Assembly: GCA_030682835.1 (NCBI GenBank)
Contig: JAUXNG010000072.1
Span: 62,001 to 126,000, forward strand
Direction of reading: 5' to 3'
From: Hydrogenophaga sp.
GTDB lineage: Bacteria > Pseudomonadota > Gammaproteobacteria > Burkholderiales > Burkholderiaceae_C
Length of the DNA stretch: 64,000 nucleotides
Below the pieces are notes generated by a model. The model searched no databases. It was not told where the DNA came from and saw only the letters and a program-made list of their open reading frames with translations. A program made the translations under genes and the position numbers. Position 1 is the stretch's first letter; every line of letters begins with the position of its first letter. Below are positions 1-64,000 of the stretch, one piece after another.

Positions 1-258
1 ATGGTCTTGCGGGTGGCCGGCGTAGATGGCGTCGAGCCGCCGGGTCAACAGGCCCATGGCCTCGCTCAGGCTGTGCTCGCCGCCGTCGACCATGTCGTCG
101 GCCACGCGGCAGAAGGCATAGAGCGCGATCGACGAGGCGCGCACCCGGGCAGGCAGCAGGCGGCTGGCCGCGAAGAAGGTTCGGGAGCCCGTGCGCATGA
201 GCGCCACGCAGGCCTGCAGGTCGGCTTCACTGCCCACGCCGTGGGTGTTCGTCTGCAC
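1..258 (-). CDS. crtB: Phytoene synthase CrtB, N-terminal part (runs off the window)
   Basis: The first 86 codons of a squalene/phytoene synthase; the remainder lies left of the window. The family condenses two geranylgeranyl diphosphates into phytoene, the first committed carotenoid step. The reading SRTFFAASRLLP followed by ALYAFCRVADDMVD is the family's first substrate-binding block, with the DxxxD aspartates that hold Mg and diphosphate. I chose the GTG at 258 because ACGGAG lies just upstream; an ATG at 198 would remove residues normally present before the SRTFF block. The gene follows crtI on the same strand, separated by about 150 bp that include a dispersed repeat. Family assignment is firm; the start is less so. 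Confidence 0.88.
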   Translation of the reverse strand, partial: MQTNTHGVGSEADLQACVALMRTGSRTFFAASRLLPARVRASSIALYAFCRVADDMVDGGEHSLSEAMGLLTRRLDAIYAGHPQDH

Positions 259-289
259 CGACTCCGTTTGCACGGAGCTTGTTGAAGTG

Positions 290-370
290 CTCGCACCACG
301 CAAGGCTTCGACAGGGCCTGTCCTGAGCTTGTCGAAGGGCTCAGCCCGAACCGCAGGGGCAGGCTGAGCC
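290..370. repeat. Dispersed TTCGACA-type repeat between crtB and crtI
   Basis: The gap holds GCTTCGACAGGGCCTG, then TGAGCTTGTCGAAGGGCT and CAGCCCGAAC. The arms TTCGACA and TGTCGAA are complementary and can form a stem. The same words recur in the array at 39350-39880. This is a REP-like intergenic repeat of the type scattered through Comamonadaceae chromosomes. I see no PpsR-like box in this gap, so crtB probably depends on transcription from upstream. Confidence 0.6.
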
Positions 371-406
371 CGGACCACTCGGGACCGGTGGGCAGCCAAA
401 ACTGTG

Positions 407-2011
407 TCAGCGCGATGTGCTTGCATGGCTGTTGCGGGCGAGGTAGGTGGCGGCGGCGGGCACCACGGAATCGAGCGCCTTGGCCGACATCAGCACGCCC
501 GGCACACCGGCGCCGGGGTGGGTGCTGGCGCCGACCATGTAGAGGCCGTCCACGTCTTCGCTGCGGTTGTGCGGGCGGAACCATGCGCTTTGCATCAGCA
601 GTGGCTCCAGGCCAAAGGCGGCGCCCTTGAAGCTGAGCAGGCGGTCGTGAAAGTCTTGTGGCGTGCTGACGAATGAGGCGCTGAGGTGCTGCTCGAAGCC
701 GGGCAGCACGGTGCGGTTGAGCACCTCGGCCACGGCGCGGCGCATGGGCTCGGCCTGGGTGGCCCAGTCGGTGCCGCTGTCCAGATGGGTCACGGGTGCC
801 AGCGCATAAAACGTGTCGTGCCCGGCGGGGGCCATGGATGCGTCGCTGGCGGTGGGGCGGTGCAGGTACAGGCTGAAATCGTCGGCCAGCTTGTGGCGGC
901 GGAAGATGTCGGTCAGCAGCTCCTTGTAGCGCGGGCCGAGCAGCATCATGTGGTGCGGGACGTCGGTGTACTGTTTGCTGGTGCCGAAGTACCAGACGAA
1001 CAGGCTCATCGAGTAGCGGCCCTTGTCGATGCGGTGGTTGGTCCAGTGCCGGCGGTGCTGCGGCTCCACCAGGTGGCGGTAGGTCCACGCGGTGTCGGCG
1101 TTGGAGATCACGATGTCGGCCGCGATGCGTTCGCCGCTGGCCAGGGTGACGCCAGTCGCGCGGCCCCGGTCCACCTCGATGCGGCTCACCTCGGCGTTGC
1201 AGCGCAGCGTGCCACCCTGCCCTTGCAGCAGGCTCGCCAGGCCCTGCACCAGCTTGCCCGTGCCGCCCACCGCCCAGTGCACGCCCCACTGCCGTTCCAG
1301 CGCGTTGATGAGGCTGTAGATGCAGGTCACGGCAAAGGGGTTGCCGCCGATCAGCAGGCTCTGCAGGCTCATGGCCATGCGCAGCTTGGGGTGCTTCAGA
1401 TGGCTGGCCACCATGGCATGCAGGCTGCGCCAGCCCCGCATGCGGAAGATGGCCGGGCTGGCCTTGATGAGGTCGCCCACGGTGTCAAATGCCTTCGCGC
1501 CCAGCGCCTCGAAACCCAGGCGGTAGCAGTGGTCGGCCTCGGCCATGAAACGCTCGTAACCCGCCGCATCTGAAGGGCTGATGCGGCGCACCTCGGCGCG
1601 CATCTTGTCGGGGTCGCCGCTGTAGTGAAACACGTCGCCATCGTCAAAACGGATCTGGTAGAACGGGTCGAGCGAACGCAGCTCCACGTCGTCGCTCAGC
1701 TTCTTGCCGGCCAGCGCCCACAGCTCGTCGAACAGGAAGGGCACGGTAATGATGGTCGGGCCGGCGTCAAAGATGTGGCCGTTCTGCTCGTGCACATAGG
1801 CGCGGCCGCCGGGTGCATCGAGCTTTTCCAGCACGGTGACGCGCCAGCCCTTGGCCGACAGGCGAACGGCCGAAGCGAGGCCACCGAAGCCGCTGCCGAT
1901 GACGATGGCGTGCGGCGCGTCGGCGACGGTGTGGGATGCCGCCCCGGGTGACGGAGAGCCGCCCGGGGTGTGCGGCGGCCAGAACTCGTCGGAGGTGCGC
2001 AAGGCGTTCAT
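407..2011 (-). CDS. crtI: Phytoene desaturase CrtI
   Basis: A 534-residue FAD-dependent phytoene desaturase, which introduces double bases of desaturation into phytoene on the way to neurosporene or lycopene. The dinucleotide-binding motif VIGSGFGGLASAVRL (about residues 37-51) follows a 30-residue low-complexity leader, and the family C-terminal signature around GASTHPGAGVPGVLMSAKA is present. The length fits the bacterial CrtI family (about 490-540). The number of desaturation steps cannot be read from sequence. It starts 10 bp after puhE ends, so it is probably the promoter-distal part of the bch-puh transcript, with crtB following. Confidence 0.95.
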   Translation of the reverse strand: MNALRTSDEFWPPHTPGGSPSPGAASHTVADAPHAIVIGSGFGGLASAVRLSAKGWRVTVLEKLDAPGGRAYVHEQNGHIFDAGPTIITVPFLFDELWALAGKKLSDDVELRSLDPFYQIRFDDGDVFHYSGDPDKMRAEVRRISPSDAAGYERFMAEADHCYRLGFEALGAKAFDTVGDLIKASPAIFRMRGWRSLHAMVASHLKHPKLRMAMSLQSLLIGGNPFAVTCIYSLINALERQWGVHWAVGGTGKLVQGLASLLQGQGGTLRCNAEVSRIEVDRGRATGVTLASGERIAADIVISNADTAWTYRHLVEPQHRRHWTNHRIDKGRYSMSLFVWYFGTSKQYTDVPHHMMLLGPRYKELLTDIFRRHKLADDFSLYLHRPTASDASMAPAGHDTFYALAPVTHLDSGTDWATQAEPMRRAVAEVLNRTVLPGFEQHLSASFVSTPQDFHDRLLSFKGAAFGLEPLLMQSAWFRPHNRSEDVDGLYMVGASTHPGAGVPGVLMSAKALDSVVPAAATYLARNSHASTSR

Positions 2012-2021
2012 GAAGGCTTCA

Positions 2022-2867
2022 TCAGGCGGCAGGCGCCTTGTCCGTTGGGATCGGCACGGCCACCGCGGGTGAGACCACGGTCGGCAGGGGACGATCGCTC
2101 GACGGGCTGTGCGACATGGCCCAGCCCCAGAGTTTCTGCATGGGCGCGGGGAAGGCCATGATGATGTGTTCGACGATGGCCAGGCCCAGCAGGCTGGCCA
2201 GCAGCACCCAGCCGGTGGACACCACGGCCTGTCCGCTCACGACTTCCCAGACGATCCAGGCCCAGATGCCCGTGGAGGCGGCCACGCTGATGTAGAAGAA
2301 CGCGCTGAGGCGGCCCTTCCTGAAGTAGCTGCCCAGGTAGGCCAGGTGGCGCGGCAGGTACTGCTCGCCCACCTCGGGCACACCAAAGAACAGGTTCATC
2401 TTGGCCGAGAAGCGCATGCACCACAGCACGGCAAAGGTGCACAGCGCCACGTGGCTGGGCTGGCCCTGCTGCATCCAGAGCAGCACGCCAAAGTTGAGCA
2501 GCAAGGCCAGCTCGTGCCAGACCACCACCTGGGTGGACTGGCTGAAGCGCTGCCAGCCGCGCACGTCCGGCTGCAACGGCACGCGGCGCGGGCCGGTGAG
2601 CCAGCCGGTGAGGAAGGCCAGCTCGTGCCAGGCCCACATGACGATGACGCTGACAAAGGCCAGGTAGGCGTGCTCCACCGTCTGCGCCTGCATGCTGAGC
2701 TGCGTGGTCCACAGGCTCGCCAGCAGCAGCACCGTGCACACCACCAGGCTGGTGCGAAAGCTCTTCTGCGGGCGGCGCACCAGCCACAGGATGGCACCCG
2801 TGCCGAACCACCAGCACAGCAGCGCGAACAGCGCGGGGGCGGCGATGGAGGGGGTGAGGTCGGTCAT
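2022..2867 (-). CDS. puhE: Photosynthetic complex assembly protein PuhE
   Basis: A 281-residue, strongly hydrophobic protein with several membrane segments and the conserved stretch EHAYLAFVSVIVMWAWHE. This matches the DUF3623/PuhE family, found only in purple phototrophs, usually beside acsF and puhABC. PuhE is implicated in assembly or tuning of the reaction-centre/LH1 core complex; its biochemical activity is unknown. It lies 30 bp downstream of acsF and 10 bp upstream of crtI. Family length and position both agree. Confidence 0.9.
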   Translation of the reverse strand: MTDLTPSIAAPALFALLCWWFGTGAILWLVRRPQKSFRTSLVVCTVLLLASLWTTQLSMQAQTVEHAYLAFVSVIVMWAWHELAFLTGWLTGPRRVPLQPDVRGWQRFSQSTQVVVWHELALLLNFGVLLWMQQGQPSHVALCTFAVLWCMRFSAKMNLFFGVPEVGEQYLPRHLAYLGSYFRKGRLSAFFYISVAASTGIWAWIVWEVVSGQAVVSTGWVLLASLLGLAIVEHIIMAFPAPMQKLWGWAMSHSPSSDRPLPTVVSPAVAVPIPTDKAPAA

Positions 2868-2897
2868 GCGTGAACCGGGGTCAGGGCGTTCGAGCGG

Positions 2898-4028
2898 TTA
2901 CCACACAGGACTCAGGCGAATGTCCTTGGGGAGTTCCTGTTCCTTCACGGGCACCAGGTACAGGCGGCCAAAGGTCACGAACGCCTTCGCTGCATACCAG
3001 CCGCGCTGCAGCCTGCCGACCAGCCCGCCACGCGCCACCGCGCGGTCGTTGGCCAGTGAGATCTGCAGCAGCTGGTCCAGACAGGCGCGGAAGCTGGGGT
3101 GGTCGATGTCGACCTCGACCGGGAACACCTGCCGGCAGATCTCGCTCGTGATGCGGAACACCTCGTAGTCGTACTCGGTGGACTTGAAGCCCATGGCCTC
3201 GTGCAGCATCGGACGCGTGTGGTCGCGCACGTACATGGTGGCGTAGACCGCGAGGATGAAGAAGCGGATCCACAGCTTGTTAACGCCACTGAGCAGGTGC
3301 GGCTGGGCGCGCATGATGAGCGCGAAGGATTCGCCGTGACGAAATTCGTCGTTGCACCAGCGCTCGAACCAGCGAAAGATGGGGTGGAAGCGCTTGTCGG
3401 GGTGGCGCTCCAGCTGGCGGAAGATGGTGATGTAGCGCGCGTAGCCGATCTTCTCGCTGAGGTAGGTGGCGTAGAAGATGTACTTGGGCTTGAAGTAGGT
3501 GTAGGCCTTCACGCGCTTCAGGCTGCCCAGGTCGATGCCGAGGTTGAAGTCCTTGAGCGACTGGTTGATGAAGCCGGCGTGACGCGATTCGTCGCGCGCC
3601 ATGTAGGCCATCAGCTGCTTGATGTCGGGGTTGCTGACGTTCTTGCGGATCTCGTTGTAGAGAATGCAGCCCGAAAACTCCGAGGTGCAGGAGCTGATGA
3701 GGAAGTCCATGAACTCCTGGCGCAGCTCGGGCGAGAGCTGGGGCATGAGCACCTTCAGCTCTTCGCCGAATGCTGCGTCGCGCTTGAAGTGGTCCTGGTT
3801 GTTGTCGCCCTCGTACTCGGCCATCATGCGGTCCCACTCGGCGCGTACCGGCGACACGTCCAGCGCGTCCATGGCCTTGAAGTCGGTGGTGTAGAAGCGC
3901 GGCGTGAGCATGGTGTTCTTGGCGGCGCGCTCGGTGGCGGTTTCGGTGTTCTTCATGCCGTCCATGAGCAGGGCGACATGGTCGGTTTCCACATCGGTGC
4001 GGTCTTCGGTGGTGGCGGGTGCGGTCAT
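2898..4028 (-). CDS. acsF: Aerobic Mg-protoporphyrin IX monomethyl ester cyclase AcsF
   Basis: A 376-residue di-iron oxygenase that uses O2 to form ring E of the chlorophyll macrocycle, giving divinyl protochlorophyllide. The two iron-ligand blocks are visible: E117 with DESRH at 146-150, and E192 with DEFRH at 227-231. The frame stays open upstream, but the ATG at 4028 is chosen because AGGAG lies 6 bp before it and the upstream translation is not family-like and runs into puhC. No oxygen-independent cyclase (BchE) is in the window, so on present evidence this route needs oxygen, fitting an aerobic or facultative phototroph. Confidence 0.97.
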
Positions 4029-4056
4029 GACGGGCTCCTGAAAGACGGCGGGAAGT

Positions 4057-4509
4057 TCAACGCGCCCACTGCAGCTGCGCGAACACAGCCGAGTTGGTGG
4101 GGCCAAAGGATTCAAGTGCGATGCGCTGGCCGGTGACCGTGTCGCGCAGCGTGATGCGGCCGTCCACATGGCCGCTCAGTTCAAACGGGGCCTGCGGGCC
4201 CATGCCGCTGCGCTGGCGCTCGCGGGCCAGGGCGCGCAGGCTGCCGCGCAGAAAGCCCTGTTCGCCCTGGAAGCGCGCCACTTCGCGCTGGGTGCCGGCG
4301 TCGAGCACGGCAATGTCGCCGTTGGGCCGGTCTTCAAATCGCAGACTGCGTTGCCACTGCACCGACGGCGCCTCAGCCGTCACCGGGCCACCGCCCACGC
4401 GGCTCTGCCAGGCCGCAGCGGCCAGGGTGAGCGCCAGCAGGGCGCCCAGTGCCCAGATGGGCCAGGGCGTGCCGCGCCCCAGGGGGGAGTCGTGGTGGGT
4501 GTGCTGCAT
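4057..4509 (-). CDS. puhC: Photosynthetic complex assembly protein PuhC
   Basis: A 150-residue protein with one N-terminal membrane anchor (about residues 17-36) and a periplasmic domain containing [16 protein letters not shown] and [15 protein letters not shown], typical of PuhC. Members are needed for normal amounts of the reaction-centre/LH1 complex. It lies between puhB and acsF with gaps under 30 bp, the position conserved in purple bacteria. Its molecular role is not established. Confidence 0.9.
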
Positions 4510-4535
4510 GGCAGGGCCTCGTGCGGTGGAGTGGA

Positions 4536-5225
4536 TCAGGCCGCGCTGGGCATGCCGTGCTCGCGCACCGGGCGCGAGGCAGGCTCTGCAAGCGGTGAAG
4601 CCACCGGCGCTGCAGCGGGCATGCCCACCAGTGCCGCGGCCTGCGGGTTGGCCGCCAGCCAGGCCTGCTGGATACGCTCACCCACGGCGGCGGCGACGGG
4701 CAGGCAGCGCAGGCTGGGCTGCGGGCGCTTCAGCTGCCAAGGGCGGGCGTGCGGCCAGAGGTTGAGGTAAGCGATGCGGTCCGTGCCGGCGAGCGACAGG
4801 GCAATGTCGCCGTGGCCGTCGGCCTGGGGTTTGAGCGCAGCGCCCCCAATCTGCTTCAGCGGCAGGTTCAGCGTGAGCGTGAGCACGACGCCGATGCGCA
4901 TGACGATGCGCCGGTCGGTCAGGGTGTAGAGGGTGGTGCGCGCGGCAAACCAGGCGGTGGCGCCCAGCAGCAGCAGCGCCAGGCTGGCCATGATGGCGCT
5001 GGTGAGCAGCGGCATCAGCAGCGCGGCGCCCGGCTCGCCCAGCAGGTAGAGCCACTGCACGGCCAGCATCGCGCTGAAGTAGATGGCGAGCTTGCGCACA
5101 TGGAAGGCATGGATGGCCAGCTGCACCCAGTCGGGGCTGCCTTGCCAGATCAGGCGCTCGCCGCGCGGCAGCGGCTCGGGCAGGCCGGGCGCTGCCTCGA
5201 ACTCGTGTTCGTGGTGCGGGCTCAC
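4536..5225 (-). CDS. puhB: Reaction-centre assembly protein PuhB
   Basis: A 229-residue membrane protein of the PuhB family (PH-like domain after a pair of membrane helices), which helps reaction-centre assembly. The N-terminal LPRGERLIWQGSPDW and the helix LAIYFSAMLAVQWLYLLG are family hallmarks. The frame is open far upstream, but that translation is arginine-rich shadow sequence. I place the start at GTG 5225, which overlaps the puhA stop by four bases (GTGA), implying translational coupling. The C-terminal tail of about 35 residues is rich in Ala and Pro. Confidence 0.9.
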   Translation of the reverse strand: MSPHHEHEFEAAPGLPEPLPRGERLIWQGSPDWVQLAIHAFHVRKLAIYFSAMLAVQWLYLLGEPGAALLMPLLTSAIMASLALLLLGATAWFAARTTLYTLTDRRIVMRIGVVLTLTLNLPLKQIGGAALKPQADGHGDIALSLAGTDRIAYLNLWPHARPWQLKRPQPSLRCLPVAAAVGERIQQAWLAANPQAAALVGMPAAAPVASPLAEPASRPVREHGMPSAA

Positions 5226-5983
5226 AGCAGCGGCTCCTGGCGCTGTGGCGTGGCATAGAGCGTGCCCGCACCGTAGTAGGCGCAGATCTTTTCTTCTTCG
5301 AGCATCGTCACCTGTTCGGGGTGGCGCGTGGTGGGCACGTCGGCGAACTGCGCGGCCAGCACCGCGTCCACAAACACGCCGTGGCGCTTGATGACCGAGA
5401 AGGTCATGGGCAGCAGCACCGTGGCCCCTCCGGCCAGACCGACCTCGATGTAGCGGAACAGCATCTCCGATTTGTCGACCCACAGGTCTTTCACCGTGCC
5501 GGCGGTTTCTCCGTCGGCACCGATCACCGGCAGGCCGCGCGGGTCCACGTCCTGAATGGCCACGCCGTGGTCTGCCGCAGCGCGCAGGGGCACGATCTTG
5601 GCCTCACCTTCGAGGGTCATCTCGGGCACATCGGCCCGCTTGGCCCAGGCACCCGGCCCCACGCCGGCCAGGAGCGGGTTACCCACCGGCTCCAGCGGTG
5701 CGCCGAGCCAGCCGTTGGCGGGCTGGGCGCTGTAATCGCCATCGGCCCGGTCGGGATCGGGCGAGAGCATCTCGTGGCCATTGGCCAGCTTGTAGACCTT
5801 GGACTTCGGCACAGCGGGCCAGCCGTCTGTCTTGGGACCGTTCTCGCGGCCGGGATCCATCGGGTAACCCTCGCGGTGGTTTTCGCGCAAAAGGTAGTAG
5901 ATTAGGCCTGCAAAGAATGCCCAGAAGGCGTAGAGCACGAGCTGTGCGACGTCCACATACTGGGTGATGGCGCCTGTTTCCAT
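5222..5983 (-). CDS. puhA: Photosynthetic reaction centre H subunit PuhA
   Basis: The 253-residue H subunit caps the L and M subunits on the cytoplasmic side and gates proton delivery to QB. It has the typical single N-terminal transmembrane helix (about residues 11-33, ending YYLLRENHREGYP) followed by the soluble PRC-barrel domain with GTVKDLWVDKSE and IVPLRAAADHGVAI. The ATG at 5983 is preceded by GAAGGAGA, which rejects the longer open frame. The L and M subunit genes are not in the window, so the puf operon must lie elsewhere. Confidence 0.97.
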   Translation of the reverse strand: METGAITQYVDVAQLVLYAFWAFFAGLIYYLLRENHREGYPMDPGRENGPKTDGWPAVPKSKVYKLANGHEMLSPDPDRADGDYSAQPANGWLGAPLEPVGNPLLAGVGPGAWAKRADVPEMTLEGEAKIVPLRAAADHGVAIQDVDPRGLPVIGADGETAGTVKDLWVDKSEMLFRYIEVGLAGGATVLLPMTFSVIKRHGVFVDAVLAAQFADVPTTRHPEQVTMLEEEKICAYYGAGTLYATPQRQEPLL

Positions 5984-6038
5984 GGTGGTTCTCCTTCGGG
6001 GCGGGTGATGAGCGGGTGGCGAGAGGTGGCGGGGGGCC

Positions 6039-7469
6039 TCAGCCTGGCAGTTCGGCCAGACCGATGGGGTGGGTGGCAGTGGGTCGCTGTTCGCGGCGGC
6101 GCACCAGCGGCCCCAGCGCAATCAGCACCACAAACAACAGATAGATTTCCAGGTGGAACACGAAGCTGTAGCCGGTCACGGGCGAGTTCAGCGCCGTGCC
6201 GAGCCAGCCACCGGTGGCCAGCGCCCCGACCACGTCGCGCAGCACGCCACCGATGGCCATGGACACACCGGCCGCCGTGGCCTGCACGGCACCCCAGGCG
6301 CCCAGCACCAGGCCGGTGAGTTCGCGCTCGGGCATGTCCATGGCGGTGAGCAGCATGCCGACCGAAAACAGGCCGCCGGCAAAACCGATCAGCGCCGCCC
6401 CTGTCTGGAACAGCAGCGGCGAGGCCAGCGGCGCCGAAAAGATGACGCAGGCGAAGGCGGGCAGGCCCAGCAGCGCGCCACCGGCCGCCAGGCGAATGGT
6501 GTCGATGCCGCGACCCATGATGCGCGCGGACAGCCCGAAGGCCAGCAGGGCGCCACCCGCGCTCATGGCGGTGAGCATGCTGGTGAGGCCCACGTCCATG
6601 CCCAGCACCTCGCCGCCGTAGGGTTCGAGCACGATGTCCTGCATGCTGAAGGCCACGGTGCCCAGGCCCACGGTCCAGAGGAAGCGGCGCATTTTGGGCA
6701 GCGCCATGAGCCGCTGCCAGCTGCGCGCGAAGCCATGCGCTTTGCGCGGGCCGCGCCGGGTCTGCCGGTGCTCCTGTTTCCACAGCGAGGCCAGGTTGAG
6801 CACGGCCACCAGCACCGCAGAGCCCTGCACCACCTGCACCAGACGCGTGGCACTGAAGTCGGTGAGCAGCCAGCCCAGCAGCGCACTGCCGGCGATCATG
6901 CCCAGCAGCAACATGCTGTAGAGCAGGGCCACCACACGCGGGCGCTTGGCTTCAGGGGAAATGTCGCTGGCCAGCGCCATGCCGGCGGTCTGCGTGATCT
7001 GCATGCCCGCGCCCACCAGCAGGAAGGCCAGGGCCGCGCCGATGCGCCCGGCCCAGATTTCCACACCCTGCTCTTGCGGCAGCGAGAGCAGCAGCAAAGC
7101 AAACGGCATGATGGCCAGGCCACCAAACATGAGGATGGTGCCGATCCACATGTAGGGCATGCGCTTGAGGCCCAGCGCGGACGGGTGCGTGTCGCTGCGG
7201 TAGCCGATGAGCGCGCGCAGCGGCGCAAACACCAGCGGCAGGGCCACTGAGAGCGCCACCCACCAGGCCGGCACGCCCAGCTCGACGATCATCACGCGGT
7301 TCAGGGTACCCACCAGCAGCGCCAGCGTCATGCCGATGGACAGCTGGAACAGCGAGAGACGCAGCAGCCGCCCCAGCGGCAGTTCGCTCGACGCGGCGTC
7401 GGCAAACGGCACATAGCGCTGGGTGATCTTCATCGCCCAGGCGGGGGACAGCAGGCGGGTGATGTTCAC
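6039..7469 (-). CDS. lhaA: Light-harvesting complex assembly protein LhaA (PucC family)
   Basis: A 476-residue major-facilitator-like protein with about twelve hydrophobic segments. It belongs to the PucC/LhaA/BCH2 family, which aids LH1 (LhaA) or LH2 (PucC) assembly; the position between bchM and puhA identifies LhaA. Conserved stretches include TLNRVMIVELGVPAWWVAL and GMQITQTAGMALASD. I prefer the GTG at 7469 (overlapping the bchM stop as GTGA, with GGGAG 8 bp upstream) to the in-frame GTG at 7478, which has no room for a ribosome site. It overlaps bchM by 4 bp and precedes puhA by 55 bp. Confidence 0.93.
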   Translation of the reverse strand: MNITRLLSPAWAMKITQRYVPFADAASSELPLGRLLRLSLFQLSIGMTLALLVGTLNRVMIVELGVPAWWVALSVALPLVFAPLRALIGYRSDTHPSALGLKRMPYMWIGTILMFGGLAIMPFALLLLSLPQEQGVEIWAGRIGAALAFLLVGAGMQITQTAGMALASDISPEAKRPRVVALLYSMLLLGMIAGSALLGWLLTDFSATRLVQVVQGSAVLVAVLNLASLWKQEHRQTRRGPRKAHGFARSWQRLMALPKMRRFLWTVGLGTVAFSMQDIVLEPYGGEVLGMDVGLTSMLTAMSAGGALLAFGLSARIMGRGIDTIRLAAGGALLGLPAFACVIFSAPLASPLLFQTGAALIGFAGGLFSVGMLLTAMDMPERELTGLVLGAWGAVQATAAGVSMAIGGVLRDVVGALATGGWLGTALNSPVTGYSFVFHLEIYLLFVVLIALGPLVRRREQRPTATHPIGLAELPG

Positions 7470-8173
7470 CGCGTCCACTCCCAGGCCTGCGAGGTGTAGA
7501 AGCCGCTGGCCACGCGCTGGCTGCGGCCTTCGCGCCAGCCACCGGTGCCGATGCTGCCGCCCAGTCCCTCGCGCAGGCGGGGCTGCGCCACCGGCGTGAG
7601 TGCGGGCGAGCGGTCGCTGCGCGGGAACAGGCGACCCACGCTGTGCATGGCCGCCAGCAGCGGCGTGCGCGGCGCAAAGGTGAAGAGCATGCTGCCGCGC
7701 GTGCGCAGCGAGAGCCGCTCCAGCGCGGCCACGATGTCGGGCGTGTCGTAGTGGATCAGCGAGTCCATTGCGACCACGTGGTCGAAGTGGCCGAGCGCCT
7801 CATCGAGCATGTCGCCCGAGGTGAAGTGGATGCTGCCACCCTGCCCTGCGGCGGGCAGCCCCATGTGCCGCTCGCGTGCCAGCTGCACCAGCGTGGGCGA
7901 GAGGTCGATCGCCACCACCTCGGCGCCGCGCTGCGCCGCTTCCATGGCCAGCGCGCCCGTGCCGCAACCCGCATCGAGCAGGCGCAGGCCGCGCATGTCC
8001 TGCGGCAGCCAGCCCAGCAGGGTGCCGCGCATCTGGTCTCGCCCGGCGCGCACGGTGGCACGGATGCGGCCCACCGGCGCGGTGGAGGTCAGGCGTTCCC
8101 AGGCCTGCGCGGCGGTGCGGTCGAAATAGGTTTCGATCTGGTCGCGGCGTTCGAGGTAGGTGGTGTTGGCCAT
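7466..8173 (-). CDS. bchM: Mg-protoporphyrin IX O-methyltransferase BchM
   Basis: A 235-residue SAM-dependent methyltransferase that methylates the C13 propionate of Mg-protoporphyrin IX, the step between Mg chelatase and AcsF. The SAM-binding motif LDAGCGTG is at residues 66-73, with acidic VAIDLSP at the end of strand 2 and DHVVAMDSLIHY as post-motif I, all typical of BchM/ChlM. Length matches the family. It lies 28 bp after bchL and overlaps lhaA by 4 bp. Confidence 0.96.
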   Translation of the reverse strand: MANTTYLERRDQIETYFDRTAAQAWERLTSTAPVGRIRATVRAGRDQMRGTLLGWLPQDMRGLRLLDAGCGTGALAMEAAQRGAEVVAIDLSPTLVQLARERHMGLPAAGQGGSIHFTSGDMLDEALGHFDHVVAMDSLIHYDTPDIVAALERLSLRTRGSMLFTFAPRTPLLAAMHSVGRLFPRSDRSPALTPVAQPRLREGLGGSIGTGGWREGRSQRVASGFYTSQAWEWTR

Positions 8174-8201
8174 GGTGTGTGCTCGTGTGGGTGCGGGCGA
8201 T

Positions 8202-16500
<8,299 letters not shown>

Positions 16501-16533
16501 AAACGCAAGACACAAGTAAAGTTCGGCCAGGGT

Positions 16534-16576
16534 TGTCAGAAATTGTTTTGACGAACGGGGTTGACAGCGGTACAAA
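16534..16576 (+). promoter_or_regulatory. Probable ppaA promoter with a wide-spaced PpsR-like element
   Basis: TTGACG (16548-16553) and TACAAA (16571-16576) are 17 bp apart and point toward ppaA, about 155 bp upstream of its ATG. Overlapping the -35 is TGT (16534-16536) and ACG (16551-16553), but with 14 rather than 12 bp between, so it is not a standard box. The remaining sequence to 16732 holds no gene I can support. Confidence 0.45.
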
Positions 16577-16732
16577 CGCGGGGTGCGTGGTAACAGGAAG
16601 CGCCAGCTCAGCAAGCTTTCCGCACCACCACCACTGCATTGACCAGAACTCGAGTGGCGTAAGAAAGCACCGGCAAAAGAACCGTGGCCCCTGCGTGAAT
16701 CGGAAGCAGCGCAACAGCGCAAGGAGACATGG

Positions 16733-17674
16733 ATGGGCTCTTACTCACGGCAACGGTCTGCCCCCGCGACCGACGCCCAGTCCTCGCGTTTTTCAGACGA
16801 ATGGGTGCCCGAGGTCGTGGCCACCGGCATCCCGCCCGGCATTGAAGAACTGCTGCGAACCGCCACCCCCCTCCCCCCGCGGGAAGACGGCCTGCGTGCG
16901 GTGCTGCTGGCCAAAGCCGTCGAGTACGAGATCATTCCGCGCCTCATGCTCGCGCACCGGGTGCCCGAGGAATGTGAAGCCCACCCGCTCATGGCCAACC
17001 ACCGGGTCACGCCCCAAGACGTGGCGGTCTTTGCCGAGCTGGTCCTGCACGAGGACGACCAGGCCGTGCGCGACTGCGTGATCGCCCTGCGCGACCGCGG
17101 TGTCCCGATCGAAGGCATCTTCCTGGACCTGCTCTCGCCTGTGGCGCGGCACCTGGGCGAGATGTGGGAGCGCGACCTCTGCACCTTCACCGAGGTCACG
17201 GTGGGGCTGGGGCGGCTGCAGAAGGTGCTGCGCGAAAACAGCGCCGCCTTCGGCCAGTTCAGCACCGGCGAACAGCGCGAGCGGGGCCGGCGCATCCTGC
17301 TCATGCCCTGCCCGGGCGAGCAGCACACCTTTGGCCTCTCGCTGGTGGCCGAGCTGTTCCACCGCGCCGGCTGGGACGTGGTGACCTGTTTCCTGGCCAC
17401 CGACGCCGCCGCCGTCATGGTGAAGAAAGACTGGTACGACGTGATCGGGTTTTCACTCGGCAGCGAAACGGGTGTGCCCAAGCTGAAAGCGGCCATGGGT
17501 CTGGTGCGTCAGGTGAGTGTCAACCCCCGCATCTCTATAATTGCGGGTGGCCCTGTCTTTCTCCTGCACCCCGAATTCGGGGAACAAATTGGCGCCGACG
17601 CTGTCATGACAGATGGCGTGAAAGCCCCCGCGCAGGCGGAGGCCCTGGTGGCAGCCAGCCGCTCACTTGCCTGA
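16733..17674 (+). CDS. ppaA: Cobalamin-binding photosynthesis regulator PpaA/AerR
   Basis: A 313-residue regulator of the PpaA/AerR family, the B12-binding antirepressors that work with PpsR/CrtJ. Residues about 55-170 form the four-helix part with MWERDLCTFTEVTVG (W145), and residues about 185-310 form the B12-binding fold with GEQHTFGLSL (E196, H198). It is followed 57 bp later by ppsR, the conserved pairing. Light excites bound adenosyl- or hydroxocobalamin in studied members; here that is inferred. The first 30 residues are divergent. Its promoter overlaps the bchF control region, so it may be autoregulated. Confidence 0.9.
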   Translation: MGSYSRQRSAPATDAQSSRFSDEWVPEVVATGIPPGIEELLRTATPLPPREDGLRAVLLAKAVEYEIIPRLMLAHRVPEECEAHPLMANHRVTPQDVAVFAELVLHEDDQAVRDCVIALRDRGVPIEGIFLDLLSPVARHLGEMWERDLCTFTEVTVGLGRLQKVLRENSAAFGQFSTGEQRERGRRILLMPCPGEQHTFGLSLVAELFHRAGWDVVTCFLATDAAAVMVKKDWYDVIGFSLGSETGVPKLKAAMGLVRQVSVNPRISIIAGGPVFLLHPEFGEQIGADAVMTDGVKAPAQAEALVAASRSLA

Positions 17675-17731
17675 CCACCCGGTCCCAGCTCCGTTGATGC
17701 CTTTCAGCGATCAACCACCCGAAGGAAAACG

Positions 17732-19180
17732 ATGACCCATGCTATCTCCGAGATGGTGAAGGGGCAGTTCATGAATCCCTCGCCGCTGCTGGCCGACATG
17801 GGAGGCGATGCCATCGCCGACCTGATCAGCTCAGCGGCCGATGTGGTGCTCATCCTCGACCACCACGGTGTCATCCAGGACATGGCCGTGGGCAGCGACG
17901 ACCTGCTCGACTCAGGCTGCCAGGACTGGCTGGGCAAGCCGTGGGCGCAGACGGTGACCACCGAGAGCCAGGCCAAGATCAACGCCCTGCTCAAGAGCCA
18001 GGGAGCCCCCACAACCGATGGGGTGCGCTGGCGCCAGGTCAACCAGCTGCTGGCCGACGGCGGCGACATGCCCTTTGCCTATTCGGTGTCGCCCATCCGC
18101 ACCGGCGACGGTACGCGCAGCGTGGCCTTCGGTCGCGACCTGCGGCCTCAGGTGGTGCTGCAGCAGCGGCTGGTGACAGCCCAGCAGACCATGGAGCGCG
18201 ACTACTGGCGCCTGCGCCAGATCGAAACCCGCTACCGCCTGCTGTTCCAGATGGCATCGGAGCCGGTCCTGATCTTCGACGGCGGCCTCGACAAGCTCGA
18301 AGAAGCCAACCCCGCCGCCTACGAACTGCTGGGCGAGGGCGCCCGCCAGGCCGGCTGGTCGCTGATCGACGGCCTGCACGCCGACAGCCTGGCCGGTGTG
18401 CGCGAGATGATGGAGCGCCTGCGCGCCACGGGCCGGGCGGAGCCCTGCCCCGTGCGCCTCGTGGAAGGCAAGGAGCGGCTGTCCATGGTCGCCACACAAT
18501 TCCGCCAGGACAACCGCCTCTTCTTCCTGGTTCGCCTGACGCGGCCGGAAGTGGCCGAACTCAGCCAGCCAGCGGGCCGGCAGCAGCTCACGCAGGTCAT
18601 GGAGTCCACACCCGACGCGCTGGTGGTCACCGACACCGAGGGTCGCATCCTGAGTGTGAACCGTGCGTTTCTCGACATGGGGCAGCTCGGCAACGAAGAA
18701 CAGGCCCGCGGCGAAATGCTCGACAAGTGGCTGGGCCGCACCGGCGTGGATTTCCGCGTGCTGCTGTCCAACCTGCGCCAGCACGGCACGGTGCGCCTGT
18801 TTGCCACGCAGCTGCGCGGCGAATACGGTTCCACCTCCGAGGTGGAAATTTCTGCCGTGGCGGTGCCGGATGGCCCGCACCCCTGCCTGGGTTTCACCAT
18901 CCGCGACATGGGCCGGCGCCTGAGCCTGGACGCACGCGCCACCAAGGAACTGCCGCGCTCTGCCAGCCAGATGACCGAGCTGGTGGGCCGTCTGCCGCTC
19001 AAAGACATCGTGCGCGAGACGACCGACCTTATCGAGCGGCTGTGCATCGACGCCGCGCTGGAACTGACCGGTGACAACCGCGCGTCAGCCGCCGAAATGC
19101 TGGGCCTGTCCCGGCAGAGCCTGTACATCAAGCTGCGCCGCTTCGGGATCATCGAAGGCGCGAGCGATGAACTCCATTGA
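17732..19180 (+). CDS. ppsR: Redox-responsive photosynthesis repressor PpsR/CrtJ
   Basis: A 482-residue transcription factor with PAS regions (about 25-140, 165-275, 285-395) separated by a coiled linker, and a Fis-type helix-turn-helix at about 448-470 (NRASAAEMLGLSRQSLYIKL). Studied PpsR/CrtJ proteins repress bch, crt and puc genes under oxygen by binding TGT-N12-ACA. Cysteines are C63, C239, C385 and C438; C438 lies just before the helix-turn-helix, close to the redox-active cysteine of the Rhodobacter protein. AAGGAAAACG precedes the ATG. Confidence 0.95.
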   Translation: MTHAISEMVKGQFMNPSPLLADMGGDAIADLISSAADVVLILDHHGVIQDMAVGSDDLLDSGCQDWLGKPWAQTVTTESQAKINALLKSQGAPTTDGVRWRQVNQLLADGGDMPFAYSVSPIRTGDGTRSVAFGRDLRPQVVLQQRLVTAQQTMERDYWRLRQIETRYRLLFQMASEPVLIFDGGLDKLEEANPAAYELLGEGARQAGWSLIDGLHADSLAGVREMMERLRATGRAEPCPVRLVEGKERLSMVATQFRQDNRLFFLVRLTRPEVAELSQPAGRQQLTQVMESTPDALVVTDTEGRILSVNRAFLDMGQLGNEEQARGEMLDKWLGRTGVDFRVLLSNLRQHGTVRLFATQLRGEYGSTSEVEISAVAVPDGPHPCLGFTIRDMGRRLSLDARATKELPRSASQMTELVGRLPLKDIVRETTDLIERLCIDAALELTGDNRASAAEMLGLSRQSLYIKLRRFGIIEGASDELH

Positions 19181-19419
19181 CCCCCCGCTCCGTTTCGCGT
19201 CACCCCCCTGAGGGGGGCGGCACCTGAGGCCCGGCAAAGCCGGTTCCTCGGTGCCTCTGGCTGGAGGCACGTCGCGCGAGGGAGCTGGTGGCTCGGGTGC
19301 CGTACAACACCGAGCGGCCCTCCCGGCCCAACTTCCTGCCGACAAACATCGAGCCCTCCGGGGCTCGATACCTTTGTGGGGACTGGGAGCCGCCTAAGCC
19401 CCTGATGGGCATCGGCGAG
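19181..19419. repeat. Hairpin-rich spacer between ppsR and bchG
   Basis: The spacer contains CCCCCCTGAGGGGGG (19203-19217), a GC-rich hairpin lacking a T-run, then GGCCCGGCAAAGCCGG and CGAGCCCTCCGGGGCTCG. Similar composite hairpins occur at 29946-29960 and 42495-42528, so this looks like a dispersed intergenic element that may also slow transcription after ppsR. No coding sequence is apparent. Confidence 0.5.
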
Positions 19420-19460
19420 TGTCAATATTTATTGACACTTTCATGTGTAAGGCGTACAAC
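19420..19460 (+). promoter_or_regulatory. PpsR box and promoter of bchG
   Basis: TGTCAATATTTATTGACA (19420-19437) is a perfect TGT-N12-ACA box. Its last six bases, TTGACA (19432-19437), are followed after 17 bp by TACAAC (19455-19460), a 4-of-6 -10 element. The ATG of bchG is at 19468, so if this is the promoter, the transcript would start almost at the initiation codon. Confidence 0.72.
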
Positions 19461-19467
19461 CCATTCC

Positions 19468-20343
19468 ATGGAACGCCCCGCCCTCTCGGCCGTCACCGAG
19501 CTGTTCAAGCCCATCACCTGGTTTCCGCCGATGTGGGCGTTTGCCTGTGGCGTCGTCGCTTCGGGCGAATCGCTGCAGGAACGCTGGTGGCTGGCTCTGG
19601 TGGGGATTGCGCTCGCCGGGCCGCTGGTGTGCGCCACCAGCCAGGCCGTGAACGACTGGTTTGACCGCCATGTGGACGCCATCAACGAGCCGCAGCGCCC
19701 CATTCCGTCCGGCCGCATGCCGGGCCACTGGGGCCTGTACCTAGCGATTGCCTGGACGGGGATTTCCCTGCTGGTGGCACTCCCGCTGGGTCCATGGGGC
19801 TTTGGCGCGGCGGCCGTGGGTCTGCTGCTGGCCTGGGCCTACAGTGCGCCGCCGGTGCGGCTGAAAGAAAACGGCTGGTGGGGCAACGCTGCCTGCGGCA
19901 TCAGCTACGAGGGCATTGCCTGGGTGACGGGTGCGGCGGTCATGGCCGGCGGGGCCATGCCCGGCGGTGAGTCGCTGGCGCTCGCTGCGCTGTACAGCGC
20001 AGGCACGCACGGGATCATGACGCTCAACGATTTCAAGGCCGTGGCCGGCGACCGCCTCATGGGGGTGCGTTCGCTGCCGGTGCAGCTCGGCGTGGACCGG
20101 GCGGCCCGCGTGGCCTGCTGGTTCATGGTGCTGCCGCAACTGGGGGTGATCGGCCTGCTGCTGCACTGGCACCAGTCTTGGCACGCGGCAGCGGTGGCCG
20201 GGCTGGTGGTCGCCCAGGGCGTGCTGATGCGCCGCTTCCTGGCCAACCCGACCGCGCGTGCCCTCTGGTACAGCGGCTTCGGCGTACCCCTGTTCGTGGC
20301 GGGCATGATGGTCAGCGCCTTTGCCCTCAGGGGCCTGGTGTGA
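19468..20343 (+). CDS. bchG: Bacteriochlorophyll synthase BchG
   Basis: A 291-residue UbiA-family prenyltransferase that esterifies bacteriochlorophyllide a with geranylgeranyl or phytyl diphosphate. The first aspartate-rich motif NDWFDRHVD is at residues 62-70, followed by INEPQRPIPSGRMPG; the second lies around TLNDFKAVAGDR. About eight or nine hydrophobic segments are visible. The start is the ATG matching MERPALSAVTELFKPITWFPP, the family N-terminus. It sits directly behind a PpsR box and overlaps the next gene by 4 bp. Confidence 0.96.
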   Translation: MERPALSAVTELFKPITWFPPMWAFACGVVASGESLQERWWLALVGIALAGPLVCATSQAVNDWFDRHVDAINEPQRPIPSGRMPGHWGLYLAIAWTGISLLVALPLGPWGFGAAAVGLLLAWAYSAPPVRLKENGWWGNAACGISYEGIAWVTGAAVMAGGAMPGGESLALAALYSAGTHGIMTLNDFKAVAGDRLMGVRSLPVQLGVDRAARVACWFMVLPQLGVIGLLLHWHQSWHAAAVAGLVVAQGVLMRRFLANPTARALWYSGFGVPLFVAGMMVSAFALRGLV

Positions 20344-21716
20344 GCGGGGCCCAGGCGTTCGGCTGGGGCAGCGTGGCGCGCCTAGGGCTGGTGCAGGCCT
20401 CGCTCGGCGCCATCGCGGTGCTGACCACCTCCACGCTCAACCGCGTGATGGTGGTGGAACTGGCACTGCCGGCGCTGCTGCCTGGCATTCTGGTGGCCCT
20501 GCACTACCTGGTGCAGATGGCCCGCCCGCGCATGGGACATGGCTCGGACATGGGTGGGCGCCGCACGCCCTGGATCATCGGCGGCATGGCGGTACTCGGC
20601 ATCGGCGGTGTGGTGGCTGCGCTGGGCACGGTCTGGATGGCGAGCAACCGGCCGGCCGGCATCGCGCTCGCGGTGCTCGGTTTTGCCCTGGTCGGCCTTG
20701 GCGTGAGCGCCAGCGGCACCTCCTTGCTGGTGATGCTGGCCAAGCGCGTGCCCGACGCGCGCCGGGCCGGCGCCGCCACCCTGGTCTGGATGATGATGAT
20801 CGCCGGGTTCGCCATCACCGCCGGGCTGGCAGGCCACTGGCTGGACCCGTACTCGCCCGAGCGCCTGCTGCTGGTGAGCGGCACGGTGTCGCTGCTGGCA
20901 TTTGCGCTGACGCTGGTCGCGCTTCGCGGGCTCGAGGGGCGCGTGGTCGCACCACCGCCCGCAGCGGCGGCGACCGAGCGAAAGCCGACTTTCCGGCAAG
21001 CGCTCACTCAGGTGTGGAGCGAACCCGTGGCCCGGCGCTTCACCATCTTCGTGTTCGTGTCCATGCTCGCCTACAGCGCGCAAGACCTGATCCTGGAGCC
21101 CTTTGCCGGCACCGTGTTCGGCTACAGCCCGGGCGCCTCCACCCAGCTCTCGGGCGTGCAGCACGGCGGGGTGCTGGCCGGCATGCTGCTGGTGGCCTTG
21201 TCGGGCGCCCTGGCGGCCCGCTTCGCACCGCTGCAATGGCTGGGTTCGCTGCGGGGCTGGACCATCGGTGGCTGCCTCGCGTCGGCGCTGGCCCTGCTCG
21301 GCCTGGTCAGCGCGGGCGTGAGCGGCAACGGTGAAGGGCTGCAAGCCATGGTGTTTGCGCTGGGCGCAGCCAACGGTGCGTTTTCCATCGGCGCCATCGG
21401 CTCCATGATGCGGCTGGCCAGCCAGGGCCACGGCTCGCGCGAAGGCGTGCGCATGGGCCTGTGGGGCGCGGCGCAGGCCATTGCCTTCGGCCTGGGTGGG
21501 CTGGTCGGCACCGGTGCGAGCGACCTGGCCCGTTTTCTCATTGCCTCGCCCGGCAGCGCCTACGCCTTTGTGTTCGCGCTCGAAGCGCTGGCTTTCATCG
21601 CCTCGGCCGTGCTGGCCTGGCGCATCTCGGCGCCCCAGGCGCAGCCGGCAACGGCACCCGTCAACCCCCGTGCCGATGGCTGCGCCATGGGAGCACCCAC
21701 CCGGCTGAGCACATGA
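20340..21716 (+). CDS. PucC/BCH2-family MFS protein between bchG and bchP
   Basis: A 458-residue member of the same family as LhaA, with about twelve hydrophobic segments and conserved TLNRVMVVELALPALLPGIL and LAYSAQDLILEPFAGTVFG. Genes at this position (between bchG and bchP) are often called bch2 or orf428; a role in pigment or antenna assembly is assumed but not proven. The GTG start at 20340 overlaps the bchG stop (GTGA), and its stop overlaps the bchP ATG, so the three genes are translationally coupled. It is a paralogue of the lhaA gene at 6039. Confidence 0.9.
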   Translation: MSGAQAFGWGSVARLGLVQASLGAIAVLTTSTLNRVMVVELALPALLPGILVALHYLVQMARPRMGHGSDMGGRRTPWIIGGMAVLGIGGVVAALGTVWMASNRPAGIALAVLGFALVGLGVSASGTSLLVMLAKRVPDARRAGAATLVWMMMIAGFAITAGLAGHWLDPYSPERLLLVSGTVSLLAFALTLVALRGLEGRVVAPPPAAAATERKPTFRQALTQVWSEPVARRFTIFVFVSMLAYSAQDLILEPFAGTVFGYSPGASTQLSGVQHGGVLAGMLLVALSGALAARFAPLQWLGSLRGWTIGGCLASALALLGLVSAGVSGNGEGLQAMVFALGAANGAFSIGAIGSMMRLASQGHGSREGVRMGLWGAAQAIAFGLGGLVGTGASDLARFLIASPGSAYAFVFALEALAFIASAVLAWRISAPQAQPATAPVNPRADGCAMGAPTRLST

Positions 21717-22927
21717 ACAACGAAGAAACCTTTGACGTGGTGGTGGTCGGCGGCGGTCCCGCTGGCGCTACCGCCGCGCACGAACTCGCCCGCCAGGGGC
21801 GCTCGGTGCTGCTGCTGGACCGGGCCGGGCGCGTCAAGCCCTGCGGGGGCGCCATCCCGCCCCGGCTGATCCAGGATTTCGAGATTCCAGACGAGCTGCT
21901 GGTGGCCAAGGCGCGCTGCGCCCGCATGATCGCGCCGTCCAGCCACCAGGTGGACATTCCGATCGACAACGGCTTCGTGGGCATGGTGAACCGCGACCAG
22001 TTTGACGAATGGCTGCGGCAGCGCGCCGCGCAGGCCGGCGCCCTGCGGCGCACCGGCAAGTTCGAATCGCTGAGCCGGGACAGTGACGGCGTCTCGGTGG
22101 TGCACTACAGCGTGCGCGAGCGCCATGCACTGGGTGAGGGAACGCCCGCCCGTGTGCGGGCGCGCTGCATCGTGGGCGCCGACGGCGCGCGTTCCGAAGT
22201 GGCGCGCCAGGGCGGCGTGCCCGGCGCCGAGCGCACACGCTATGTGTTCGCGTACCACGAGATCCTGCGCGCGCCGCCCGCGTCGCAACGACCCGCGGGC
22301 TATGACGAAAGCCGCTGCGACGTGTACTACCAGGGCCGCTTTTCGCCCGACTTCTATGGCTGGGTGTTCCCGCACGGCGACACGCTGAGCGTGGGTACCG
22401 GCAGCGCCGACAAAGGCTTTTCGCTGCGCGGCTCGGTGCAGCGCATGCGCGAGGCCAGCGGTCTGGCTGGCGCCGAAACGCTGCGCCGCGAGGGTGCGCC
22501 GATTCCCATGAAACCGCTGCCGCGCTGGGACAACGGACGCGACGTGGTGCTGGCCGGCGACGCCGCTGGCGTGGTGGCCCCCGCCTCGGGCGAAGGCATC
22601 TACTACGCCATGGTGGGCGGGCAGCTCGCCGCCGAGGCCGCCCTGGCGCTGCTGAGCACGGGCGACGTGAAATCGCTTCGGCTGGCACGCCAGCGTTTCA
22701 TGAAGCTGCACGGTACGGTGTTCCGCGTGCTGGGCATCATGCAGTGGTTCTGGTACGGCAGCGAGAAGCGGCGCGAGCGCTTCGTGAAGATCTGCGAGGA
22801 CCGCGACGTGCAGCAGCTCACCTTCGAGTCGTACATGAACAAGCGGCTCACCCGCCGAAAGCCCATGGCCCACGTGCGCATCTTCTTCAAGGACGTGGGG
22901 CACCTGCTGGGCCTGGCGCGGGTATGA
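21713..22927 (+). CDS. bchP: Geranylgeranyl reductase BchP
   Basis: A 404-residue FAD-dependent reductase that saturates the geranylgeranyl tail to phytyl. The FAD-binding GGGPAGATAA is at about 13-22, GRVKPCGGAIPPRL (the family's conserved Cys-Gly-Gly block) near residue 38-52, and GDAAGVVAPASGEGIYYAM near 282-300. The ATG overlaps the upstream stop as ATGA. Position and length match purple-bacterial BchP. Confidence 0.95.
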   Translation: MNNEETFDVVVVGGGPAGATAAHELARQGRSVLLLDRAGRVKPCGGAIPPRLIQDFEIPDELLVAKARCARMIAPSSHQVDIPIDNGFVGMVNRDQFDEWLRQRAAQAGALRRTGKFESLSRDSDGVSVVHYSVRERHALGEGTPARVRARCIVGADGARSEVARQGGVPGAERTRYVFAYHEILRAPPASQRPAGYDESRCDVYYQGRFSPDFYGWVFPHGDTLSVGTGSADKGFSLRGSVQRMREASGLAGAETLRREGAPIPMKPLPRWDNGRDVVLAGDAAGVVAPASGEGIYYAMVGGQLAAEAALALLSTGDVKSLRLARQRFMKLHGTVFRVLGIMQWFWYGSEKRRERFVKICEDRDVQQLTFESYMNKRLTRRKPMAHVRIFFKDVGHLLGLARV

Positions 22928-22975
22928 GCCCGGCACGCTGGGCCTTCCCGTGAGCGCCCCCGCTCGGCCGGCGCC

Positions 22976-23299
22976 GTGACGCCCGATCTGGCGGTGTCTC
23001 CGCTCTGGAGCAGTGCCTTCCTGGTTGACGCAGCCATTGCCATCACCCTGGCGGAGTGGCTGGGGCTGGCCGTGTACCACCGTCTCACGGGGCGGGGCCT
23101 GCCGCCCCAGGCCTACCGGTGGAACCTGGTGTCGGGGCTGTGCCTGATGCTGGCGCTGCGCTTCAGCCTGCAGGCGCAGCCGTGGTACTGGGGTGCGGGC
23201 TGCCTGGCCGCTTCAGGCCTGGCGCATGTGACCTACCTGCGCCAGCGCTGGCTGCGCCAGCGCCGGGAGGCCACGGCTCAGCCCGTCAGGCCTTCTTGA
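22976..23299 (+). CDS. Small membrane protein after bchP, unknown function
   Basis: A 107-residue protein with a GTG start and two or three hydrophobic segments (about residues 13-33, 46-64, 68-84), ending in a basic tail (LRQRWLRQRRE). I do not recognise the family. It lies 48 bp after bchP on the same strand and could be co-transcribed with the bchG operon. Its last 14 bases overlap the end of the convergent HiPIP gene. GC content and codon use match its neighbours, supporting it as real. Confidence 0.6.
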   Translation: MTPDLAVSPLWSSAFLVDAAIAITLAEWLGLAVYHRLTGRGLPPQAYRWNLVSGLCLMLALRFSLQAQPWYWGAGCLAASGLAHVTYLRQRWLRQRREATAQPVRPS

Positions 23300-23600
23300 C
23301 GTAGGCGCTGCACCAGCCGTTGGCCGCCACCGACTTGCCGGGGAAGATACCGCAGGGCCCGGCCGCCGATCCCGCGGCGCCGGTGTACAGCGTGCAGTTG
23401 CTGCACTTCTGCGTGGCGGCGTGCTTGGGGAATTTCTTGGCATCCACCTTGGTGGTGTCGGCCGCGTAGCCCATGGCCATGGGCTGGGGGTCTTTTTCGT
23501 TGACCATGGGCGCACCCTGCGCCTGGGCGGCCCCGGCGGCCAGCACGGCCGAGGCCGCGGCCACCTGCAACATGAACACGCGACGGTTGGAAATTGTCAT
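23286..23600 (-). CDS. High-potential iron-sulfur protein (HiPIP), Tat-exported
   Basis: A 104-residue precursor of a periplasmic [4Fe-4S] electron carrier. The signal peptide has a twin-arginine motif (SNRRVFMLQ, residues 4-12) and ends near AQAQG. The four cluster cysteines are C66, C69, C83 and C97. In Rubrivivax and relatives HiPIP reduces the photo-oxidised reaction centre, and the location beside bchP suggests the same here. The ATG at 23600 has AGAGG six bases upstream; a GTG two codons earlier is less likely. Confidence 0.93.
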   Translation of the reverse strand: MTISNRRVFMLQVAAASAVLAAGAAQAQGAPMVNEKDPQPMAMGYAADTTKVDAKKFPKHAATQKCSNCTLYTGAAGSAAGPCGIFPGKSVAANGWCSAYVKKA

Positions 23601-23706
23601 GATCACCTCTGGGAGGTCTGCAAAATTGCCTCACAACGGTAAGCCTTTCAACCCACGCAGGCGACCAGGCTCTGGAGAGCTTGAGGCGGCCAGTCGGATA
23701 AAGGTG

Positions 23707-25329
23707 TTAAAGCCCGCCCTGCCCTGCGTTGGGAGCCGCGGTGCCCTCCTCCTCCACAGGGCTGCTCATGGCTTGAGCGGGCAGAAAGACATGGAAACAC
23801 GCCCACTCGCCCTCGCATGAGCTTGCCCAGATGCGCCCGCCGTGGCTCTCCACGATGCGCCGCGTGAGCGCCAGGCCGATGCCGGCACCTTCAAAGCGGC
23901 GCTCGTGATGCAGGCGCTGGAACATGCCAAACAGTTTGTCGGCCTTGGCCGGATCAAAGCCCACGCCGTTGTCCTGCACGGTGAAAACCGTGCCGCCCGC
24001 TGCGGTCTCCCAGCCCACGCGCACGTCCACCACCGCGCGGTCCGCCGCGTATTTCAGCGCGTTGTCCAGCAGGTTGATCCAGACTTCGCGCAGCAACACA
24101 GCGTCGCCCTCCACGGGTGGCAGGCCAGGCTGAAGATGCCAACGCACGGGTCGCTCCGTCCTTGTCGCGTCCAGATGGTCCACGATTTCGCGTATCTGCG
24201 CCTCCACGTCCACCGGATCGCGCTCCATGCCCGCCGATCCCAGCCGCGCGAACGACAGCATGCCGTCGATCAGCTGTTTCATGCGCTGGCTGCCGTGCAC
24301 GATCCGGTCGCAGTACTGGACCAGGTGCGGGGCAGACGTGGCGGGCAGCTCCTCGCGCAGCAGCTCGGCAAAGCTGGCCATGTGGCGCAAGGGGGTGCGC
24401 AGGTCGTGCGAGAGCGCGTAAGAGAACTCTTCAAGCGCCCGGTTCGACTCTTCCAGCTGGCGGGTGCGGGCGCGCACCTGGGTATCGAGTTCCTCGTTCC
24501 TGCGAGCCCGTTCGGCCAGCCGGTATTTGTAGGCGGTGATGTCCTGCACCGACAGCACCAGCGGCAGCGCAAGACCACCCGGTTCAGGGTGGGGTGCACC
24601 GCGCACGCGAACCCAGTGCACCATTCCCTTGGTATCCCGGACGCGGAACTCCTCGTCCAGCTCCGCGCCGGAGGTCAGACACTGCGCCCAGTGCTGGCGC
24701 AGCGCTGCGCCATCGGCGGGGTGCACATGGGTCCACAGGGCCTCGTAGCTGCGCGGTGGCGCGTCGGGCGGCAGGGCCAGGATGCGGCAGATTTCGCTGG
24801 AGCAGTTGATGCTGCCCGTTGACGCATCCCGCTCGATCCGGCCCAGCCGGGCCAGCCGCTGCGCCTCCTCCAGCCGGTACCTCAGCTCACCTGCCTCGGT
24901 CTGCATGCGCCTGCGCTCGGTGATGTCCGACTGGATGGACAGATACGCCACGATCTCACCCGCGGGGTTGCGCATCGGCTCGATGTTGAGGGAGGCCCAG
25001 TAGGCTTCCCCGGACTTCTTGTAGTTGAGTATTTCAACGCCCGAGACAGATCGCCCCTGGTGCACACGCGCCGCGATGCGGGCGACGTCCATGGCATTGG
25101 TGTCGGGTCCGTGCAGCAGGTCACCGGGGCTTTTGCCCAGGCATTCCTCCAGCGTCCAGCCCGTGGTCTGGGTGTAGGCCGCATTGATCCAGGTGATGCG
25201 ACGCCGCGCGTCGGTGATCACCACCATGTTGCTGCTGTTGCCCACGATGTTTTCCAGCATCGAGAGCCACAGCTGCATGTCCATCCCATCAGGGGCGTCC
25301 ATCAGACGCGCCACACTGTCTTTTTTCAT
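23707..25329 (-). CDS. PAS-PAS sensor histidine kinase
   Basis: A 540-residue kinase without obvious membrane segments. The first PAS region (about 25-140) has GWTLEECLGKSPGDLLHGP and DITERRR, the second (about 160-270) ends VQDITAY; the phosphoacceptor helix ALSHDLRTPLRHM puts the histidine at about residue 308, followed by an HATPase domain with NLLDNALKYA and DNGVGFDP. The first PAS resembles LOV domains in layout, but the photoactive cysteine is absent, so blue-light sensing by flavin adduct is unlikely. No response regulator is adjacent. The MKKDS start is preferred to an ATG 12 codons upstream. Confidence 0.85.
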   Translation of the reverse strand: MKKDSVARLMDAPDGMDMQLWLSMLENIVGNSSNMVVITDARRRITWINAAYTQTTGWTLEECLGKSPGDLLHGPDTNAMDVARIAARVHQGRSVSGVEILNYKKSGEAYWASLNIEPMRNPAGEIVAYLSIQSDITERRRMQTEAGELRYRLEEAQRLARLGRIERDASTGSINCSSEICRILALPPDAPPRSYEALWTHVHPADGAALRQHWAQCLTSGAELDEEFRVRDTKGMVHWVRVRGAPHPEPGGLALPLVLSVQDITAYKYRLAERARRNEELDTQVRARTRQLEESNRALEEFSYALSHDLRTPLRHMASFAELLREELPATSAPHLVQYCDRIVHGSQRMKQLIDGMLSFARLGSAGMERDPVDVEAQIREIVDHLDATRTERPVRWHLQPGLPPVEGDAVLLREVWINLLDNALKYAADRAVVDVRVGWETAAGGTVFTVQDNGVGFDPAKADKLFGMFQRLHHERRFEGAGIGLALTRRIVESHGGRIWASSCEGEWACFHVFLPAQAMSSPVEEEGTAAPNAGQGGL

Positions 25330-25604
25330 ACTTTTGCATTGCCTCTGCCGGTGGATACAGGCCATGTCAGGCCGCCGCGGTGCGTGTCAAACATTTCGAC
25401 ATACAACACACTGCGCTGAAACACCCCTGCTCTCAAAATGGCAGCAAACCAACACCAATGTGACGGACCGCGCATTTATTACAAGCATATGGTTATATTT
25501 AAAAAGCGCTGGCTTGCTTAATATCCCGGCAGACCCCTTACAGGCGCCAGCCCCTGACTTCCCCGGCGCCCAGCCGCTCCCGTTTTCCCGAGCATGCGCC
25601 CCTC
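25330..25604. promoter_or_regulatory. Divergent control region between kinase and first Crp/Fnr gene
   Basis: This spacer is notably AT-rich at 25480-25530 (for example GGTTATATTTAAAAAG) compared with the GC-rich genes around it, as expected for promoters, but I cannot assign clear -35/-10 pairs. AATGTGACGG (25457-25466) contains a single TGTGA half-site for Crp-like regulators without a matching inverted half. Confidence 0.35.
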
Positions 25605-26330
25605 ATGACTACCCGAGATCACCCGCGGACCGACGCCCTGTCTTCCCCGCCCCTGACGGGGCGCCCCAGCTGCTGCCAGTGCGCCACCCGCAAGGTGTGC
25701 CTGCTGGGAGGCATGCCAGATGAATACCTGCAACGCCTGGACGGCGTCATCGAAGAGCGCGCCTTCAGCAAACACGAGGTGCTGGAAGTCGAAGGTGTTG
25801 CCGCGCGGCGACTCGCCATCGTGAAAGTGGGAACGGTCATGGCCACCCGCCGTGGCGAGCAGGGCCATTCCAGGCCGGTCGCCCTGTTTGGCCGCGGACG
25901 GGTGCTGGGCCAGTACGGCGTCTATGGCCACGCCGAGCAACTCGGCGCCACCGCCCTGTCGCCGGGTAGGATGTGCTCGGTGAACACGGCCGAGATGTAC
26001 CGGCTCGGCGTGGTGGACCGGGATTTCCATGAACGCCTCCAGACATGGATCGTGCGCTCTTACGGGCGCCTGGCGGACTGGTCGCGCGTGATGCGGTTCA
26101 AGGGCCTGCCCCACCAGCTGCACGCTTCGCTGGTGCTTTTCGCGCAGGAACAAGGCCACCGCAGCTTGCGTCTGCCCAGCCACATCGCGCTGGCCGAATT
26201 GCTCTCGACCACACGCGAAAGCATCGCCCGCACCCTGCGACAACTCGAAGCGGACGGCCACCTGGTGCGCACCGACCGGTGGCACTGCGAGGTGGCCGAC
26301 ACGCCGCTGAGCGCCTTCGCCGGCGACTGA
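25605..26330 (+). CDS. Crp/Fnr-family regulator with FNR-type cysteines (copy 1)
   Basis: A 241-residue transcription factor: N-terminal cysteine motif, cyclic-nucleotide-type beta-barrel, dimerisation helix and winged helix-turn-helix (about 187-215). C23, C26 and C32 in PSCCQCATRKVCLLGG give C-x2-C-x5-C, and a fourth cysteine is C124. This is the spacing of the oxygen-labile [4Fe-4S] cluster of E. coli FNR. The recognition helix reads RESIAR, closer to the Crp form (RETVGR) than to FNR (ETISR). Targets are unknown. It is a paralogue of the gene at 28207, with a chemoreceptor between them. Confidence 0.85.
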   Translation: MTTRDHPRTDALSSPPLTGRPSCCQCATRKVCLLGGMPDEYLQRLDGVIEERAFSKHEVLEVEGVAARRLAIVKVGTVMATRRGEQGHSRPVALFGRGRVLGQYGVYGHAEQLGATALSPGRMCSVNTAEMYRLGVVDRDFHERLQTWIVRSYGRLADWSRVMRFKGLPHQLHASLVLFAQEQGHRSLRLPSHIALAELLSTTRESIARTLRQLEADGHLVRTDRWHCEVADTPLSAFAGD

Positions 26331-26359
26331 CACGCCCGACCGAGGGCGTCGGCCCGGCC

Positions 26360-27904
26360 TCAGGCAAAAGCCCTGATCGCCTCGCGCAGCTGCAACGCCT
26401 CCTGCTCGAGGCTGCGCGAGGCCGCGGCCATCTCTTCCACCAGGGCAGCGTTCTGCTGGGTCATCTGGTCGAGCTGGGTCACGGCCACGTTGATCTGGGC
26501 AATGTTGCTGGCCTGCTCGGTCGTCACCTCGCCGATTTCGTTGATGAGCGTGGACGCACCCGCCACCTGCGCCAGCGTGTCCTGCATGGTCTGACCGGTC
26601 ACGCCCACCAGGCGCCCGCCATTCTCCACGCCCGTCAGGCTTCCGTCGATGAGCACGCGGATTTCGCGCGCCGCCGAAGCGCTCTTCTGCGCCAGCGCCC
26701 GCACCTCGGCCGCCACCACGGCAAAGCCGCGGCCCTGTTCGCCGGCCCGCGCTGCTTCCACCGCCGCGTTGAGCGCCAGGATGTTGGTCTGAAAGGCGAT
26801 GCCGTCAATGACGCCGATGATGTCGGTCATGCGCCGGCTGGACTTCGTGATGTCATCCATCATGGTGACCACCTCGCGCATCGAACTGCCGCCCTGCTGC
26901 ACCGCGCCGCTGGCCGACGTGGCCCGTTCAGCGGCACGCAGGGCAGCCTGTGCGTTCTGCTGGATGCTGCTGCTCAGCTCTTCCATGGACGCGGCGGTCT
27001 GCTCCAGGCTGGAGGCGGCCTGCTCGGTGCGCGAACTCAGGTCTTCGTTGCCGGTGGCGATTTCACGGCTGGCCTCGGTCACCTGCGTGGCGCGTGCCTG
27101 CACATCGGCCAGCAGCGCCTTCAGGTTCAGGCCCGACTGGTTCACCGCGCGCTGCAGCAGGCCGATTTCATCGACCCGGCCCAGCGAGGCGGTTTCATCG
27201 GGCTGGCCGGTGGCGATGCGCTCGGCCTGGGTCAGCACGGTGGCCAGCGGACGCGCAATCTGAGATTCCAGCAGCATCGCCATGACCATCAGCGCCACCA
27301 GCTGGACCGCGATGCCAGCGGCCAACCCGACGCCGACCGGGGCCACCGCCACCAGGCTCCCCACCCCCGCCGCCGTGGCGCCCAGCACGCCCAGACGCAG
27401 GCGCCAGCGCATCGGCATGCGTTGCATCCACGAACTCAAGCCCATCAAGCCGGTGCGAACCACCAGGCCCTGGTGAAACTTCAGCCCCGTGGCCCGGCCT
27501 TCCCGAAAGCGCCGGTACAGGTCCTCCGCAGCAGCGACTTCCGCCGCGCCCGGCTTGGTGCGCACCGACATGTAACCCACCAGGCGGCCGTTGCGGTGCA
27601 CGGGTGTTGCATTGGCCCGCACCCAGTAGTGGTCACCGTTCTTGCGCCGGTTCTTCACCAGCGCCGACCACGAACGCCCGGCCTTGAGCGTCTCCCACAT
27701 GTCGGCGAAAGCTTCTCGTGGCATGTCGGGGTGGCGCACCAGGTTGTGCGGCTGGCCGGCCAGTTCCTCGCGCGAAAAGCCGCTGACCTGCACAAAGGCC
27801 TCGCTGGCATAGACGATGCGGCTGTCCACATCGGTGGTGGACAACAGGGTGACCCCGTCTTCCAGTTGAAACTCGCGCTGGGTGACCGGTTCGTTGACTC
27901 GCAT
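26360..27904 (-). CDS. PAS-containing chemoreceptor, Aer-like
   Basis: A 514-residue methyl-accepting chemotaxis protein. An N-terminal PAS region (about 10-120) with [17 protein letters not shown] and [19 protein letters not shown] matches the Aer-type, FAD-binding PAS; a paired hydrophobic segment (about 165-215) anchors it to the membrane; then HAMP and a signalling hairpin with the conserved tip [21 protein letters not shown]. Aer-type receptors report redox or oxygen, which fits its place between two possible oxygen-sensing regulators. The C-terminus lacks a CheR-tethering pentapeptide. Confidence 0.9.
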
Positions 27905-28206
27905 CGAATGCCTTTCGGGGTGTGGATTGGTCCGCTGGTCGCCCTGTTCTGCGCGATCCGTTGAGCCAGCTTCGACACGCCCTCCCAGAACTCAAGCAAA
28001 GGTTCCTAGCACGAACTGAAAACACAGGAGAAAGTGACAAGGATCGCATTTCGATAGCGGAGAGTGCTCTGTTTAAGCGATTCGTCAGAAATGACGAAAT
28101 AGTTGATGTTCAATCATCTACCGGTGCCTTCACCCCTTCTTCTCTGGCAGCTAGCGCCCCCGTGGGCGCTCCCATTGGCCGCCCAACGATCGTCACCGAG
28201 CCTCTC
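27905..28206. promoter_or_regulatory. Control region with palindrome upstream of the second Crp/Fnr gene
   Basis: A 302-bp spacer with less GC than its surroundings. TTCGTCA (28081-28087), four bases, then TGACGAA (28092-28098) is a perfect 7-bp inverted repeat of the size expected for a dimeric regulator, 109 bp before the ATG. TTGATGTTCAATCA follows at 28103-28116 and resembles a Crp/Fnr box without matching the TTGAT-N4-ATCAA consensus. No gene is apparent. Confidence 0.45.
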
Positions 28207-28935
28207 ATGTCCACCGTGAAAAAAGACCTGCTGGTCGAGGAAAGCCGTGCGCCCCGCCACGCCTGCAGCGTGTGTGCCTCGCGAAAGGTCTGCCTCATCG
28301 GCAGCCTGGCTGAGCCCCACCTTGGCGCCATCGCACCGCTCGTGCGCGAGGTCAGTTTCAAGAACCACGACGTGCTCCTGAACGAGGGCGAAGTGTCGGA
28401 CCACATCAAGGTGGTCAAGCTCGGCACCGTCATGTGCAGCCGCCGGGGGCCCGACGGGGAGCAGCGTCCGGTGGCGCTGTTTGGCCGCGGCCATGTGCTC
28501 GGCAAATACGCATTGGTGAACCACCCCAACGCGCTCCATGCCGTCGGCCTCTCGGTGGGGCGGCTGTGCCTGCTGCGCGTGAGCGAGTTGCGAGAGGGGC
28601 AGCTGGTGCTGCCCGCCCTGCTCGGTGGCGTGCACGGCATCATGGTGCGTGCCTTTGGTGGCCTGGCCGACTGGTCGCAGGTGATGCGCCAGCGCGGCCT
28701 GCAGCGCCAGTTGCACGCCTCGTTGCAGCTGCTGAGCAAGGAACAGGGCCACCGCGTGGTGCGCATCCCCAGCCATGTGGCGCTGGCCGCCCTGCTCTCG
28801 ACCACGCGCGAATCGGTCGCGCGCACCATGGGCCAGCTGGAAGACGCGCAGCTTGTGCGCCGCGTCGACCGCTGGCACCGCGAAGTAGTAGCCCCGTTTC
28901 CCGAAGCCTCTGGCGGGCTGATCGAAAAGGGCTGA
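28207..28935 (+). CDS. Crp/Fnr-family regulator with FNR-type cysteines (copy 2)
   Basis: A 242-residue paralogue of the regulator at 25605. C20, C23, C29 (in HACSVCASRKVCLIG) and C121 sit at almost the same residue numbers as the four cluster ligands of E. coli FNR (20, 23, 29, 122). A further cysteine is C77. The recognition helix is RESVAR, again Crp-like. The ATG at 28207 is taken because upstream in-frame translation is not family-like. It is followed 27 bp later by hpnD, so the two may be co-transcribed. Confidence 0.85.
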   Translation: MSTVKKDLLVEESRAPRHACSVCASRKVCLIGSLAEPHLGAIAPLVREVSFKNHDVLLNEGEVSDHIKVVKLGTVMCSRRGPDGEQRPVALFGRGHVLGKYALVNHPNALHAVGLSVGRLCLLRVSELREGQLVLPALLGGVHGIMVRAFGGLADWSQVMRQRGLQRQLHASLQLLSKEQGHRVVRIPSHVALAALLSTTRESVARTMGQLEDAQLVRRVDRWHREVVAPFPEASGGLIEKG

Positions 28936-28962
28936 TTACACTCAGGTCAACCACCTGAGCCC

Positions 28963-29829
28963 ATGAATCCAGAAGACTACGCCCAGCAGAAAGCCGCCGC
29001 CTCCGGCAGCAGCTTCTATTACGCCTTCCTGTTCCTGCCGGCCGATCGCCGCGCGGCCATCACCGCCTTCTACGCGTTCTGCCGCGAGGTGGACGACGTG
29101 GTGGACGAGGTGCGCGACCCGGCGCTGGCCGCCGAGAAGCTGGGCTGGTGGCGCCGCGAGGTGGCGCAGGCCTACGCCGGCTCGCCGCAACACCCGGCCA
29201 CCCGCGCCCTGATGCCGCACACACAGCCCTTCGGCATCGAGGCGCGGCACCTGCTGGCCGTGATCGACGGCTGCCAGATGGACCTGGACCAGAACCGCTA
29301 TTTCGATTTCGCCAACCTGCAGAAATACTGCTTTCTGGTGGCCGGCATCGTGGGTGAAGTGGCCGCCCGCATCTTCGGCCAGACCCAGCCGCAGACCACC
29401 GACTACGCCCACCACCTGGGCCTGGCCTTCCAGCTCACCAACATCATCCGCGACGTGGGCGAAGACGCCACCCGCGGGCGCATCTACCTGCCGGTGAGCG
29501 ACCTGCAGCGCTTCGACGTGAAGGCGCACGAGCTGCTCAAGCGCGGCACGGCGCCCGGCATGGACACGGCCGACTTCCACAACCGCTTCGCCGCACTGAT
29601 GAAGTTCCAGTGCGAACGCGCCGTGCGCACCTACGACGAAGCCCTGGCCCTGCTGCCCGAGCCCGACCGCCGCGCCCAGAAACCCGGCCTCATGATGGCC
29701 AGCATCTACCGCACCCTGCTGCAGGAAATCGCCGCCGACCCGGTGCTGGTGCTCACCCAGCGCGTCAGCCTCACGCCCCTGCGCAAGTTCTGGCTGGCGT
29801 GGAAGGTGCAGGCTCTGGGGCGCCTCTAG
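28963..29829 (+). CDS. hpnD: Presqualene diphosphate synthase HpnD
   Basis: A 288-residue squalene/phytoene synthase-family enzyme. Both aspartate motifs are present: CREVDDVVDEVRD (about residues 43-55) and NIIRDVGEDATRGRIYLP (about 160-178). The LFLPADRRAAITAFYAFCR start and the next gene (hpnE) point to HpnD, which makes presqualene diphosphate from farnesyl diphosphate for hopanoids, rather than a second CrtB. HpnC, its usual partner, is not in the window. A 7-bp inverted repeat (28941-28959) covers the ribosome-binding region. Confidence 0.88.
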   Translation: MNPEDYAQQKAAASGSSFYYAFLFLPADRRAAITAFYAFCREVDDVVDEVRDPALAAEKLGWWRREVAQAYAGSPQHPATRALMPHTQPFGIEARHLLAVIDGCQMDLDQNRYFDFANLQKYCFLVAGIVGEVAARIFGQTQPQTTDYAHHLGLAFQLTNIIRDVGEDATRGRIYLPVSDLQRFDVKAHELLKRGTAPGMDTADFHNRFAALMKFQCERAVRTYDEALALLPEPDRRAQKPGLMMASIYRTLLQEIAADPVLVLTQRVSLTPLRKFWLAWKVQALGRL

Positions 29830-30035
29830 AAGATGATGCCCCCACGCTCCCCACTGCGTGTGGTTCGCTGGACGAGGCGACGCCAGAGGCATCGCCTCTT
29901 CGCGCTGTCCGTCCCTGCGCAGGCAGGGCCGGAGCCGCAGCGCTCAGCCCCTCAGGGGCTGGCCTTGCTTGGGGCGGCCCGGCGCTGCGGCCCCATGCCC
30001 CCACGCTCCCCACTTCGCATGGATCGCAGCACAAC
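29830..30035. repeat. Repeat-containing spacer between hpnD and hpnE
   Basis: ATGCCCCCACGCTCCCCACT occurs twice without mismatch (29836-29855 and 29995-30014), flanking CGAGGCGACGCCAGAGGCA and the palindrome AGCCCCTCAGGGGCT (29946-29960). This looks like a dispersed intergenic element inserted between two genes that usually abut. No coding sequence is apparent. Confidence 0.55.
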
Positions 30036-31397
30036 ATGAAGCTGGCCGTGGTGGGCGCAGGCTGGGCCGGCATGGCCGCGGCGGTGGAAGCCGCTGACGC
30101 TGGCCACCAAGTCACCGTGTTTGAGGCGGCCCGCACGCTGGGCGGTCGCGCCCGTGCGCTCTCGGCAAACCGGCCCGACGGCCTGGCTCTCACGCTGGAC
30201 AACGGCCAGCACATCCTGATAGGCGCCTACAGCGAAACGCTGCAGCTCATGCAGCGCATTGGCGTACCGCCTGAACAGGTGCTGCTGGGCCTGCCGCTGG
30301 CCCTGCCCTACCCCGACGGCACCGGTCTGCAGACGCCCGCCTGGGCCGCCCGCTGGCCCGCCCCGCTGGACGCCGTGGCCGCGATCGCCACCGCACGCGG
30401 CTGGCGCTGGCGCGAGCGCTGGGCGCTGGTTCGCGCCTCGCTGGCCTGGCAGCGCGACGGGTTTGTATGTGATCCCTTGCTCACCGTGGCGGGCCTGTGT
30501 GCACCGCTGCCCGTGCGGGTGATGGACGAGCTGATCGAACCCCTGTGCGTGTCCGCCCTGAACCTGCCCGCGCGCGATGCCAGCGCCCAGGTGTTCTTGC
30601 GGGTGATGCGCGATGCGCTGTTTGGCCAGGGGCATGGCCGCTGGGCCGCGTCCACCCTGCTGCTGCCCCGCACCGATCTGGGCAGCCTGCTGCCCGCCGC
30701 CGCTGCCAGCTGGCTGGCAGGGCGGCATGGTGCACGGGTGCAGGTGCGCACCGGCACCCGCGTGCGAGGCCTCGCACCCGATGGCACCGGCTGGGCCCTG
30801 CACGGCGACAGTTGGCGCGAGCCTTTCGACCGCGTGATCTGGGCCACCGCAGCGGCACCTGCCGCGCAGGCTGTGCACCAGGCGGCGCAGGCCGCACACA
30901 CGGCTGGCCACGCAGGCCTGGCCAGCGCGCTGAGCGCATGGTCCACGCAGGCAGAGTCGCTCGCCTTCACCGCCATCACCACCGTCTACGCCTGGGCCCC
31001 GGGCGTGCGCCTGAGCCATCCGCTGCTGGCCTTGCGCGCCGATCCCGACGCGCAGCAGGCCCCGGCCCAGTTCGTGTTCGACCGCGGGCAGCTCACGCCC
31101 GACGACCCGGCGGCGCAAGGCGTGCTGGCCTTCGTGGTCAGCGCCAGCGTGGGCGAGCGCGACGAACTGCAGGCGCGGGTGCTGGAGCAGGCCCGCCAGC
31201 AGCTCGGCCTGACCGGGTTGCAGCCCATCCAGACGGTGGTGGAGAAACGCGCCACATTCGCCTGCACGCCCGGCCTGCAGCGTCCGCCGCTGTTCATTGC
31301 CCCAGGCCTGCTGGCCGCGGGCGACTATGTGGACGGCCCCTACCCCGCCACCCTCGAAGGGGCGGTGCGCAGCGGCCTGGCCGCGGCGCGCGCCTGA
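30036..31397 (+). CDS. hpnE: Hydroxysqualene dehydroxylase HpnE
   Basis: A 453-residue FAD-dependent amine-oxidase-fold protein. The N-terminus VVGAGWAGMAAAVEAADAGH carries the GxGxxG nucleotide motif, followed by EAARTLGGRARA; the end DYVDGPYPATLEGAVRSGLAA is typical of HpnE, which reduces hydroxysqualene to squalene. The ATG gives the usual start right before the nucleotide motif. It is separated from hpnD by a 206-bp repeat-bearing spacer. Squalene-hopene cyclase is not in the window. Confidence 0.88.
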   Translation: MKLAVVGAGWAGMAAAVEAADAGHQVTVFEAARTLGGRARALSANRPDGLALTLDNGQHILIGAYSETLQLMQRIGVPPEQVLLGLPLALPYPDGTGLQTPAWAARWPAPLDAVAAIATARGWRWRERWALVRASLAWQRDGFVCDPLLTVAGLCAPLPVRVMDELIEPLCVSALNLPARDASAQVFLRVMRDALFGQGHGRWAASTLLLPRTDLGSLLPAAAASWLAGRHGARVQVRTGTRVRGLAPDGTGWALHGDSWREPFDRVIWATAAAPAAQAVHQAAQAAHTAGHAGLASALSAWSTQAESLAFTAITTVYAWAPGVRLSHPLLALRADPDAQQAPAQFVFDRGQLTPDDPAAQGVLAFVVSASVGERDELQARVLEQARQQLGLTGLQPIQTVVEKRATFACTPGLQRPPLFIAPGLLAAGDYVDGPYPATLEGAVRSGLAAARA

Positions 31398-31472
31398 GCT
31401 ACATCGGGGCTTGCGCACGGCCACCGTGGTCGCGCAAGATCACGCCGCCCCCTTCACTCCCCGGATCTGCCC

Positions 31473-33887
31473 ATGACCACTGTCCGCCTGCCGCCCGAAC
31501 AACTGCGCCTGACCATCAACCCCGCCACGCTGGGCTTTGGCGACACGGCCGAACTGCTGGACCAGCCCCTGCACTGGATCGGCCAGGAACGCGCCGAACA
31601 GGCCGCACGCTTCGGCATGGCGATGGACCACCCCGACTACCACCTCTTCGTGCTGGGGGAGGTGGGCAGCGGCCGCTCGACGCTGCTGCACCAGCTGGCG
31701 CAGACCCTGGCCGCCGCGCGACCGGTGCCGCCCGACCTGTGCTACCTGCACAACTTCGACGCGCCCGAGCGGCCCAGCGCCCTGCGCATGCCCGCGGGCC
31801 AGGGGCGCGAGCTGCGCCAGCTCATGGCTCGGCTGGTGCGTTTTGTGCAGACCGAGATTCCCCTGCGCCTGGCCAGCGAAGACTTCAAGGTGGAAGGCGA
31901 CCGCATCGAGGCCGCCTACCGCAACGAGGAAGCCAAGGCCTACGCCGAGCTGGACGCCTTTGCCGAGGCGCGTGGCTTCAGCCTGTACCGGGAGTCCGGG
32001 CATCTGGTGTTCACCCTCACCGGCGACAGCGGCAACGCGCTGACCGAGGCCGAGGCGCGGGCCCTGCCGAAAGAGCGGCGAGCCGAGATCGAGCAGGCCG
32101 AGCGCGAACTGCGCGACGAGATCAGCCGCTTCCTTGACAAGACACGCCCCCTGCTGCGGGTGATGAATGAAGGCCTGGCCTCGCTGCGCCGCCAGGTGGT
32201 CAAGCCGCTGCTGGACCACGAGCTGCAGGCCATGCGGCTGAGCCTGAAAAAGCAGATCAAGGATTCGGTGAAGCTCGGGCGCTACCTCGACCAGGTGGAG
32301 CACGATCTGCTCGAACACATCGAGCTTTTCGTGCCGCAGGAGGCCGACGACGAGGCGCGGCAGGAGGCGCTGGCGCAGCTGCTGCTGGGCTACCGCGTGA
32401 ACCTGGTGGTGGACAACGCGGGCCGCGGCGGAGCCCCGGTGATCGTGGAAGACAACCCTGTGTTCCACAACCTGTTCGGCCGCATCGAGTACCAGGTCGA
32501 AGAAGACGTGATGATGACCGACTTCCACCGCGTGCGCGCCGGCAGCCTGCTGCGCGCGCATGGCGGGTTTCTGCTGCTGCACCTGCGCGACCTGGTGGCC
32601 GACCCGCAGGTCTGGGAGAAGCTGCGCCGTTTCCTGCGCTCTGGCCGGGTGCAGATCGAGGAGCCGGGCAGCTCGGCCATGCCCATGGCCTCGGTGTCGC
32701 TGCAGCCCGACGCCGTGGACGTGCAGACCAAGCTGATCCTGATCAGCTCGGTCGAGGAGTACTACGCCGTGCAGGAAGGCGACCCCACCTTTGCGCGCCA
32801 TTTCCGCGTCAAGGTGGACTTTGCCGAGAGCTTCCCGGCCACACCCGAGACACGCCGGGCCAGTGCCACCTTCGTGGCACACACCTGCGCCCGGCTGGGC
32901 CTGCCGCACCTGAGCGCCGGGGCGGTGGCGCGCCTGCTGGAAGTGGCCCACCGCGCGGTGGATGACCAGTCGCGTCAGAGCGCCATCTTCTCGCGCACCG
33001 AAGCGCTGGTGGTGGAGAGCGCCGCCATGTGCCGCGCCCGACAGGGCGGCCGCGTGGAAGCCGCCGACGTGGAGTCGGCCCTGGCCGCCCGCCGCCTGCG
33101 CCACGACTACCCCGAGCAGCGCCTGCGCGAGTCCATTGCCGAGGGCGAGCGCCTGATCAGCGTGCAAGGCACCGAAGTGGGCCAGATCAACGGCCTGACG
33201 CAGATCGACCTGGGCGACTGGCGCTTCGGCCTGCCGGTGCGCGTGAGCGCGCGCAGCCACGCGGGCGGCAAGGGCCTGCTGAACATCGAGCGCGAGGTGG
33301 AGATGTCGGGCCCCATCCACGACAAGGGCGTGCTGATCCTGCACAGCTACCTCACCAGCCTGTTCCACCACCTCACGCCGCTGGCGCTGAACGCCTCCAT
33401 CGTGTTCGAGCAGGAATACCACGGCGTGGAAGGCGACTCGGCCTCGTGCGCCGAGCTGTTCGCGCTGCTGTCCTCGCTCTCGGGTGTGCCACTGCGCCAG
33501 GGCATCGCCGTGACCGGCGCGCTCAACCAGCACGGCGAGGTGCTGCCGGTGGGCGGCATCAATGAAAAGATCGAGGGCTGGTTCCGCGTCTGCGAGGCCG
33601 CCGGGCTCGATGGCCAGCAGGGCGTGCTGCTGCCGCAGCGCAACCTGCGCCACCTCATGCTCGACCGCGCGGTGGTGGACGCCGTGGCCAGCGGGCGCTT
33701 TCACATCCACACCGCCCGGCACGTGGGCGAGGGCCTGGCCCTGCTGACGGGCATGGACGCAGGCCTGGGCGAGCTGCCCGGCACCCCGCCGCCCTACCCC
33801 GCCGCCAGCGTGCTCGGCCGATGCGAGCAGACCCTGCGGGGCTACCGCGAAGCCTGCCAGCGCGCGGCTGACCGGCCGGAGCGCTGA
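31473..33887 (+). CDS. Lon-family (S16) protease with degenerate Walker A, LonC/YcbZ-like
   Basis: An 804-residue protein of the AAA_32/Lon-like group. The N-terminal ATPase region has GEVGSGRS at 62-69, with Arg replacing the Walker A lysine, followed by a long coiled-coil insertion (about 120-300). The C-terminal protease domain has the Ser-Lys dyad S656 (GDSAS) and K699 (GGINEKIEG), 43 residues apart as in Lon. Substrates are unknown. In related proteins the ATPase is weak or absent, so ATP-driven unfolding should not be assumed. It stands alone between hpnE and a convergent GST gene. Confidence 0.85.
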   Translation: MTTVRLPPEQLRLTINPATLGFGDTAELLDQPLHWIGQERAEQAARFGMAMDHPDYHLFVLGEVGSGRSTLLHQLAQTLAAARPVPPDLCYLHNFDAPERPSALRMPAGQGRELRQLMARLVRFVQTEIPLRLASEDFKVEGDRIEAAYRNEEAKAYAELDAFAEARGFSLYRESGHLVFTLTGDSGNALTEAEARALPKERRAEIEQAERELRDEISRFLDKTRPLLRVMNEGLASLRRQVVKPLLDHELQAMRLSLKKQIKDSVKLGRYLDQVEHDLLEHIELFVPQEADDEARQEALAQLLLGYRVNLVVDNAGRGGAPVIVEDNPVFHNLFGRIEYQVEEDVMMTDFHRVRAGSLLRAHGGFLLLHLRDLVADPQVWEKLRRFLRSGRVQIEEPGSSAMPMASVSLQPDAVDVQTKLILISSVEEYYAVQEGDPTFARHFRVKVDFAESFPATPETRRASATFVAHTCARLGLPHLSAGAVARLLEVAHRAVDDQSRQSAIFSRTEALVVESAAMCRARQGGRVEAADVESALAARRLRHDYPEQRLRESIAEGERLISVQGTEVGQINGLTQIDLGDWRFGLPVRVSARSHAGGKGLLNIEREVEMSGPIHDKGVLILHSYLTSLFHHLTPLALNASIVFEQEYHGVEGDSASCAELFALLSSLSGVPLRQGIAVTGALNQHGEVLPVGGINEKIEGWFRVCEAAGLDGQQGVLLPQRNLRHLMLDRAVVDAVASGRFHIHTARHVGEGLALLTGMDAGLGELPGTPPPYPAASVLGRCEQTLRGYREACQRAADRPER

Positions 33888-33891
33888 GGGA

Positions 33892-34554
33892 TCAAGTGCC
33901 CAGCGCCTTGGCCGCCACCTGGGCGGGGCGCTCCATGCAGCGCAAGATCCACGCGTGCGTGAGCGGGTGGGCGTCCATCACCGCTTTGGCCGGGCGCGCC
34001 CAGTTCAGCACGCTCGCCACGCACAGGTCGGCAATGGTGAACCGCTCGGCCGCCAGGTGCGCCTGGCCCGCCGCGTGCTGGCGCGCCAGGTGCGACTCGA
34101 TCACCGCCAGCGGCGCCGCCAGCCGGCGCTCGGCCGCCTCGGCCAGCTCGGGCTTGCGCCGCTCGGCCGGCATCGCCATGCGGTGCATGAGCACCGTGAG
34201 AGCATCGGCCTCGCACTCGGTCACGGCCCAGAAACTCCAGCGCAGCGCGTCGGCGTCTTCGGCCGGCGTGGCGGGCGTGATGCTCTGGCCCTCGGCTTTT
34301 CCATGGTGGCGCGCCAGGTACAGCGCGCAGGCCATGCTTTCCCACACCACGATCTCGCCGCCCTGCTCGGGCGCGCGCCGGTCCACCACCACCGGAATGT
34401 GGCCGTTCGGGTTCAGTTCCAGAAACGCCGGCTCGCGCGTGCCACCGCCCTGGTAGGGCAGGTTGACATGCTCGAAGGCCAGGCCGAGTTCGGTGGCGGC
34501 CCACAGCGGGCGAATGGCACGGGAAGCGGCAATGCCGTAAATGGTGACGCTCAT
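33892..34554 (-). CDS. Glutathione S-transferase family protein
   Basis: A 220-residue cytosolic GST: thioredoxin-like N-terminal domain starting VTIYGIAASRAIRPLWAATELG and containing NPNGHIPVVV and ESMACALYLARHH, then an all-helical C-terminal domain with FTIADLCVASVLNWA. Ser/Arg near the first helix suggests a theta/beta-like active site. Substrate unknown. It follows the HAD hydrolase gene by 23 bp and is probably co-transcribed; it converges on the Lon gene with only 4 bp between them. Confidence 0.85.
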   Translation of the reverse strand: MSVTIYGIAASRAIRPLWAATELGLAFEHVNLPYQGGGTREPAFLELNPNGHIPVVVDRRAPEQGGEIVVWESMACALYLARHHGKAEGQSITPATPAEDADALRWSFWAVTECEADALTVLMHRMAMPAERRKPELAEAAERRLAAPLAVIESHLARQHAAGQAHLAAERFTIADLCVASVLNWARPAKAVMDAHPLTHAWILRCMERPAQVAAKALGT

Positions 34555-34577
34555 GGAATTCCAGTGGTGTTGAGGGT

Positions 34578-35405
34578 TCAGCCAAGCTGGCGGCACAGCG
34601 CCAGCAGGTCGGCCACGGTGGCGTGTGGGCGCAGCGGCGCGTGCGCCCAGGGCTGGCCTTCGCGGTTCAGCCAGGCCAGCTGCATGCCGGCGTTGAGTGC
34701 GCCCACGCCGTCCAGGTGCGCGTCGTCGCCGATGTGCAGCACCTGTTCGCTGGTCACGCCCGCGGCCTCGGCCGCGGCGTGGAAGATACGCGGGTGCGGC
34801 TTGCCCACGCCGAATTCCCGCGCGCTCACCGACGCGAGAAAGTGCGCGCCAATGCCCACGCGGTTCACATCGGCATTGCCGTTGGACAGCGCCACCACCG
34901 GGTAGCGGCTGCTCAGGAATTCGAGCGCCGGCAAGGCGTCGTCAAACAGGTCCACGCGCTGGCGCTCGGCAAAAAAGGCTTCAAACGCCGGCTCGGCCAG
35001 CGCCGGGTCGTCACCGGCGCGCTGCAGCACGTGGCGGATCGACTCGCGCCGCAGCGCGCTCATGTCGTGCGCCAGATCGGGGCGGGCCGTGTTCATGTGC
35101 AGGCGTACCTCGCGCAGAACGGCCTTGTCTGCACACAGCGCGGCGGTGGCCGGTGCGTGCTCGCCCAGCCAGGCCTGCAGCACCGCTTCGGCGCGCGCAA
35201 TGGTGGGCCAGATCGGCCAGAGCGTGTCGTCCAGGTCGAGCGTGATGGCGCGGATGCGCGACACGTCCACCCCTGCATCGGTCATGGGCGCGGTGGCTGC
35301 GGCGGCATCTTGCTTGCACGGCGTGGTGCCGCAGGTCAAGTCGTCGCCGGGCGCCGGCTCGTGAGCGGCGCGCACTTCAGGGGGGGCTGAGTCGGGGGTC
35401 TTCAT
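34578..35405 (-). CDS. HAD-family hydrolase (phosphatase)
   Basis: A haloacid-dehalogenase-fold hydrolase. Motif I is ITLDLDDTLWPIWP (nucleophile and acid aspartates), motif II is ALSNGNAD, and motifs III/IV are VGKPHPRIFHAA and HIGDDAHLDGVGALNAGM. YjjG-like or phosphoglycolate-phosphatase-like activity is possible. The start is uncertain: ATG 35405 gives 275 residues with an unusual Ala/Asp-rich, two-cysteine leader, while ATG 35285 gives a family-typical 235. It is divergent from hemH, whose ATG is 20 bp away. Confidence 0.85.
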   Translation of the reverse strand: MKTPDSAPPEVRAAHEPAPGDDLTCGTTPCKQDAAAATAPMTDAGVDVSRIRAITLDLDDTLWPIWPTIARAEAVLQAWLGEHAPATAALCADKAVLREVRLHMNTARPDLAHDMSALRRESIRHVLQRAGDDPALAEPAFEAFFAERQRVDLFDDALPALEFLSSRYPVVALSNGNADVNRVGIGAHFLASVSAREFGVGKPHPRIFHAAAEAAGVTSEQVLHIGDDAHLDGVGALNAGMQLAWLNREGQPWAHAPLRPHATVADLLALCRQLG

Positions 35406-35424
35406 GTCTGCGGGAGAATAGCGC

Positions 35425-36516
35425 ATGGCATTCCAACAAGAACCTTCGTTTTCCCATGGCCAGGCGGCTCGCACGGCTGTTGTGCTTTGCAATCTGGGCA
35501 CCCCAGACGAGCCCACCGCCCCGGCCGTGCGCCGCTACCTCGCCGAGTTCCTGGGGGACCACCGCGTGGTCGAAATCCCCAAACCCATCTGGTGGCTGAT
35601 CCTGCACGGCATCATCCTGCGCGTGCGGCCCAAAAAGTCGGCCGCGAAATACGCCACGGTATGGACGCCCGAAGGCTCACCGCTCAAGGTGTGGACCGAG
35701 AAGCAGGCCACGCTGCTGCGCGGCTACCTGGGCGAACGCGGCCACCAGGTCACGGTGCGCTACGCCATGCGCTACGGCAACCCGTCCATTCCCGCCGTGC
35801 TCGACGAACTCAAGGCCCAGGGCATGACCCGCGTGCTCATCCTGCCGGCCTACCCGCAGTACAGCGGCACCACCACCGCCAGCGTGTTCGACGGCGTGGC
35901 GAACTGGGGATTGAGAGCGCGCCAGCTGCCCGAGATGCGCTTCATCAACCGCTACCACGACGACGCCGGCTACATCGACGCGCTGGCCCGCAAGGTGCGC
36001 CATCACTGGCAGCACCACGGCCAGTCCGAGCACCTGGTGATGAGCTTCCACGGCGTGCCGCAGCGCACCCTGGAACTGGGCGACCCTTACCACTGCGAAT
36101 GCCACAAGACCGGGCGCTTGCTGGCCGAAAAGCTGGGCCTGGCCAAAGACCGCTACACCGTCACCTTCCAGTCGCGCTTCGGCAAGGCCAAGTGGCTGGA
36201 GCCCTACACCGAGCCCACGCTGATCGCCATGGGACAAAAGGGCGTGAAGAGCGTGGACGTGGTCTGCCCCGGCTTCACCAGCGACTGCCTGGAAACGCTG
36301 GAAGAAATCAGCATGGAAGCCCGCGAAGCCTTCCTGCACGCCGGCGGTCAGGAGTTCACCTACATCGACTGCCTGAACGACAGCCCCGACTGGATCCGCG
36401 CCATGACCGACCTGGTGGAACGCCATTTGCAGGGCTGGCCCACGATGCAGGCGGATGACCCGATGGCGCTGGCGGCGAGCCGTGAGCGGGCTTTAGGGAT
36501 GGGCGCGAGGGATTGA
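35425..36516 (+). CDS. hemH: Ferrochelatase HemH
   Basis: A 363-residue ferrochelatase that inserts Fe2+ into protoporphyrin IX, the branch point competing with BchH for the same substrate. Typical stretches are AVVLCNLGTPDEPTAPAVRRYL, LPAYPQYSGTTTASVFD, SFHGVPQRTLELGDPYHCEC and VDVVCPGFTSDCLETLEEI. GGGAG precedes the ATG. The bacteriochlorophyll arm and haem are thus encoded within 25 kb of each other. Confidence 0.96.
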   Translation: MAFQQEPSFSHGQAARTAVVLCNLGTPDEPTAPAVRRYLAEFLGDHRVVEIPKPIWWLILHGIILRVRPKKSAAKYATVWTPEGSPLKVWTEKQATLLRGYLGERGHQVTVRYAMRYGNPSIPAVLDELKAQGMTRVLILPAYPQYSGTTTASVFDGVANWGLRARQLPEMRFINRYHDDAGYIDALARKVRHHWQHHGQSEHLVMSFHGVPQRTLELGDPYHCECHKTGRLLAEKLGLAKDRYTVTFQSRFGKAKWLEPYTEPTLIAMGQKGVKSVDVVCPGFTSDCLETLEEISMEAREAFLHAGGQEFTYIDCLNDSPDWIRAMTDLVERHLQGWPTMQADDPMALAASRERALGMGARD

Positions 36517-36591
36517 GAGGGCTGCTGTGGCAGCATCGCGCCCCTCAGGCCCCCCTTCTGGACTATCCGCTTGCTCGCGTGGACCAGCCCG

Positions 36592-37170
36592 CTAGGCAAC
36601 TCTGGGCCGTGATGTGAGTTCATGATCTGGCGGGATGATGCCCAGCGGCGCATAAAACCCACTGACGAGCAATGTCGGCACGACGCGGAAAGCAATCTCA
36701 AGAAGTCGGGCGTCGCCGCTGTGGAGATTGAAGGATCCTGTGGTGTGGGCCAAGCCTTTGTTTGCTGAATGAAAGATGAGCGCTAACGCAGCCTCTGCTT
36801 CAGAAGGGTCACCGGGATAGGCACCCAGAGCTTTTGACTTTGTGAGCCTCGAAAGACCCGCAAACTGCTCGACCCCTCTGTCATCGGATCTGCTGCGCAC
36901 TGAGCGCTCGGCAAGCTCATCGACTGACAGCTTAGAAGATTGAAATCCGAGAAACTCAAGCACCGCTCGGCAATGAATGATTGCTGACTCGATGGCTGCG
37001 TTGGTGAAACCTGTGGCCTTACCTTCGATTACTTGCTTACCGTCGAAGTACACCTCCATAGTGGGCACTGTGACCCAAGACGAATGGTGACGTAAAGCCA
37101 AGTGACCAATGGAAATGGCTTCCATACGATAGGCCAGCATTGCGAGGAGGCTGTTGTCCGGTGTACTCAT
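36592..37170 (-). CDS. Hypothetical protein with lower GC than its neighbours
   Basis: A 192-residue protein I do not recognise. It has no signal peptide or membrane segment, and contains AAIESAIIHCRAVLEFLGFQ and ALALIFHSANKGLAH, helical stretches with conserved-looking His and Arg that loosely recall HEPN-type folds, but no motif is decisive. Codon choice is visibly more AT-rich than the flanking hemH and hydrolase genes, suggesting recent acquisition. It stands alone, convergent with hemH. Confidence 0.6.
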   Translation of the reverse strand: MSTPDNSLLAMLAYRMEAISIGHLALRHHSSWVTVPTMEVYFDGKQVIEGKATGFTNAAIESAIIHCRAVLEFLGFQSSKLSVDELAERSVRSRSDDRGVEQFAGLSRLTKSKALGAYPGDPSEAEAALALIFHSANKGLAHTTGSFNLHSGDARLLEIAFRVVPTLLVSGFYAPLGIIPPDHELTSRPRVA

Positions 37171-37250
37171 TCAAGACAATCATTGGAAGCAGCGGAGGAG
37201 TCAGCGCAGCATATGTGGGAACAAGAAAGCCCGGGTTTACGCCGGAACCC

Positions 37251-38123
37251 TCACAGCCCCGCCAAAAACCGCCCCACCAACTCCAGCTGCTCCGGCACAT
37301 TCAGCGCCGGCGCGTGCCCGCAACCTGCAATGGTGACCACGAGCGCGCGCGGGCCGCGGTCGCGCATGGCTTCTGCGGTGTCGGGCAGCAGCAGGTCGGA
37401 ATCGGCGCCGCGCAGGCACAGCACGGGGGCGGTGATACGCTCGTAGTCGGGCCACAGGTCGTAGTCGGCCGGGTGGTGGGTGAACTGCATCACCATGGCC
37501 GGGTCGTAATGCGGCGTCACGCGGCCGTCGGGCAGGCGGCGCACGGAGCTCTCCGTCAGCAGCGTCCACTGCGCATCGCTGAGGAAGCCGTAGGGTTTGT
37601 AGACGGTGCGGAAGTACTGTTCCAGCTCGCTTACCGTGTCGAAAGCGGCCGGACTGCCGGCGTAGCTGCGGATGCGGTCGATGGCCACGGGGTTGGGCTG
37701 GGGGCCGATGTCGTTGATGACCAGGCGCTCGATGCGCCCTTGCAGCGCGCCGCCCGCGCACACCATGCCGATGGCGCCTCCCATGGAGGTGCCCACCCAG
37801 TGGAAGCGGGCCAGGCCCAGCTGGTCGGCCAGCGACCCGGCCAGGCGGGCGTAGAAGGCCAGGCAGTATTCCGCCTCGGGCACCGGGCTCCATTGAGAGA
37901 GGCCGCGCCCGATGGTGTCGGGGCAGATGACCCGGTAGCCCTGTTGTGAGAGATGGGCCGCCAGTGCGTCCATGTCGCGGCCGGTGCGGGCCAGGCCATG
38001 CCAGGCGATGACCACCGGGCAGGCCGGCGGCTGCGCCACCGGGGCGGGTGCCCAGTCCATGAAGTGGATTTCGCGGCCTTCGCAGCTGAGGTAGCGCGAC
38101 TGGGGAATGGCGGGGGTGTTCAT
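37251..38123 (-). CDS. Alpha/beta-fold hydrolase at the end of the ABC-transporter operon
   Basis: A 290-residue alpha/beta hydrolase. The nucleophile elbow is GTSMGG, the acid is probably the aspartate in RGADSDLLLPDT, and the catalytic histidine is in AGCGHAPAL; HGLARTGRDMD forms the oxyanion loop. Substrate unknown, but it lies 61 bp downstream of livM on the same strand, so it may act on whatever the transporter imports (an ester or lactone, by inference). The ATG at 38123 gives the natural family N-terminus SRYLSCEGREIHFMDW. Confidence 0.87.
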   Translation of the reverse strand: MNTPAIPQSRYLSCEGREIHFMDWAPAPVAQPPACPVVIAWHGLARTGRDMDALAAHLSQQGYRVICPDTIGRGLSQWSPVPEAEYCLAFYARLAGSLADQLGLARFHWVGTSMGGAIGMVCAGGALQGRIERLVINDIGPQPNPVAIDRIRSYAGSPAAFDTVSELEQYFRTVYKPYGFLSDAQWTLLTESSVRRLPDGRVTPHYDPAMVMQFTHHPADYDLWPDYERITAPVLCLRGADSDLLLPDTAEAMRDRGPRALVVTIAGCGHAPALNVPEQLELVGRFLAGL

Positions 38124-38184
38124 GTATTCAGACCCGGTGACTGGATGGTGAGCCGCTGGTGAGCCGCGGGTGAATGGCCGCCGC

Positions 38185-39324
38185 TCAGTGGCGCGTGGCG
38201 GGCTGCGCCGTAGCCCCCGCCCCGCCCGCTGGCCGGGCCTGCGCCGAGCGGGTGGCCCGCTCGCGCAGCTTGCCCACCACCCCGGTGGGGAAGTAATAGA
38301 CCGAGAGCACGAACAGCACGCCCAGCCAGAGCATCCAGCGGTCGGGCGTGAGCAGTGCGGGCAGCAGCGGTATGCCTTCGGTGGCCTGCCCTGCCAGGCG
38401 CAGCAGGTCTTGCAGGTAGCTCTGCGCCACCAGGAAGAGCACGCTGCCGATGAGCGCGCCGTACAGCGTGCCCATGCCGCCGATGACGACGATGAGCAGG
38501 ATGTCCAGCATGATCTCGAACGAGAGCGAGGTGTCGGGCCCGTTGTAGCGCAGCCAGAGCGCGAGCAAACAACCGGCCAGCGTGGCGAAGCCGGCCGACA
38601 GCACGTTGGACAGCGTGCGGTAGACGACGGTGCGGTAGCCCAGCGCCTCGGCCCGGAAATCGTTTTCGCGGATGGCCTGCAGCACGCGGCCAAAGGGCGA
38701 GTTCACGATGCGCAGGATGGTGAGGAAGATCGCCGTGACCGCGAAGAAGATCAGGTAGTAGGTGATGAAGCGGCCGTTCAGGTCCACCTCGCCCAGGGGC
38801 GTGACCAGCGGGTCTTCCATCAGGCGGAAGGCGGGCGACAGCAGCTCGGGCACGCGGAAGGTGAGGCCGTCCTCGCCGCCCGTGAGGTCCGACAGCTGCG
38901 AGGCCAGCGTGAGGAAGGCCGAGGCCACGGCGAGCGTGATCATGGCGAAGAAGATGGCCCGCACCCGCAGCGAAAACAGGCCGATCATCAGCGAGAGCAC
39001 CAGCGACACCGCGAGCGCTGCGGCCACGCCGAGCGTGATGGCGCCCCACGAGGGCTCACTCGCCGCATTGAGCGAGATGGCCACGCCATAGGCGCCGATG
39101 CCGAAGAACATGGTGTGCGCAAAGCTCACGATGCCGGTGTAGCCCAGCAGCAAGTCGAAGCTGGCCACCAGCGCCACGAAGATCAGCACCTTGGCCGCCA
39201 CGTTCAGCGCCTTGACGCCGGGGAACAGGAATGGTGCAAACGCCAGCCCCAGGAACAGGACGACCAGCAACGCGACGAGCCAGCGGCTGCGAGGGAGGTC
39301 GTGGGATAGCAGGCGACTCAGCAT
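38185..39324 (-). CDS. livM: Branched-chain amino acid-type ABC permease LivM
   Basis: A 379-residue membrane permease with about ten hydrophobic segments, including DLLLGYTGIVSFAHTMFFGIGAY and the EAA-like loop RAIRENDFRAEALGY. It pairs with LivH. The open frame extends upstream through a repeat array, but the ATG at 39324 begins the genuine hydrophobic N-terminus. Substrates in this family include branched-chain amino acids, amides, urea and aromatic acids; none can be chosen here. It is the only gene of the operon not overlapping or close to its upstream partner. Confidence 0.92.
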   Translation of the reverse strand: MLSRLLSHDLPRSRWLVALLVVLFLGLAFAPFLFPGVKALNVAAKVLIFVALVASFDLLLGYTGIVSFAHTMFFGIGAYGVAISLNAASEPSWGAITLGVAAALAVSLVLSLMIGLFSLRVRAIFFAMITLAVASAFLTLASQLSDLTGGEDGLTFRVPELLSPAFRLMEDPLVTPLGEVDLNGRFITYYLIFFAVTAIFLTILRIVNSPFGRVLQAIRENDFRAEALGYRTVVYRTLSNVLSAGFATLAGCLLALWLRYNGPDTSLSFEIMLDILLIVVIGGMGTLYGALIGSVLFLVAQSYLQDLLRLAGQATEGIPLLPALLTPDRWMLWLGVLFVLSVYYFPTGVVGKLRERATRSAQARPAGGAGATAQPATRH

Positions 39325-39349
39325 GGCTGGCTCCGGTGACACAAAGCGG

Positions 39350-39880
39350 GAGATTCGGCTTCCCGACCACGGCTCAAACAGTTTCCGTTCACCCTGAACC
39401 TGTCGAAGGGCTCGCGCGGTGCATGGCGCGAAGGCTTCGACAGGCTCAGCCCGAACGGTGGTTGGCTCAGCCCGAACGGCAGGTGCGGGCCTTTCCGCCC
39501 CTGCGGATCGGGCACGGCTTTCAGCCCGAGCGGATGAGGAACGGGCGATCCGAATCTCCCGCCACGATCCAAACAATCCCCGTTCGCCCTGAGCCTGTCG
39601 AAGGGCTCGCGCAGTGCATGGCGAGAAGGCTTCGACAAGCTCAGCCCGAGCGGAGGTTGGCTCAGCCCGAACGGCGGTTGTGTGGCTTTCCGCCCTAGCG
39701 GATCGGGAACGGCTTTCAGCCCGAGCGGATGGGACGGTCCAAATCTCCCGCCACGATCCCAACAATCCCTGTTCGCCCTGAGCCTGTCGAAGGGCTCTGG
39801 CGGTGCATGGCGCGAAGGCTTCGACAAGCTCAGCCCGAACGGGGGTTGGCTCAGCCCGAGGGGGCGAGAGGCAGCTCTCA
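39350..39880. repeat. Array of about 190-bp repeats between livH and livM
   Basis: Almost the whole 568-bp gap between the two permease genes is made of nearly three tandem units starting near 39353, 39548 and 39738. Each holds, in order, a block like TCTCCCGCCACGATCC, then CCTGTCGAAGGGCTC, GGTGCATGGCG, GAAGGCTTCGACA and CAGCCCGAACGG. TGTCGAAG and CTTCGACA form inverted pairs within each unit. The words match the repeat at 290-370. No gene is present, although one frame stays open through it. Confidence 0.8.
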
Positions 39881-39892
39881 TGTGTGCCGCCA

Positions 39893-40882
39893 TCACCGGC
39901 TCGTCACCGGATACACACCTTGCGGACGCCACAGCAGGATGGCGACCATGAGCGCAATGTTGGAGAACAGCGCCACCTTGGGTGCCAGAAAGCCGGTGTA
40001 GTTCGCCATCAGCCCCACCAGCAAGGCGCCGATGAGCGCGCCCAGCGTGGAGCCCAGGCCGCCGATGATGATCACGATGAAGATGAGCACGTTCACCTGC
40101 GCGCCCATGTGCGGCGTGACGCTCTGCTGGTACAGCCCCCACATCACGCCGCCCAGACCGGCGAGTGCGCTGCCGACCACGAACACGCCCACGAACAGCT
40201 GGCGGATGCGGTAGCCCAGCGACTCGACCATTTCGCGGTCCTGCACGCCGGCGCGCACCAGCAGGCCGACCTTGGTGCGGTTCAGCGTCCAGACCATGGC
40301 GGCAAACACCGCTGCGCCCACCAGCACGGCCAGCAGGCGGTATTTCTCCACCGCCGCGTCGCCGAACAGCAGCGAGCCGCGCAGGGCCTCGGGCAGGGGC
40401 AGCGCGATCTGCTCGGGCCCCCAGATGACCTTGATCATTTCCTCGCCGATGATCATGCCGCCCATGGTGATGAGAATCTGCTTGAGGTGCATGCCGTACA
40501 CCGGGCGGACGATGAGCCGCTCGAACACCCAGCCCAGCGCCCCGGCCACCGCCATGGCCACCAGCATGGCGGGCAGCAGCGCCACCAGGTTGAGCCACAG
40601 GCTGTCGGCCGTGGTGTAGCTGCCCATGCTGGCGAGCACCGTGGTGGCGACGAAGGCACCCAGCGCGATGAACACGCCGTGGCCGAAGTTCAGCACGTCC
40701 ATGAGGCCGAACACCAGCGTGAGGCCCGAGGCGATGATGAAGATGATCATGCCCATGGCCAGCCCGGCCACCGTGAGCGTGAGCCAGGTGGAGCCGCTGC
40801 CCACGGCGGGCAAGGCGGCCACTGCCAGCGCGGGCACCAGCGCGAGCGGTTTCCAGTCGAAATCGGCTTTGAAGAAGCTCAT
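39893..40882 (-). CDS. livH: Branched-chain amino acid-type ABC permease LivH
   Basis: A 329-residue permease with about eight or nine hydrophobic segments; SGLTLVFGLMDVLNFGHGVFIALGA and GGLGSTLGALIGALLVG are family signatures. The ATG overlaps the livF stop as ATGA, so translation is coupled. It forms the membrane channel together with LivM. Confidence 0.92.
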   Translation of the reverse strand: MSFFKADFDWKPLALVPALAVAALPAVGSGSTWLTLTVAGLAMGMIIFIIASGLTLVFGLMDVLNFGHGVFIALGAFVATTVLASMGSYTTADSLWLNLVALLPAMLVAMAVAGALGWVFERLIVRPVYGMHLKQILITMGGMIIGEEMIKVIWGPEQIALPLPEALRGSLLFGDAAVEKYRLLAVLVGAAVFAAMVWTLNRTKVGLLVRAGVQDREMVESLGYRIRQLFVGVFVVGSALAGLGGVMWGLYQQSVTPHMGAQVNVLIFIVIIIGGLGSTLGALIGALLVGLMANYTGFLAPKVALFSNIALMVAILLWRPQGVYPVTSR

Positions 40883-41637
40883 TGGTGTGACCCCAGTGAC
40901 AGGCCGAGCAGGCGGGATTGCAGGTCTTCGTCGGCAGCCAGCGCCGCCATGGAGCCGCTGTGCACCACACGACCGTCGTCCATCACGGCCACGGTGTCGC
41001 CCAGCTGTTTGGCGAAGTTGAAGTTCTGTTCCACCAGCAGGATGGTGGTCTGCGCCGCCTTGAGCTGGCGGAAGGCCTCGATCATGTTCTGGATGATGGC
41101 CGGCGCCAGGCCCTTGCTGGGCTCGTCGATCAGCAGCAGGCGGCGCGGCTCCACGATGGCGCGGGAGACGGCGAGCATCTGCTTCTGCCCGCCGCTGAGC
41201 TTGCCGGCGGGGTGGTTCCAGAACTTCTTGATGGCCGGGAACAGGCCGAAGATCCATTGCAGCCGGGTGGTGTCGATGTCGTCCAGCGTGCGGGCGCCGC
41301 GCGCGGCCAGCAGCATGTTTTCGCGCACGCTCAGGTCGGCAAAGATGCCCATGCTTTCGGGCACGTAGGCCACGCCGCCCTGCGCGATGTCGGGCGTGGG
41401 GCGCTGGGTGATGTCCTGCCCGTCGAGCACCACCGTGCCCTGGCTGGCGTGCCACAGGCCCATGATGGTGCGCAGGGTGGTGGTCTTGCCGGCGCCGTTG
41501 CGGCCCAGCAGCATGGTGAGCTGCCCGGCGGGCACCTGCAGGTCGACGCCGTGCAGGATGTGGTACGCGCCGATGTGGGTGTGCACGCCCTGGAGGGTGA
41601 GCAGCGGCTGCGACGAATGAACCGGTCGCGGGGTCAT
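40879..41637 (-). CDS. livF: ABC transporter ATPase LivF
   Basis: A 252-residue ATPase with Walker A GRNGAGKTT, signature LSGGQKQMLAVSRA and Walker B LLLIDEPSKGLAP, the last typical of LivF. It energises import with LivG. Its ATG overlaps the livG stop by four bases, and its stop overlaps the livH start, so the three genes are coupled. Confidence 0.94.
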   Translation of the reverse strand: MTPRPVHSSQPLLTLQGVHTHIGAYHILHGVDLQVPAGQLTMLLGRNGAGKTTTLRTIMGLWHASQGTVVLDGQDITQRPTPDIAQGGVAYVPESMGIFADLSVRENMLLAARGARTLDDIDTTRLQWIFGLFPAIKKFWNHPAGKLSGGQKQMLAVSRAIVEPRRLLLIDEPSKGLAPAIIQNMIEAFRQLKAAQTTILLVEQNFNFAKQLGDTVAVMDDGRVVHSGSMAALAADEDLQSRLLGLSLGSHQ

Positions 41638-42401
41638 GCGTTCACCTCTTCATTTTCTTCCGGGTTGATGCCCAGATAGGCCTGCTGCACCACCGGCGAT
41701 GCGATCACCGCGGCGGGTTCGCCATCGGCCACCAGCTCGCCGTTGTGGAGCACGATGATGCGGTCCGACAGCTCGCGCACCACGTCCATCTTGTGCTCCA
41801 CGAGCAGGATGGTCTTGGTCTTGTCGGCCTTGAGCTGGCGGATCAGGTTCAGGATGACGGGCGCCTCGTCCACGCTCATGCCGGCGGTGGGCTCGTCGAA
41901 CATGAACACCTGCGGCTCCAGCGCCATGAGGATGGCCACCTCCAGCTTGCGCTGGTCGCCGTGCGGCAGGCTCGAGGCCAGCGCGTGGCGACGGTCGGCC
42001 AGGGCCACGGCCTCGAGCACCTCGTCGGCCCGCACCAGCAGGTCTTTGCGGTCGCTCCAGATGCGCCACAGGTCGAGCCCGGCGCCCGCCCGTGCCTGCA
42101 CCGCCAGTCGCACGTTTTCCTGCACGCTGAGGTTGGGGAACAGGTTGGTGAGCTGGAACGCCCGCCCCAGCCCGGCCTTGGCACGTGCGGGCGCCCCCAG
42201 CGTGGAGATGTCGACCCCGTTGAGCTTCACCTGCCCGGCCGATGCCCTGATCTGCCCCGAGATGAGGTTGAAGTAGGTCGTCTTGCCGGCGCCATTGGGG
42301 CCGACGATGGCCGTGAGCGTGCCCGGGTGGAAGGCGCACGAGACGGCATTCACCGCCACATGGCCACCAAAGCGGACCGTGAGATCAGAGGTTTCGAGCA
42401 T
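41634..42401 (-). CDS. livG: ABC transporter ATPase LivG
   Basis: A 255-residue ATPase with Walker A GPNGAGKTT, the LivG-type AFQLTNLFPNLSVQENVRLA stretch, and Walker B VFMFDEPTAGMSVDEA. The usual LSGGQ signature reads LPHGDQRKLE, as is common in LivG proteins. It follows the binding-protein gene after a 138-bp spacer containing two strong hairpins. Confidence 0.93.
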   Translation of the reverse strand: MLETSDLTVRFGGHVAVNAVSCAFHPGTLTAIVGPNGAGKTTYFNLISGQIRASAGQVKLNGVDISTLGAPARAKAGLGRAFQLTNLFPNLSVQENVRLAVQARAGAGLDLWRIWSDRKDLLVRADEVLEAVALADRRHALASSLPHGDQRKLEVAILMALEPQVFMFDEPTAGMSVDEAPVILNLIRQLKADKTKTILLVEHKMDVVRELSDRIIVLHNGELVADGEPAAVIASPVVQQAYLGINPEENEEVNA

Positions 42402-42539
42402 GGGGTCTCTCGGTATCGAGAAGTGCCTTGTCGCGGCAACTGCCGCGACCTACCAGAACACCGCGGAACCGGCTCCACCGGGCCGCAGGTGTTGCCCCCT
42501 CGAGGGGGTGACGCGCCCTTGGGGCGCGGCGCGGGGGTG
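42402..42539. repeat. Double-hairpin spacer between binding protein and livG
   Basis: CCCCCTCGAGGGGG (42495-42508) is a perfect palindrome and CGCGCCC-TTG-GGGCGCG (42512-42528) a 7-bp stem; neither is followed by a T-run on the minus strand. They belong to the same class of GC-rich intergenic elements as at 19203 and 29946. In the transcript they would sit just after the binding-protein stop and could protect that mRNA or reduce read-through, giving more binding protein than ATPase. Confidence 0.5.
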
Positions 42540-43748
42540 TTACCGGCGATTCCGGATCGGAATCGCCAGCTCTTCCGGTTTGATTTCCCGTACCAGCTCC
42601 GGCACGCCCCAGGCAAAAGCCGGGTCGACCTTGATCTTGAAGTGGTACATGCTCTGCATGGCCTGGTGGTCTTCCTTGCGGAAGGTCATGGTGCCCTTGG
42701 GCGTGTCGAAGCTCATGCCTTCCATGGTCTGGATGAGCTTGTCGGTGTTGGTGTCACCGTTGGTCTTCTTCAGCGCCGTCACCACCGCCATCGCCGAAGC
42801 GAAACCGCCCGCCGTAAAGAAGTCCGGCGGTGTCTTGTACTGGCGGTAGTGCTCGGCCACCAGGGCGTCGTTCACCGGGTTCTTGGGGATGCCGAAGTAG
42901 TAGTACAGCGCGCCTTCCATGCCGGGGAAGTTCTTGTAGGCCACCATGGCCGGCAGGATATTGCCGCCCGTGGCGAGCTTGATGCCGTAGCGCTTCTCCA
43001 GGTCCAGCTCGGCGATCTTGGCGAAGGGCGTGGGCGCACCGGCCCAGCCGACCGAGATGTACTTGGTGCCCGGCTGGTCCTTGAGCTTGTCGACGATGCG
43101 CAGCAGGCCGGCGGTGAAGTCGGTCGTGCCCACGGGCAGGTATTCCTCGTGGACGATCTTGGCCTGCTTGATGAAGTCCTTGGTGGCCTTCACGCCGTCG
43201 CGGCCGAAGGCGTTGTCGTTGGCCAGCAGGGCAATCACGTTGCCCGGGCGGTCCAGCGCCACGGCGTTGGCGGCGGCGTCCTGGCTGCTGTTGCGGCCGG
43301 TGCGGAAGATGTACTTGTTCCACTTGTCACCGGTGATGGAATCGGCCACGGCGGGCTCCACCAGCAGGATCTTGCGGTACTCCTCGGCCACCGGCAGCAT
43401 GGCCAGCGCCACGGGCGAGGCGGTCGGGCCAATGGCCAGGTCCACCTTGTCGTCGGCATAGGCGGCGGCCAGCAGGCTCTTGCCCACGTCGGGCTTGCCC
43501 TGGTCGTCCTTCTCGATCACCACGATCTTCTTGCCCGCCACCATCATGGTGCCGCCGGTGGCGTAGCTCAGGCCCATCATCAGGCCGGCCTGGGTCTGCT
43601 TGGCGTAGGCCTCCAGCGGTCCTGTCTTGCTGTGGATGTGGGCGATGCGGATCTCGCCCTTGTTCGTCTGGGCAGAAGCCAGCGTGCCAGCCAGCGCGGC
43701 GGTACAGGCGAGGGCAATGACCGCCAGGCGGCGGGTGGTGTGCGTCAT
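42540..43748 (-). CDS. Periplasmic substrate-binding protein of the ABC operon
   Basis: A 402-residue LivJ/LivK-type binding protein. A signal peptide is visible (MTHTTRRLAVIALACTAALA, cleavage near ASAQT), then two periplasmic-binding lobes beginning IRIAHIHSKTGPLEAYAKQT. The ligand cannot be read off. It is the first gene of the operon; a sigma-54 promoter lies about 60-75 bp before the ATG. The frame is open further upstream but that would run through the promoter. Confidence 0.9.
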   Translation of the reverse strand: MTHTTRRLAVIALACTAALAGTLASAQTNKGEIRIAHIHSKTGPLEAYAKQTQAGLMMGLSYATGGTMMVAGKKIVVIEKDDQGKPDVGKSLLAAAYADDKVDLAIGPTASPVALAMLPVAEEYRKILLVEPAVADSITGDKWNKYIFRTGRNSSQDAAANAVALDRPGNVIALLANDNAFGRDGVKATKDFIKQAKIVHEEYLPVGTTDFTAGLLRIVDKLKDQPGTKYISVGWAGAPTPFAKIAELDLEKRYGIKLATGGNILPAMVAYKNFPGMEGALYYYFGIPKNPVNDALVAEHYRQYKTPPDFFTAGGFASAMAVVTALKKTNGDTNTDKLIQTMEGMSFDTPKGTMTFRKEDHQAMQSMYHFKIKVDPAFAWGVPELVREIKPEELAIPIRNRR

Positions 43749-43805
43749 GTCTTGTCTCCAGGTTTTGGAAGCGGTCGCCTCGTCCGGGCGCCGTGCACGT
43801 TCATT

Positions 43806-43821
43806 TGCACGCTTCGTGCCA
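43806..43821 (-). promoter_or_regulatory. Sigma-54 (-24/-12) promoter of the ABC operon
   Basis: On the minus strand the site reads TGGCACGAAGCGTGCA: GG at -24 and GC at -12 with the required spacing, 15 of 16 positions compatible with the consensus TGGCACG-N4-TTGCA. Transcription would start near 43795, about 47 bases before the ATG. The activator gene and upstream palindromes adjoin it. Confidence 0.75.
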
Positions 43822-43871
43822 GCTGCAAGAGCGTTGAAATGCCTGGCGTTTTTTTCGCACGGCCAACAACT

Positions 43872-43940
43872 GTCTGACATTCAGACACATCTAGCCAACT
43901 TCAGCTGTCTGGAATTCAGACAACCGTCTGGATTTCAGAC
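43872..43940. promoter_or_regulatory. Three upstream activator palindromes GTCTG-N5-CAGAC
   Basis: Perfect GTCTG-N5-CAGAC palindromes lie at 43872-43886, 43907-43921 and 43926-43940. They are 50-130 bp upstream of the -24/-12 element, the usual place for enhancer sites, and the third overlaps the stop codon of the activator gene. They are the obvious binding sites of that activator. Confidence 0.75.
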
Positions 43941-45419
43941 GGCCAGCCCCATCTCCGCGAGGCGGTCGTACAGACTGGCCCGCGAGATGCCAAGCAGGCG
44001 CGCTGCGGCCGTGCGGTTGTCGCCCGTGTGGGCCAGCGCCGCCTCGATGGCGCGGTGCTCCACCTCGGCCACCTGCTGCGCGAGCGGTCGCAGGCGTGCG
44101 CCGGTGCCTTCGCTGGCAGGTGGCAGCGGGTTGGCCACCGGGCCCGCCGCGGCCGGGGTCACGGCCAGCGCCGGCAGGCCGGCTTCGCGCAGCACGGCGG
44201 CCACCTCGGCGGCCTCGATGTGGTGCGAGTCGCTGCGCAGCGCCAGCTGCTCCAGCACGTTGCGCAGCTCACGGATGTTGCCGCGCCAGGGCTGCGCCAG
44301 CAGCAAGGCCTGCGCGTCGGGTTCCAGCTCCAGCTGCGGGCCGCCGCCGCGCGCGGCGATGTCTTCGCACAGCGCCTCGATCAGCAGGGGGATGTCGCCC
44401 TGGCGTTCGCGCAGCGGTGGCACGCGGATCGGCAGCACGTTCAGGCGGTAGTACAGGTCTTCGCGAAAATGGCCGTCGCGCACCATCTGCATCAGGTCGC
44501 GCGAGGTGGCAGCCACCACGCGCACGTCAAAGCTCACCAGCTTGTTGGAGCCCAGCGGCTCCACCTCGCCTTCCTGCAGCGCGCGCAGCAGCTTCACCTG
44601 CACCGAGGGCGGCATGTCGCCCAGCTCGTCCAGAAACAGCGTGCCGCCGTCCGCCAGCTTGAACTTGCCGTCGCGGCCCTTTTTATCTGCTCCGGTGTAG
44701 GCGCCGGGTGCCACCCCGAAGAACTCGGCCTCCAGCAGTGTGTCGGGCACGGCGGCCATGTTCACGCTGACGAAAGGCCTTCCTGCGCGGGGCGACGCGG
44801 CGTGAATCGCGTGGGCCAGCAACTCCTTGCCGGTGCCGGTTTCACCCAACAGCAAGACCGGGCTGCTGGACAGCGCCGCGCGGCGGGCCTGGCGCTTCAC
44901 CTCCAGCGCACCGGGCGTGCTGCCCACGAAGCTGGCGAAGGTGTACTTGGTGCGGCGCTGGCTGGCGAGTTCGCGGCGGGCTTCGTTCAGGTCCTGCTCC
45001 AGCCGGGCGAATTTTGCAATCAGCGGCTGCAGCGTGGTCTCGGGGTGGTCGAACAGCACGATGCCCAGCACACCGATGACCCCGCCGGCCTCGTCACGCA
45101 GCGGAATGCGACTGACCACGAAGGTGCCGGCACGGTTGGTCAGCAGGTCGATCAGGATGGGCTTGCCGGTGGCCAGCACCTGGTGCATCTGCGTGTTCTG
45201 CACCACGCTGGAGACCGGGTGGCCGACAAAGTCTTCTTCCCGCTCAAAGCCCAGCGCGGGCAGGAAGCGCCGGTACTGGTCGTTGATCCACACCACCCGC
45301 GCCTGCCGGTCGACCAGCATCATGCCCTCGCTGGCGTTGGCAAACAGGTCGAACATGGAGCGGGCGGCCAGCTCCAGAATGCTCTGCGCGTCGCGGGGGA
45401 GTCGGGTGTCGGCGGTCAC
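43935..45419 (-). CDS. Sigma-54-dependent activator: PAS, AAA+, Fis
   Basis: A 494-residue enhancer-binding protein. Residues about 20-125 form a PAS domain (FDLFANASEGMMLVDRQARVVWIN), residues about 165-390 the AAA+ domain with Walker A GETGTGKE (192-199), the sigma-54-contacting loop GAYTGA (239-244) and Walker B GGTLFLDELGD; a Fis-type helix-turn-helix ends the protein (NRTAAARLLGISRASLYDRL). The frame opens at GTG 45503, but the first 28 residues look non-coding and I prefer GTG 45419. It most likely controls the ABC operon immediately downstream and is sensed through the PAS domain. Confidence 0.87.
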   Translation of the reverse strand: MTADTRLPRDAQSILELAARSMFDLFANASEGMMLVDRQARVVWINDQYRRFLPALGFEREEDFVGHPVSSVVQNTQMHQVLATGKPILIDLLTNRAGTFVVSRIPLRDEAGGVIGVLGIVLFDHPETTLQPLIAKFARLEQDLNEARRELASQRRTKYTFASFVGSTPGALEVKRQARRAALSSSPVLLLGETGTGKELLAHAIHAASPRAGRPFVSVNMAAVPDTLLEAEFFGVAPGAYTGADKKGRDGKFKLADGGTLFLDELGDMPPSVQVKLLRALQEGEVEPLGSNKLVSFDVRVVAATSRDLMQMVRDGHFREDLYYRLNVLPIRVPPLRERQGDIPLLIEALCEDIAARGGGPQLELEPDAQALLLAQPWRGNIRELRNVLEQLALRSDSHHIEAAEVAAVLREAGLPALAVTPAAAGPVANPLPPASEGTGARLRPLAQQVAEVEHRAIEAALAHTGDNRTAAARLLGISRASLYDRLAEMGLAV

Positions 45420-45522
45420 CGGCGGAATGGTACTCTGCCTCCGGGCAGCGCCGGCCCGGCTGGGCTTACCATTTGCCCCGGGTGGGTCCACCACCCCCGT
45501 CACTCATCAATGACCTCCACCC

Positions 45523-45975
45523 ATGAACAACTCCGGTGACTCGTCTGCCCGCATCCGCCTGGACAAATGGCTCTGGGCGGCCCGCTTCTACAAGACACGC
45601 GGCCTGAGCCAGGATGAAATCGACAAGGGCCGTGTGCAGGTGAACGGCCAGTCGGTGAAGCCGGCCCGCGAGGTGCACGTGGGCGACGCCATCGAGCTGC
45701 GCATCGGCCCGGTGGTGCGCACCGTCATCGTGCGCGCCCTCTCGGGCACCCGGGGGCCCGCGTCCGTGGCGGCGCACCTGTACGAGGAAACGCCCGAGTC
45801 GGTGGCACAGCGGCTGGCCGCGGCCGAACAACGCCGGCTGGCACCGGAGCCGGCCCACACCATCGAACAGGGGCGCCCGACCAAGCGCGACCGGCGCGAC
45901 ATGCAGGCGCTGCGCTCGTCCGACGGCGCGCCCCGCTGGGGGGACCGGTGGAGCGCCTCGCATGACGAGCGCTGA
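45523..45975 (+). CDS. hslR: S4-domain RNA-binding heat-shock protein, Hsp15-like
   Basis: A 150-residue protein with an N-terminal S4 RNA-binding domain (RIRLDKWLWAARFYKTR at 10-26, then GRVQVNGQSVKPAREVHVGD). Hsp15 binds 50S subunits carrying stalled nascent chains. The C-terminal third is basic and low in complexity. Its last 14 bases overlap the next gene. The length is slightly above the E. coli protein. Confidence 0.85.
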   Translation: MNNSGDSSARIRLDKWLWAARFYKTRGLSQDEIDKGRVQVNGQSVKPAREVHVGDAIELRIGPVVRTVIVRALSGTRGPASVAAHLYEETPESVAQRLAAAEQRRLAPEPAHTIEQGRPTKRDRRDMQALRSSDGAPRWGDRWSASHDER

Positions 45976-46951
45976 GCCCGGGCTGCGGCGCAGCCGCTTT
46001 CTGGGCGGCGCACTGGCCGCCATGGCGTCCGGGCTGCTGCCCCGGCTCGCTGCGGCCGACCCGCTGCGGCCCAGCTACCGCTTCCTGATCCCGGCGAACC
46101 CGGGCGGCGGCTGGGACCTCACCGGTCGCGCCATCGGCCAAGCCCTGATCGACAGCGGACAGGCCGCAGGCTGCGTGTTCGAAAACCGGGGCGGTGCGGC
46201 AGGCACCATCGGCCTGGCCCAGTTCGCCACCGGCTACCACGGTGATCCGCACGCGCTCATGGTGATGGGCTCGGTGATGCTGGGCGGCATCATCACCGGA
46301 CGGCCACCGGTGGGACTGGAGCAGGTCCGTCCCATCGCTCGGCTGACGAACGAGTACAACGTGTTCGTGTTGCCGCCCGACTCGCCGCACGGCTCCATGC
46401 AGGACGTGTTGCGCCAGTTCCGCAACGACCCTCGCAGCGTGAAGTGGGGCGGCGGCTCGCGCGGCTCCACCGAGCACATTGCGATCCACATGCTGGCGCG
46501 GGCCATGGGCGTGCCGCCCGGCCGCATCAACTACGTGCCGTTTCGCGGCGGTGGCGAGGCTGCTGCGGCGGTGATGGCCGGCTACGTGGCGGTGGGTGGC
46601 AGCGGCTTCAGCGAATTCCTGCCGCACATTTCCACGGGCAAGATGCGCGCCGTGGCGGTGACCTCGCCCACCCGGCTGGCCGGCACCGACGCCCCCACGC
46701 TGCGCGAGCTGGGTGCGGACGTGGTCATCGGCAACTGGCGCGGCCTGTGCGCCCCGGCCGGTCTGTCGGCTGACGAAGTGTCTGCGCTGGAAAGCAGCGT
46801 GGCCCGGGCCATGCAGTCGGGCGCGTGGCAGCGCACGGTGCGCCTGCACCAGTGGCTGCCCGACCCGCTGGTGGGCGAGCCCTTTGCGCGCTTCGTCACG
46901 CAGGAATTCAAGACCATGCGCTCGGTGCTGAACAAGGCCGGCATGGCCTGA
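45962..46951 (+). CDS. Bug/TctC-family periplasmic binding protein (unpaired copy)
   Basis: A 329-residue tripartite tricarboxylate transporter receptor-family protein. A signal peptide with LRRSRFLGG (Tat-like) precedes YRFLIPANPGGGWDLTGRAIG, the family's ligand-loop signature. There are no TctA/B genes beside it; instead it lies next to tctE and may share the tctBA membrane components or act as the sensory receptor for TctDE, by inference. It overlaps hslR by 14 bp. Confidence 0.88.
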   Translation: MTSAEPGLRRSRFLGGALAAMASGLLPRLAAADPLRPSYRFLIPANPGGGWDLTGRAIGQALIDSGQAAGCVFENRGGAAGTIGLAQFATGYHGDPHALMVMGSVMLGGIITGRPPVGLEQVRPIARLTNEYNVFVLPPDSPHGSMQDVLRQFRNDPRSVKWGGGSRGSTEHIAIHMLARAMGVPPGRINYVPFRGGGEAAAAVMAGYVAVGGSGFSEFLPHISTGKMRAVAVTSPTRLAGTDAPTLRELGADVVIGNWRGLCAPAGLSADEVSALESSVARAMQSGAWQRTVRLHQWLPDPLVGEPFARFVTQEFKTMRSVLNKAGMA

Positions 46952-46978
46952 AGGCCCCGGGCCGGCAGATGGCTGGCG

Positions 46979-48406
46979 TCAGACACTCACCCGGGCCGGG
47001 GCCGGGCGCAAGACCACCCTGGCCTGCACACCCCCCGGCCAGTCGCCTTCAGGCTCCACGTTGTCCACCCGGATCTCGCCGCCGAGTGCCTCGACGATGC
47101 CGCGGCAGATGGCCAGGCCCAGGCCGGCACCCTGCTGGCCACCCATCGCCGTGAAAGGCTCGAAAAGCCGCTGCAGCAGCTCGGGTGCCAGTGGCGAGCC
47201 GGCGTTGCGCACCGTCAGGCGTGCCGCGCCGTCGGGCAGCTGGTCCACCACCACCGACAGCGGCGCGCCCGCCGGCGTGTGCTTGATGGCGTTGTGCAGC
47301 AGGTTGCGCGTGAGTTCGTTGAGCATCCAGTCGTGCGCCAGGACGGTCACCTCGGCGGTTTCGATGTCGAAGTCGATGCCGCGCTCGGCCATCAGCGGCG
47401 CCAGGTCCAGCGCCACCTCGCGCACGCACTGGTCCAGCCGGCTCTCGACCGCCTGCGCCTGCTCGCGCAGCTGCTCCACCTTGGCCAGCGCAAGCATCTG
47501 GTTGGCCATGCGCGTGGCGCGGTCCACCGTGTGCTCGATCTCATGCAGGGCGGGCACGGCGGGCTGGTCGCCCCGCAGGGCCGACTGCACCTGCACCTTG
47601 AGCACCGCCAGCGGCGTGCGCAGCTGGTGCGAGGTGTCGCGCACAAAGCGCCGCTGATGTTCCAGCAGCTGCACCAGCCGCTCCATGAGCTGGTTGGTGG
47701 CGTTGATCAGCGGCCACAGCTCGCGCGGCACGCCCGTGGTGTCGATGCGGGTGAGGTCGTTCGCGGGGCGGTTCTGCACCTGATCCGACAGCGCGCGCAC
47801 CGGCCGGGTGGCGGTCTGAACCACCACGACCACCACCAGCCCGATCACCAGCACCAGCAGGCCCTGGCGCCAGAGCGTGTCGATCAGTATCTCTCGCGCC
47901 AGCGACTCGCGCAGCTCCAGCGTTTCGGCCACCTGGATGAGCGCGATCCCCCGGCCCTGTGTACTGGCCACGGGCTGCACCAGCGCGGCCACGCGCACCG
48001 GTGCGCCGCGGTAGTGGTCGTCGTAGAAGTCGACCAGCGCCGCGTAGGTGGGCCGCAGCGGCACCTTGCCGGTCCAGGGTGGCAGGTCTTCATAGCCCGA
48101 CACCATGGCGCCGTCGAGCGTGGAGACCTTGAACACCATGCGGCTCTGGTTGTCGGCCTCGAAAGCCTCCAGCGCGGCATAAGGCACCCGGGCGGTGAAC
48201 CGCGCCTGGGCGTCGAGCCCGCGCACGTCGAGCTGCTCGCTGATGGTCTTGGCCGAGGCCAGCAGGGTGCGGTCGTAAGCGGTGTTGGCCGCCATCAGGG
48301 CTTCGCGGTACAGGCTGATGGTGTTGATCGCCACCAGGACCAGCACGGGCAGCAGGATGCCCAGCAAGAGCTGGCGCCGCAGCGAATACGAGCCCCAGGG
48401 CTTCAT
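46979..48406 (-). CDS. tctE: Sensor histidine kinase TctE
   Basis: A 475-residue membrane kinase: helix at about 8-30, periplasmic domain about 31-180 (TctE N-terminal type), second helix about 182-202, HAMP, then the phosphoacceptor helix FVRDTSHQLRTPLAVLKVQVQ and an HATPase domain with NELTRNLLHNAIKHTP and GAGLGLAICRGIV. Its start overlaps the tctD stop by 4 bp. Known TctE proteins respond to citrate or other carboxylates. Confidence 0.92.
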   Translation of the reverse strand: MKPWGSYSLRRQLLLGILLPVLVLVAINTISLYREALMAANTAYDRTLLASAKTISEQLDVRGLDAQARFTARVPYAALEAFEADNQSRMVFKVSTLDGAMVSGYEDLPPWTGKVPLRPTYAALVDFYDDHYRGAPVRVAALVQPVASTQGRGIALIQVAETLELRESLAREILIDTLWRQGLLVLVIGLVVVVVVQTATRPVRALSDQVQNRPANDLTRIDTTGVPRELWPLINATNQLMERLVQLLEHQRRFVRDTSHQLRTPLAVLKVQVQSALRGDQPAVPALHEIEHTVDRATRMANQMLALAKVEQLREQAQAVESRLDQCVREVALDLAPLMAERGIDFDIETAEVTVLAHDWMLNELTRNLLHNAIKHTPAGAPLSVVVDQLPDGAARLTVRNAGSPLAPELLQRLFEPFTAMGGQQGAGLGLAICRGIVEALGGEIRVDNVEPEGDWPGGVQARVVLRPAPARVSV

Positions 48407-49089
48407 GCGCCGGCCCTGAGCAGGTAGCCCAGGCCGCGCAGCGTCACCAGCGCCACGCTGGTGTCGGCCAGGCGCTTGCGCAGGCGGTAGGCCACCACCT
48501 CGATGGCCTCGTACTGCACGTCCTGCGCGCCCGGGAACACCAGCTCGAACAGCCGCTCCTTGGCCACCGCCCGGCCCGGACGTGCCAGCAGGGCCTGCAG
48601 CAAGGCGAGTTCGCGCGGGGCGAGGTCCAGCACCTCGTCACCGCAATACACCGCGCCGCTGTCGGCGTCCATGCGCAGCGGGCCCAGGGCCAGTGCGGGC
48701 GACGTTCCGCCGGTAGCGGGGGCGGCTCCCTGGCTGCGGCGGCACAGGGCGCGCAGCCGGGCTTCGAGTTCGTCCAGATCGAAGGGTTTGGCCAGGTAGT
48801 CGTCGGCCCCCGTGTTCAGGCCGATCACCCGGTCGCCCACCGTGCCACGCGCGGTGAGGATGAGCACGGGCGTGGTCCAGCCGCGCTGGCGGGCGGTGGT
48901 GAGCAGCTTGAGGCCGTCGATGTGCGGCAGGGTCAGGTCCAGCGCGACCACGTCGGGCACAGCGTCTTCCCAGCATTTGAGGGCCAGCGCGCCGTCGGTG
49001 CAGCTGCTGACGATCCAGCCGCGCCTGCTGAGGGTGCGGGTCAGCGTGGCCTGCAGCGAGGGGTCGTCTTCGATCAGCAGCAGCTTCAT
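48403..49089 (-). CDS. tctD: Response regulator TctD
   Basis: A 228-residue OmpR-type regulator: receiver domain with acidic DD near residue 8-9, phosphoacceptor aspartate in VALDLTLPHIDG, LTARG and conserved K in DYLAKPF; C-terminal winged helix with LAPRELALLQALLARPGRAV. It is divergent from tctCBA, the expected target. ATG 49089 is taken because the receiver domain starts there (MKLLLIEDD). Confidence 0.93.
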   Translation of the reverse strand: MKLLLIEDDPSLQATLTRTLSRRGWIVSSCTDGALALKCWEDAVPDVVALDLTLPHIDGLKLLTTARQRGWTTPVLILTARGTVGDRVIGLNTGADDYLAKPFDLDELEARLRALCRRSQGAAPATGGTSPALALGPLRMDADSGAVYCGDEVLDLAPRELALLQALLARPGRAVAKERLFELVFPGAQDVQYEAIEVVAYRLRKRLADTSVALVTLRGLGYLLRAGA

Positions 49090-49268
49090 GTGTGAAATCA
49101 GGGAAAACCCGCAAACCTGGACAGGCGATTGACAGTTTGGTTGACGACCATACGGCCTGCGCATGGGTCACATGCCATTAGATGGCCGGGAACTGGCATT
49201 TTGCTGTCATTCCCCGGTTTTGCCGCAACGATCCGCCCCACGAGGCGATCACCCCACGGAGACGACAA

Positions 49269-50261
49269 ATGACCGCTTTCACTTCCCTGGCCCGCTGGGC
49301 CGCTCCCCTGTCCATCGGCCTGGCGGCCGTGTCGCTGCCGGCCGCGGCGTTCCAGCCCGGCAACACCGAGTGCATCGCTCCGGCCGGCGCAGGCGGCGGC
49401 TGGGACATGACCTGCCGCATGGTGGGCAAGGCCCTGCAGGACCAGAAGCTCATTCCCGGCACCATGCAGGTGCTGAACAAGGCAGGCGGCGGCGGTGGCG
49501 CGGCGTTTGCCGAAGTGGTCAACAAGCGCAACACCGAAAACAACCTGATCGTGGCGGCCTCGTCGTCCACCTCCACCCGCCTGGCACAGGGCGCCTACCC
49601 GGGCAACAACATGGACCAGGTGCGCTGGATCGCTTCGGTGGGTGCCGACTACGGCATGATCGCCGTGGCCGCCGACTCGCCGTTCAACACCCTGCCCGAG
49701 CTGCTGGCCAAGGTGAAGGCCGACCCCTCTTCCATCGCCTTCGCTGGCGGCTCGGCCGTGGGCGGCTGGGACCACATCAAGGTGCTGAGCGCGGCCCGCA
49801 AGGCCGGCATCAGCAACGTGCGCAGCGTGAAATACGTCGCCTTCGACGGCGGCGGCGAGGCGGTGACGCAGCTGCTGGCCGGCAAGATCCAGGCCTTCAC
49901 GGGCGACATCTCCGAGGCCAAGGGCTTCGTGGACGCCGGCAAGATCAAGGTGCTGGCCGTGCTGGCCCCCGAGCGCCTCACGGGTGAGTTCGCCAAGTTC
50001 CCCACGGCCCGCGAGCAGGGCCTGGACGCGGTCGGTGCCAACTGGCGCGGCTTCTACGCGCCGGGCAAGATGAGCAACGAGGCCTACCAGTTCTGGGTCA
50101 AGAACATCGGCACGGTGTACGACTCGAAAGAATGGAAAGAGACCATGGCCCGCAACGGCATGGCCCCGCTGAACCTGCGCGGTGAAGCGTTCCAGAAGTT
50201 CGTGAAAGAGTCCGTGGACGAGATCCAGGCTCTGTCGAAAGAGATCGGCATCATCAAGTGA
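49269..50261 (+). CDS. tctC: Tripartite tricarboxylate transporter binding protein TctC
   Basis: A 330-residue periplasmic receptor with a signal peptide ending near AAAFQ and the loop ECIAPAGAGGGWDMTCRMVG that contacts carboxylate ligands. ACGGAGACGACAA precedes the ATG. A 124-bp spacer with the hairpin CCCGTG-CCTGC-CACGGG (50282-50298) separates it from tctB, a common way to favour receptor expression. Ligand unknown; citrate or a related di- or tricarboxylate is likely. Confidence 0.93.
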   Translation: MTAFTSLARWAAPLSIGLAAVSLPAAAFQPGNTECIAPAGAGGGWDMTCRMVGKALQDQKLIPGTMQVLNKAGGGGGAAFAEVVNKRNTENNLIVAASSSTSTRLAQGAYPGNNMDQVRWIASVGADYGMIAVAADSPFNTLPELLAKVKADPSSIAFAGGSAVGGWDHIKVLSAARKAGISNVRSVKYVAFDGGGEAVTQLLAGKIQAFTGDISEAKGFVDAGKIKVLAVLAPERLTGEFAKFPTAREQGLDAVGANWRGFYAPGKMSNEAYQFWVKNIGTVYDSKEWKETMARNGMAPLNLRGEAFQKFVKESVDEIQALSKEIGIIK

Positions 50262-50385
50262 TGCCCTGAGGCCAGGTCTTCCCCGTGCCTGCCACGGGTG
50301 GCCTGGCCTGCTCCGCAGGTCGGCGCGCCCGACCTTCGCCTCCCACCCCCTGCACATTCCCATTGCGTTCCAGCAAGGCACAGCC

Positions 50386-50817
50386 ATGAGCGACCGAATT
50401 TTTGGCGGCATCGTCCTGACGATGTCCTTCCTGATGATGTGGGCCACCACCCTCATCGAAGAGAGCTTCATCCAGGACCCGCTGGGTCCGAAAGCGTTCC
50501 CGCTGGTGATCGCGGGCGTGATGGCGCTCTCGGCGGTGGTGATGTTCTTCAAACCCGACGCCGAGCCCGAGTGGCCCGGCCTCTACAAGCTGGTCGAGCT
50601 GCTGGCCACCGTGGGCGTCTTCATCGCCTACGCCCAGCTGCTGCCGGTCGCGGGCTTCGTGGTGGCCACGATTTTCGCCACCGCCTTTCTCTGCTGGCGC
50701 CTGGGCGGCACGCCGCGCCAGGCCATCGTCGGCGGCGGCTCGATCGCGGTTGGCATCTACCTGCTCTTCCACTTCGTGCTCGGCCTGAATCTGGCCAAAG
50801 GCCCCTGGGGCTTCTGA
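50386..50817 (+). CDS. tctB: Tripartite tricarboxylate transporter small subunit TctB
   Basis: A 143-residue membrane protein with about four hydrophobic segments, including FPLVIAGVMALSAVVMFF and ATVGVFIAYAQLLPVAGFVV. It fits TctB in length and in its position between tctC and tctA. Confidence 0.9.
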   Translation: MSDRIFGGIVLTMSFLMMWATTLIEESFIQDPLGPKAFPLVIAGVMALSAVVMFFKPDAEPEWPGLYKLVELLATVGVFIAYAQLLPVAGFVVATIFATAFLCWRLGGTPRQAIVGGGSIAVGIYLLFHFVLGLNLAKGPWGF

Positions 50818-50838
50818 ACCCCTTGATTGGACATTGAC

Positions 50839-52380
50839 ATGGAAAGTCTTCAACACCTGGCCAATGGCTTTGCCATTGCCCTGACCTGGCAGAACCTGCT
50901 GCTCGCCCTAGTCGGCTGCTTCCTGGGCACCATGATCGGCGCGCTGCCGGGGCTGGGCCCGTCCAACGGCGTGGCCATTCTCATTCCCGTGGTCTTCAGC
51001 ATGGGCCTGGGCGCCACGCCCGCGCTGATCCTGCTCACCAGCGTCTATTACGGCGCCATGTACGGCGGGCGCATCTCGTCCATCCTGCTCAACATACCGG
51101 GTGACGAGCCCGCGCTCATGACCACGCTGGACGGCTATCCCATGGCCCGCCAGGGTCGTGCCGGCGAGGCGCTGGCCATCTCGGGACTGGCCTCGTTCGT
51201 GGGCGCCTTCTTCGCTACCTGGGGCCTGGTGTTCCTGGCCCCCCAGCTGGTGGGCGTAGCCCTGCTGTTCGGCCCGGCAGAGTACTTCGCCATGTTCACG
51301 CTGGCCTTCGCCACGCTGGGCGGCGTGACCAGCTCGAACCAGGCCAAGGCCGCTTTCGCCGCGGCGATCGGCCTGGCCCTGGCCTTCGTGGGCGTGGACG
51401 GCCAGACCGGCGTGCCGCGTTTCACGGGCGGCAATGTGCACTTCTACGACGGCATCGACTTCCTGATCGCCATCGTCGGCATGTTCGCCCTGTCCGAGGT
51501 GCTGGTGTTCATCGAAGAGCGCGGCAAGGCCAACAGCCACACCACGGCACCCGTGACCGAACTCGGCCGTGTGGTGCCGCCCTGGTCCATGATCAAGGAC
51601 ACCAGCGGCTCCATGGGCCGCGGCACGGTGCTGGGTTTCATCGCCGGCATCCTGCCTGGTGCAGGCGCCTCGCTGGGGTCCTTCCTGGCCTACACGCTGG
51701 AGAAGAAGTGGGTGGGCAAGAACGGCCGCTTCGGCAAGGGTGACCCACGCGGTGTGGCCGCTCCCGAAGCAGGGAACAACGCCGCCGCTGGCGGCGCCAT
51801 GGTGCCCATGCTGGCCCTGGGCGTTCCGGGCTCGGGCACCACCGCCGTGCTGCTGGCCATGCTGCTGTCGCTGGACATCACGCCCGGCCCGCTGCTGTTC
51901 ACCAACAACCCCGACGTGGTGTGGGGCCTGATCGCGGCGCTGTTCATCGGCAACGTGATGCTGCTGCTGCTGAACATCCCCATGGTGGGCCTGTTCACCC
52001 GCGTGCTGCGCGTGCCCTCGTACTACCTCATGCCCGGCGTGGCCATGGTCTCGTTCATCGGCATCTACGCGCTGACCAACTCCACCTTCGACCTGATGCT
52101 GCTGATCGGCTTTGGCGTGCTGGGCTGGGTGTTCCGCAAGCTGAGCATTCCCATGGTGCCGGTGATCCTGGGTGTGCTGCTCGGCGAGCTGATGGAGAAG
52201 AACCTGCGTCGCGCCCTGACCATTTCCGACGGCGACCTGTCGATCCTCTACGGCTCGCCACTGGCGGTGGGCTTCCTCACGGTGGCCGTCATCGGCTTCG
52301 TGGCACCCCTGTTCGTGAGCCGCTATGTGAACTTCAAGAAGCTGAAGGCCGAGGTTCACAACGACGGCACGTCCGACTGA
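50839..52380 (+). CDS. tctA: Tripartite tricarboxylate transporter large subunit TctA
   Basis: A 513-residue membrane protein with about eleven or twelve segments. GTMIGALPGLGPSNGVAILIP and the repeated GFIAGILPGAGASLGSFLAY are the two inverted-repeat signature loops of TctA, and the YGGRISSILLNIPGDEPA stretch is also typical. ATG 50839 is taken over a TTG four codons earlier. It is followed by a clear terminator. Confidence 0.95.
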   Translation: MESLQHLANGFAIALTWQNLLLALVGCFLGTMIGALPGLGPSNGVAILIPVVFSMGLGATPALILLTSVYYGAMYGGRISSILLNIPGDEPALMTTLDGYPMARQGRAGEALAISGLASFVGAFFATWGLVFLAPQLVGVALLFGPAEYFAMFTLAFATLGGVTSSNQAKAAFAAAIGLALAFVGVDGQTGVPRFTGGNVHFYDGIDFLIAIVGMFALSEVLVFIEERGKANSHTTAPVTELGRVVPPWSMIKDTSGSMGRGTVLGFIAGILPGAGASLGSFLAYTLEKKWVGKNGRFGKGDPRGVAAPEAGNNAAAGGAMVPMLALGVPGSGTTAVLLAMLLSLDITPGPLLFTNNPDVVWGLIAALFIGNVMLLLLNIPMVGLFTRVLRVPSYYLMPGVAMVSFIGIYALTNSTFDLMLLIGFGVLGWVFRKLSIPMVPVILGVLLGELMEKNLRRALTISDGDLSILYGSPLAVGFLTVAVIGFVAPLFVSRYVNFKKLKAEVHNDGTSD

Positions 52381-52406
52381 CCGCTGCCGACCGCCAACAC
52401 CCCGAA

Positions 52407-52430
52407 GGCCCGCCACGAGCGGGCCTTTTT
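52407..52430 (+). terminator. Intrinsic terminator after tctA
   Basis: GGCCCGC (52407-52413), loop CACGA, GCGGGCC (52419-52425) and TTTTT (52426-52430). It ends tctCBA, 27 bp after the stop. Confidence 0.9.
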
Positions 52431-53341
52431 CATGGCCGCCGCGTGCCCAGCCACACCACGGTGGCAACGACCAGCAGGCCGCCGGCCACCTGCACCGGCG
52501 CCACCGCCTGCCCCAGGATGGCCCAGGCCAGCGCCAGGGCAAAAATGGGCTCCACATTCATGATGGCCGAATTGCCCACCACCCCCAGCCGCGGCAGCAC
52601 GGTGAACATCAGCGTGAAAGCTGTGCCGTACAGCGCGGTGAGCCCCACCAGGCCCCACCAGCCGATGGGCGCGGTCGGCAGCTCAAAGCCGCCCTGCACG
52701 CCCACACCGGCAAGCGCCATGACGGCCACGATGGCCATGGTGCTGAAGGTGCGCAGACGCCCGTCCAGGTCCCCGGCCTCGTGCTGCGTGAGCACCAGCG
52801 CCAGGCCGAAGGTGGCCGCCGCCGTCAGGGCAAACGCCACCCCGGCGCCAATGGCACTCCAGTGGCCGGACGCCCCGAGACCGGACGACGCACCCAGCAC
52901 ATCCAGCGCCAGTGCCAGGCCGAGCAGCATCACCGGCATCGCGCGCAGCATGCTGGGCTGCGGCCGGTGGCCATAAACCAGACGCGCCCACAGCGCCGTC
53001 CACAGCGGATAGGTGTTGAACGCCAGCAAGGCGAGCGCCACCGGCAGGCGCGCCACCGCTGAATACAGGCACAGGCTCTGCACACCCACCAGCAATCCCA
53101 TGGCCGGCAAGGCCTTGCGGTGGCGGGCCGACAGGCGCACCGGCACCCGGTACACGCGCAGGAGAACGGCCACCACCAGCGCCGTCACCCCGCTGCGAAA
53201 GGCCACCGCCGTGGCCACATCCACCCCGTTGTCGAACGCCAGCCGGGCCGCCACGTGGTTCGCCCCCATCATGAAAGCAATCAGCAGCAGGGTGGCAAAG
53301 GCGGTGCCCGTGAGGGCGACAGTGGGGGTGGTGGCGCGCAT
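52430..53341 (-). CDS. DMT-superfamily (EamA) transporter
   Basis: A 303-residue membrane protein of ten predicted segments with two EamA repeats: FMMGANHVAARLAFDNGVDVATAVAFRSG near the N-terminus and MFTVLPRLGVVGNSAIMNVEPIFALALAWAILGQ in the second half. Such proteins export metabolites; the substrate is unknown. It follows a DUF4149 gene by 36 bp on the same strand and converges on the tctA terminator. Confidence 0.88.
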   Translation of the reverse strand: MRATTPTVALTGTAFATLLLIAFMMGANHVAARLAFDNGVDVATAVAFRSGVTALVVAVLLRVYRVPVRLSARHRKALPAMGLLVGVQSLCLYSAVARLPVALALLAFNTYPLWTALWARLVYGHRPQPSMLRAMPVMLLGLALALDVLGASSGLGASGHWSAIGAGVAFALTAAATFGLALVLTQHEAGDLDGRLRTFSTMAIVAVMALAGVGVQGGFELPTAPIGWWGLVGLTALYGTAFTLMFTVLPRLGVVGNSAIMNVEPIFALALAWAILGQAVAPVQVAGGLLVVATVVWLGTRRP

Positions 53342-53377
53342 GGCGCATTGTCTGGCAAGCCGCGCACCGCTGCCGTC

Positions 53378-53770
53378 TCAGACGAGGCTCACCAATACCC
53401 AGCCCGTAGCGGCGATATGGCCGAGTGTGACCAGCACCGAGAGGCCGTGCAGCCACTTGAAGCGCTGGCGCTGTCCGGCATCTGTCGCCGCGTTGATGGC
53501 CGGCATGAGCAGTTGCCAAAGGGGCACGGTGCTGAGCGCCACCACAGCCATCACCAGCGCCGCGCTGGCGTCATGCGGCCACCACAGCAAAGCGCCCACC
53601 CCGGCCACAGCCATCACGAACAGGTAGAAGAACGGAAAGGCACGGCGCAGGGTGGCGCCCGCCAGCGGCGCCGGCAGCGCGCTGAACACGAAAACCGCAA
53701 AACCAAACGAGTACAGCACCATGCCCCCGAACAACAGGGCGGTGGTCAGAACAGCGGCGGAATGGATCAT
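53378..53770 (-). CDS. Four-helix membrane protein, DUF4149/TMEM205-like
   Basis: A 130-residue protein with four hydrophobic segments. FPFFYLFVMAVAGVGAL and RQRFKWLHGLSVLVTLGHIAA match the DUF4149 family as I recall it. Function unknown. The start at ATG 53770 leaves 64 bp to the end of the MerR-like gene upstream on the same strand. Confidence 0.75.
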   Translation of the reverse strand: MIHSAAVLTTALLFGGMVLYSFGFAVFVFSALPAPLAGATLRRAFPFFYLFVMAVAGVGALLWWPHDASAALVMAVVALSTVPLWQLLMPAINAATDAGQRQRFKWLHGLSVLVTLGHIAATGWVLVSLV

Positions 53771-53834
53771 GGGCAGATGCCTGCGAGGGAGAGGTGAACA
53801 GGAACAGGGCGCCGCTCTTGTACGGGCGGTCCCC

Positions 53835-54902
53835 TCATGGCAGCGCAAGGCCCTCGGCCACCGCCACACGCTCCAGTGCCGACTCAAACAAGACGCGTGC
53901 GGCACCGGCGACCCGGTGCAGGTACGCGTGCAGCTCGGCGTCGGCCTCGTTGTGGTTGGCGCAGCCGGCGCTGTAGGCCTCGAAACCGGTGATCTGCATC
54001 AGCAGCTCGGCCACATGCCCTGGGCACTCGCAGGCCATTGCGGAGGCCCTGCCCGCGAACGCGGTGAGGCTCGCGTCGTCGAAACGGGGCGGCGTCACGG
54101 GTCCCGCTGTGCCGGGTAGACCCAGCTCCGCCAGCGACCACCCGTGGGCATCCGCCCCAGCCGCGCGACCCTCTGCACCGCCCGACGACCCATCCACGGC
54201 GGTGTGCAAAGCACCCATCCAGCTCTCCAAAGCGGCGTCGTCGGCCGGCTCCCGGGCCATGATCGCACCGGCCTGGGCCAGGCCATCGCGCGCAGCGGCG
54301 CCTGCGAAACGGTAGGCCACGGCCACGCATCGCGGCTGCCAGGTCACGGTCGCCTGGTGCAAATCGTCAGCTGCGCTTTCGTGCACGCCAGCGGTCTGCC
54401 ACAGCAGCAGGTCGACCGGCGCCGGGGCGGCCGATGCAGCGTCTGCCATCGAGTCGAACACCGCCACCACCTGCGGGCGCTGAAACCACTGGCGAAACAG
54501 CGTCGGGCGCTTCAGGCGCACCGCCATCGCCTTGCCCACCACCACCACACGCAGCGGCAGCCTGCGCTCGCCCTGCCCCACGGCCCGCGGCGCCGCCACG
54601 TCACCCCCATGCGCCAGGGCCACATCCCTGAGCTGGTCCATCTCCAGACCCGCCAGTGATCCGATGGCATGCCCCTGTTCGGTCAGCTGGCGAAGCAACA
54701 CCACCCGCTCCACGTCGGCCGAAGAGTACAGCCGATGTCCCGAGGCCGCCGTGACAGGGGCAACCGCCTGGTAACGCTGCTCCCAGATGCGCAGCGTCGA
54801 CACCGGCATGCCCGCCATCCGCGCAACCGACCCGCTGCGAAAGCTGGGTTGATGGGATGAGTCGACAGCAGGCGCAGGAGACGGTTGAACCGGACTTGAC
54901 AT
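53835..54902 (-). CDS. MerR-family regulator, LitR/CarH-like layout with degenerate B12 region
   Basis: A 355-residue regulator. The N-terminal MerR domain (about 21-90) reads RSGSVARMAGMPVSTLRIWEQRY and GHRLYSSADVERVVLLRQL. The middle (about 115-230) has the size and pattern of the Rossmann B12-binding domain of LitR/CarH but lacks the E-x-H or W-x9-EH cobalamin motifs, and the C-terminal part contains CECPGHVAELLMQITGFEAYSAGC, with three cysteines. GGAGG precedes the ATG at 54902. It is divergent from a DCC gene and a HiPIP gene, probably its targets. Light response is possible but cannot be through B12 as in CarH. Confidence 0.8.
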   Translation of the reverse strand: MSSPVQPSPAPAVDSSHQPSFRSGSVARMAGMPVSTLRIWEQRYQAVAPVTAASGHRLYSSADVERVVLLRQLTEQGHAIGSLAGLEMDQLRDVALAHGGDVAAPRAVGQGERRLPLRVVVVGKAMAVRLKRPTLFRQWFQRPQVVAVFDSMADAASAAPAPVDLLLWQTAGVHESAADDLHQATVTWQPRCVAVAYRFAGAAARDGLAQAGAIMAREPADDAALESWMGALHTAVDGSSGGAEGRAAGADAHGWSLAELGLPGTAGPVTPPRFDDASLTAFAGRASAMACECPGHVAELLMQITGFEAYSAGCANHNEADAELHAYLHRVAGAARVLFESALERVAVAEGLALP

Positions 54903-55031
54903 GGTGCGTTCCTCCGCGATGTTTGAGTTGAATTTGAGTCGTATTATCGCAGCTCGACGCGATGATACTCGCTCCAAGAGTTGCGTTTGAGTGGCTTTAA
55001 TCTACCATTCAACCATGTCAAATTCAACTCA
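54903..55031. promoter_or_regulatory. Divergent operator region with 14-bp inverted repeats
   Basis: TGAGTTGAATTTGA (54924-54937) is repeated in perfect inverted orientation as TCAAATTCAACTCA (55018-55031), the second copy covering codons 2-6 of the DCC gene. A partial TTTGAGT lies at 54986-54992. The AT-rich region with TATTAT (54942-54947) contains the promoters. The regulator encoded at 53835 is the obvious candidate to bind the repeats. Confidence 0.55.
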
Positions 55032-55380
55032 CAACCTGCCCACGGTTTACTTTGACGGTGGCTGCCCGGTGTGCTCACGAGAAGTGGCCATGTACCAGGC
55101 GCAACCCGGTGCCGAGTCCCTGCGCTGGATCGATGCGTCACGTTGCGACGCACAAACGCTGGGCGCCGGGCTCACGCGCGACGCTGCCATGGCCCGGCTG
55201 CACCTACGCCGGCCCGACGGCAGCCTGGTCAGCGGTGCAGCGGCCTTCACCGGCATGTGGCAGGCCTTGCCCCGGTGGTCCTGGCTGGGCCGTTTACTGG
55301 GTTCGGGCATCCGCCTGCGGCTGCTTGAAGTGGCTTACCGGTGTTTTCTCTTCGTGCGCCGCGTCTGGCGCAAGGCCTGA
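55015..55380 (+). CDS. DCC-family (DUF393) thiol-disulfide protein
   Basis: A 121-residue protein with the signature YFDGGCPVCSREVAMY (residues about 12-27), a CxxC on a thioredoxin-like fold. DUF393 proteins are common next to LitR-type regulators and photolyases; biochemical roles are poorly known. It is divergent from the MerR-like gene and 81 bp ahead of a HiPIP gene on the same strand. Confidence 0.88.
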   Translation: MSNSTHNLPTVYFDGGCPVCSREVAMYQAQPGAESLRWIDASRCDAQTLGAGLTRDAAMARLHLRRPDGSLVSGAAAFTGMWQALPRWSWLGRLLGSGIRLRLLEVAYRCFLFVRRVWRKA

Positions 55381-55461
55381 AGACCCATTTCCCGCCGCGC
55401 CGAGACCGCAAGCCCTCGACGCCACGATTCTCTCTCTGGCTTGCTTCACAAGGACGACCCC

Positions 55462-55767
55462 ATGCAAAACAATCGACGCACCTTCCTGATGACCCTGGCC
55501 GCCGGCAGCGCAGCCCTTACCACCACCGCCCACGCCCAGCCAGCACGGCTGAACGAGAAAGATCCCCAGGCCGTGGCGCTCGGCTACTTTGAAGACGCCA
55601 CCAAAACCGACACCAAGAAGTTTCCCAAATACGCCGCCGGACAACTCTGCAACAACTGCGCGCTGTACCAGGGGAAGGTCACCGATGCATGGGCCGGCTG
55701 CCCGCTGTTCGCCGGTAAACAGGTGGCCGGCAAAGGCTGGTGCAACGCCTGGGCGAAAAAGGGTTGA
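55462..55767 (+). CDS. Second high-potential iron-sulfur protein (HiPIP), Tat-exported
   Basis: A 101-residue precursor with twin-arginine signal NNRRTFLMTLA and cleavage near AHAQ. Cluster cysteines are C63, C66, C80 and C94. It resembles the HiPIP at 23286, with the shared NEKDPQ and KKFPK stretches. AAGGA precedes the ATG at 55462, so the longer frame from 55441 is rejected. Possibly expressed under control of the MerR-like regulator, in contrast to the photosynthesis-cluster copy. Confidence 0.93.
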   Translation: MQNNRRTFLMTLAAGSAALTTTAHAQPARLNEKDPQAVALGYFEDATKTDTKKFPKYAAGQLCNNCALYQGKVTDAWAGCPLFAGKQVAGKGWCNAWAKKG

Positions 55768-55980
55768 ACGTGCGTTCAGAGGCAGTCACAGCGCTGTCGC
55801 ACCTTGCGCTGATCGACGTGACGGTCCGCACATCCACACAGGGGCATGCGCTCTCTTGCGCATGACCGGCCGGTGCACAGCAGCCTGGCGCCCTGCTGTG
55901 CATCTGTAGCGCCTTGTGGATGGTCGACAGCATGCCGAAACGTTGTTCTTAGAACGGACATTCCAGAGGGAACAGGCAAG
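55768..55980. other. Spacer between HiPIP and the island's left boundary
   Basis: No gene or RNA I can support. GAACGTGCGTTC at 55768 can fold as a short hairpin after the HiPIP stop. The stretch would have been the downstream flank of the tRNA-Ser gene before the island inserted. Confidence 0.5.
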
Positions 55981-56010
55981 AAAAAACCCGCAATCCTTGC
56001 AGATTGCGGG
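55981..56010 (-). terminator. Intrinsic terminator at the left island boundary (ancestral tRNA terminator)
   Basis: Read on the minus strand: CCCGCAATC, loop TGCAAG, GATTGCGGG, then six T. It lies 5 bp outside the left 16-bp core, where the original tRNA-Ser 3' flank would be. Confidence 0.8.
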
Positions 56011-56015
56011 CCTAA

Positions 56016-56031
56016 ACTGGCGGAGCGAGAG
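56016..56031. other. Left attachment core (attL)
   Basis: ACTGGCGGAGCGAGAG, identical to the tRNA-Ser 3' end at 63425-63440. The adjoining bases differ on both sides, which defines the core. Confidence 0.88.
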
Positions 56032-56163
56032 TCCGCCATCATATGACCTCTTGACCCCATAGAGAATCTTCTTGAGAAGATTTTTCTCCTTATACGACAA
56101 ATACTTATCTTCTTTTAGCGTCTCACGACTCATCAGGAGCTTATCATTCCGTCTCACCCCAAG

Positions 56164-56184
56164 TGGTGACTCATATGGTGACTC
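56164..56184. repeat. Left-end direct repeats (possible integrase arm sites)
   Basis: Two copies of GGTGACTC, 12 bp apart, just before the integrase ribosome site. The same 21-bp arrangement with one change is at 63351-63371, near the right core. Confidence 0.7.
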
Positions 56185-56194
56185 GGAGGTCAAG

Positions 56195-57391
56195 ATGGCG
56201 CTGAATGTGAAGCAGGTGGAGAAATTGGTGCGCGATGCCCAACCCGGTCTCACGCCCGACGGCAACGGGCTGTACTTGAAGGTATCGCCCGGGGGCGCCG
56301 CGTCCTGGGCCTACAGATTCCAGATTGATGGCAAGCGGCGGTTGATGGGCCTGGGTGCCTGCTCCCTGGTGACTCTCGCAGAGGCACGCGAGCGGGCCTC
56401 AGAAGCGCGCAAGAAGGCAAGCGAGGGGGTAGACCCGATCGCCGCACGCGAAGCCACCGCCAAGGCCCTGCGGCCGGCCACCTTCCGTGAAGTGGCGGCG
56501 GAGTACATCGCCGACCACCGCGCAAGCTGGCGCAACGCCAAGCACGCTCAGCAGTGGGAGAACACTCTGAAGCAGTACGCGCACCCCAAGCTCGGCGCCA
56601 AGCGGGTGGACCAGATCACCACCGAGGACATCCTGACCGTGCTGCGGCCGATCTGGGAGACGAAGGCCGAGACGGCCCGTCGCCTGCGCAACCGGATTGA
56701 GTTAGTGATCGACGCCGCACGGGCCAAGGGACTATCCACCGCACCCAACCCAGCGGCGTGGCGGGGCCACTTGGACAAGTTGCTGCCCAAGCGACCCGCC
56801 GTCACCAAGCGCCACCACGCCGCGATGGACTACCGCGAGGTGCCCGCCTTCTACAGACGGCTCGCTTCGGATCGCGGTTCGCTTTCCAGTCGGGCTCTGC
56901 GGCTGGCCTTACTGACGGCGTGTCGCTCCTCCGAGGTGCTTCTGGCGCGCTGGGAGGAATTCGATCTGCGCGGCAATGTATGGGTGGTGCCGGCCGAGAG
57001 GATGAAGGCGGGCAAGCCCCACCGGGTGCCACTTGCGCAGGAGGCGCTGAACGTACTGGAAAGCCTCAAGCCCGCAGGCGATACCGGGCCCGCTGGCCAC
57101 CTCTTTCCAGGCGCGAAGAAGGATAAGCCGCTGTCGAACATGGCGATGACGATGGTGCTGCGCAAGATGGGCCACGGCGACCTCACCGTGCATGGGTTCC
57201 GCTCCACCTTTCGGGATTGGGCAGCGGAAGCTACGAGTTACCCCAACATCGTCGCGGAGCAGGCACTGGCGCACTCAGTCGGCAGCAGCGTCGAAAAGGC
57301 GTACCGGCGCGGTGATCTGCTGGAACAGAGGCGCGCCCTGATGGCCGACTGGGCGGCGTACTTGACCGGCGGCGCGTGTCCAGCGGCTTGA
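56195..57391 (+). CDS. int: Tyrosine integrase of P4/DUF4102 type
   Basis: A 398-residue integrase: N-terminal DUF4102 arm-binding domain (about 5-90, with PDGNGLYLKVSPGG), SAM-like core-binding domain (about 95-195), and catalytic domain with R244 (LLTACRSSE), H333 and R336 (HGFRSTF), H360 and nucleophile Y370 (EKAYRR). GGAGG lies 5 bp before the ATG at 56195; an upstream frame from 56072 would run through the arm repeats. It should catalyse recombination at tRNA-Ser. All catalytic residues are intact. Confidence 0.93.
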   Translation: MALNVKQVEKLVRDAQPGLTPDGNGLYLKVSPGGAASWAYRFQIDGKRRLMGLGACSLVTLAEARERASEARKKASEGVDPIAAREATAKALRPATFREVAAEYIADHRASWRNAKHAQQWENTLKQYAHPKLGAKRVDQITTEDILTVLRPIWETKAETARRLRNRIELVIDAARAKGLSTAPNPAAWRGHLDKLLPKRPAVTKRHHAAMDYREVPAFYRRLASDRGSLSSRALRLALLTACRSSEVLLARWEEFDLRGNVWVVPAERMKAGKPHRVPLAQEALNVLESLKPAGDTGPAGHLFPGAKKDKPLSNMAMTMVLRKMGHGDLTVHGFRSTFRDWAAEATSYPNIVAEQALAHSVGSSVEKAYRRGDLLEQRRALMADWAAYLTGGACPAA

Positions 57392-57899
57392 GCGACACCA
57401 AGCGGCGCCTGGGCAAAAAGCACGACATCTATTCGCTCACTAGCTCTCCCGGCGAAAGCGGCGCGCAGCGCCCCTTTTGCCTCTACGAGAGAGCTGCCAG
57501 CAAGCGCCTACGGCATTTGTTCCACCAATTGTCGGGTCACCACAACCTGAACTCTTGATAGAGTGGGGACATTCTTGATACGCGCTGAGTAGCAACAGCG
57601 CGTGGCACACAGGAACCGAATCGCGAACGGCGTACCGCAACGAACGCCCGGGCCTTGGCAGCCGACACGATGCCGGGTGGAGCCCGGCCCCAGTAGGAGG
57701 GAACCCCCTCGACGCCAGTGCGTTGAGGTCCTTTGACGCCCCGTGCGTCGATGGCCTCTGAGGTAGCCCGTCGCGCCGTTAGCCCCGGCAGGAAGGACGG
57801 AAGACCCAGAGTCGCTAGCGAGCCCATCAGTGAGTTTGTGCACCAACCCCCCGCCCGCTTGAGCAGCGCGGGGTCGTACCACCTTGCCGGATCGCATAC
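57392..57899. other. 508-bp gap between int and alpA: hairpin-rich, possible RNA or control region
   Basis: No plus-strand gene fits. The region is GC-rich and full of self-complementary words, such as GCCGGGTGGAGCCCGGC (57671-57687) and TCGCTAGCGA (57814-57823). Two overlapping minus-strand frames stay open for about 140 codons, but lack a ribosome site and have unlikely composition. A structured RNA or promoter/operator zone for the alpA operon is possible. Confidence 0.35.
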
Positions 57900-58127
57900 A
57901 TGACCCAGACAGTTCCCGCCGCAGCGCCTGCGGCACTTCGCATTTACCGCCGACATCACCTTGTCGGCCCCAACGGCATCACCGGCCTTAGCCCGGCCTC
58001 CCTGTATCGGGCCATCGCGGCGGGCTCGTTCCCGCGCCCGGTACCGCTCAGCGCCCGGGCCGTCGGCTGGCCCTCGGATGTAGTCGAGCAGTGGATCACC
58101 ACCCGGTCCGCGGGAGGTATCGCGTGA
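57900..58127 (+). CDS. AlpA-family DNA-binding protein
   Basis: A 75-residue protein with GLSPASLYRAIAAGSFPRPVPL and AVGWPSDVVEQWI, the AlpA/excisionase winged-helix signature. In P4-like elements AlpA activates integrase or acts as excisionase. The next gene's GTG overlaps its stop (GTGA). It heads a five-gene coupled operon. Confidence 0.85.
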   Translation: MTQTVPAAAPAALRIYRRHHLVGPNGITGLSPASLYRAIAAGSFPRPVPLSARAVGWPSDVVEQWITTRSAGGIA

Positions 58128-58468
58128 ACGTCTACAACCATCGCGCAGCCGCCCAGCGCGCCACCCATGCCACCCCCGCCCACGCCGCGGCCCTGCGGCG
58201 CCTTGAAGCCCACCGCGCCCAGCACCGGGCCGGCCCCCGTCGCCTCTCTGCAGCCCTGCGCGACTGGGGGGCGACTGGCACCCCGCCCCCGGCCTGGCGC
58301 GCCGTAGACGCCAGTGCTCGCACGCAGGGGGTCGCGGTGTGTTTCCTCGCCGATTTCGACGCTGTCTCGCTGTCCGCGGGCCCTGCTTTGCACGCGTACG
58401 CCGGCACGCCGTCGCAGGCGCTCACCAGCATCGGCGCCCTGGTCGCACTCCGGGAGGGCTCCAAGTGA
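58124..58468 (+). CDS. Hypothetical island protein, 114 residues
   Basis: Starts at GTG 58124 (GTGA overlap with alpA) and ends overlapping the next gene. The N-terminal half is rich in Ala, Arg and His (LRRLEAHRAQHRAGPRRLSAALRDW), likely nucleic-acid interacting; the C-terminal half has hydrophobic FLADFDAVSLSAGPAL. No family recognised. The long open frame and coupled starts support it. Confidence 0.6.
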   Translation: MNVYNHRAAAQRATHATPAHAAALRRLEAHRAQHRAGPRRLSAALRDWGATGTPPPAWRAVDASARTQGVAVCFLADFDAVSLSAGPALHAYAGTPSQALTSIGALVALREGSK

Positions 58469-58674
58469 CCGAATCGCAGATCGCTATGCATTTTCTGAAC
58501 GAAAGCCTCCCGCAGAAGTGGATCGACACGGCCAAGGCCCGCGCCGCGCTGGCCGGGTCTGAGTTGCGGGTCACGCCCGTCGGGTACCAGATCGTCGCGC
58601 GCAGCAAGACCGCTGTCCTACAGACCTGGCGCCATGTAGAGGCGCTGATCGAGTTCTTGGAGGACAACGCATGA
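58465..58674 (+). CDS. Hypothetical island protein, 69 residues
   Basis: GTG start at 58465 overlaps the preceding stop (GTGA); its own stop overlaps the next ATG. Sequence includes TESQIAMHFLNESLPQKWID and RHVEALIEFLED, mostly helical. No family recognised. Confidence 0.6.
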   Translation: MTESQIAMHFLNESLPQKWIDTAKARAALAGSELRVTPVGYQIVARSKTAVLQTWRHVEALIEFLEDNA

Positions 58675-58925
58675 ACGCCTCCATGGTTGGAAGCCCGCCC
58701 GTTGTCCTGATGCGCACCAAGCCGGTGAAGGTCGGCCGCGACATTTCCGTCGAGTTCGAACAGTGGAAGACCGGTATCGAAGGGGTGTTCCGAGTCCAAG
58801 TGATCTGGGATCCTCTGCCATCGCCCCGCGAGATGCGCCGCTGCTTGAGCCGCCCCTCATACGCTCGGGCACTTGCTGAATTCACGGCGAAAGCCAAGGA
58901 GGCATGCGATGCAGGCCGCGGGTAG
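58671..58925 (+). CDS. Hypothetical island protein, 84 residues
   Basis: ATG 58671 overlaps the preceding stop (ATGA). The product contains DISVEFEQWKTGIEGVFRVQVIWDPLPS and ends within the start of the primase gene (17-bp overlap). No family recognised. Coupling on both sides makes it likely to be translated. Confidence 0.6.
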   Translation: MNASMVGSPPVVLMRTKPVKVGRDISVEFEQWKTGIEGVFRVQVIWDPLPSPREMRRCLSRPSYARALAEFTAKAKEACDAGRG

Positions 58926-60951
58926 CGAGGTGCACGCAATGCATCGCTTCAGCGAGGCAAACGCCGCCGTCGTGCCCCGTGGGCTCAAGGGTCAAAAGCG
59001 CTTCGGCCCGTGGCGTGCGGAGTGGGACGCCAAGCGCCGCAAACACGAGAAGGTTCCCCGCATGGTGGAAGACGTGCGCCGGGGACTCTCCACCGCGCGG
59101 CCAGAGCGCTGGGGCACCTTTGATGCCGCGGTCGCCGCTCACTTTGCGTCAGATGGGGCCACGCAAGGCGTGGGCTACTGCATGACCGGGCCGCACGGGA
59201 TCGTCGGTATCGACCTTGACAGGGCCGTCGTCGATGGTGTCGTTAAGCCGTGGGCGCGAGAGATCGTTGATCGTGTCGCCAGCTACACCGAGACCAGTCC
59301 ATCGGGCAACGGCCTGCGCATCTTCGTTCGCGGCGAGATCAAGCGGGACTTCATTGACCACCCGTCTGGCGTCGAGGTGTACGCTGGACACACGCCCCGG
59401 TACTTGACCGTAACGGGCAAGCACCTACCCGGAACTCCTACTGACGTGGTCGACGCGCCGCCTGGCGCCCTGGAGTGGCTGGCGGAGACCTACTGCCGCC
59501 GCCACAACGAGCCTGGTTCGGCCGATGTGCAGGCGACGCCCGACCTCCTGCCGCCCGAGCAGTGCCCCGACGTCAGCACGCTGAATCTGCCGCCGAGCGC
59601 GTCGGAGTTCCTTCTAGACGGCACGCACAGCGGGGACCGCTCGCGCGCGCTGCACTCGGCTGCGGTAGCCCTCTTCAGCGCCGGCATGAACGACGTTCAG
59701 GTGTTATCCGTCCTCGCGAGCAACCGCCATGCAATGGAGGTTGCGCTTGATCACTGGGGGCCTGACGAGGACAAGGCACACCTGTACCTGTGGCGCCACC
59801 AGGTGTGCAAGGCCAAGCCGAAGGCCATGAGCTCGATCCTCACGGCCGCTGACTGGGACGATGCCGAGCAGGGGCCTGCCGGCGTGCGCGAGACCGATGT
59901 GCCGCGCTTCAAGTTCCTGCAGGCGGGCGAGTATGCAGCCTCGATCAAGCTGCCTGAGTGGCTCGTCCCTGGCCTGCTCCCGCGGGCGGAACTCGTTTCT
60001 GTGTTCGGCGAGTCCGGCTCTGGCAAGTCATTCTGGCTGCTCGACCTGCTGCTTCGGCTGGGCGCCGGCCTTGCGTGGCAGGGCAAGCCCCTGCAGCGCG
60101 CGCGGCTCGCGTATGTGGCCGCGGAGGGCGCCTCGGGGGTGGCTCTTCGCCTGCAGGCCATGGCGAAGCACTTCGGCGTGGAGCTCTCCGAGGTGGATCT
60201 GTGGGTCATGGCCGGGCAGCCGAACCTGCTCCAGCAGGATGACGTGCGCGAGTTGGTAAAGGCCATCAGGGCGCTCGGCGATGTTGACGCCATCGTCCTC
60301 GACACGCTGGCCCAGGTCACCCCTGGCGCTAACGAGAATTCATCGGAGGACATGGGCCGCGCCCTGGCGCACAGCAAGACACTCGGACAACTCACCGGGG
60401 CGACCGTCATCCACGTGGCCCATGCTGGCAAGAACACCAACCTGGGCCAGCGGGGCTGGTCGGGGCTCAAGGGCGCGGCAGATGCTCAGATCGAGATCAC
60501 CCGCACCGCGACCTACCGCGCTGCCACCGTCGCGAAGCTTAAAGACGGAGCCGGTGAGGGGGTCGACTACCGCTTCAAGCTGATTGAGGTCCCGCTCGAC
60601 TTTGAACCCGATACCGACGGCGTGGTGCCTACCAGCTGCGTCGTGGAGTACCTCGACGGTCTCGCGACTCCTGGCGCACCCGGGCAGACGAAGCAGGCAT
60701 CCACCGGCTTGGGCGCTCACCAGACGCGCATGCTGGACGTTCTTGCGCAGTTGATCGAACAGAGCCCGGCCGGTGTGGACCGCGAAGCACTGCTCCGAGC
60801 CACCGCCGAGCGCCTCAACGAGGTGCCGGCGGCGAAGCGCAGGGATCGCGCCCGTGAGGCGTTCGCCGGCCTTGTCCGGCGTGGCGCGATCGCAGAGCAC
60901 CTGGGCGTGGTGGCCCTCACCACCCCGGCGGAGGGCCTCGGCATGACGTAG
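58909..60951 (+). CDS. Primase-helicase (AEP-like N-terminus, RepA/AAA_25 ATPase)
   Basis: A 680-residue replication protein. The N-terminal region (about 60-200) has GIDLD (100-104) and SPSGNGLRI (130-138), the catalytic layout of PrimPol-type primases. The C-terminal ATPase has Walker A GESGSGKS (367-374), Walker B AIVLDT (461-466), and HVAHAGKN, of the RepA/AAA_25 family. AAGGAGG lies six bases before ATG 58909, which replaces an upstream in-frame start. It should start replication of the excised element, probably at repeats directly downstream. Confidence 0.85.
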   Translation: MQAAGSEVHAMHRFSEANAAVVPRGLKGQKRFGPWRAEWDAKRRKHEKVPRMVEDVRRGLSTARPERWGTFDAAVAAHFASDGATQGVGYCMTGPHGIVGIDLDRAVVDGVVKPWAREIVDRVASYTETSPSGNGLRIFVRGEIKRDFIDHPSGVEVYAGHTPRYLTVTGKHLPGTPTDVVDAPPGALEWLAETYCRRHNEPGSADVQATPDLLPPEQCPDVSTLNLPPSASEFLLDGTHSGDRSRALHSAAVALFSAGMNDVQVLSVLASNRHAMEVALDHWGPDEDKAHLYLWRHQVCKAKPKAMSSILTAADWDDAEQGPAGVRETDVPRFKFLQAGEYAASIKLPEWLVPGLLPRAELVSVFGESGSGKSFWLLDLLLRLGAGLAWQGKPLQRARLAYVAAEGASGVALRLQAMAKHFGVELSEVDLWVMAGQPNLLQQDDVRELVKAIRALGDVDAIVLDTLAQVTPGANENSSEDMGRALAHSKTLGQLTGATVIHVAHAGKNTNLGQRGWSGLKGAADAQIEITRTATYRAATVAKLKDGAGEGVDYRFKLIEVPLDFEPDTDGVVPTSCVVEYLDGLATPGAPGQTKQASTGLGAHQTRMLDVLAQLIEQSPAGVDREALLRATAERLNEVPAAKRRDRAREAFAGLVRRGAIAEHLGVVALTTPAEGLGMT

Positions 60952-61072
60952 GAGCGGCTACCACCCGAAACACCCAGAACGGGTGCCATTCCGTGCCCCC
61001 GAAACACCCGGACCCGGTCCATCTATTTATAGATGGCCGGGGGAACCGGGTGCCGAACGACTGAAAGAACCT
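60952..61072. repeat. Repeats and AT-rich hairpin after the primase gene (possible origin)
   Basis: CCGAAACACCC occurs twice (60963-60973 and 60999-61009), each followed by an inverted GGGT or GGTCC segment, and CCATCTATTTATAGATGG (61019-61036) is a perfect 8-bp stem with a two-base loop in an otherwise GC-rich setting. The arrangement of iteron-like repeats beside an AT-rich hairpin suggests an origin of replication. Confidence 0.45.
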
Positions 61073-61864
61073 ATGAAAACCAAGACAATCAAGACCACCG
61101 CCCTTGAGCAGAAGCGCACCGCGCTTGCCAATCGCCTCACCGAACTGCGGTCCACCTTCGCCGCCCTGGAAGCCCGGGTGGAAAGCGGGCGCTGCAATGG
61201 GGGATCCAACCAGGGGGGTGCCCCGAACGCAGACCCGGGAGCCGTCGCCGCCTTGCCCGGTGCAAAAAGCGAACTGCAGAAAGCCGAGACCGATCTCGCC
61301 CTGATCGAGAGGGAACTCGCCAAGCTGAAGGCGGCGGCAGAAGCGCCGACCGTGAAGGCCAGGTGCGATGTGCGCCTTGACGAACTGAAGGCTGAGATCC
61401 GTCGGCACGAGACGAAGCGAGACGCCCACGCCAGCCACGCCACCGCGCTGGGGGCGGAGCAGGCACTCGCCACTGCGGCAGCGGAGGCAGCGAAAGACGC
61501 CGCGGCAGACGCCCTGTCCACCCCCGGTGCGCAGGCCACTCCCGTGACCTGGCGCGAGCACTACGACCGCGCTGACCTCCACGCGCGCGCAGCCGAGAGG
61601 GCCCGCGCCAGCGCGGCGCAGGAGCAGGCGCGCATCGACGCCCTGCGGGCACAGCTGGCCGAGGTGCAGGCAGAGGCGGACGTCGCCGAGGTCGAGTCCG
61701 CGTCGGCTGCACTCGCCGGCCCGCGCGACGCCTTCATGGCCGCAGCGCACCGGCAGCTGGTCGCCGAGCGCAGGCTGTACGGGCGCGAGGGCATGACTCG
61801 TTTCGACTTCCAGTCGATGTACCGCAGCTGGCTGGACGAGCAGGCTGGCGACGCCCCGCAATAG
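61073..61864 (+). CDS. Coiled-coil island protein, 263 residues
   Basis: The product is dominated by Ala, Glu, Arg and Lys in heptad-like pattern (about 5-50, 75-120, 190-230: ELQKAETDLALIERELAKLK, QARIDALRAQLAEVQAEAD). No family recognised; it may be structural or regulatory, for example interfering with a helper phage. ATG 61073 has GAAAG upstream; the in-frame extension through the repeats is rejected. Confidence 0.7.
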   Translation: MKTKTIKTTALEQKRTALANRLTELRSTFAALEARVESGRCNGGSNQGGAPNADPGAVAALPGAKSELQKAETDLALIERELAKLKAAAEAPTVKARCDVRLDELKAEIRRHETKRDAHASHATALGAEQALATAAAEAAKDAAADALSTPGAQATPVTWREHYDRADLHARAAERARASAAQEQARIDALRAQLAEVQAEADVAEVESASAALAGPRDAFMAAAHRQLVAERRLYGREGMTRFDFQSMYRSWLDEQAGDAPQ

Positions 61865-62131
61865 GCGAGGCTCCTGGCGTATATGTTCCAACGCAGGGGG
61901 ACGGAGAGGCGCGGTGGTCAAGAGTTTTTCGGTTTTTGAAACTTAATTTAGCGCGCACCCACCCCATGCTTGGTTCATACACATCAACCAAATTGTGAAA
62001 AGACCATGCGAGCTGCTCAGTTACTCAAGGTTGTAGATCGACCTCTCCTCAGAGGACAACCTCCAGAGTGTTTGCGTGTAAGCCCACGTCACTGCTGAAT
62101 GCGCCCCTCCATCAACAAAGGGACAGAGAAC
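61865..62131. other. AT-richer spacer in the island
   Basis: A 267-bp stretch with TTTTTGAAACTTAATTTAG near 61928-61949, plausible as a promoter region for the genes that follow. A 30-codon frame at 62006-62098 is too short to support. Nothing else is recognised. Confidence 0.4.
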
Positions 62132-62344
62132 ATGCAAACACTTGACGCTGTCGCCGACGGCATCGAACAGGCTGCTGGCCTGGTGCAGTTGCTGATTGCA
62201 GCCGCTGCCGAGACCACTGACGGCACCATCCGGCCGGCGCTGTACTGCCTGGCAGACGTTCTGGCGCGAGCCGGTGCCGTGCTGGACACATTCAGCCCAT
62301 CGGAGAGCGGGCGGGTAGACGCCCGCGAACATCCCCGGAACTAA
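62132..62344 (+). CDS. Small island protein, 70 residues
   Basis: Starts at ATG 62132; an in-frame ATG at 62099 gives 81 residues. The product LDAVADGIEQAAGLVQLLIAAAAE followed by TIRPALYCLADVLARAGAVLD is helical, of the sort found in small DUF3077-like proteins. Function unknown. Confidence 0.55.
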   Translation: MQTLDAVADGIEQAAGLVQLLIAAAAETTDGTIRPALYCLADVLARAGAVLDTFSPSESGRVDAREHPRN

Positions 62345-62366
62345 CCGCACCAAAGGCAATTCACTC

Positions 62367-62495
62367 ATGCACACCCCCCACTTCATCGGCGCCTACAACG
62401 CCGCAATCGAGGCCATGCACCTGGTCCAGTCCATCGGCGATGGCGCTGATGTTCGCGTATGGGCCTTGCCGGCCGGCAACGGCGGAGTCAATTAG
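62367..62495 (+). CDS. Small open frame, 42 residues, ending in TAG
   Basis: Begins ATG 62367, reads FIGAYNAAIEAMHLVQSIGDG and stops at TAG 62493-62495, after which the frame stays open another 50 codons to TGA 62646. It could be an intact small gene or a gene broken by a nonsense mutation. Confidence 0.35.
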   Translation: MHTPHFIGAYNAAIEAMHLVQSIGDGADVRVWALPAGNGGVN

Positions 62496-62805
62496 CAGCG
62501 TCGTTTCAGGCGCATTCCACTGGCATGGTTGTTCTTGCTCGCGCAAGAGGCGAAGTTCCCTGCAGCAGCAGACACCGAGCGTGGCACGCGCAGCCTGATG
62601 TTTCTGGCTGCGCCACCGACCAAGCAGTTGCTGATGTTGATGCTGTGAAATTTCTGCGCCGATCTGTTTCCGTCTCACCTGGCCGCTCTTGGCGCGCCAG
62701 ATCCGGCCATCTCGCAGACGAAACAGGTGGAGCGGCCTGACCTGAGGTATCGCTGCTCATCAGCAAAGGCGCGAGTAACATGCGGACACAACTACCGAGG
62801 TCCAC
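62496..62805. other. Unassigned island spacer
   Basis: Frames in both directions stay open over parts of this stretch but have atypical composition and no ribosome sites. I see no RNA, terminator or gene I can support beyond the possible extension of the frame at 62367. Confidence 0.4.
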
Positions 62806-63327
62806 ATGCGCTCTATTGCCATCGCCGCCCTGCTCCTGATCGCAGTACACCCGGGCGCATGGGCGGTCTACAAATGCACCAGCCCTGACGGGCGGGTGGC
62901 GTTCCAAGAGACGCCATGCGCCCAGGGCGGCGAGAAGCTCAAAATACAGCCGCTAGGCGGCACGGACAATAAATCAAAATTGCCGACTCTCGAAGACCTC
63001 AAGAAGGTTCTCGAGCAAAAGACAACCATCCCCACCTCGGCGATCCCCCAGCGAAGTGAAGAAGAGCTCCGACAGCAGGTGATCGCCAGTCTCAAAGACC
63101 CGCAATCTGCGCAATTTCGCGCGGTGCGCCATGTTGGAGAGGGCAAGGCCATCTGCGGTGAGGTCAACGCGCGGAACTCGTACGGCGGATTTGCAGGGTT
63201 CAGGGCCTTCGTCGCTGACGCCCAAGGCGTCTACTGGCACCAGGACGGCAGCGGCCCCAGTTCCATCGGCTTCGACGGCGCGCGCAACATGTACTACCCG
63301 CGGGCGCATGCGTGGGGGTGTCTGTAA
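62806..63327 (+). CDS. Exported island cargo protein, DUF4124-like
   Basis: A 173-residue protein with a signal peptide (residues 1-20, AWAVYKCTS) followed by a DUF4124-like block, YKCTSPDGRVAFQETPC, and a C-terminal region with LKDPQSAQFRAVRHV and CGEVNARNSYGGFAGFRAFV, a combination seen in uncharacterised exported proteins. Six cysteines are present outside the signal. It could affect the cell envelope of the host. Confidence 0.75.
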   Translation: MRSIAIAALLLIAVHPGAWAVYKCTSPDGRVAFQETPCAQGGEKLKIQPLGGTDNKSKLPTLEDLKKVLEQKTTIPTSAIPQRSEEELRQQVIASLKDPQSAQFRAVRHVGEGKAICGEVNARNSYGGFAGFRAFVADAQGVYWHQDGSGPSSIGFDGARNMYYPRAHAWGCL

Positions 63328-63350
63328 TTCCTGAGCATCTCTAAGCCGTG

Positions 63351-63371
63351 TGGTGACTCAAATGGTGACTC
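63351..63371. repeat. Right-end direct repeats (possible integrase arm sites)
   Basis: Two GGTGACTC copies in the same spacing as at 56164-56184, with 20 of 21 bases identical. They lie 54 bp from the right core. Confidence 0.7.
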
Positions 63372-63387
63372 AGACTCGGCAAATAGC

Positions 63388-63420
63388 AAAAAACCCCAAG
63401 TAGATCAACTACTTGGGGTT
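63388..63420 (-). terminator. Intrinsic terminator of tRNA-Ser supplied by the island
   Basis: On the minus strand: AACCCCAAGTAG, loop TTGAT, CTACTTGGGGTT, then T-run. It is 5 bp past the tRNA 3' CCA and replaces the ancestral terminator now at 55981. Confidence 0.88.
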
Positions 63421-63424
63421 CTGT

Positions 63425-63440
63425 ACTGGCGGAGCGAGAG
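63425..63440. other. Right attachment core (attR) in tRNA-Ser 3' end
   Basis: ACTGGCGGAGCGAGAG, identical to 56016-56031. It covers the last 14 bases of the tRNA plus two beyond. Confidence 0.88.
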
Positions 63441-63519
63441 GGATTCGAACCCTCGATGAGGCTCTACACCCCATACTCCCTTAGCAGGGGAGCACCTTCG
63501 GCCACTCGGTCATCGCTCC
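63427..63519 (-). tRNA. tRNA-Ser (anticodon GCU)
   Basis: Acceptor GGAGCGA pairs with TCGCTCC, the CCA end is encoded, T-loop GGTTCGAATC, anticodon loop CTGCTAA, and a long variable arm as in class II tRNA. The last 14 bases belong to the att core. Confidence 0.95.
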
Positions 63520-63583
63520 GAAGCTCGTATTATGCCTCAAGTCGAGACCACTGCAGGAAGGGTCCAGACCCTGAGGCGGTGAA

Positions 63584-64000
63584 TCAAGGGGCGATCGTAT
63601 CGGCCGTCTGGTCCAGGTCGAACTCGCGGTGCAGCGAGCGCACGGCCAGTTCCATGTACTTCTCGTCGATGACCACCGAGGTCTTGATCTCGGATGTGGA
63701 AATCATCTGGATGTTGATGCCCTCGTCGCTCAGGCACTTGAACATGCGGCTGGCCACACCCACGTGGCTGCGCATGCCGATGCCGACGATGGACACCTTG
63801 CAGATGCGCGCATCGCCCACCACATCGGCCGCGCCGAGTTCGGGCACCACTGTGGACTTCAGCAGGTCCATGGTCTTCTGGAAATCGTTGCGGTGCACCG
63901 TGAAGCTGAAGTCGGTCTTGCCGTCCTTGCTCAGGTTCTGGATGATCACGTCGACTTCGATGTTGGCCTCGGCCACGGCGCCCAGGATCTGGTACGCGAT
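63584..64000 (-). CDS. lysC: Aspartate kinase LysC, C-terminal part (runs off the window)
   Basis: The last 138 codons of an aspartokinase, comprising two ACT domains. VDVIIQNLSKDGKTDFSFTV and VSIVGIGMRSHVGVASRMF, then GINIQMISTSEIKTSVVI, are the regulatory lysine/threonine-binding segments. Aspartokinase feeds lysine, threonine and methionine synthesis. The rest of the gene is to the right of the window. tRNA-Ser lies directly downstream. Confidence 0.93.
   Translation of the reverse strand: MAYQILGAVAEANIEVDVIIQNLSKDGKTDFSFTVHRNDFQKTMDLLKSTVVPELGAADVVGDARICKVSIVGIGMRSHVGVASRMFKCLSDEGINIQMISTSEIKTSVVIDEKYMELAVRSLHREFDLDQTADTIAP

Follow-up and report, generated by a model that had tools for sequence, protein, structure and literature searches.

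The window, a stretch of 64,000 nucleotides, contains a discrete 7,425-bp element at 56016-63440, which is inserted in a tRNA-Ser(GCT) gene and bounded by a 16-bp att repeat. Nine genes were called in the element, all in one direction: int, alpA, three small genes, a primase-helicase gene and then cargo. The features of the island and its target site, in window positions, are as follows.

55984-56013, minus strand: native tRNA-Ser terminator (13-pair stem and T tail), cut off from its gene by the inserted island
56016-56031, no strand: att copy on the far (integrase) side, identical over 16 bp to the tRNA 3' end
56163-56187, no strand: integrase-side copy of the doubled arm-type repeat, some 132 bp away from the att core
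56195-57391, plus strand: int, P4-type tyrosine integrase of 398 aa (Arm-DNA-bind_3, Phage_int_M and Phage_integrase over Pfam cut-off)
57900-58127, plus strand: alpA, excisionase/regulator of 75 aa (Phage_AlpA, PF05930, 1.8e-11, over cut-off)
58124-58468, plus strand: orfA, orphan of 114 aa, GTG start, 4-nt overlap with the alpA stop
58465-58674, plus strand: orfB, orphan of 69 aa, GTG start, 4-nt overlap with orfA
58671-58925, plus strand: orfC, 84 aa, ATG start, 4-nt overlap with orfB
58909-60951, plus strand: primase-helicase of 680 aa, NrS-1-type primase domain and RepA-type hexameric helicase domain
60952-61072, plus strand: candidate origin, a gap of about 121 nt directly 3' of the primase-helicase gene
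61073-61864, plus strand: alanine-rich orphan protein of 263 aa, coiled-coil-like by eye
62099-62344, plus strand: orfD, orphan of 81 aa, no family at E 0.1
62806-63327, plus strand: DUF4124 protein of 173 aa, cargo (DUF4124, 1.3e-5; phrog_2320, 2.3e-17)
63350-63374, no strand: tRNA-side copy of the doubled arm-type repeat, some 51 bp away from the att core
63390-63422, minus strand: island-borne terminator (14-pair stem and T tail), now serving the tRNA
63425-63440, no strand: att copy (16-bp repeat) inside the tRNA gene
63427-63519, minus strand: tRNA-Ser(GCT), kept intact

The att core, ACTGGCGGAGCGAGAG, was found only at 56016-56031 and 63425-63440 in a scan of the 64-kb window that allowed up to 2 mismatches, and two matches to it occurred in 0 of 100 shuffles. 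The copy at 63425-63440 is the 3' end of tRNA-Ser(GCT). The junction without the element was recognized in two (G456 and G457) of the 33 congeneric genomes in which the site was examined, and in both of these a terminator similar to that at 55984-56013 lies directly 3' of the tRNA. The start and end that the sequence-only reading had given for an island in tRNA-Ser coincide with the att repeats. A search of 66 further genomes of the genus found nothing close to the whole element (76 bits for the best match other than self), and the idea that the island is common in the genus was rejected. Matches at the DNA level in phages and plasmids lie only within the integrase stretch. Inside each end of the element lies a 25-bp repeat (at 56163 and 63350; 92% identical), the doubled core of which has 2 matches with up to 3 mismatches allowed, at these two sites only (chance, 0.01). 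The doubt raised at the outset, that the flanking repeats are due to chance, was rejected on the basis of the att-core shuffles and of the doubled arm core unique to the two ends.

In the integrase, the Phage_integrase domain (PF00589) was matched in Pfam at 1.7e-13, and the motifs TACRSSE, HGFR, ALAH and KAYRRG are present. The integrase, the AlpA-like control protein and the helicase recognized from the letters alone all exceed the Pfam cut-offs. The proposed five-gene operon from alpA to the primase gene with overlapping starts (GTG, GTG and ATG) proved exact: alpA/orfA, orfA/orfB and orfB/orfC overlap by 4 nt each and orfC/primase by 17 nt, with the reading frames intact. At third codon positions, G+C is 0.74-0.83 in alpA and the small genes, similar to the 0.72-0.82 of the other genes. 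As for the three operon proteins that could not be placed before, orfA and orfB are still orphans. No relatives of orfA were found in IMG/VR or in a separate set of 16,175 ORFs (best E 0.024 in the latter) and no family was matched, and the predicted fold of orfB is of low confidence (pLDDT 63.9). orfC, by contrast, has a clear relative (phmmer, 1.7e-5) directly upstream of a replicase gene at a locus consisting of int, orfC and replicase (L061), where an att repeat was looked for and not found. Sub-threshold matches also lie just upstream of replicase genes at L056 (E 0.064) and L051 (E 0.18). To judge from the aligned sequences (alignment A6), orfC is a small family sited upstream of such replicases. 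Its predicted fold consists of three strands and two helices (pLDDT 86.6), and a Foldseek search yielded no structural match at E 0.001.

Among the cargo, the 263-aa protein has no relatives at E 1e-5 in 398 other genomes of the family and none in IMG/VR; a weak match to an Rz-like spanin (E 0.025) was taken as a coiled-coil chance match. The DUF4124 protein is probably exported, judging by eye from its hydrophobic start. Apart from the spanin match, the nine called proteins matched no virion, relaxase or conjugation family, which agrees with the lack of virion and conjugation genes noted before, and no TerS gene was seen in the element. P4-like satellites are characterized by the P4 alpha replicase and by psu, delta and sid genes, and no such family was found among the nine proteins. 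PADLOC gave only one weak ATPase match (3.8e-4) on the window proteins, Rfam at E up to 1 gave one snoRNA match below its cut-off that was taken as chance, and a scan for sigma-70 promoters found 0.

The primase part of the 680-aa replicase matches primase chains at about 6e-24 over profile positions 9-185, and the helicase part is of the RSF1010-RepA type (RepA 1g8y, 2.2e-8 over 343-507), with an AAA_25 match of 3e-35 over the Pfam cut-off. The motifs DLD, SPS and GESGSGKS are present. The NrS-1 phage primase-polymerase (PMC8718748) shares with the island protein the primase domain (by sequence profile), the SPS motif and a C-terminal helicase part; NrS-1 is a phage replicase, whereas its island counterpart serves a 7.4-kb island.

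The possible origin suggested earlier can be refined to 60952-61072, where direct repeats (60964-60984 and 60998-61018) are followed by a hairpin with arms at 61019-61025 and 61030-61036 and a TTTA loop. The repeat statistics are weak in the window. For the gap itself (about 122 nt), p is 0.01 for direct and 0.06 for inverted repeats; for a 200-nt window at the site the values are 0.025 and 0.125, respectively, and a 250-nt repeat count reaches only the top 14%. Direct plus inverted repeats were recognized 3' of the replicase gene in 56 of 75 phage and island loci versus 0 of 72 upstream control windows, and the window island is one of four misses among 14 islands in this test. The candidate origin is therefore weaker in the window than in its relatives. 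A hairpin score of at least 9 was reached at 53 of 75 loci and likewise by 137 of 444 random windows, and a score of at least 11 at 36 of 75 loci versus 26 of 444 random windows; on its own, the hairpin score is weak evidence, and hairpin pairing within a locus is biased because the axis is chosen by pairing.

As to relatives of the plan elsewhere, 43 relative loci were tested, and 13 of them proved to be tRNA islands of 6.5-11.1 kb that are bounded by att repeats and carry int and a related helicase. The plan occurs, at similar size, at tRNA genes for nine amino acids, and subterminal arm repeats exceeded all 200 mononucleotide shuffles in 11 of the 14 islands (the window and 13 relatives). 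In viral contigs of 12-40 kb, related integrases are also encoded next to other tRNA-Ser genes, with anticodons GGA and TGA. One relative (L050) contains a small terminase gene, and another (L191) contains a large terminase gene and a capsid gene. Because this capsid gene was missing from the ORF list and was found by eye, the absence of virion genes from the other islands is not firm. A tblastn search with 14 virion queries detected, beyond the source genes in L191 and L050, one capsid-like stretch, in L039; the query behind it, a protein of L204, was called a capsid by eye and not by family search.

Published descriptions of known systems, of which excerpts are compared here, show the same arrangement in part. 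In the phage-inducible chromosomal minimalist islands (PICMI; PMC10803314), as in Gram-negative PICI (PMC10111431), the order is int, alpA and primase. Like the window island, PICMI belong to a 6-kb class with direct repeats and no capsid or packaging genes, and have a small gene between alpA and the primase gene and variable cargo between the primase gene and the target gene. However, the DUF3987/DUF5906 primase that defines PICMI is absent here, with AAA_25 and an NrS-1-type primase domain joined to a RepA-type helicase in its place; the hallmark integration site of PICMI is fis, whereas the island lies in tRNA-Ser; and complete PICMI are reported in that account from Vibrio only, whereas the present host is a betaproteobacterium. 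Since it departs from PICMI in the family of its primase, in its target gene and in its host, we do not file the island as a PICMI. Gram-negative PICI and HE-PICI (PMC6092414, PMC10111431) likewise carry unidirectional int, alpA and pri, and the HE-PICI attP has a doubled arm motif on both sides, although its sequence differs. The PICI origin lies immediately 3' of the replication gene, the position of the candidate here, but it has two sets of iterons around an AT-rich center, whereas the center here is the TTTA-loop hairpin. PICI are 10-20 kb, whereas this island is 7.4 kb with no TerS or capsid gene seen, and the PICI replicase families (D5, DUF927, Prim-Pol and DUF5906) gave no Pfam match in the island replicase at E up to 1. 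A further criterion described for Gram-negative PICI is an att site never used by prophages. In pRN1 and phage prim-pol/helicase replicons (PMC4234260), a required stem-loop lies directly downstream of the gene, like the hairpin here; pRN1, however, is an archaeal plasmid that exists free, encodes an SF3 helicase and has a single large stem-loop instead of repeats around a small hairpin. The class iii cryptic integrated elements (PMC5862659) have an att-flanked primase gene and no phage or conjugation genes, and an AEP primase and att repeats, with no virion or conjugation genes found, also characterize the island. That survey concerns the PrimPol-PV1 supergroup, whereas NrS-1-like primases are placed there in the PrimPol proper family.

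With int, alpA and the primase gene in one direction, a replication module of its own and no virion genes seen in nine proteins, the island retains the phage-satellite plan first proposed for it. We consider it probable that it is an intact minimal integrative element working like a PICMI- or PICI-type satellite and packaged by a helper phage. For this reading the sequence itself provides the boundaries, the empty site, the intact frames and motifs, the operon layout and the att and origin layouts recurring in relatives, and we infer that excision, replication, induction and phage packaging of the island occur. Because the island has its own integration and replication genes and no recognized means of travel, it most likely travels in the particles of a helper phage, of which it would be a parasite. 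In such a cycle, Int would recombine the tRNA-Ser 3' end with attP via the paired doubled arm sites, and AlpA would tip this reaction toward excision. The alpA-orfA-orfB-orfC-primase operon would be switched on as one, and the primase-helicase would open and prime the repeat-plus-hairpin origin directly behind its own gene, yielding circular or concatemeric copies for the helper phage to package. One candidate helper is a lambda-like prophage that resides in this genome and so makes the helper question testable; on the other side, the only DNA common to island and prophage is chance-like (best 20 nt, E 0.06).

Alternatively, the island may be what is left of a temperate phage after loss of its late genes, with int, alpA and the replication module retained between att sites that are still intact; we regard this as unlikely. 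Its closest replicases are those of prophages (43-47% identity over the alignment) and of viral contigs, 25 of 39 of which are 36-48 kb long; of the three full-length primases that come closest, two have identical counterparts on IMG/VR contigs (45-112 kb and 48 kb); and the primase tree groups the window with phages weakly (91/44, long branch). The integrase is 43-45% identical to those of Acidovorax phages, and the virion genes of L191 and the capsid-like stretch of L039 point the same way. However, the gene set is compact, open and unidirectional, with tight overlaps and intact motifs, and the recurrence of plan and size at tRNA genes for nine amino acids is not expected from independent random decay. 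A cryptic integrative plasmid, self-replicating once excised and spread passively by transformation or generalized transduction, would account for the primase-helicase and candidate origin and for the likeness to the cryptic integrated elements that Kazlauskas et al. (2018) described; it seems improbable, as an operon headed by alpA and a gene order like that of PICMI suggest that induction is regulated and triggered by a helper, and one relative has a small terminase. An island that encodes no relaxase itself can be mobilized in trans, and non-coding stretches of 508 nt and 461 nt could harbor an unrecognized oriT used by a conjugative element, but such a mobilizable element seems improbable as well, since no relaxase or conjugation family was found in the nine proteins or in 116 ORFs of the 13 related islands (of 160 listed; those left out of the Pfam scan were mainly overlapping or antisense), matches in plasmid DNA are confined to the integrase stretch, and two relatives have phage packaging genes.

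The island may be part of a broad and so far unnamed group of minimal phage satellites, mainly of Burkholderiales, a view that we put forward tentatively and as a whole. The group would be united by a swappable replicon that it shares with temperate phages (a RepA-type helicase with a primase part of NrS-1 or PriCT/Toprim type and, directly behind the gene, an origin of the form iteron-hairpin-iteron) and by doubled integrase arm sites at fixed distances. Iteron and arm sequences particular to each element would prevent cross-fire among co-resident elements and helper phages, and all would depend on full-size particles of the helper. The published PICMI search (PMC10803314) was run over all complete genomes and required int, alpA and a DUF3987/DUF5906 primase. 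That a PICMI-like minimal layout is found in a betaproteobacterium with a different replicase suggests that selection preserves the plan rather than the family of protein, and also that search tools built on the known primase families would overlook elements of this kind. Two sequence signatures, the paired arm sites and the repeats that follow the replicase gene, lend themselves to direct searches.

In sequence, the island is intact and replicative in design, and it carries no recognised transfer genes. It spans 7,425 bp (56016-63440) and is bounded by a 16-bp repeat (att), the two copies of which lie at its ends and nowhere else in the window, the right-hand copy being the 3' end of the tRNA-Ser(GCT) gene. 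Inside each end, the half-site TGGTGACTC occurs twice at a spacing of 12 bp and so forms a 25-bp repeat; the doubled form is found solely at these two subterminal places in the window, and a single TGGTGACTC half-site also falls, by chance, within int. In base composition, the element is not distinguishable from its surroundings. The source genome (the window is G000:C57:62001-126000) amounts to 3.6 Mb in 104 contigs and is 87% complete.

All nine called genes lie on the plus strand. Int exceeds the cut-off for three Pfam integrase models and AlpA that for its own model. Successive small genes share 4 nt, and Shine-Dalgarno-like stretches precede orfA, orfB, orfC and the primase gene; none is evident before alpA. 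In the 680-aa replicase, profile positions 9-185 align with solved primase chains and positions 343-507 with RepA; the structures matched (6a9w, 6k9a and 7rr3), labelled only Primase in the match table, are presumably those of the NrS-1 phage primase. Its DLD, SPS and Walker A motifs are invariant in a four-sequence alignment, except for the variable middle of Walker A; the SPS motif has been described as a nucleotide-binding loop (PMC8718748). Proteins of 263 and 81 aa are encoded on the cargo side, together with a DUF4124 protein.

Within the genus, 67 genomes were searched for the tRNA side and 65 for the left flank. Two of the 33 other genomes with the site examined (G457 and G456) align unbroken across the joined flanks, for about 50 nt to the left and at least 100 nt to the right. 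In both, the tRNA is directly followed by a terminator resembling that at 55984-56013 of the window, so the island has split the tRNA gene from its native terminator; a second terminator (63390-63422) was brought by the island. For the remaining 31 sites, the match begins at or close to the tRNA end, so the region downstream of this tRNA is variable in the genus. The island is absent from all 66 other genus genomes searched (best non-self match, 76 bits). Genes at 54500-55767 of the window match a contig of another genome (G454, C39) about 53 kb away from the same tRNA, so either this left flank was rearranged or there is a difference in another insertion. In G456 (C15:18324-21034), about 2.7 kb of extra DNA lies between tRNA-Ser and the stretch that follows the tRNA in the window.

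A replicase match at E 0.001 was found in 75 of the 399 family genomes (its own included), and only three relatives besides the window's are near full length, with 44-47% identity. Two of these three are identical to IMG/VR proteins (L031 to L076 and L101; L032 to L071), and 25 of the 39 IMG/VR replicase loci are on contigs of 36-48 kb; most full-length relatives therefore reside in phages. Twenty replicase loci came from the genome collection, and a search of the taxonomic order at E 1e-20 retrieved 27 of 399 genomes, again with its own. Six of the 73 loci searched encode an AlpA-like protein upstream of, and co-oriented with, the replicase. Immediately upstream of the replicase gene, L061 carries a clear relative of orfC, and L056 and L051 have sub-threshold ones.

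Direct and inverted 7-mers in the 200 nt 3' of the replicase stop were compared with dinucleotide shuffles (p 0.05 each). Both exceeded the shuffles at 56 of 75 distinct loci, namely 10 of 14 att-bounded islands, 24 of 31 distinct viral contigs (L063-L101) and 22 of 30 other genome loci; in the 200 nt that precede these genes, the count was 0 of 72. In an earlier run the figures were 54 of 75 loci and 2 of 440 random windows. The window's island is among the misses: its gap of about 122 nt alone gives p 0.01 for direct and 0.06 for inverted repeats, and its repeat count is only in the top 14% of a separate ranking; the single-strand fold behind its replicase beats 199 of 200 shuffles. In many loci, a TTTA or TATA loop sits between a C-rich and a G-rich arm, with element-specific repeats on both sides. 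Origins directly behind the replicase are described for PICI (PMC6092414, PMC10111431) and pRN1 (PMC4234260); SaPI has one there too, and SCCmec a putative one. The position of this candidate origin is therefore not new, and what the present counts add is the recurrence of such repeats in phages and islands alike.

A repeat of the tRNA 3' end enclosing integrase and replicase was sought in the window and at 43 genome loci that have a relative. Fourteen att-bounded tRNA islands were found (the window, L034, L036, L037, L039, L050, L052, L055, L180, L182, L185, L186, L187 and L191); their repeats measure 15-91 nt and they span 6.5-11.1 kb, L036 and L182 running to the contig end; opposite-strand control repeats reached 12-13 nt at most. 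L041, with a 17-nt repeat 15.9 kb away, was left out, and the remaining 29 loci had no enclosing repeat or no tRNA in the stretch examined. In 10 of the 14 islands the integrase gene is at the tRNA-distal end and reads inward, as in the phage-inducible chromosomal minimalist islands (PICMI). As group-level cargo, two dnstrm_HI1420 antitoxin-like proteins occur in L034/L036/L037, and FRG-domain, Zeta-toxin and SRAP proteins together with PADLOC PDC-S15 matches in L050/L052/L055.

A repeat common to the 200 nt inside each att site was better than all 200 shuffles in 11 of the 14 islands (p = 0.015 for L185, 0.335 for L180 and 0.295 for L191). In eight of the 11, including the window's, the repeat has an 11-12 bp internal period. 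The distance to the att site is 111-147 bp for one copy and 10-83 bp for the other. This layout is similar to that of the HE-PICI attP, although the motif sequence is different; there, arm motifs flank the attP centre at 81 bp on the upstream and 132 bp on the downstream side, an arrangement that its authors did not find in other PICI (PMC6092414, PMC10111431).

We could not find any terminase, head/capsid, relaxase or conjugation gene in the window's element, nor any relaxase or conjugation family in a Pfam scan of 116 ORFs from 13 related islands. That scan revealed a small terminase in the group containing L050 and a large one in the group containing L191, and a further search assigned each to the island named. 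In L050 the small terminase (15402-15821, minus strand) is at the tRNA end; this island, att-bounded and 9.3 kb long, occupies tRNA-Arg in an alphaproteobacterial MAG, and no large terminase was seen in it. L191, a 9.6-kb island in tRNA-Val, has a major head protein besides its large terminase (9293-12756), with no portal seen between them, and is either a capsid-forming satellite or a prophage remnant. L039 contains a capsid-like stretch. The window's Int is 50-53% identical to the integrases of 11 of 15 IMG/VR loci (of the other four, three show 42-45% and one a partial match at 60%), and a tRNA-Ser gene adjoins int in four of the 15 (L194, L196, L200 and L201). Four short IMG/VR contigs (L193, L199, L204 and L206) combine an Int relative with apparent capsid and protease genes, three of them also with a portal or terminase gene; this layout is like that of capsid-forming PICI but could also be that of cut prophages. 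TerL of the phrog_2 and phrog_9 types is missing from the window's own genome. It has a GpA-type terminase on contig C103, beside portal, ClpP-type protease, decoration, major head, tail and endolysin genes:

G000:C103:1-40000 (L207 and L208), about 10.7-35.8 kb: lambda-like prophage, same genome as the island

Because these virion and lysis genes adjoin the terminase, this prophage is a candidate helper of the island; the two have no telling DNA in common.

Among the matches listed, in a literature search that left most subscription papers outside, no title or abstract beginning names such islands in Burkholderiales. The combination of an intact sequence, a replicative design and the lack of recognised transfer genes matches PICMI and PICI, as do gene order, origin position and arm layout, and we rather favour the view that the element would work like them. 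Since it differs from PICMI in primase family, integration site and host, and from PICI in replicase family, we file it as neither. The paper that describes PICMI mentions 135 PICMI-like elements across all complete genomes, with Vibrionaceae accounting for 67 (PMC10803314).
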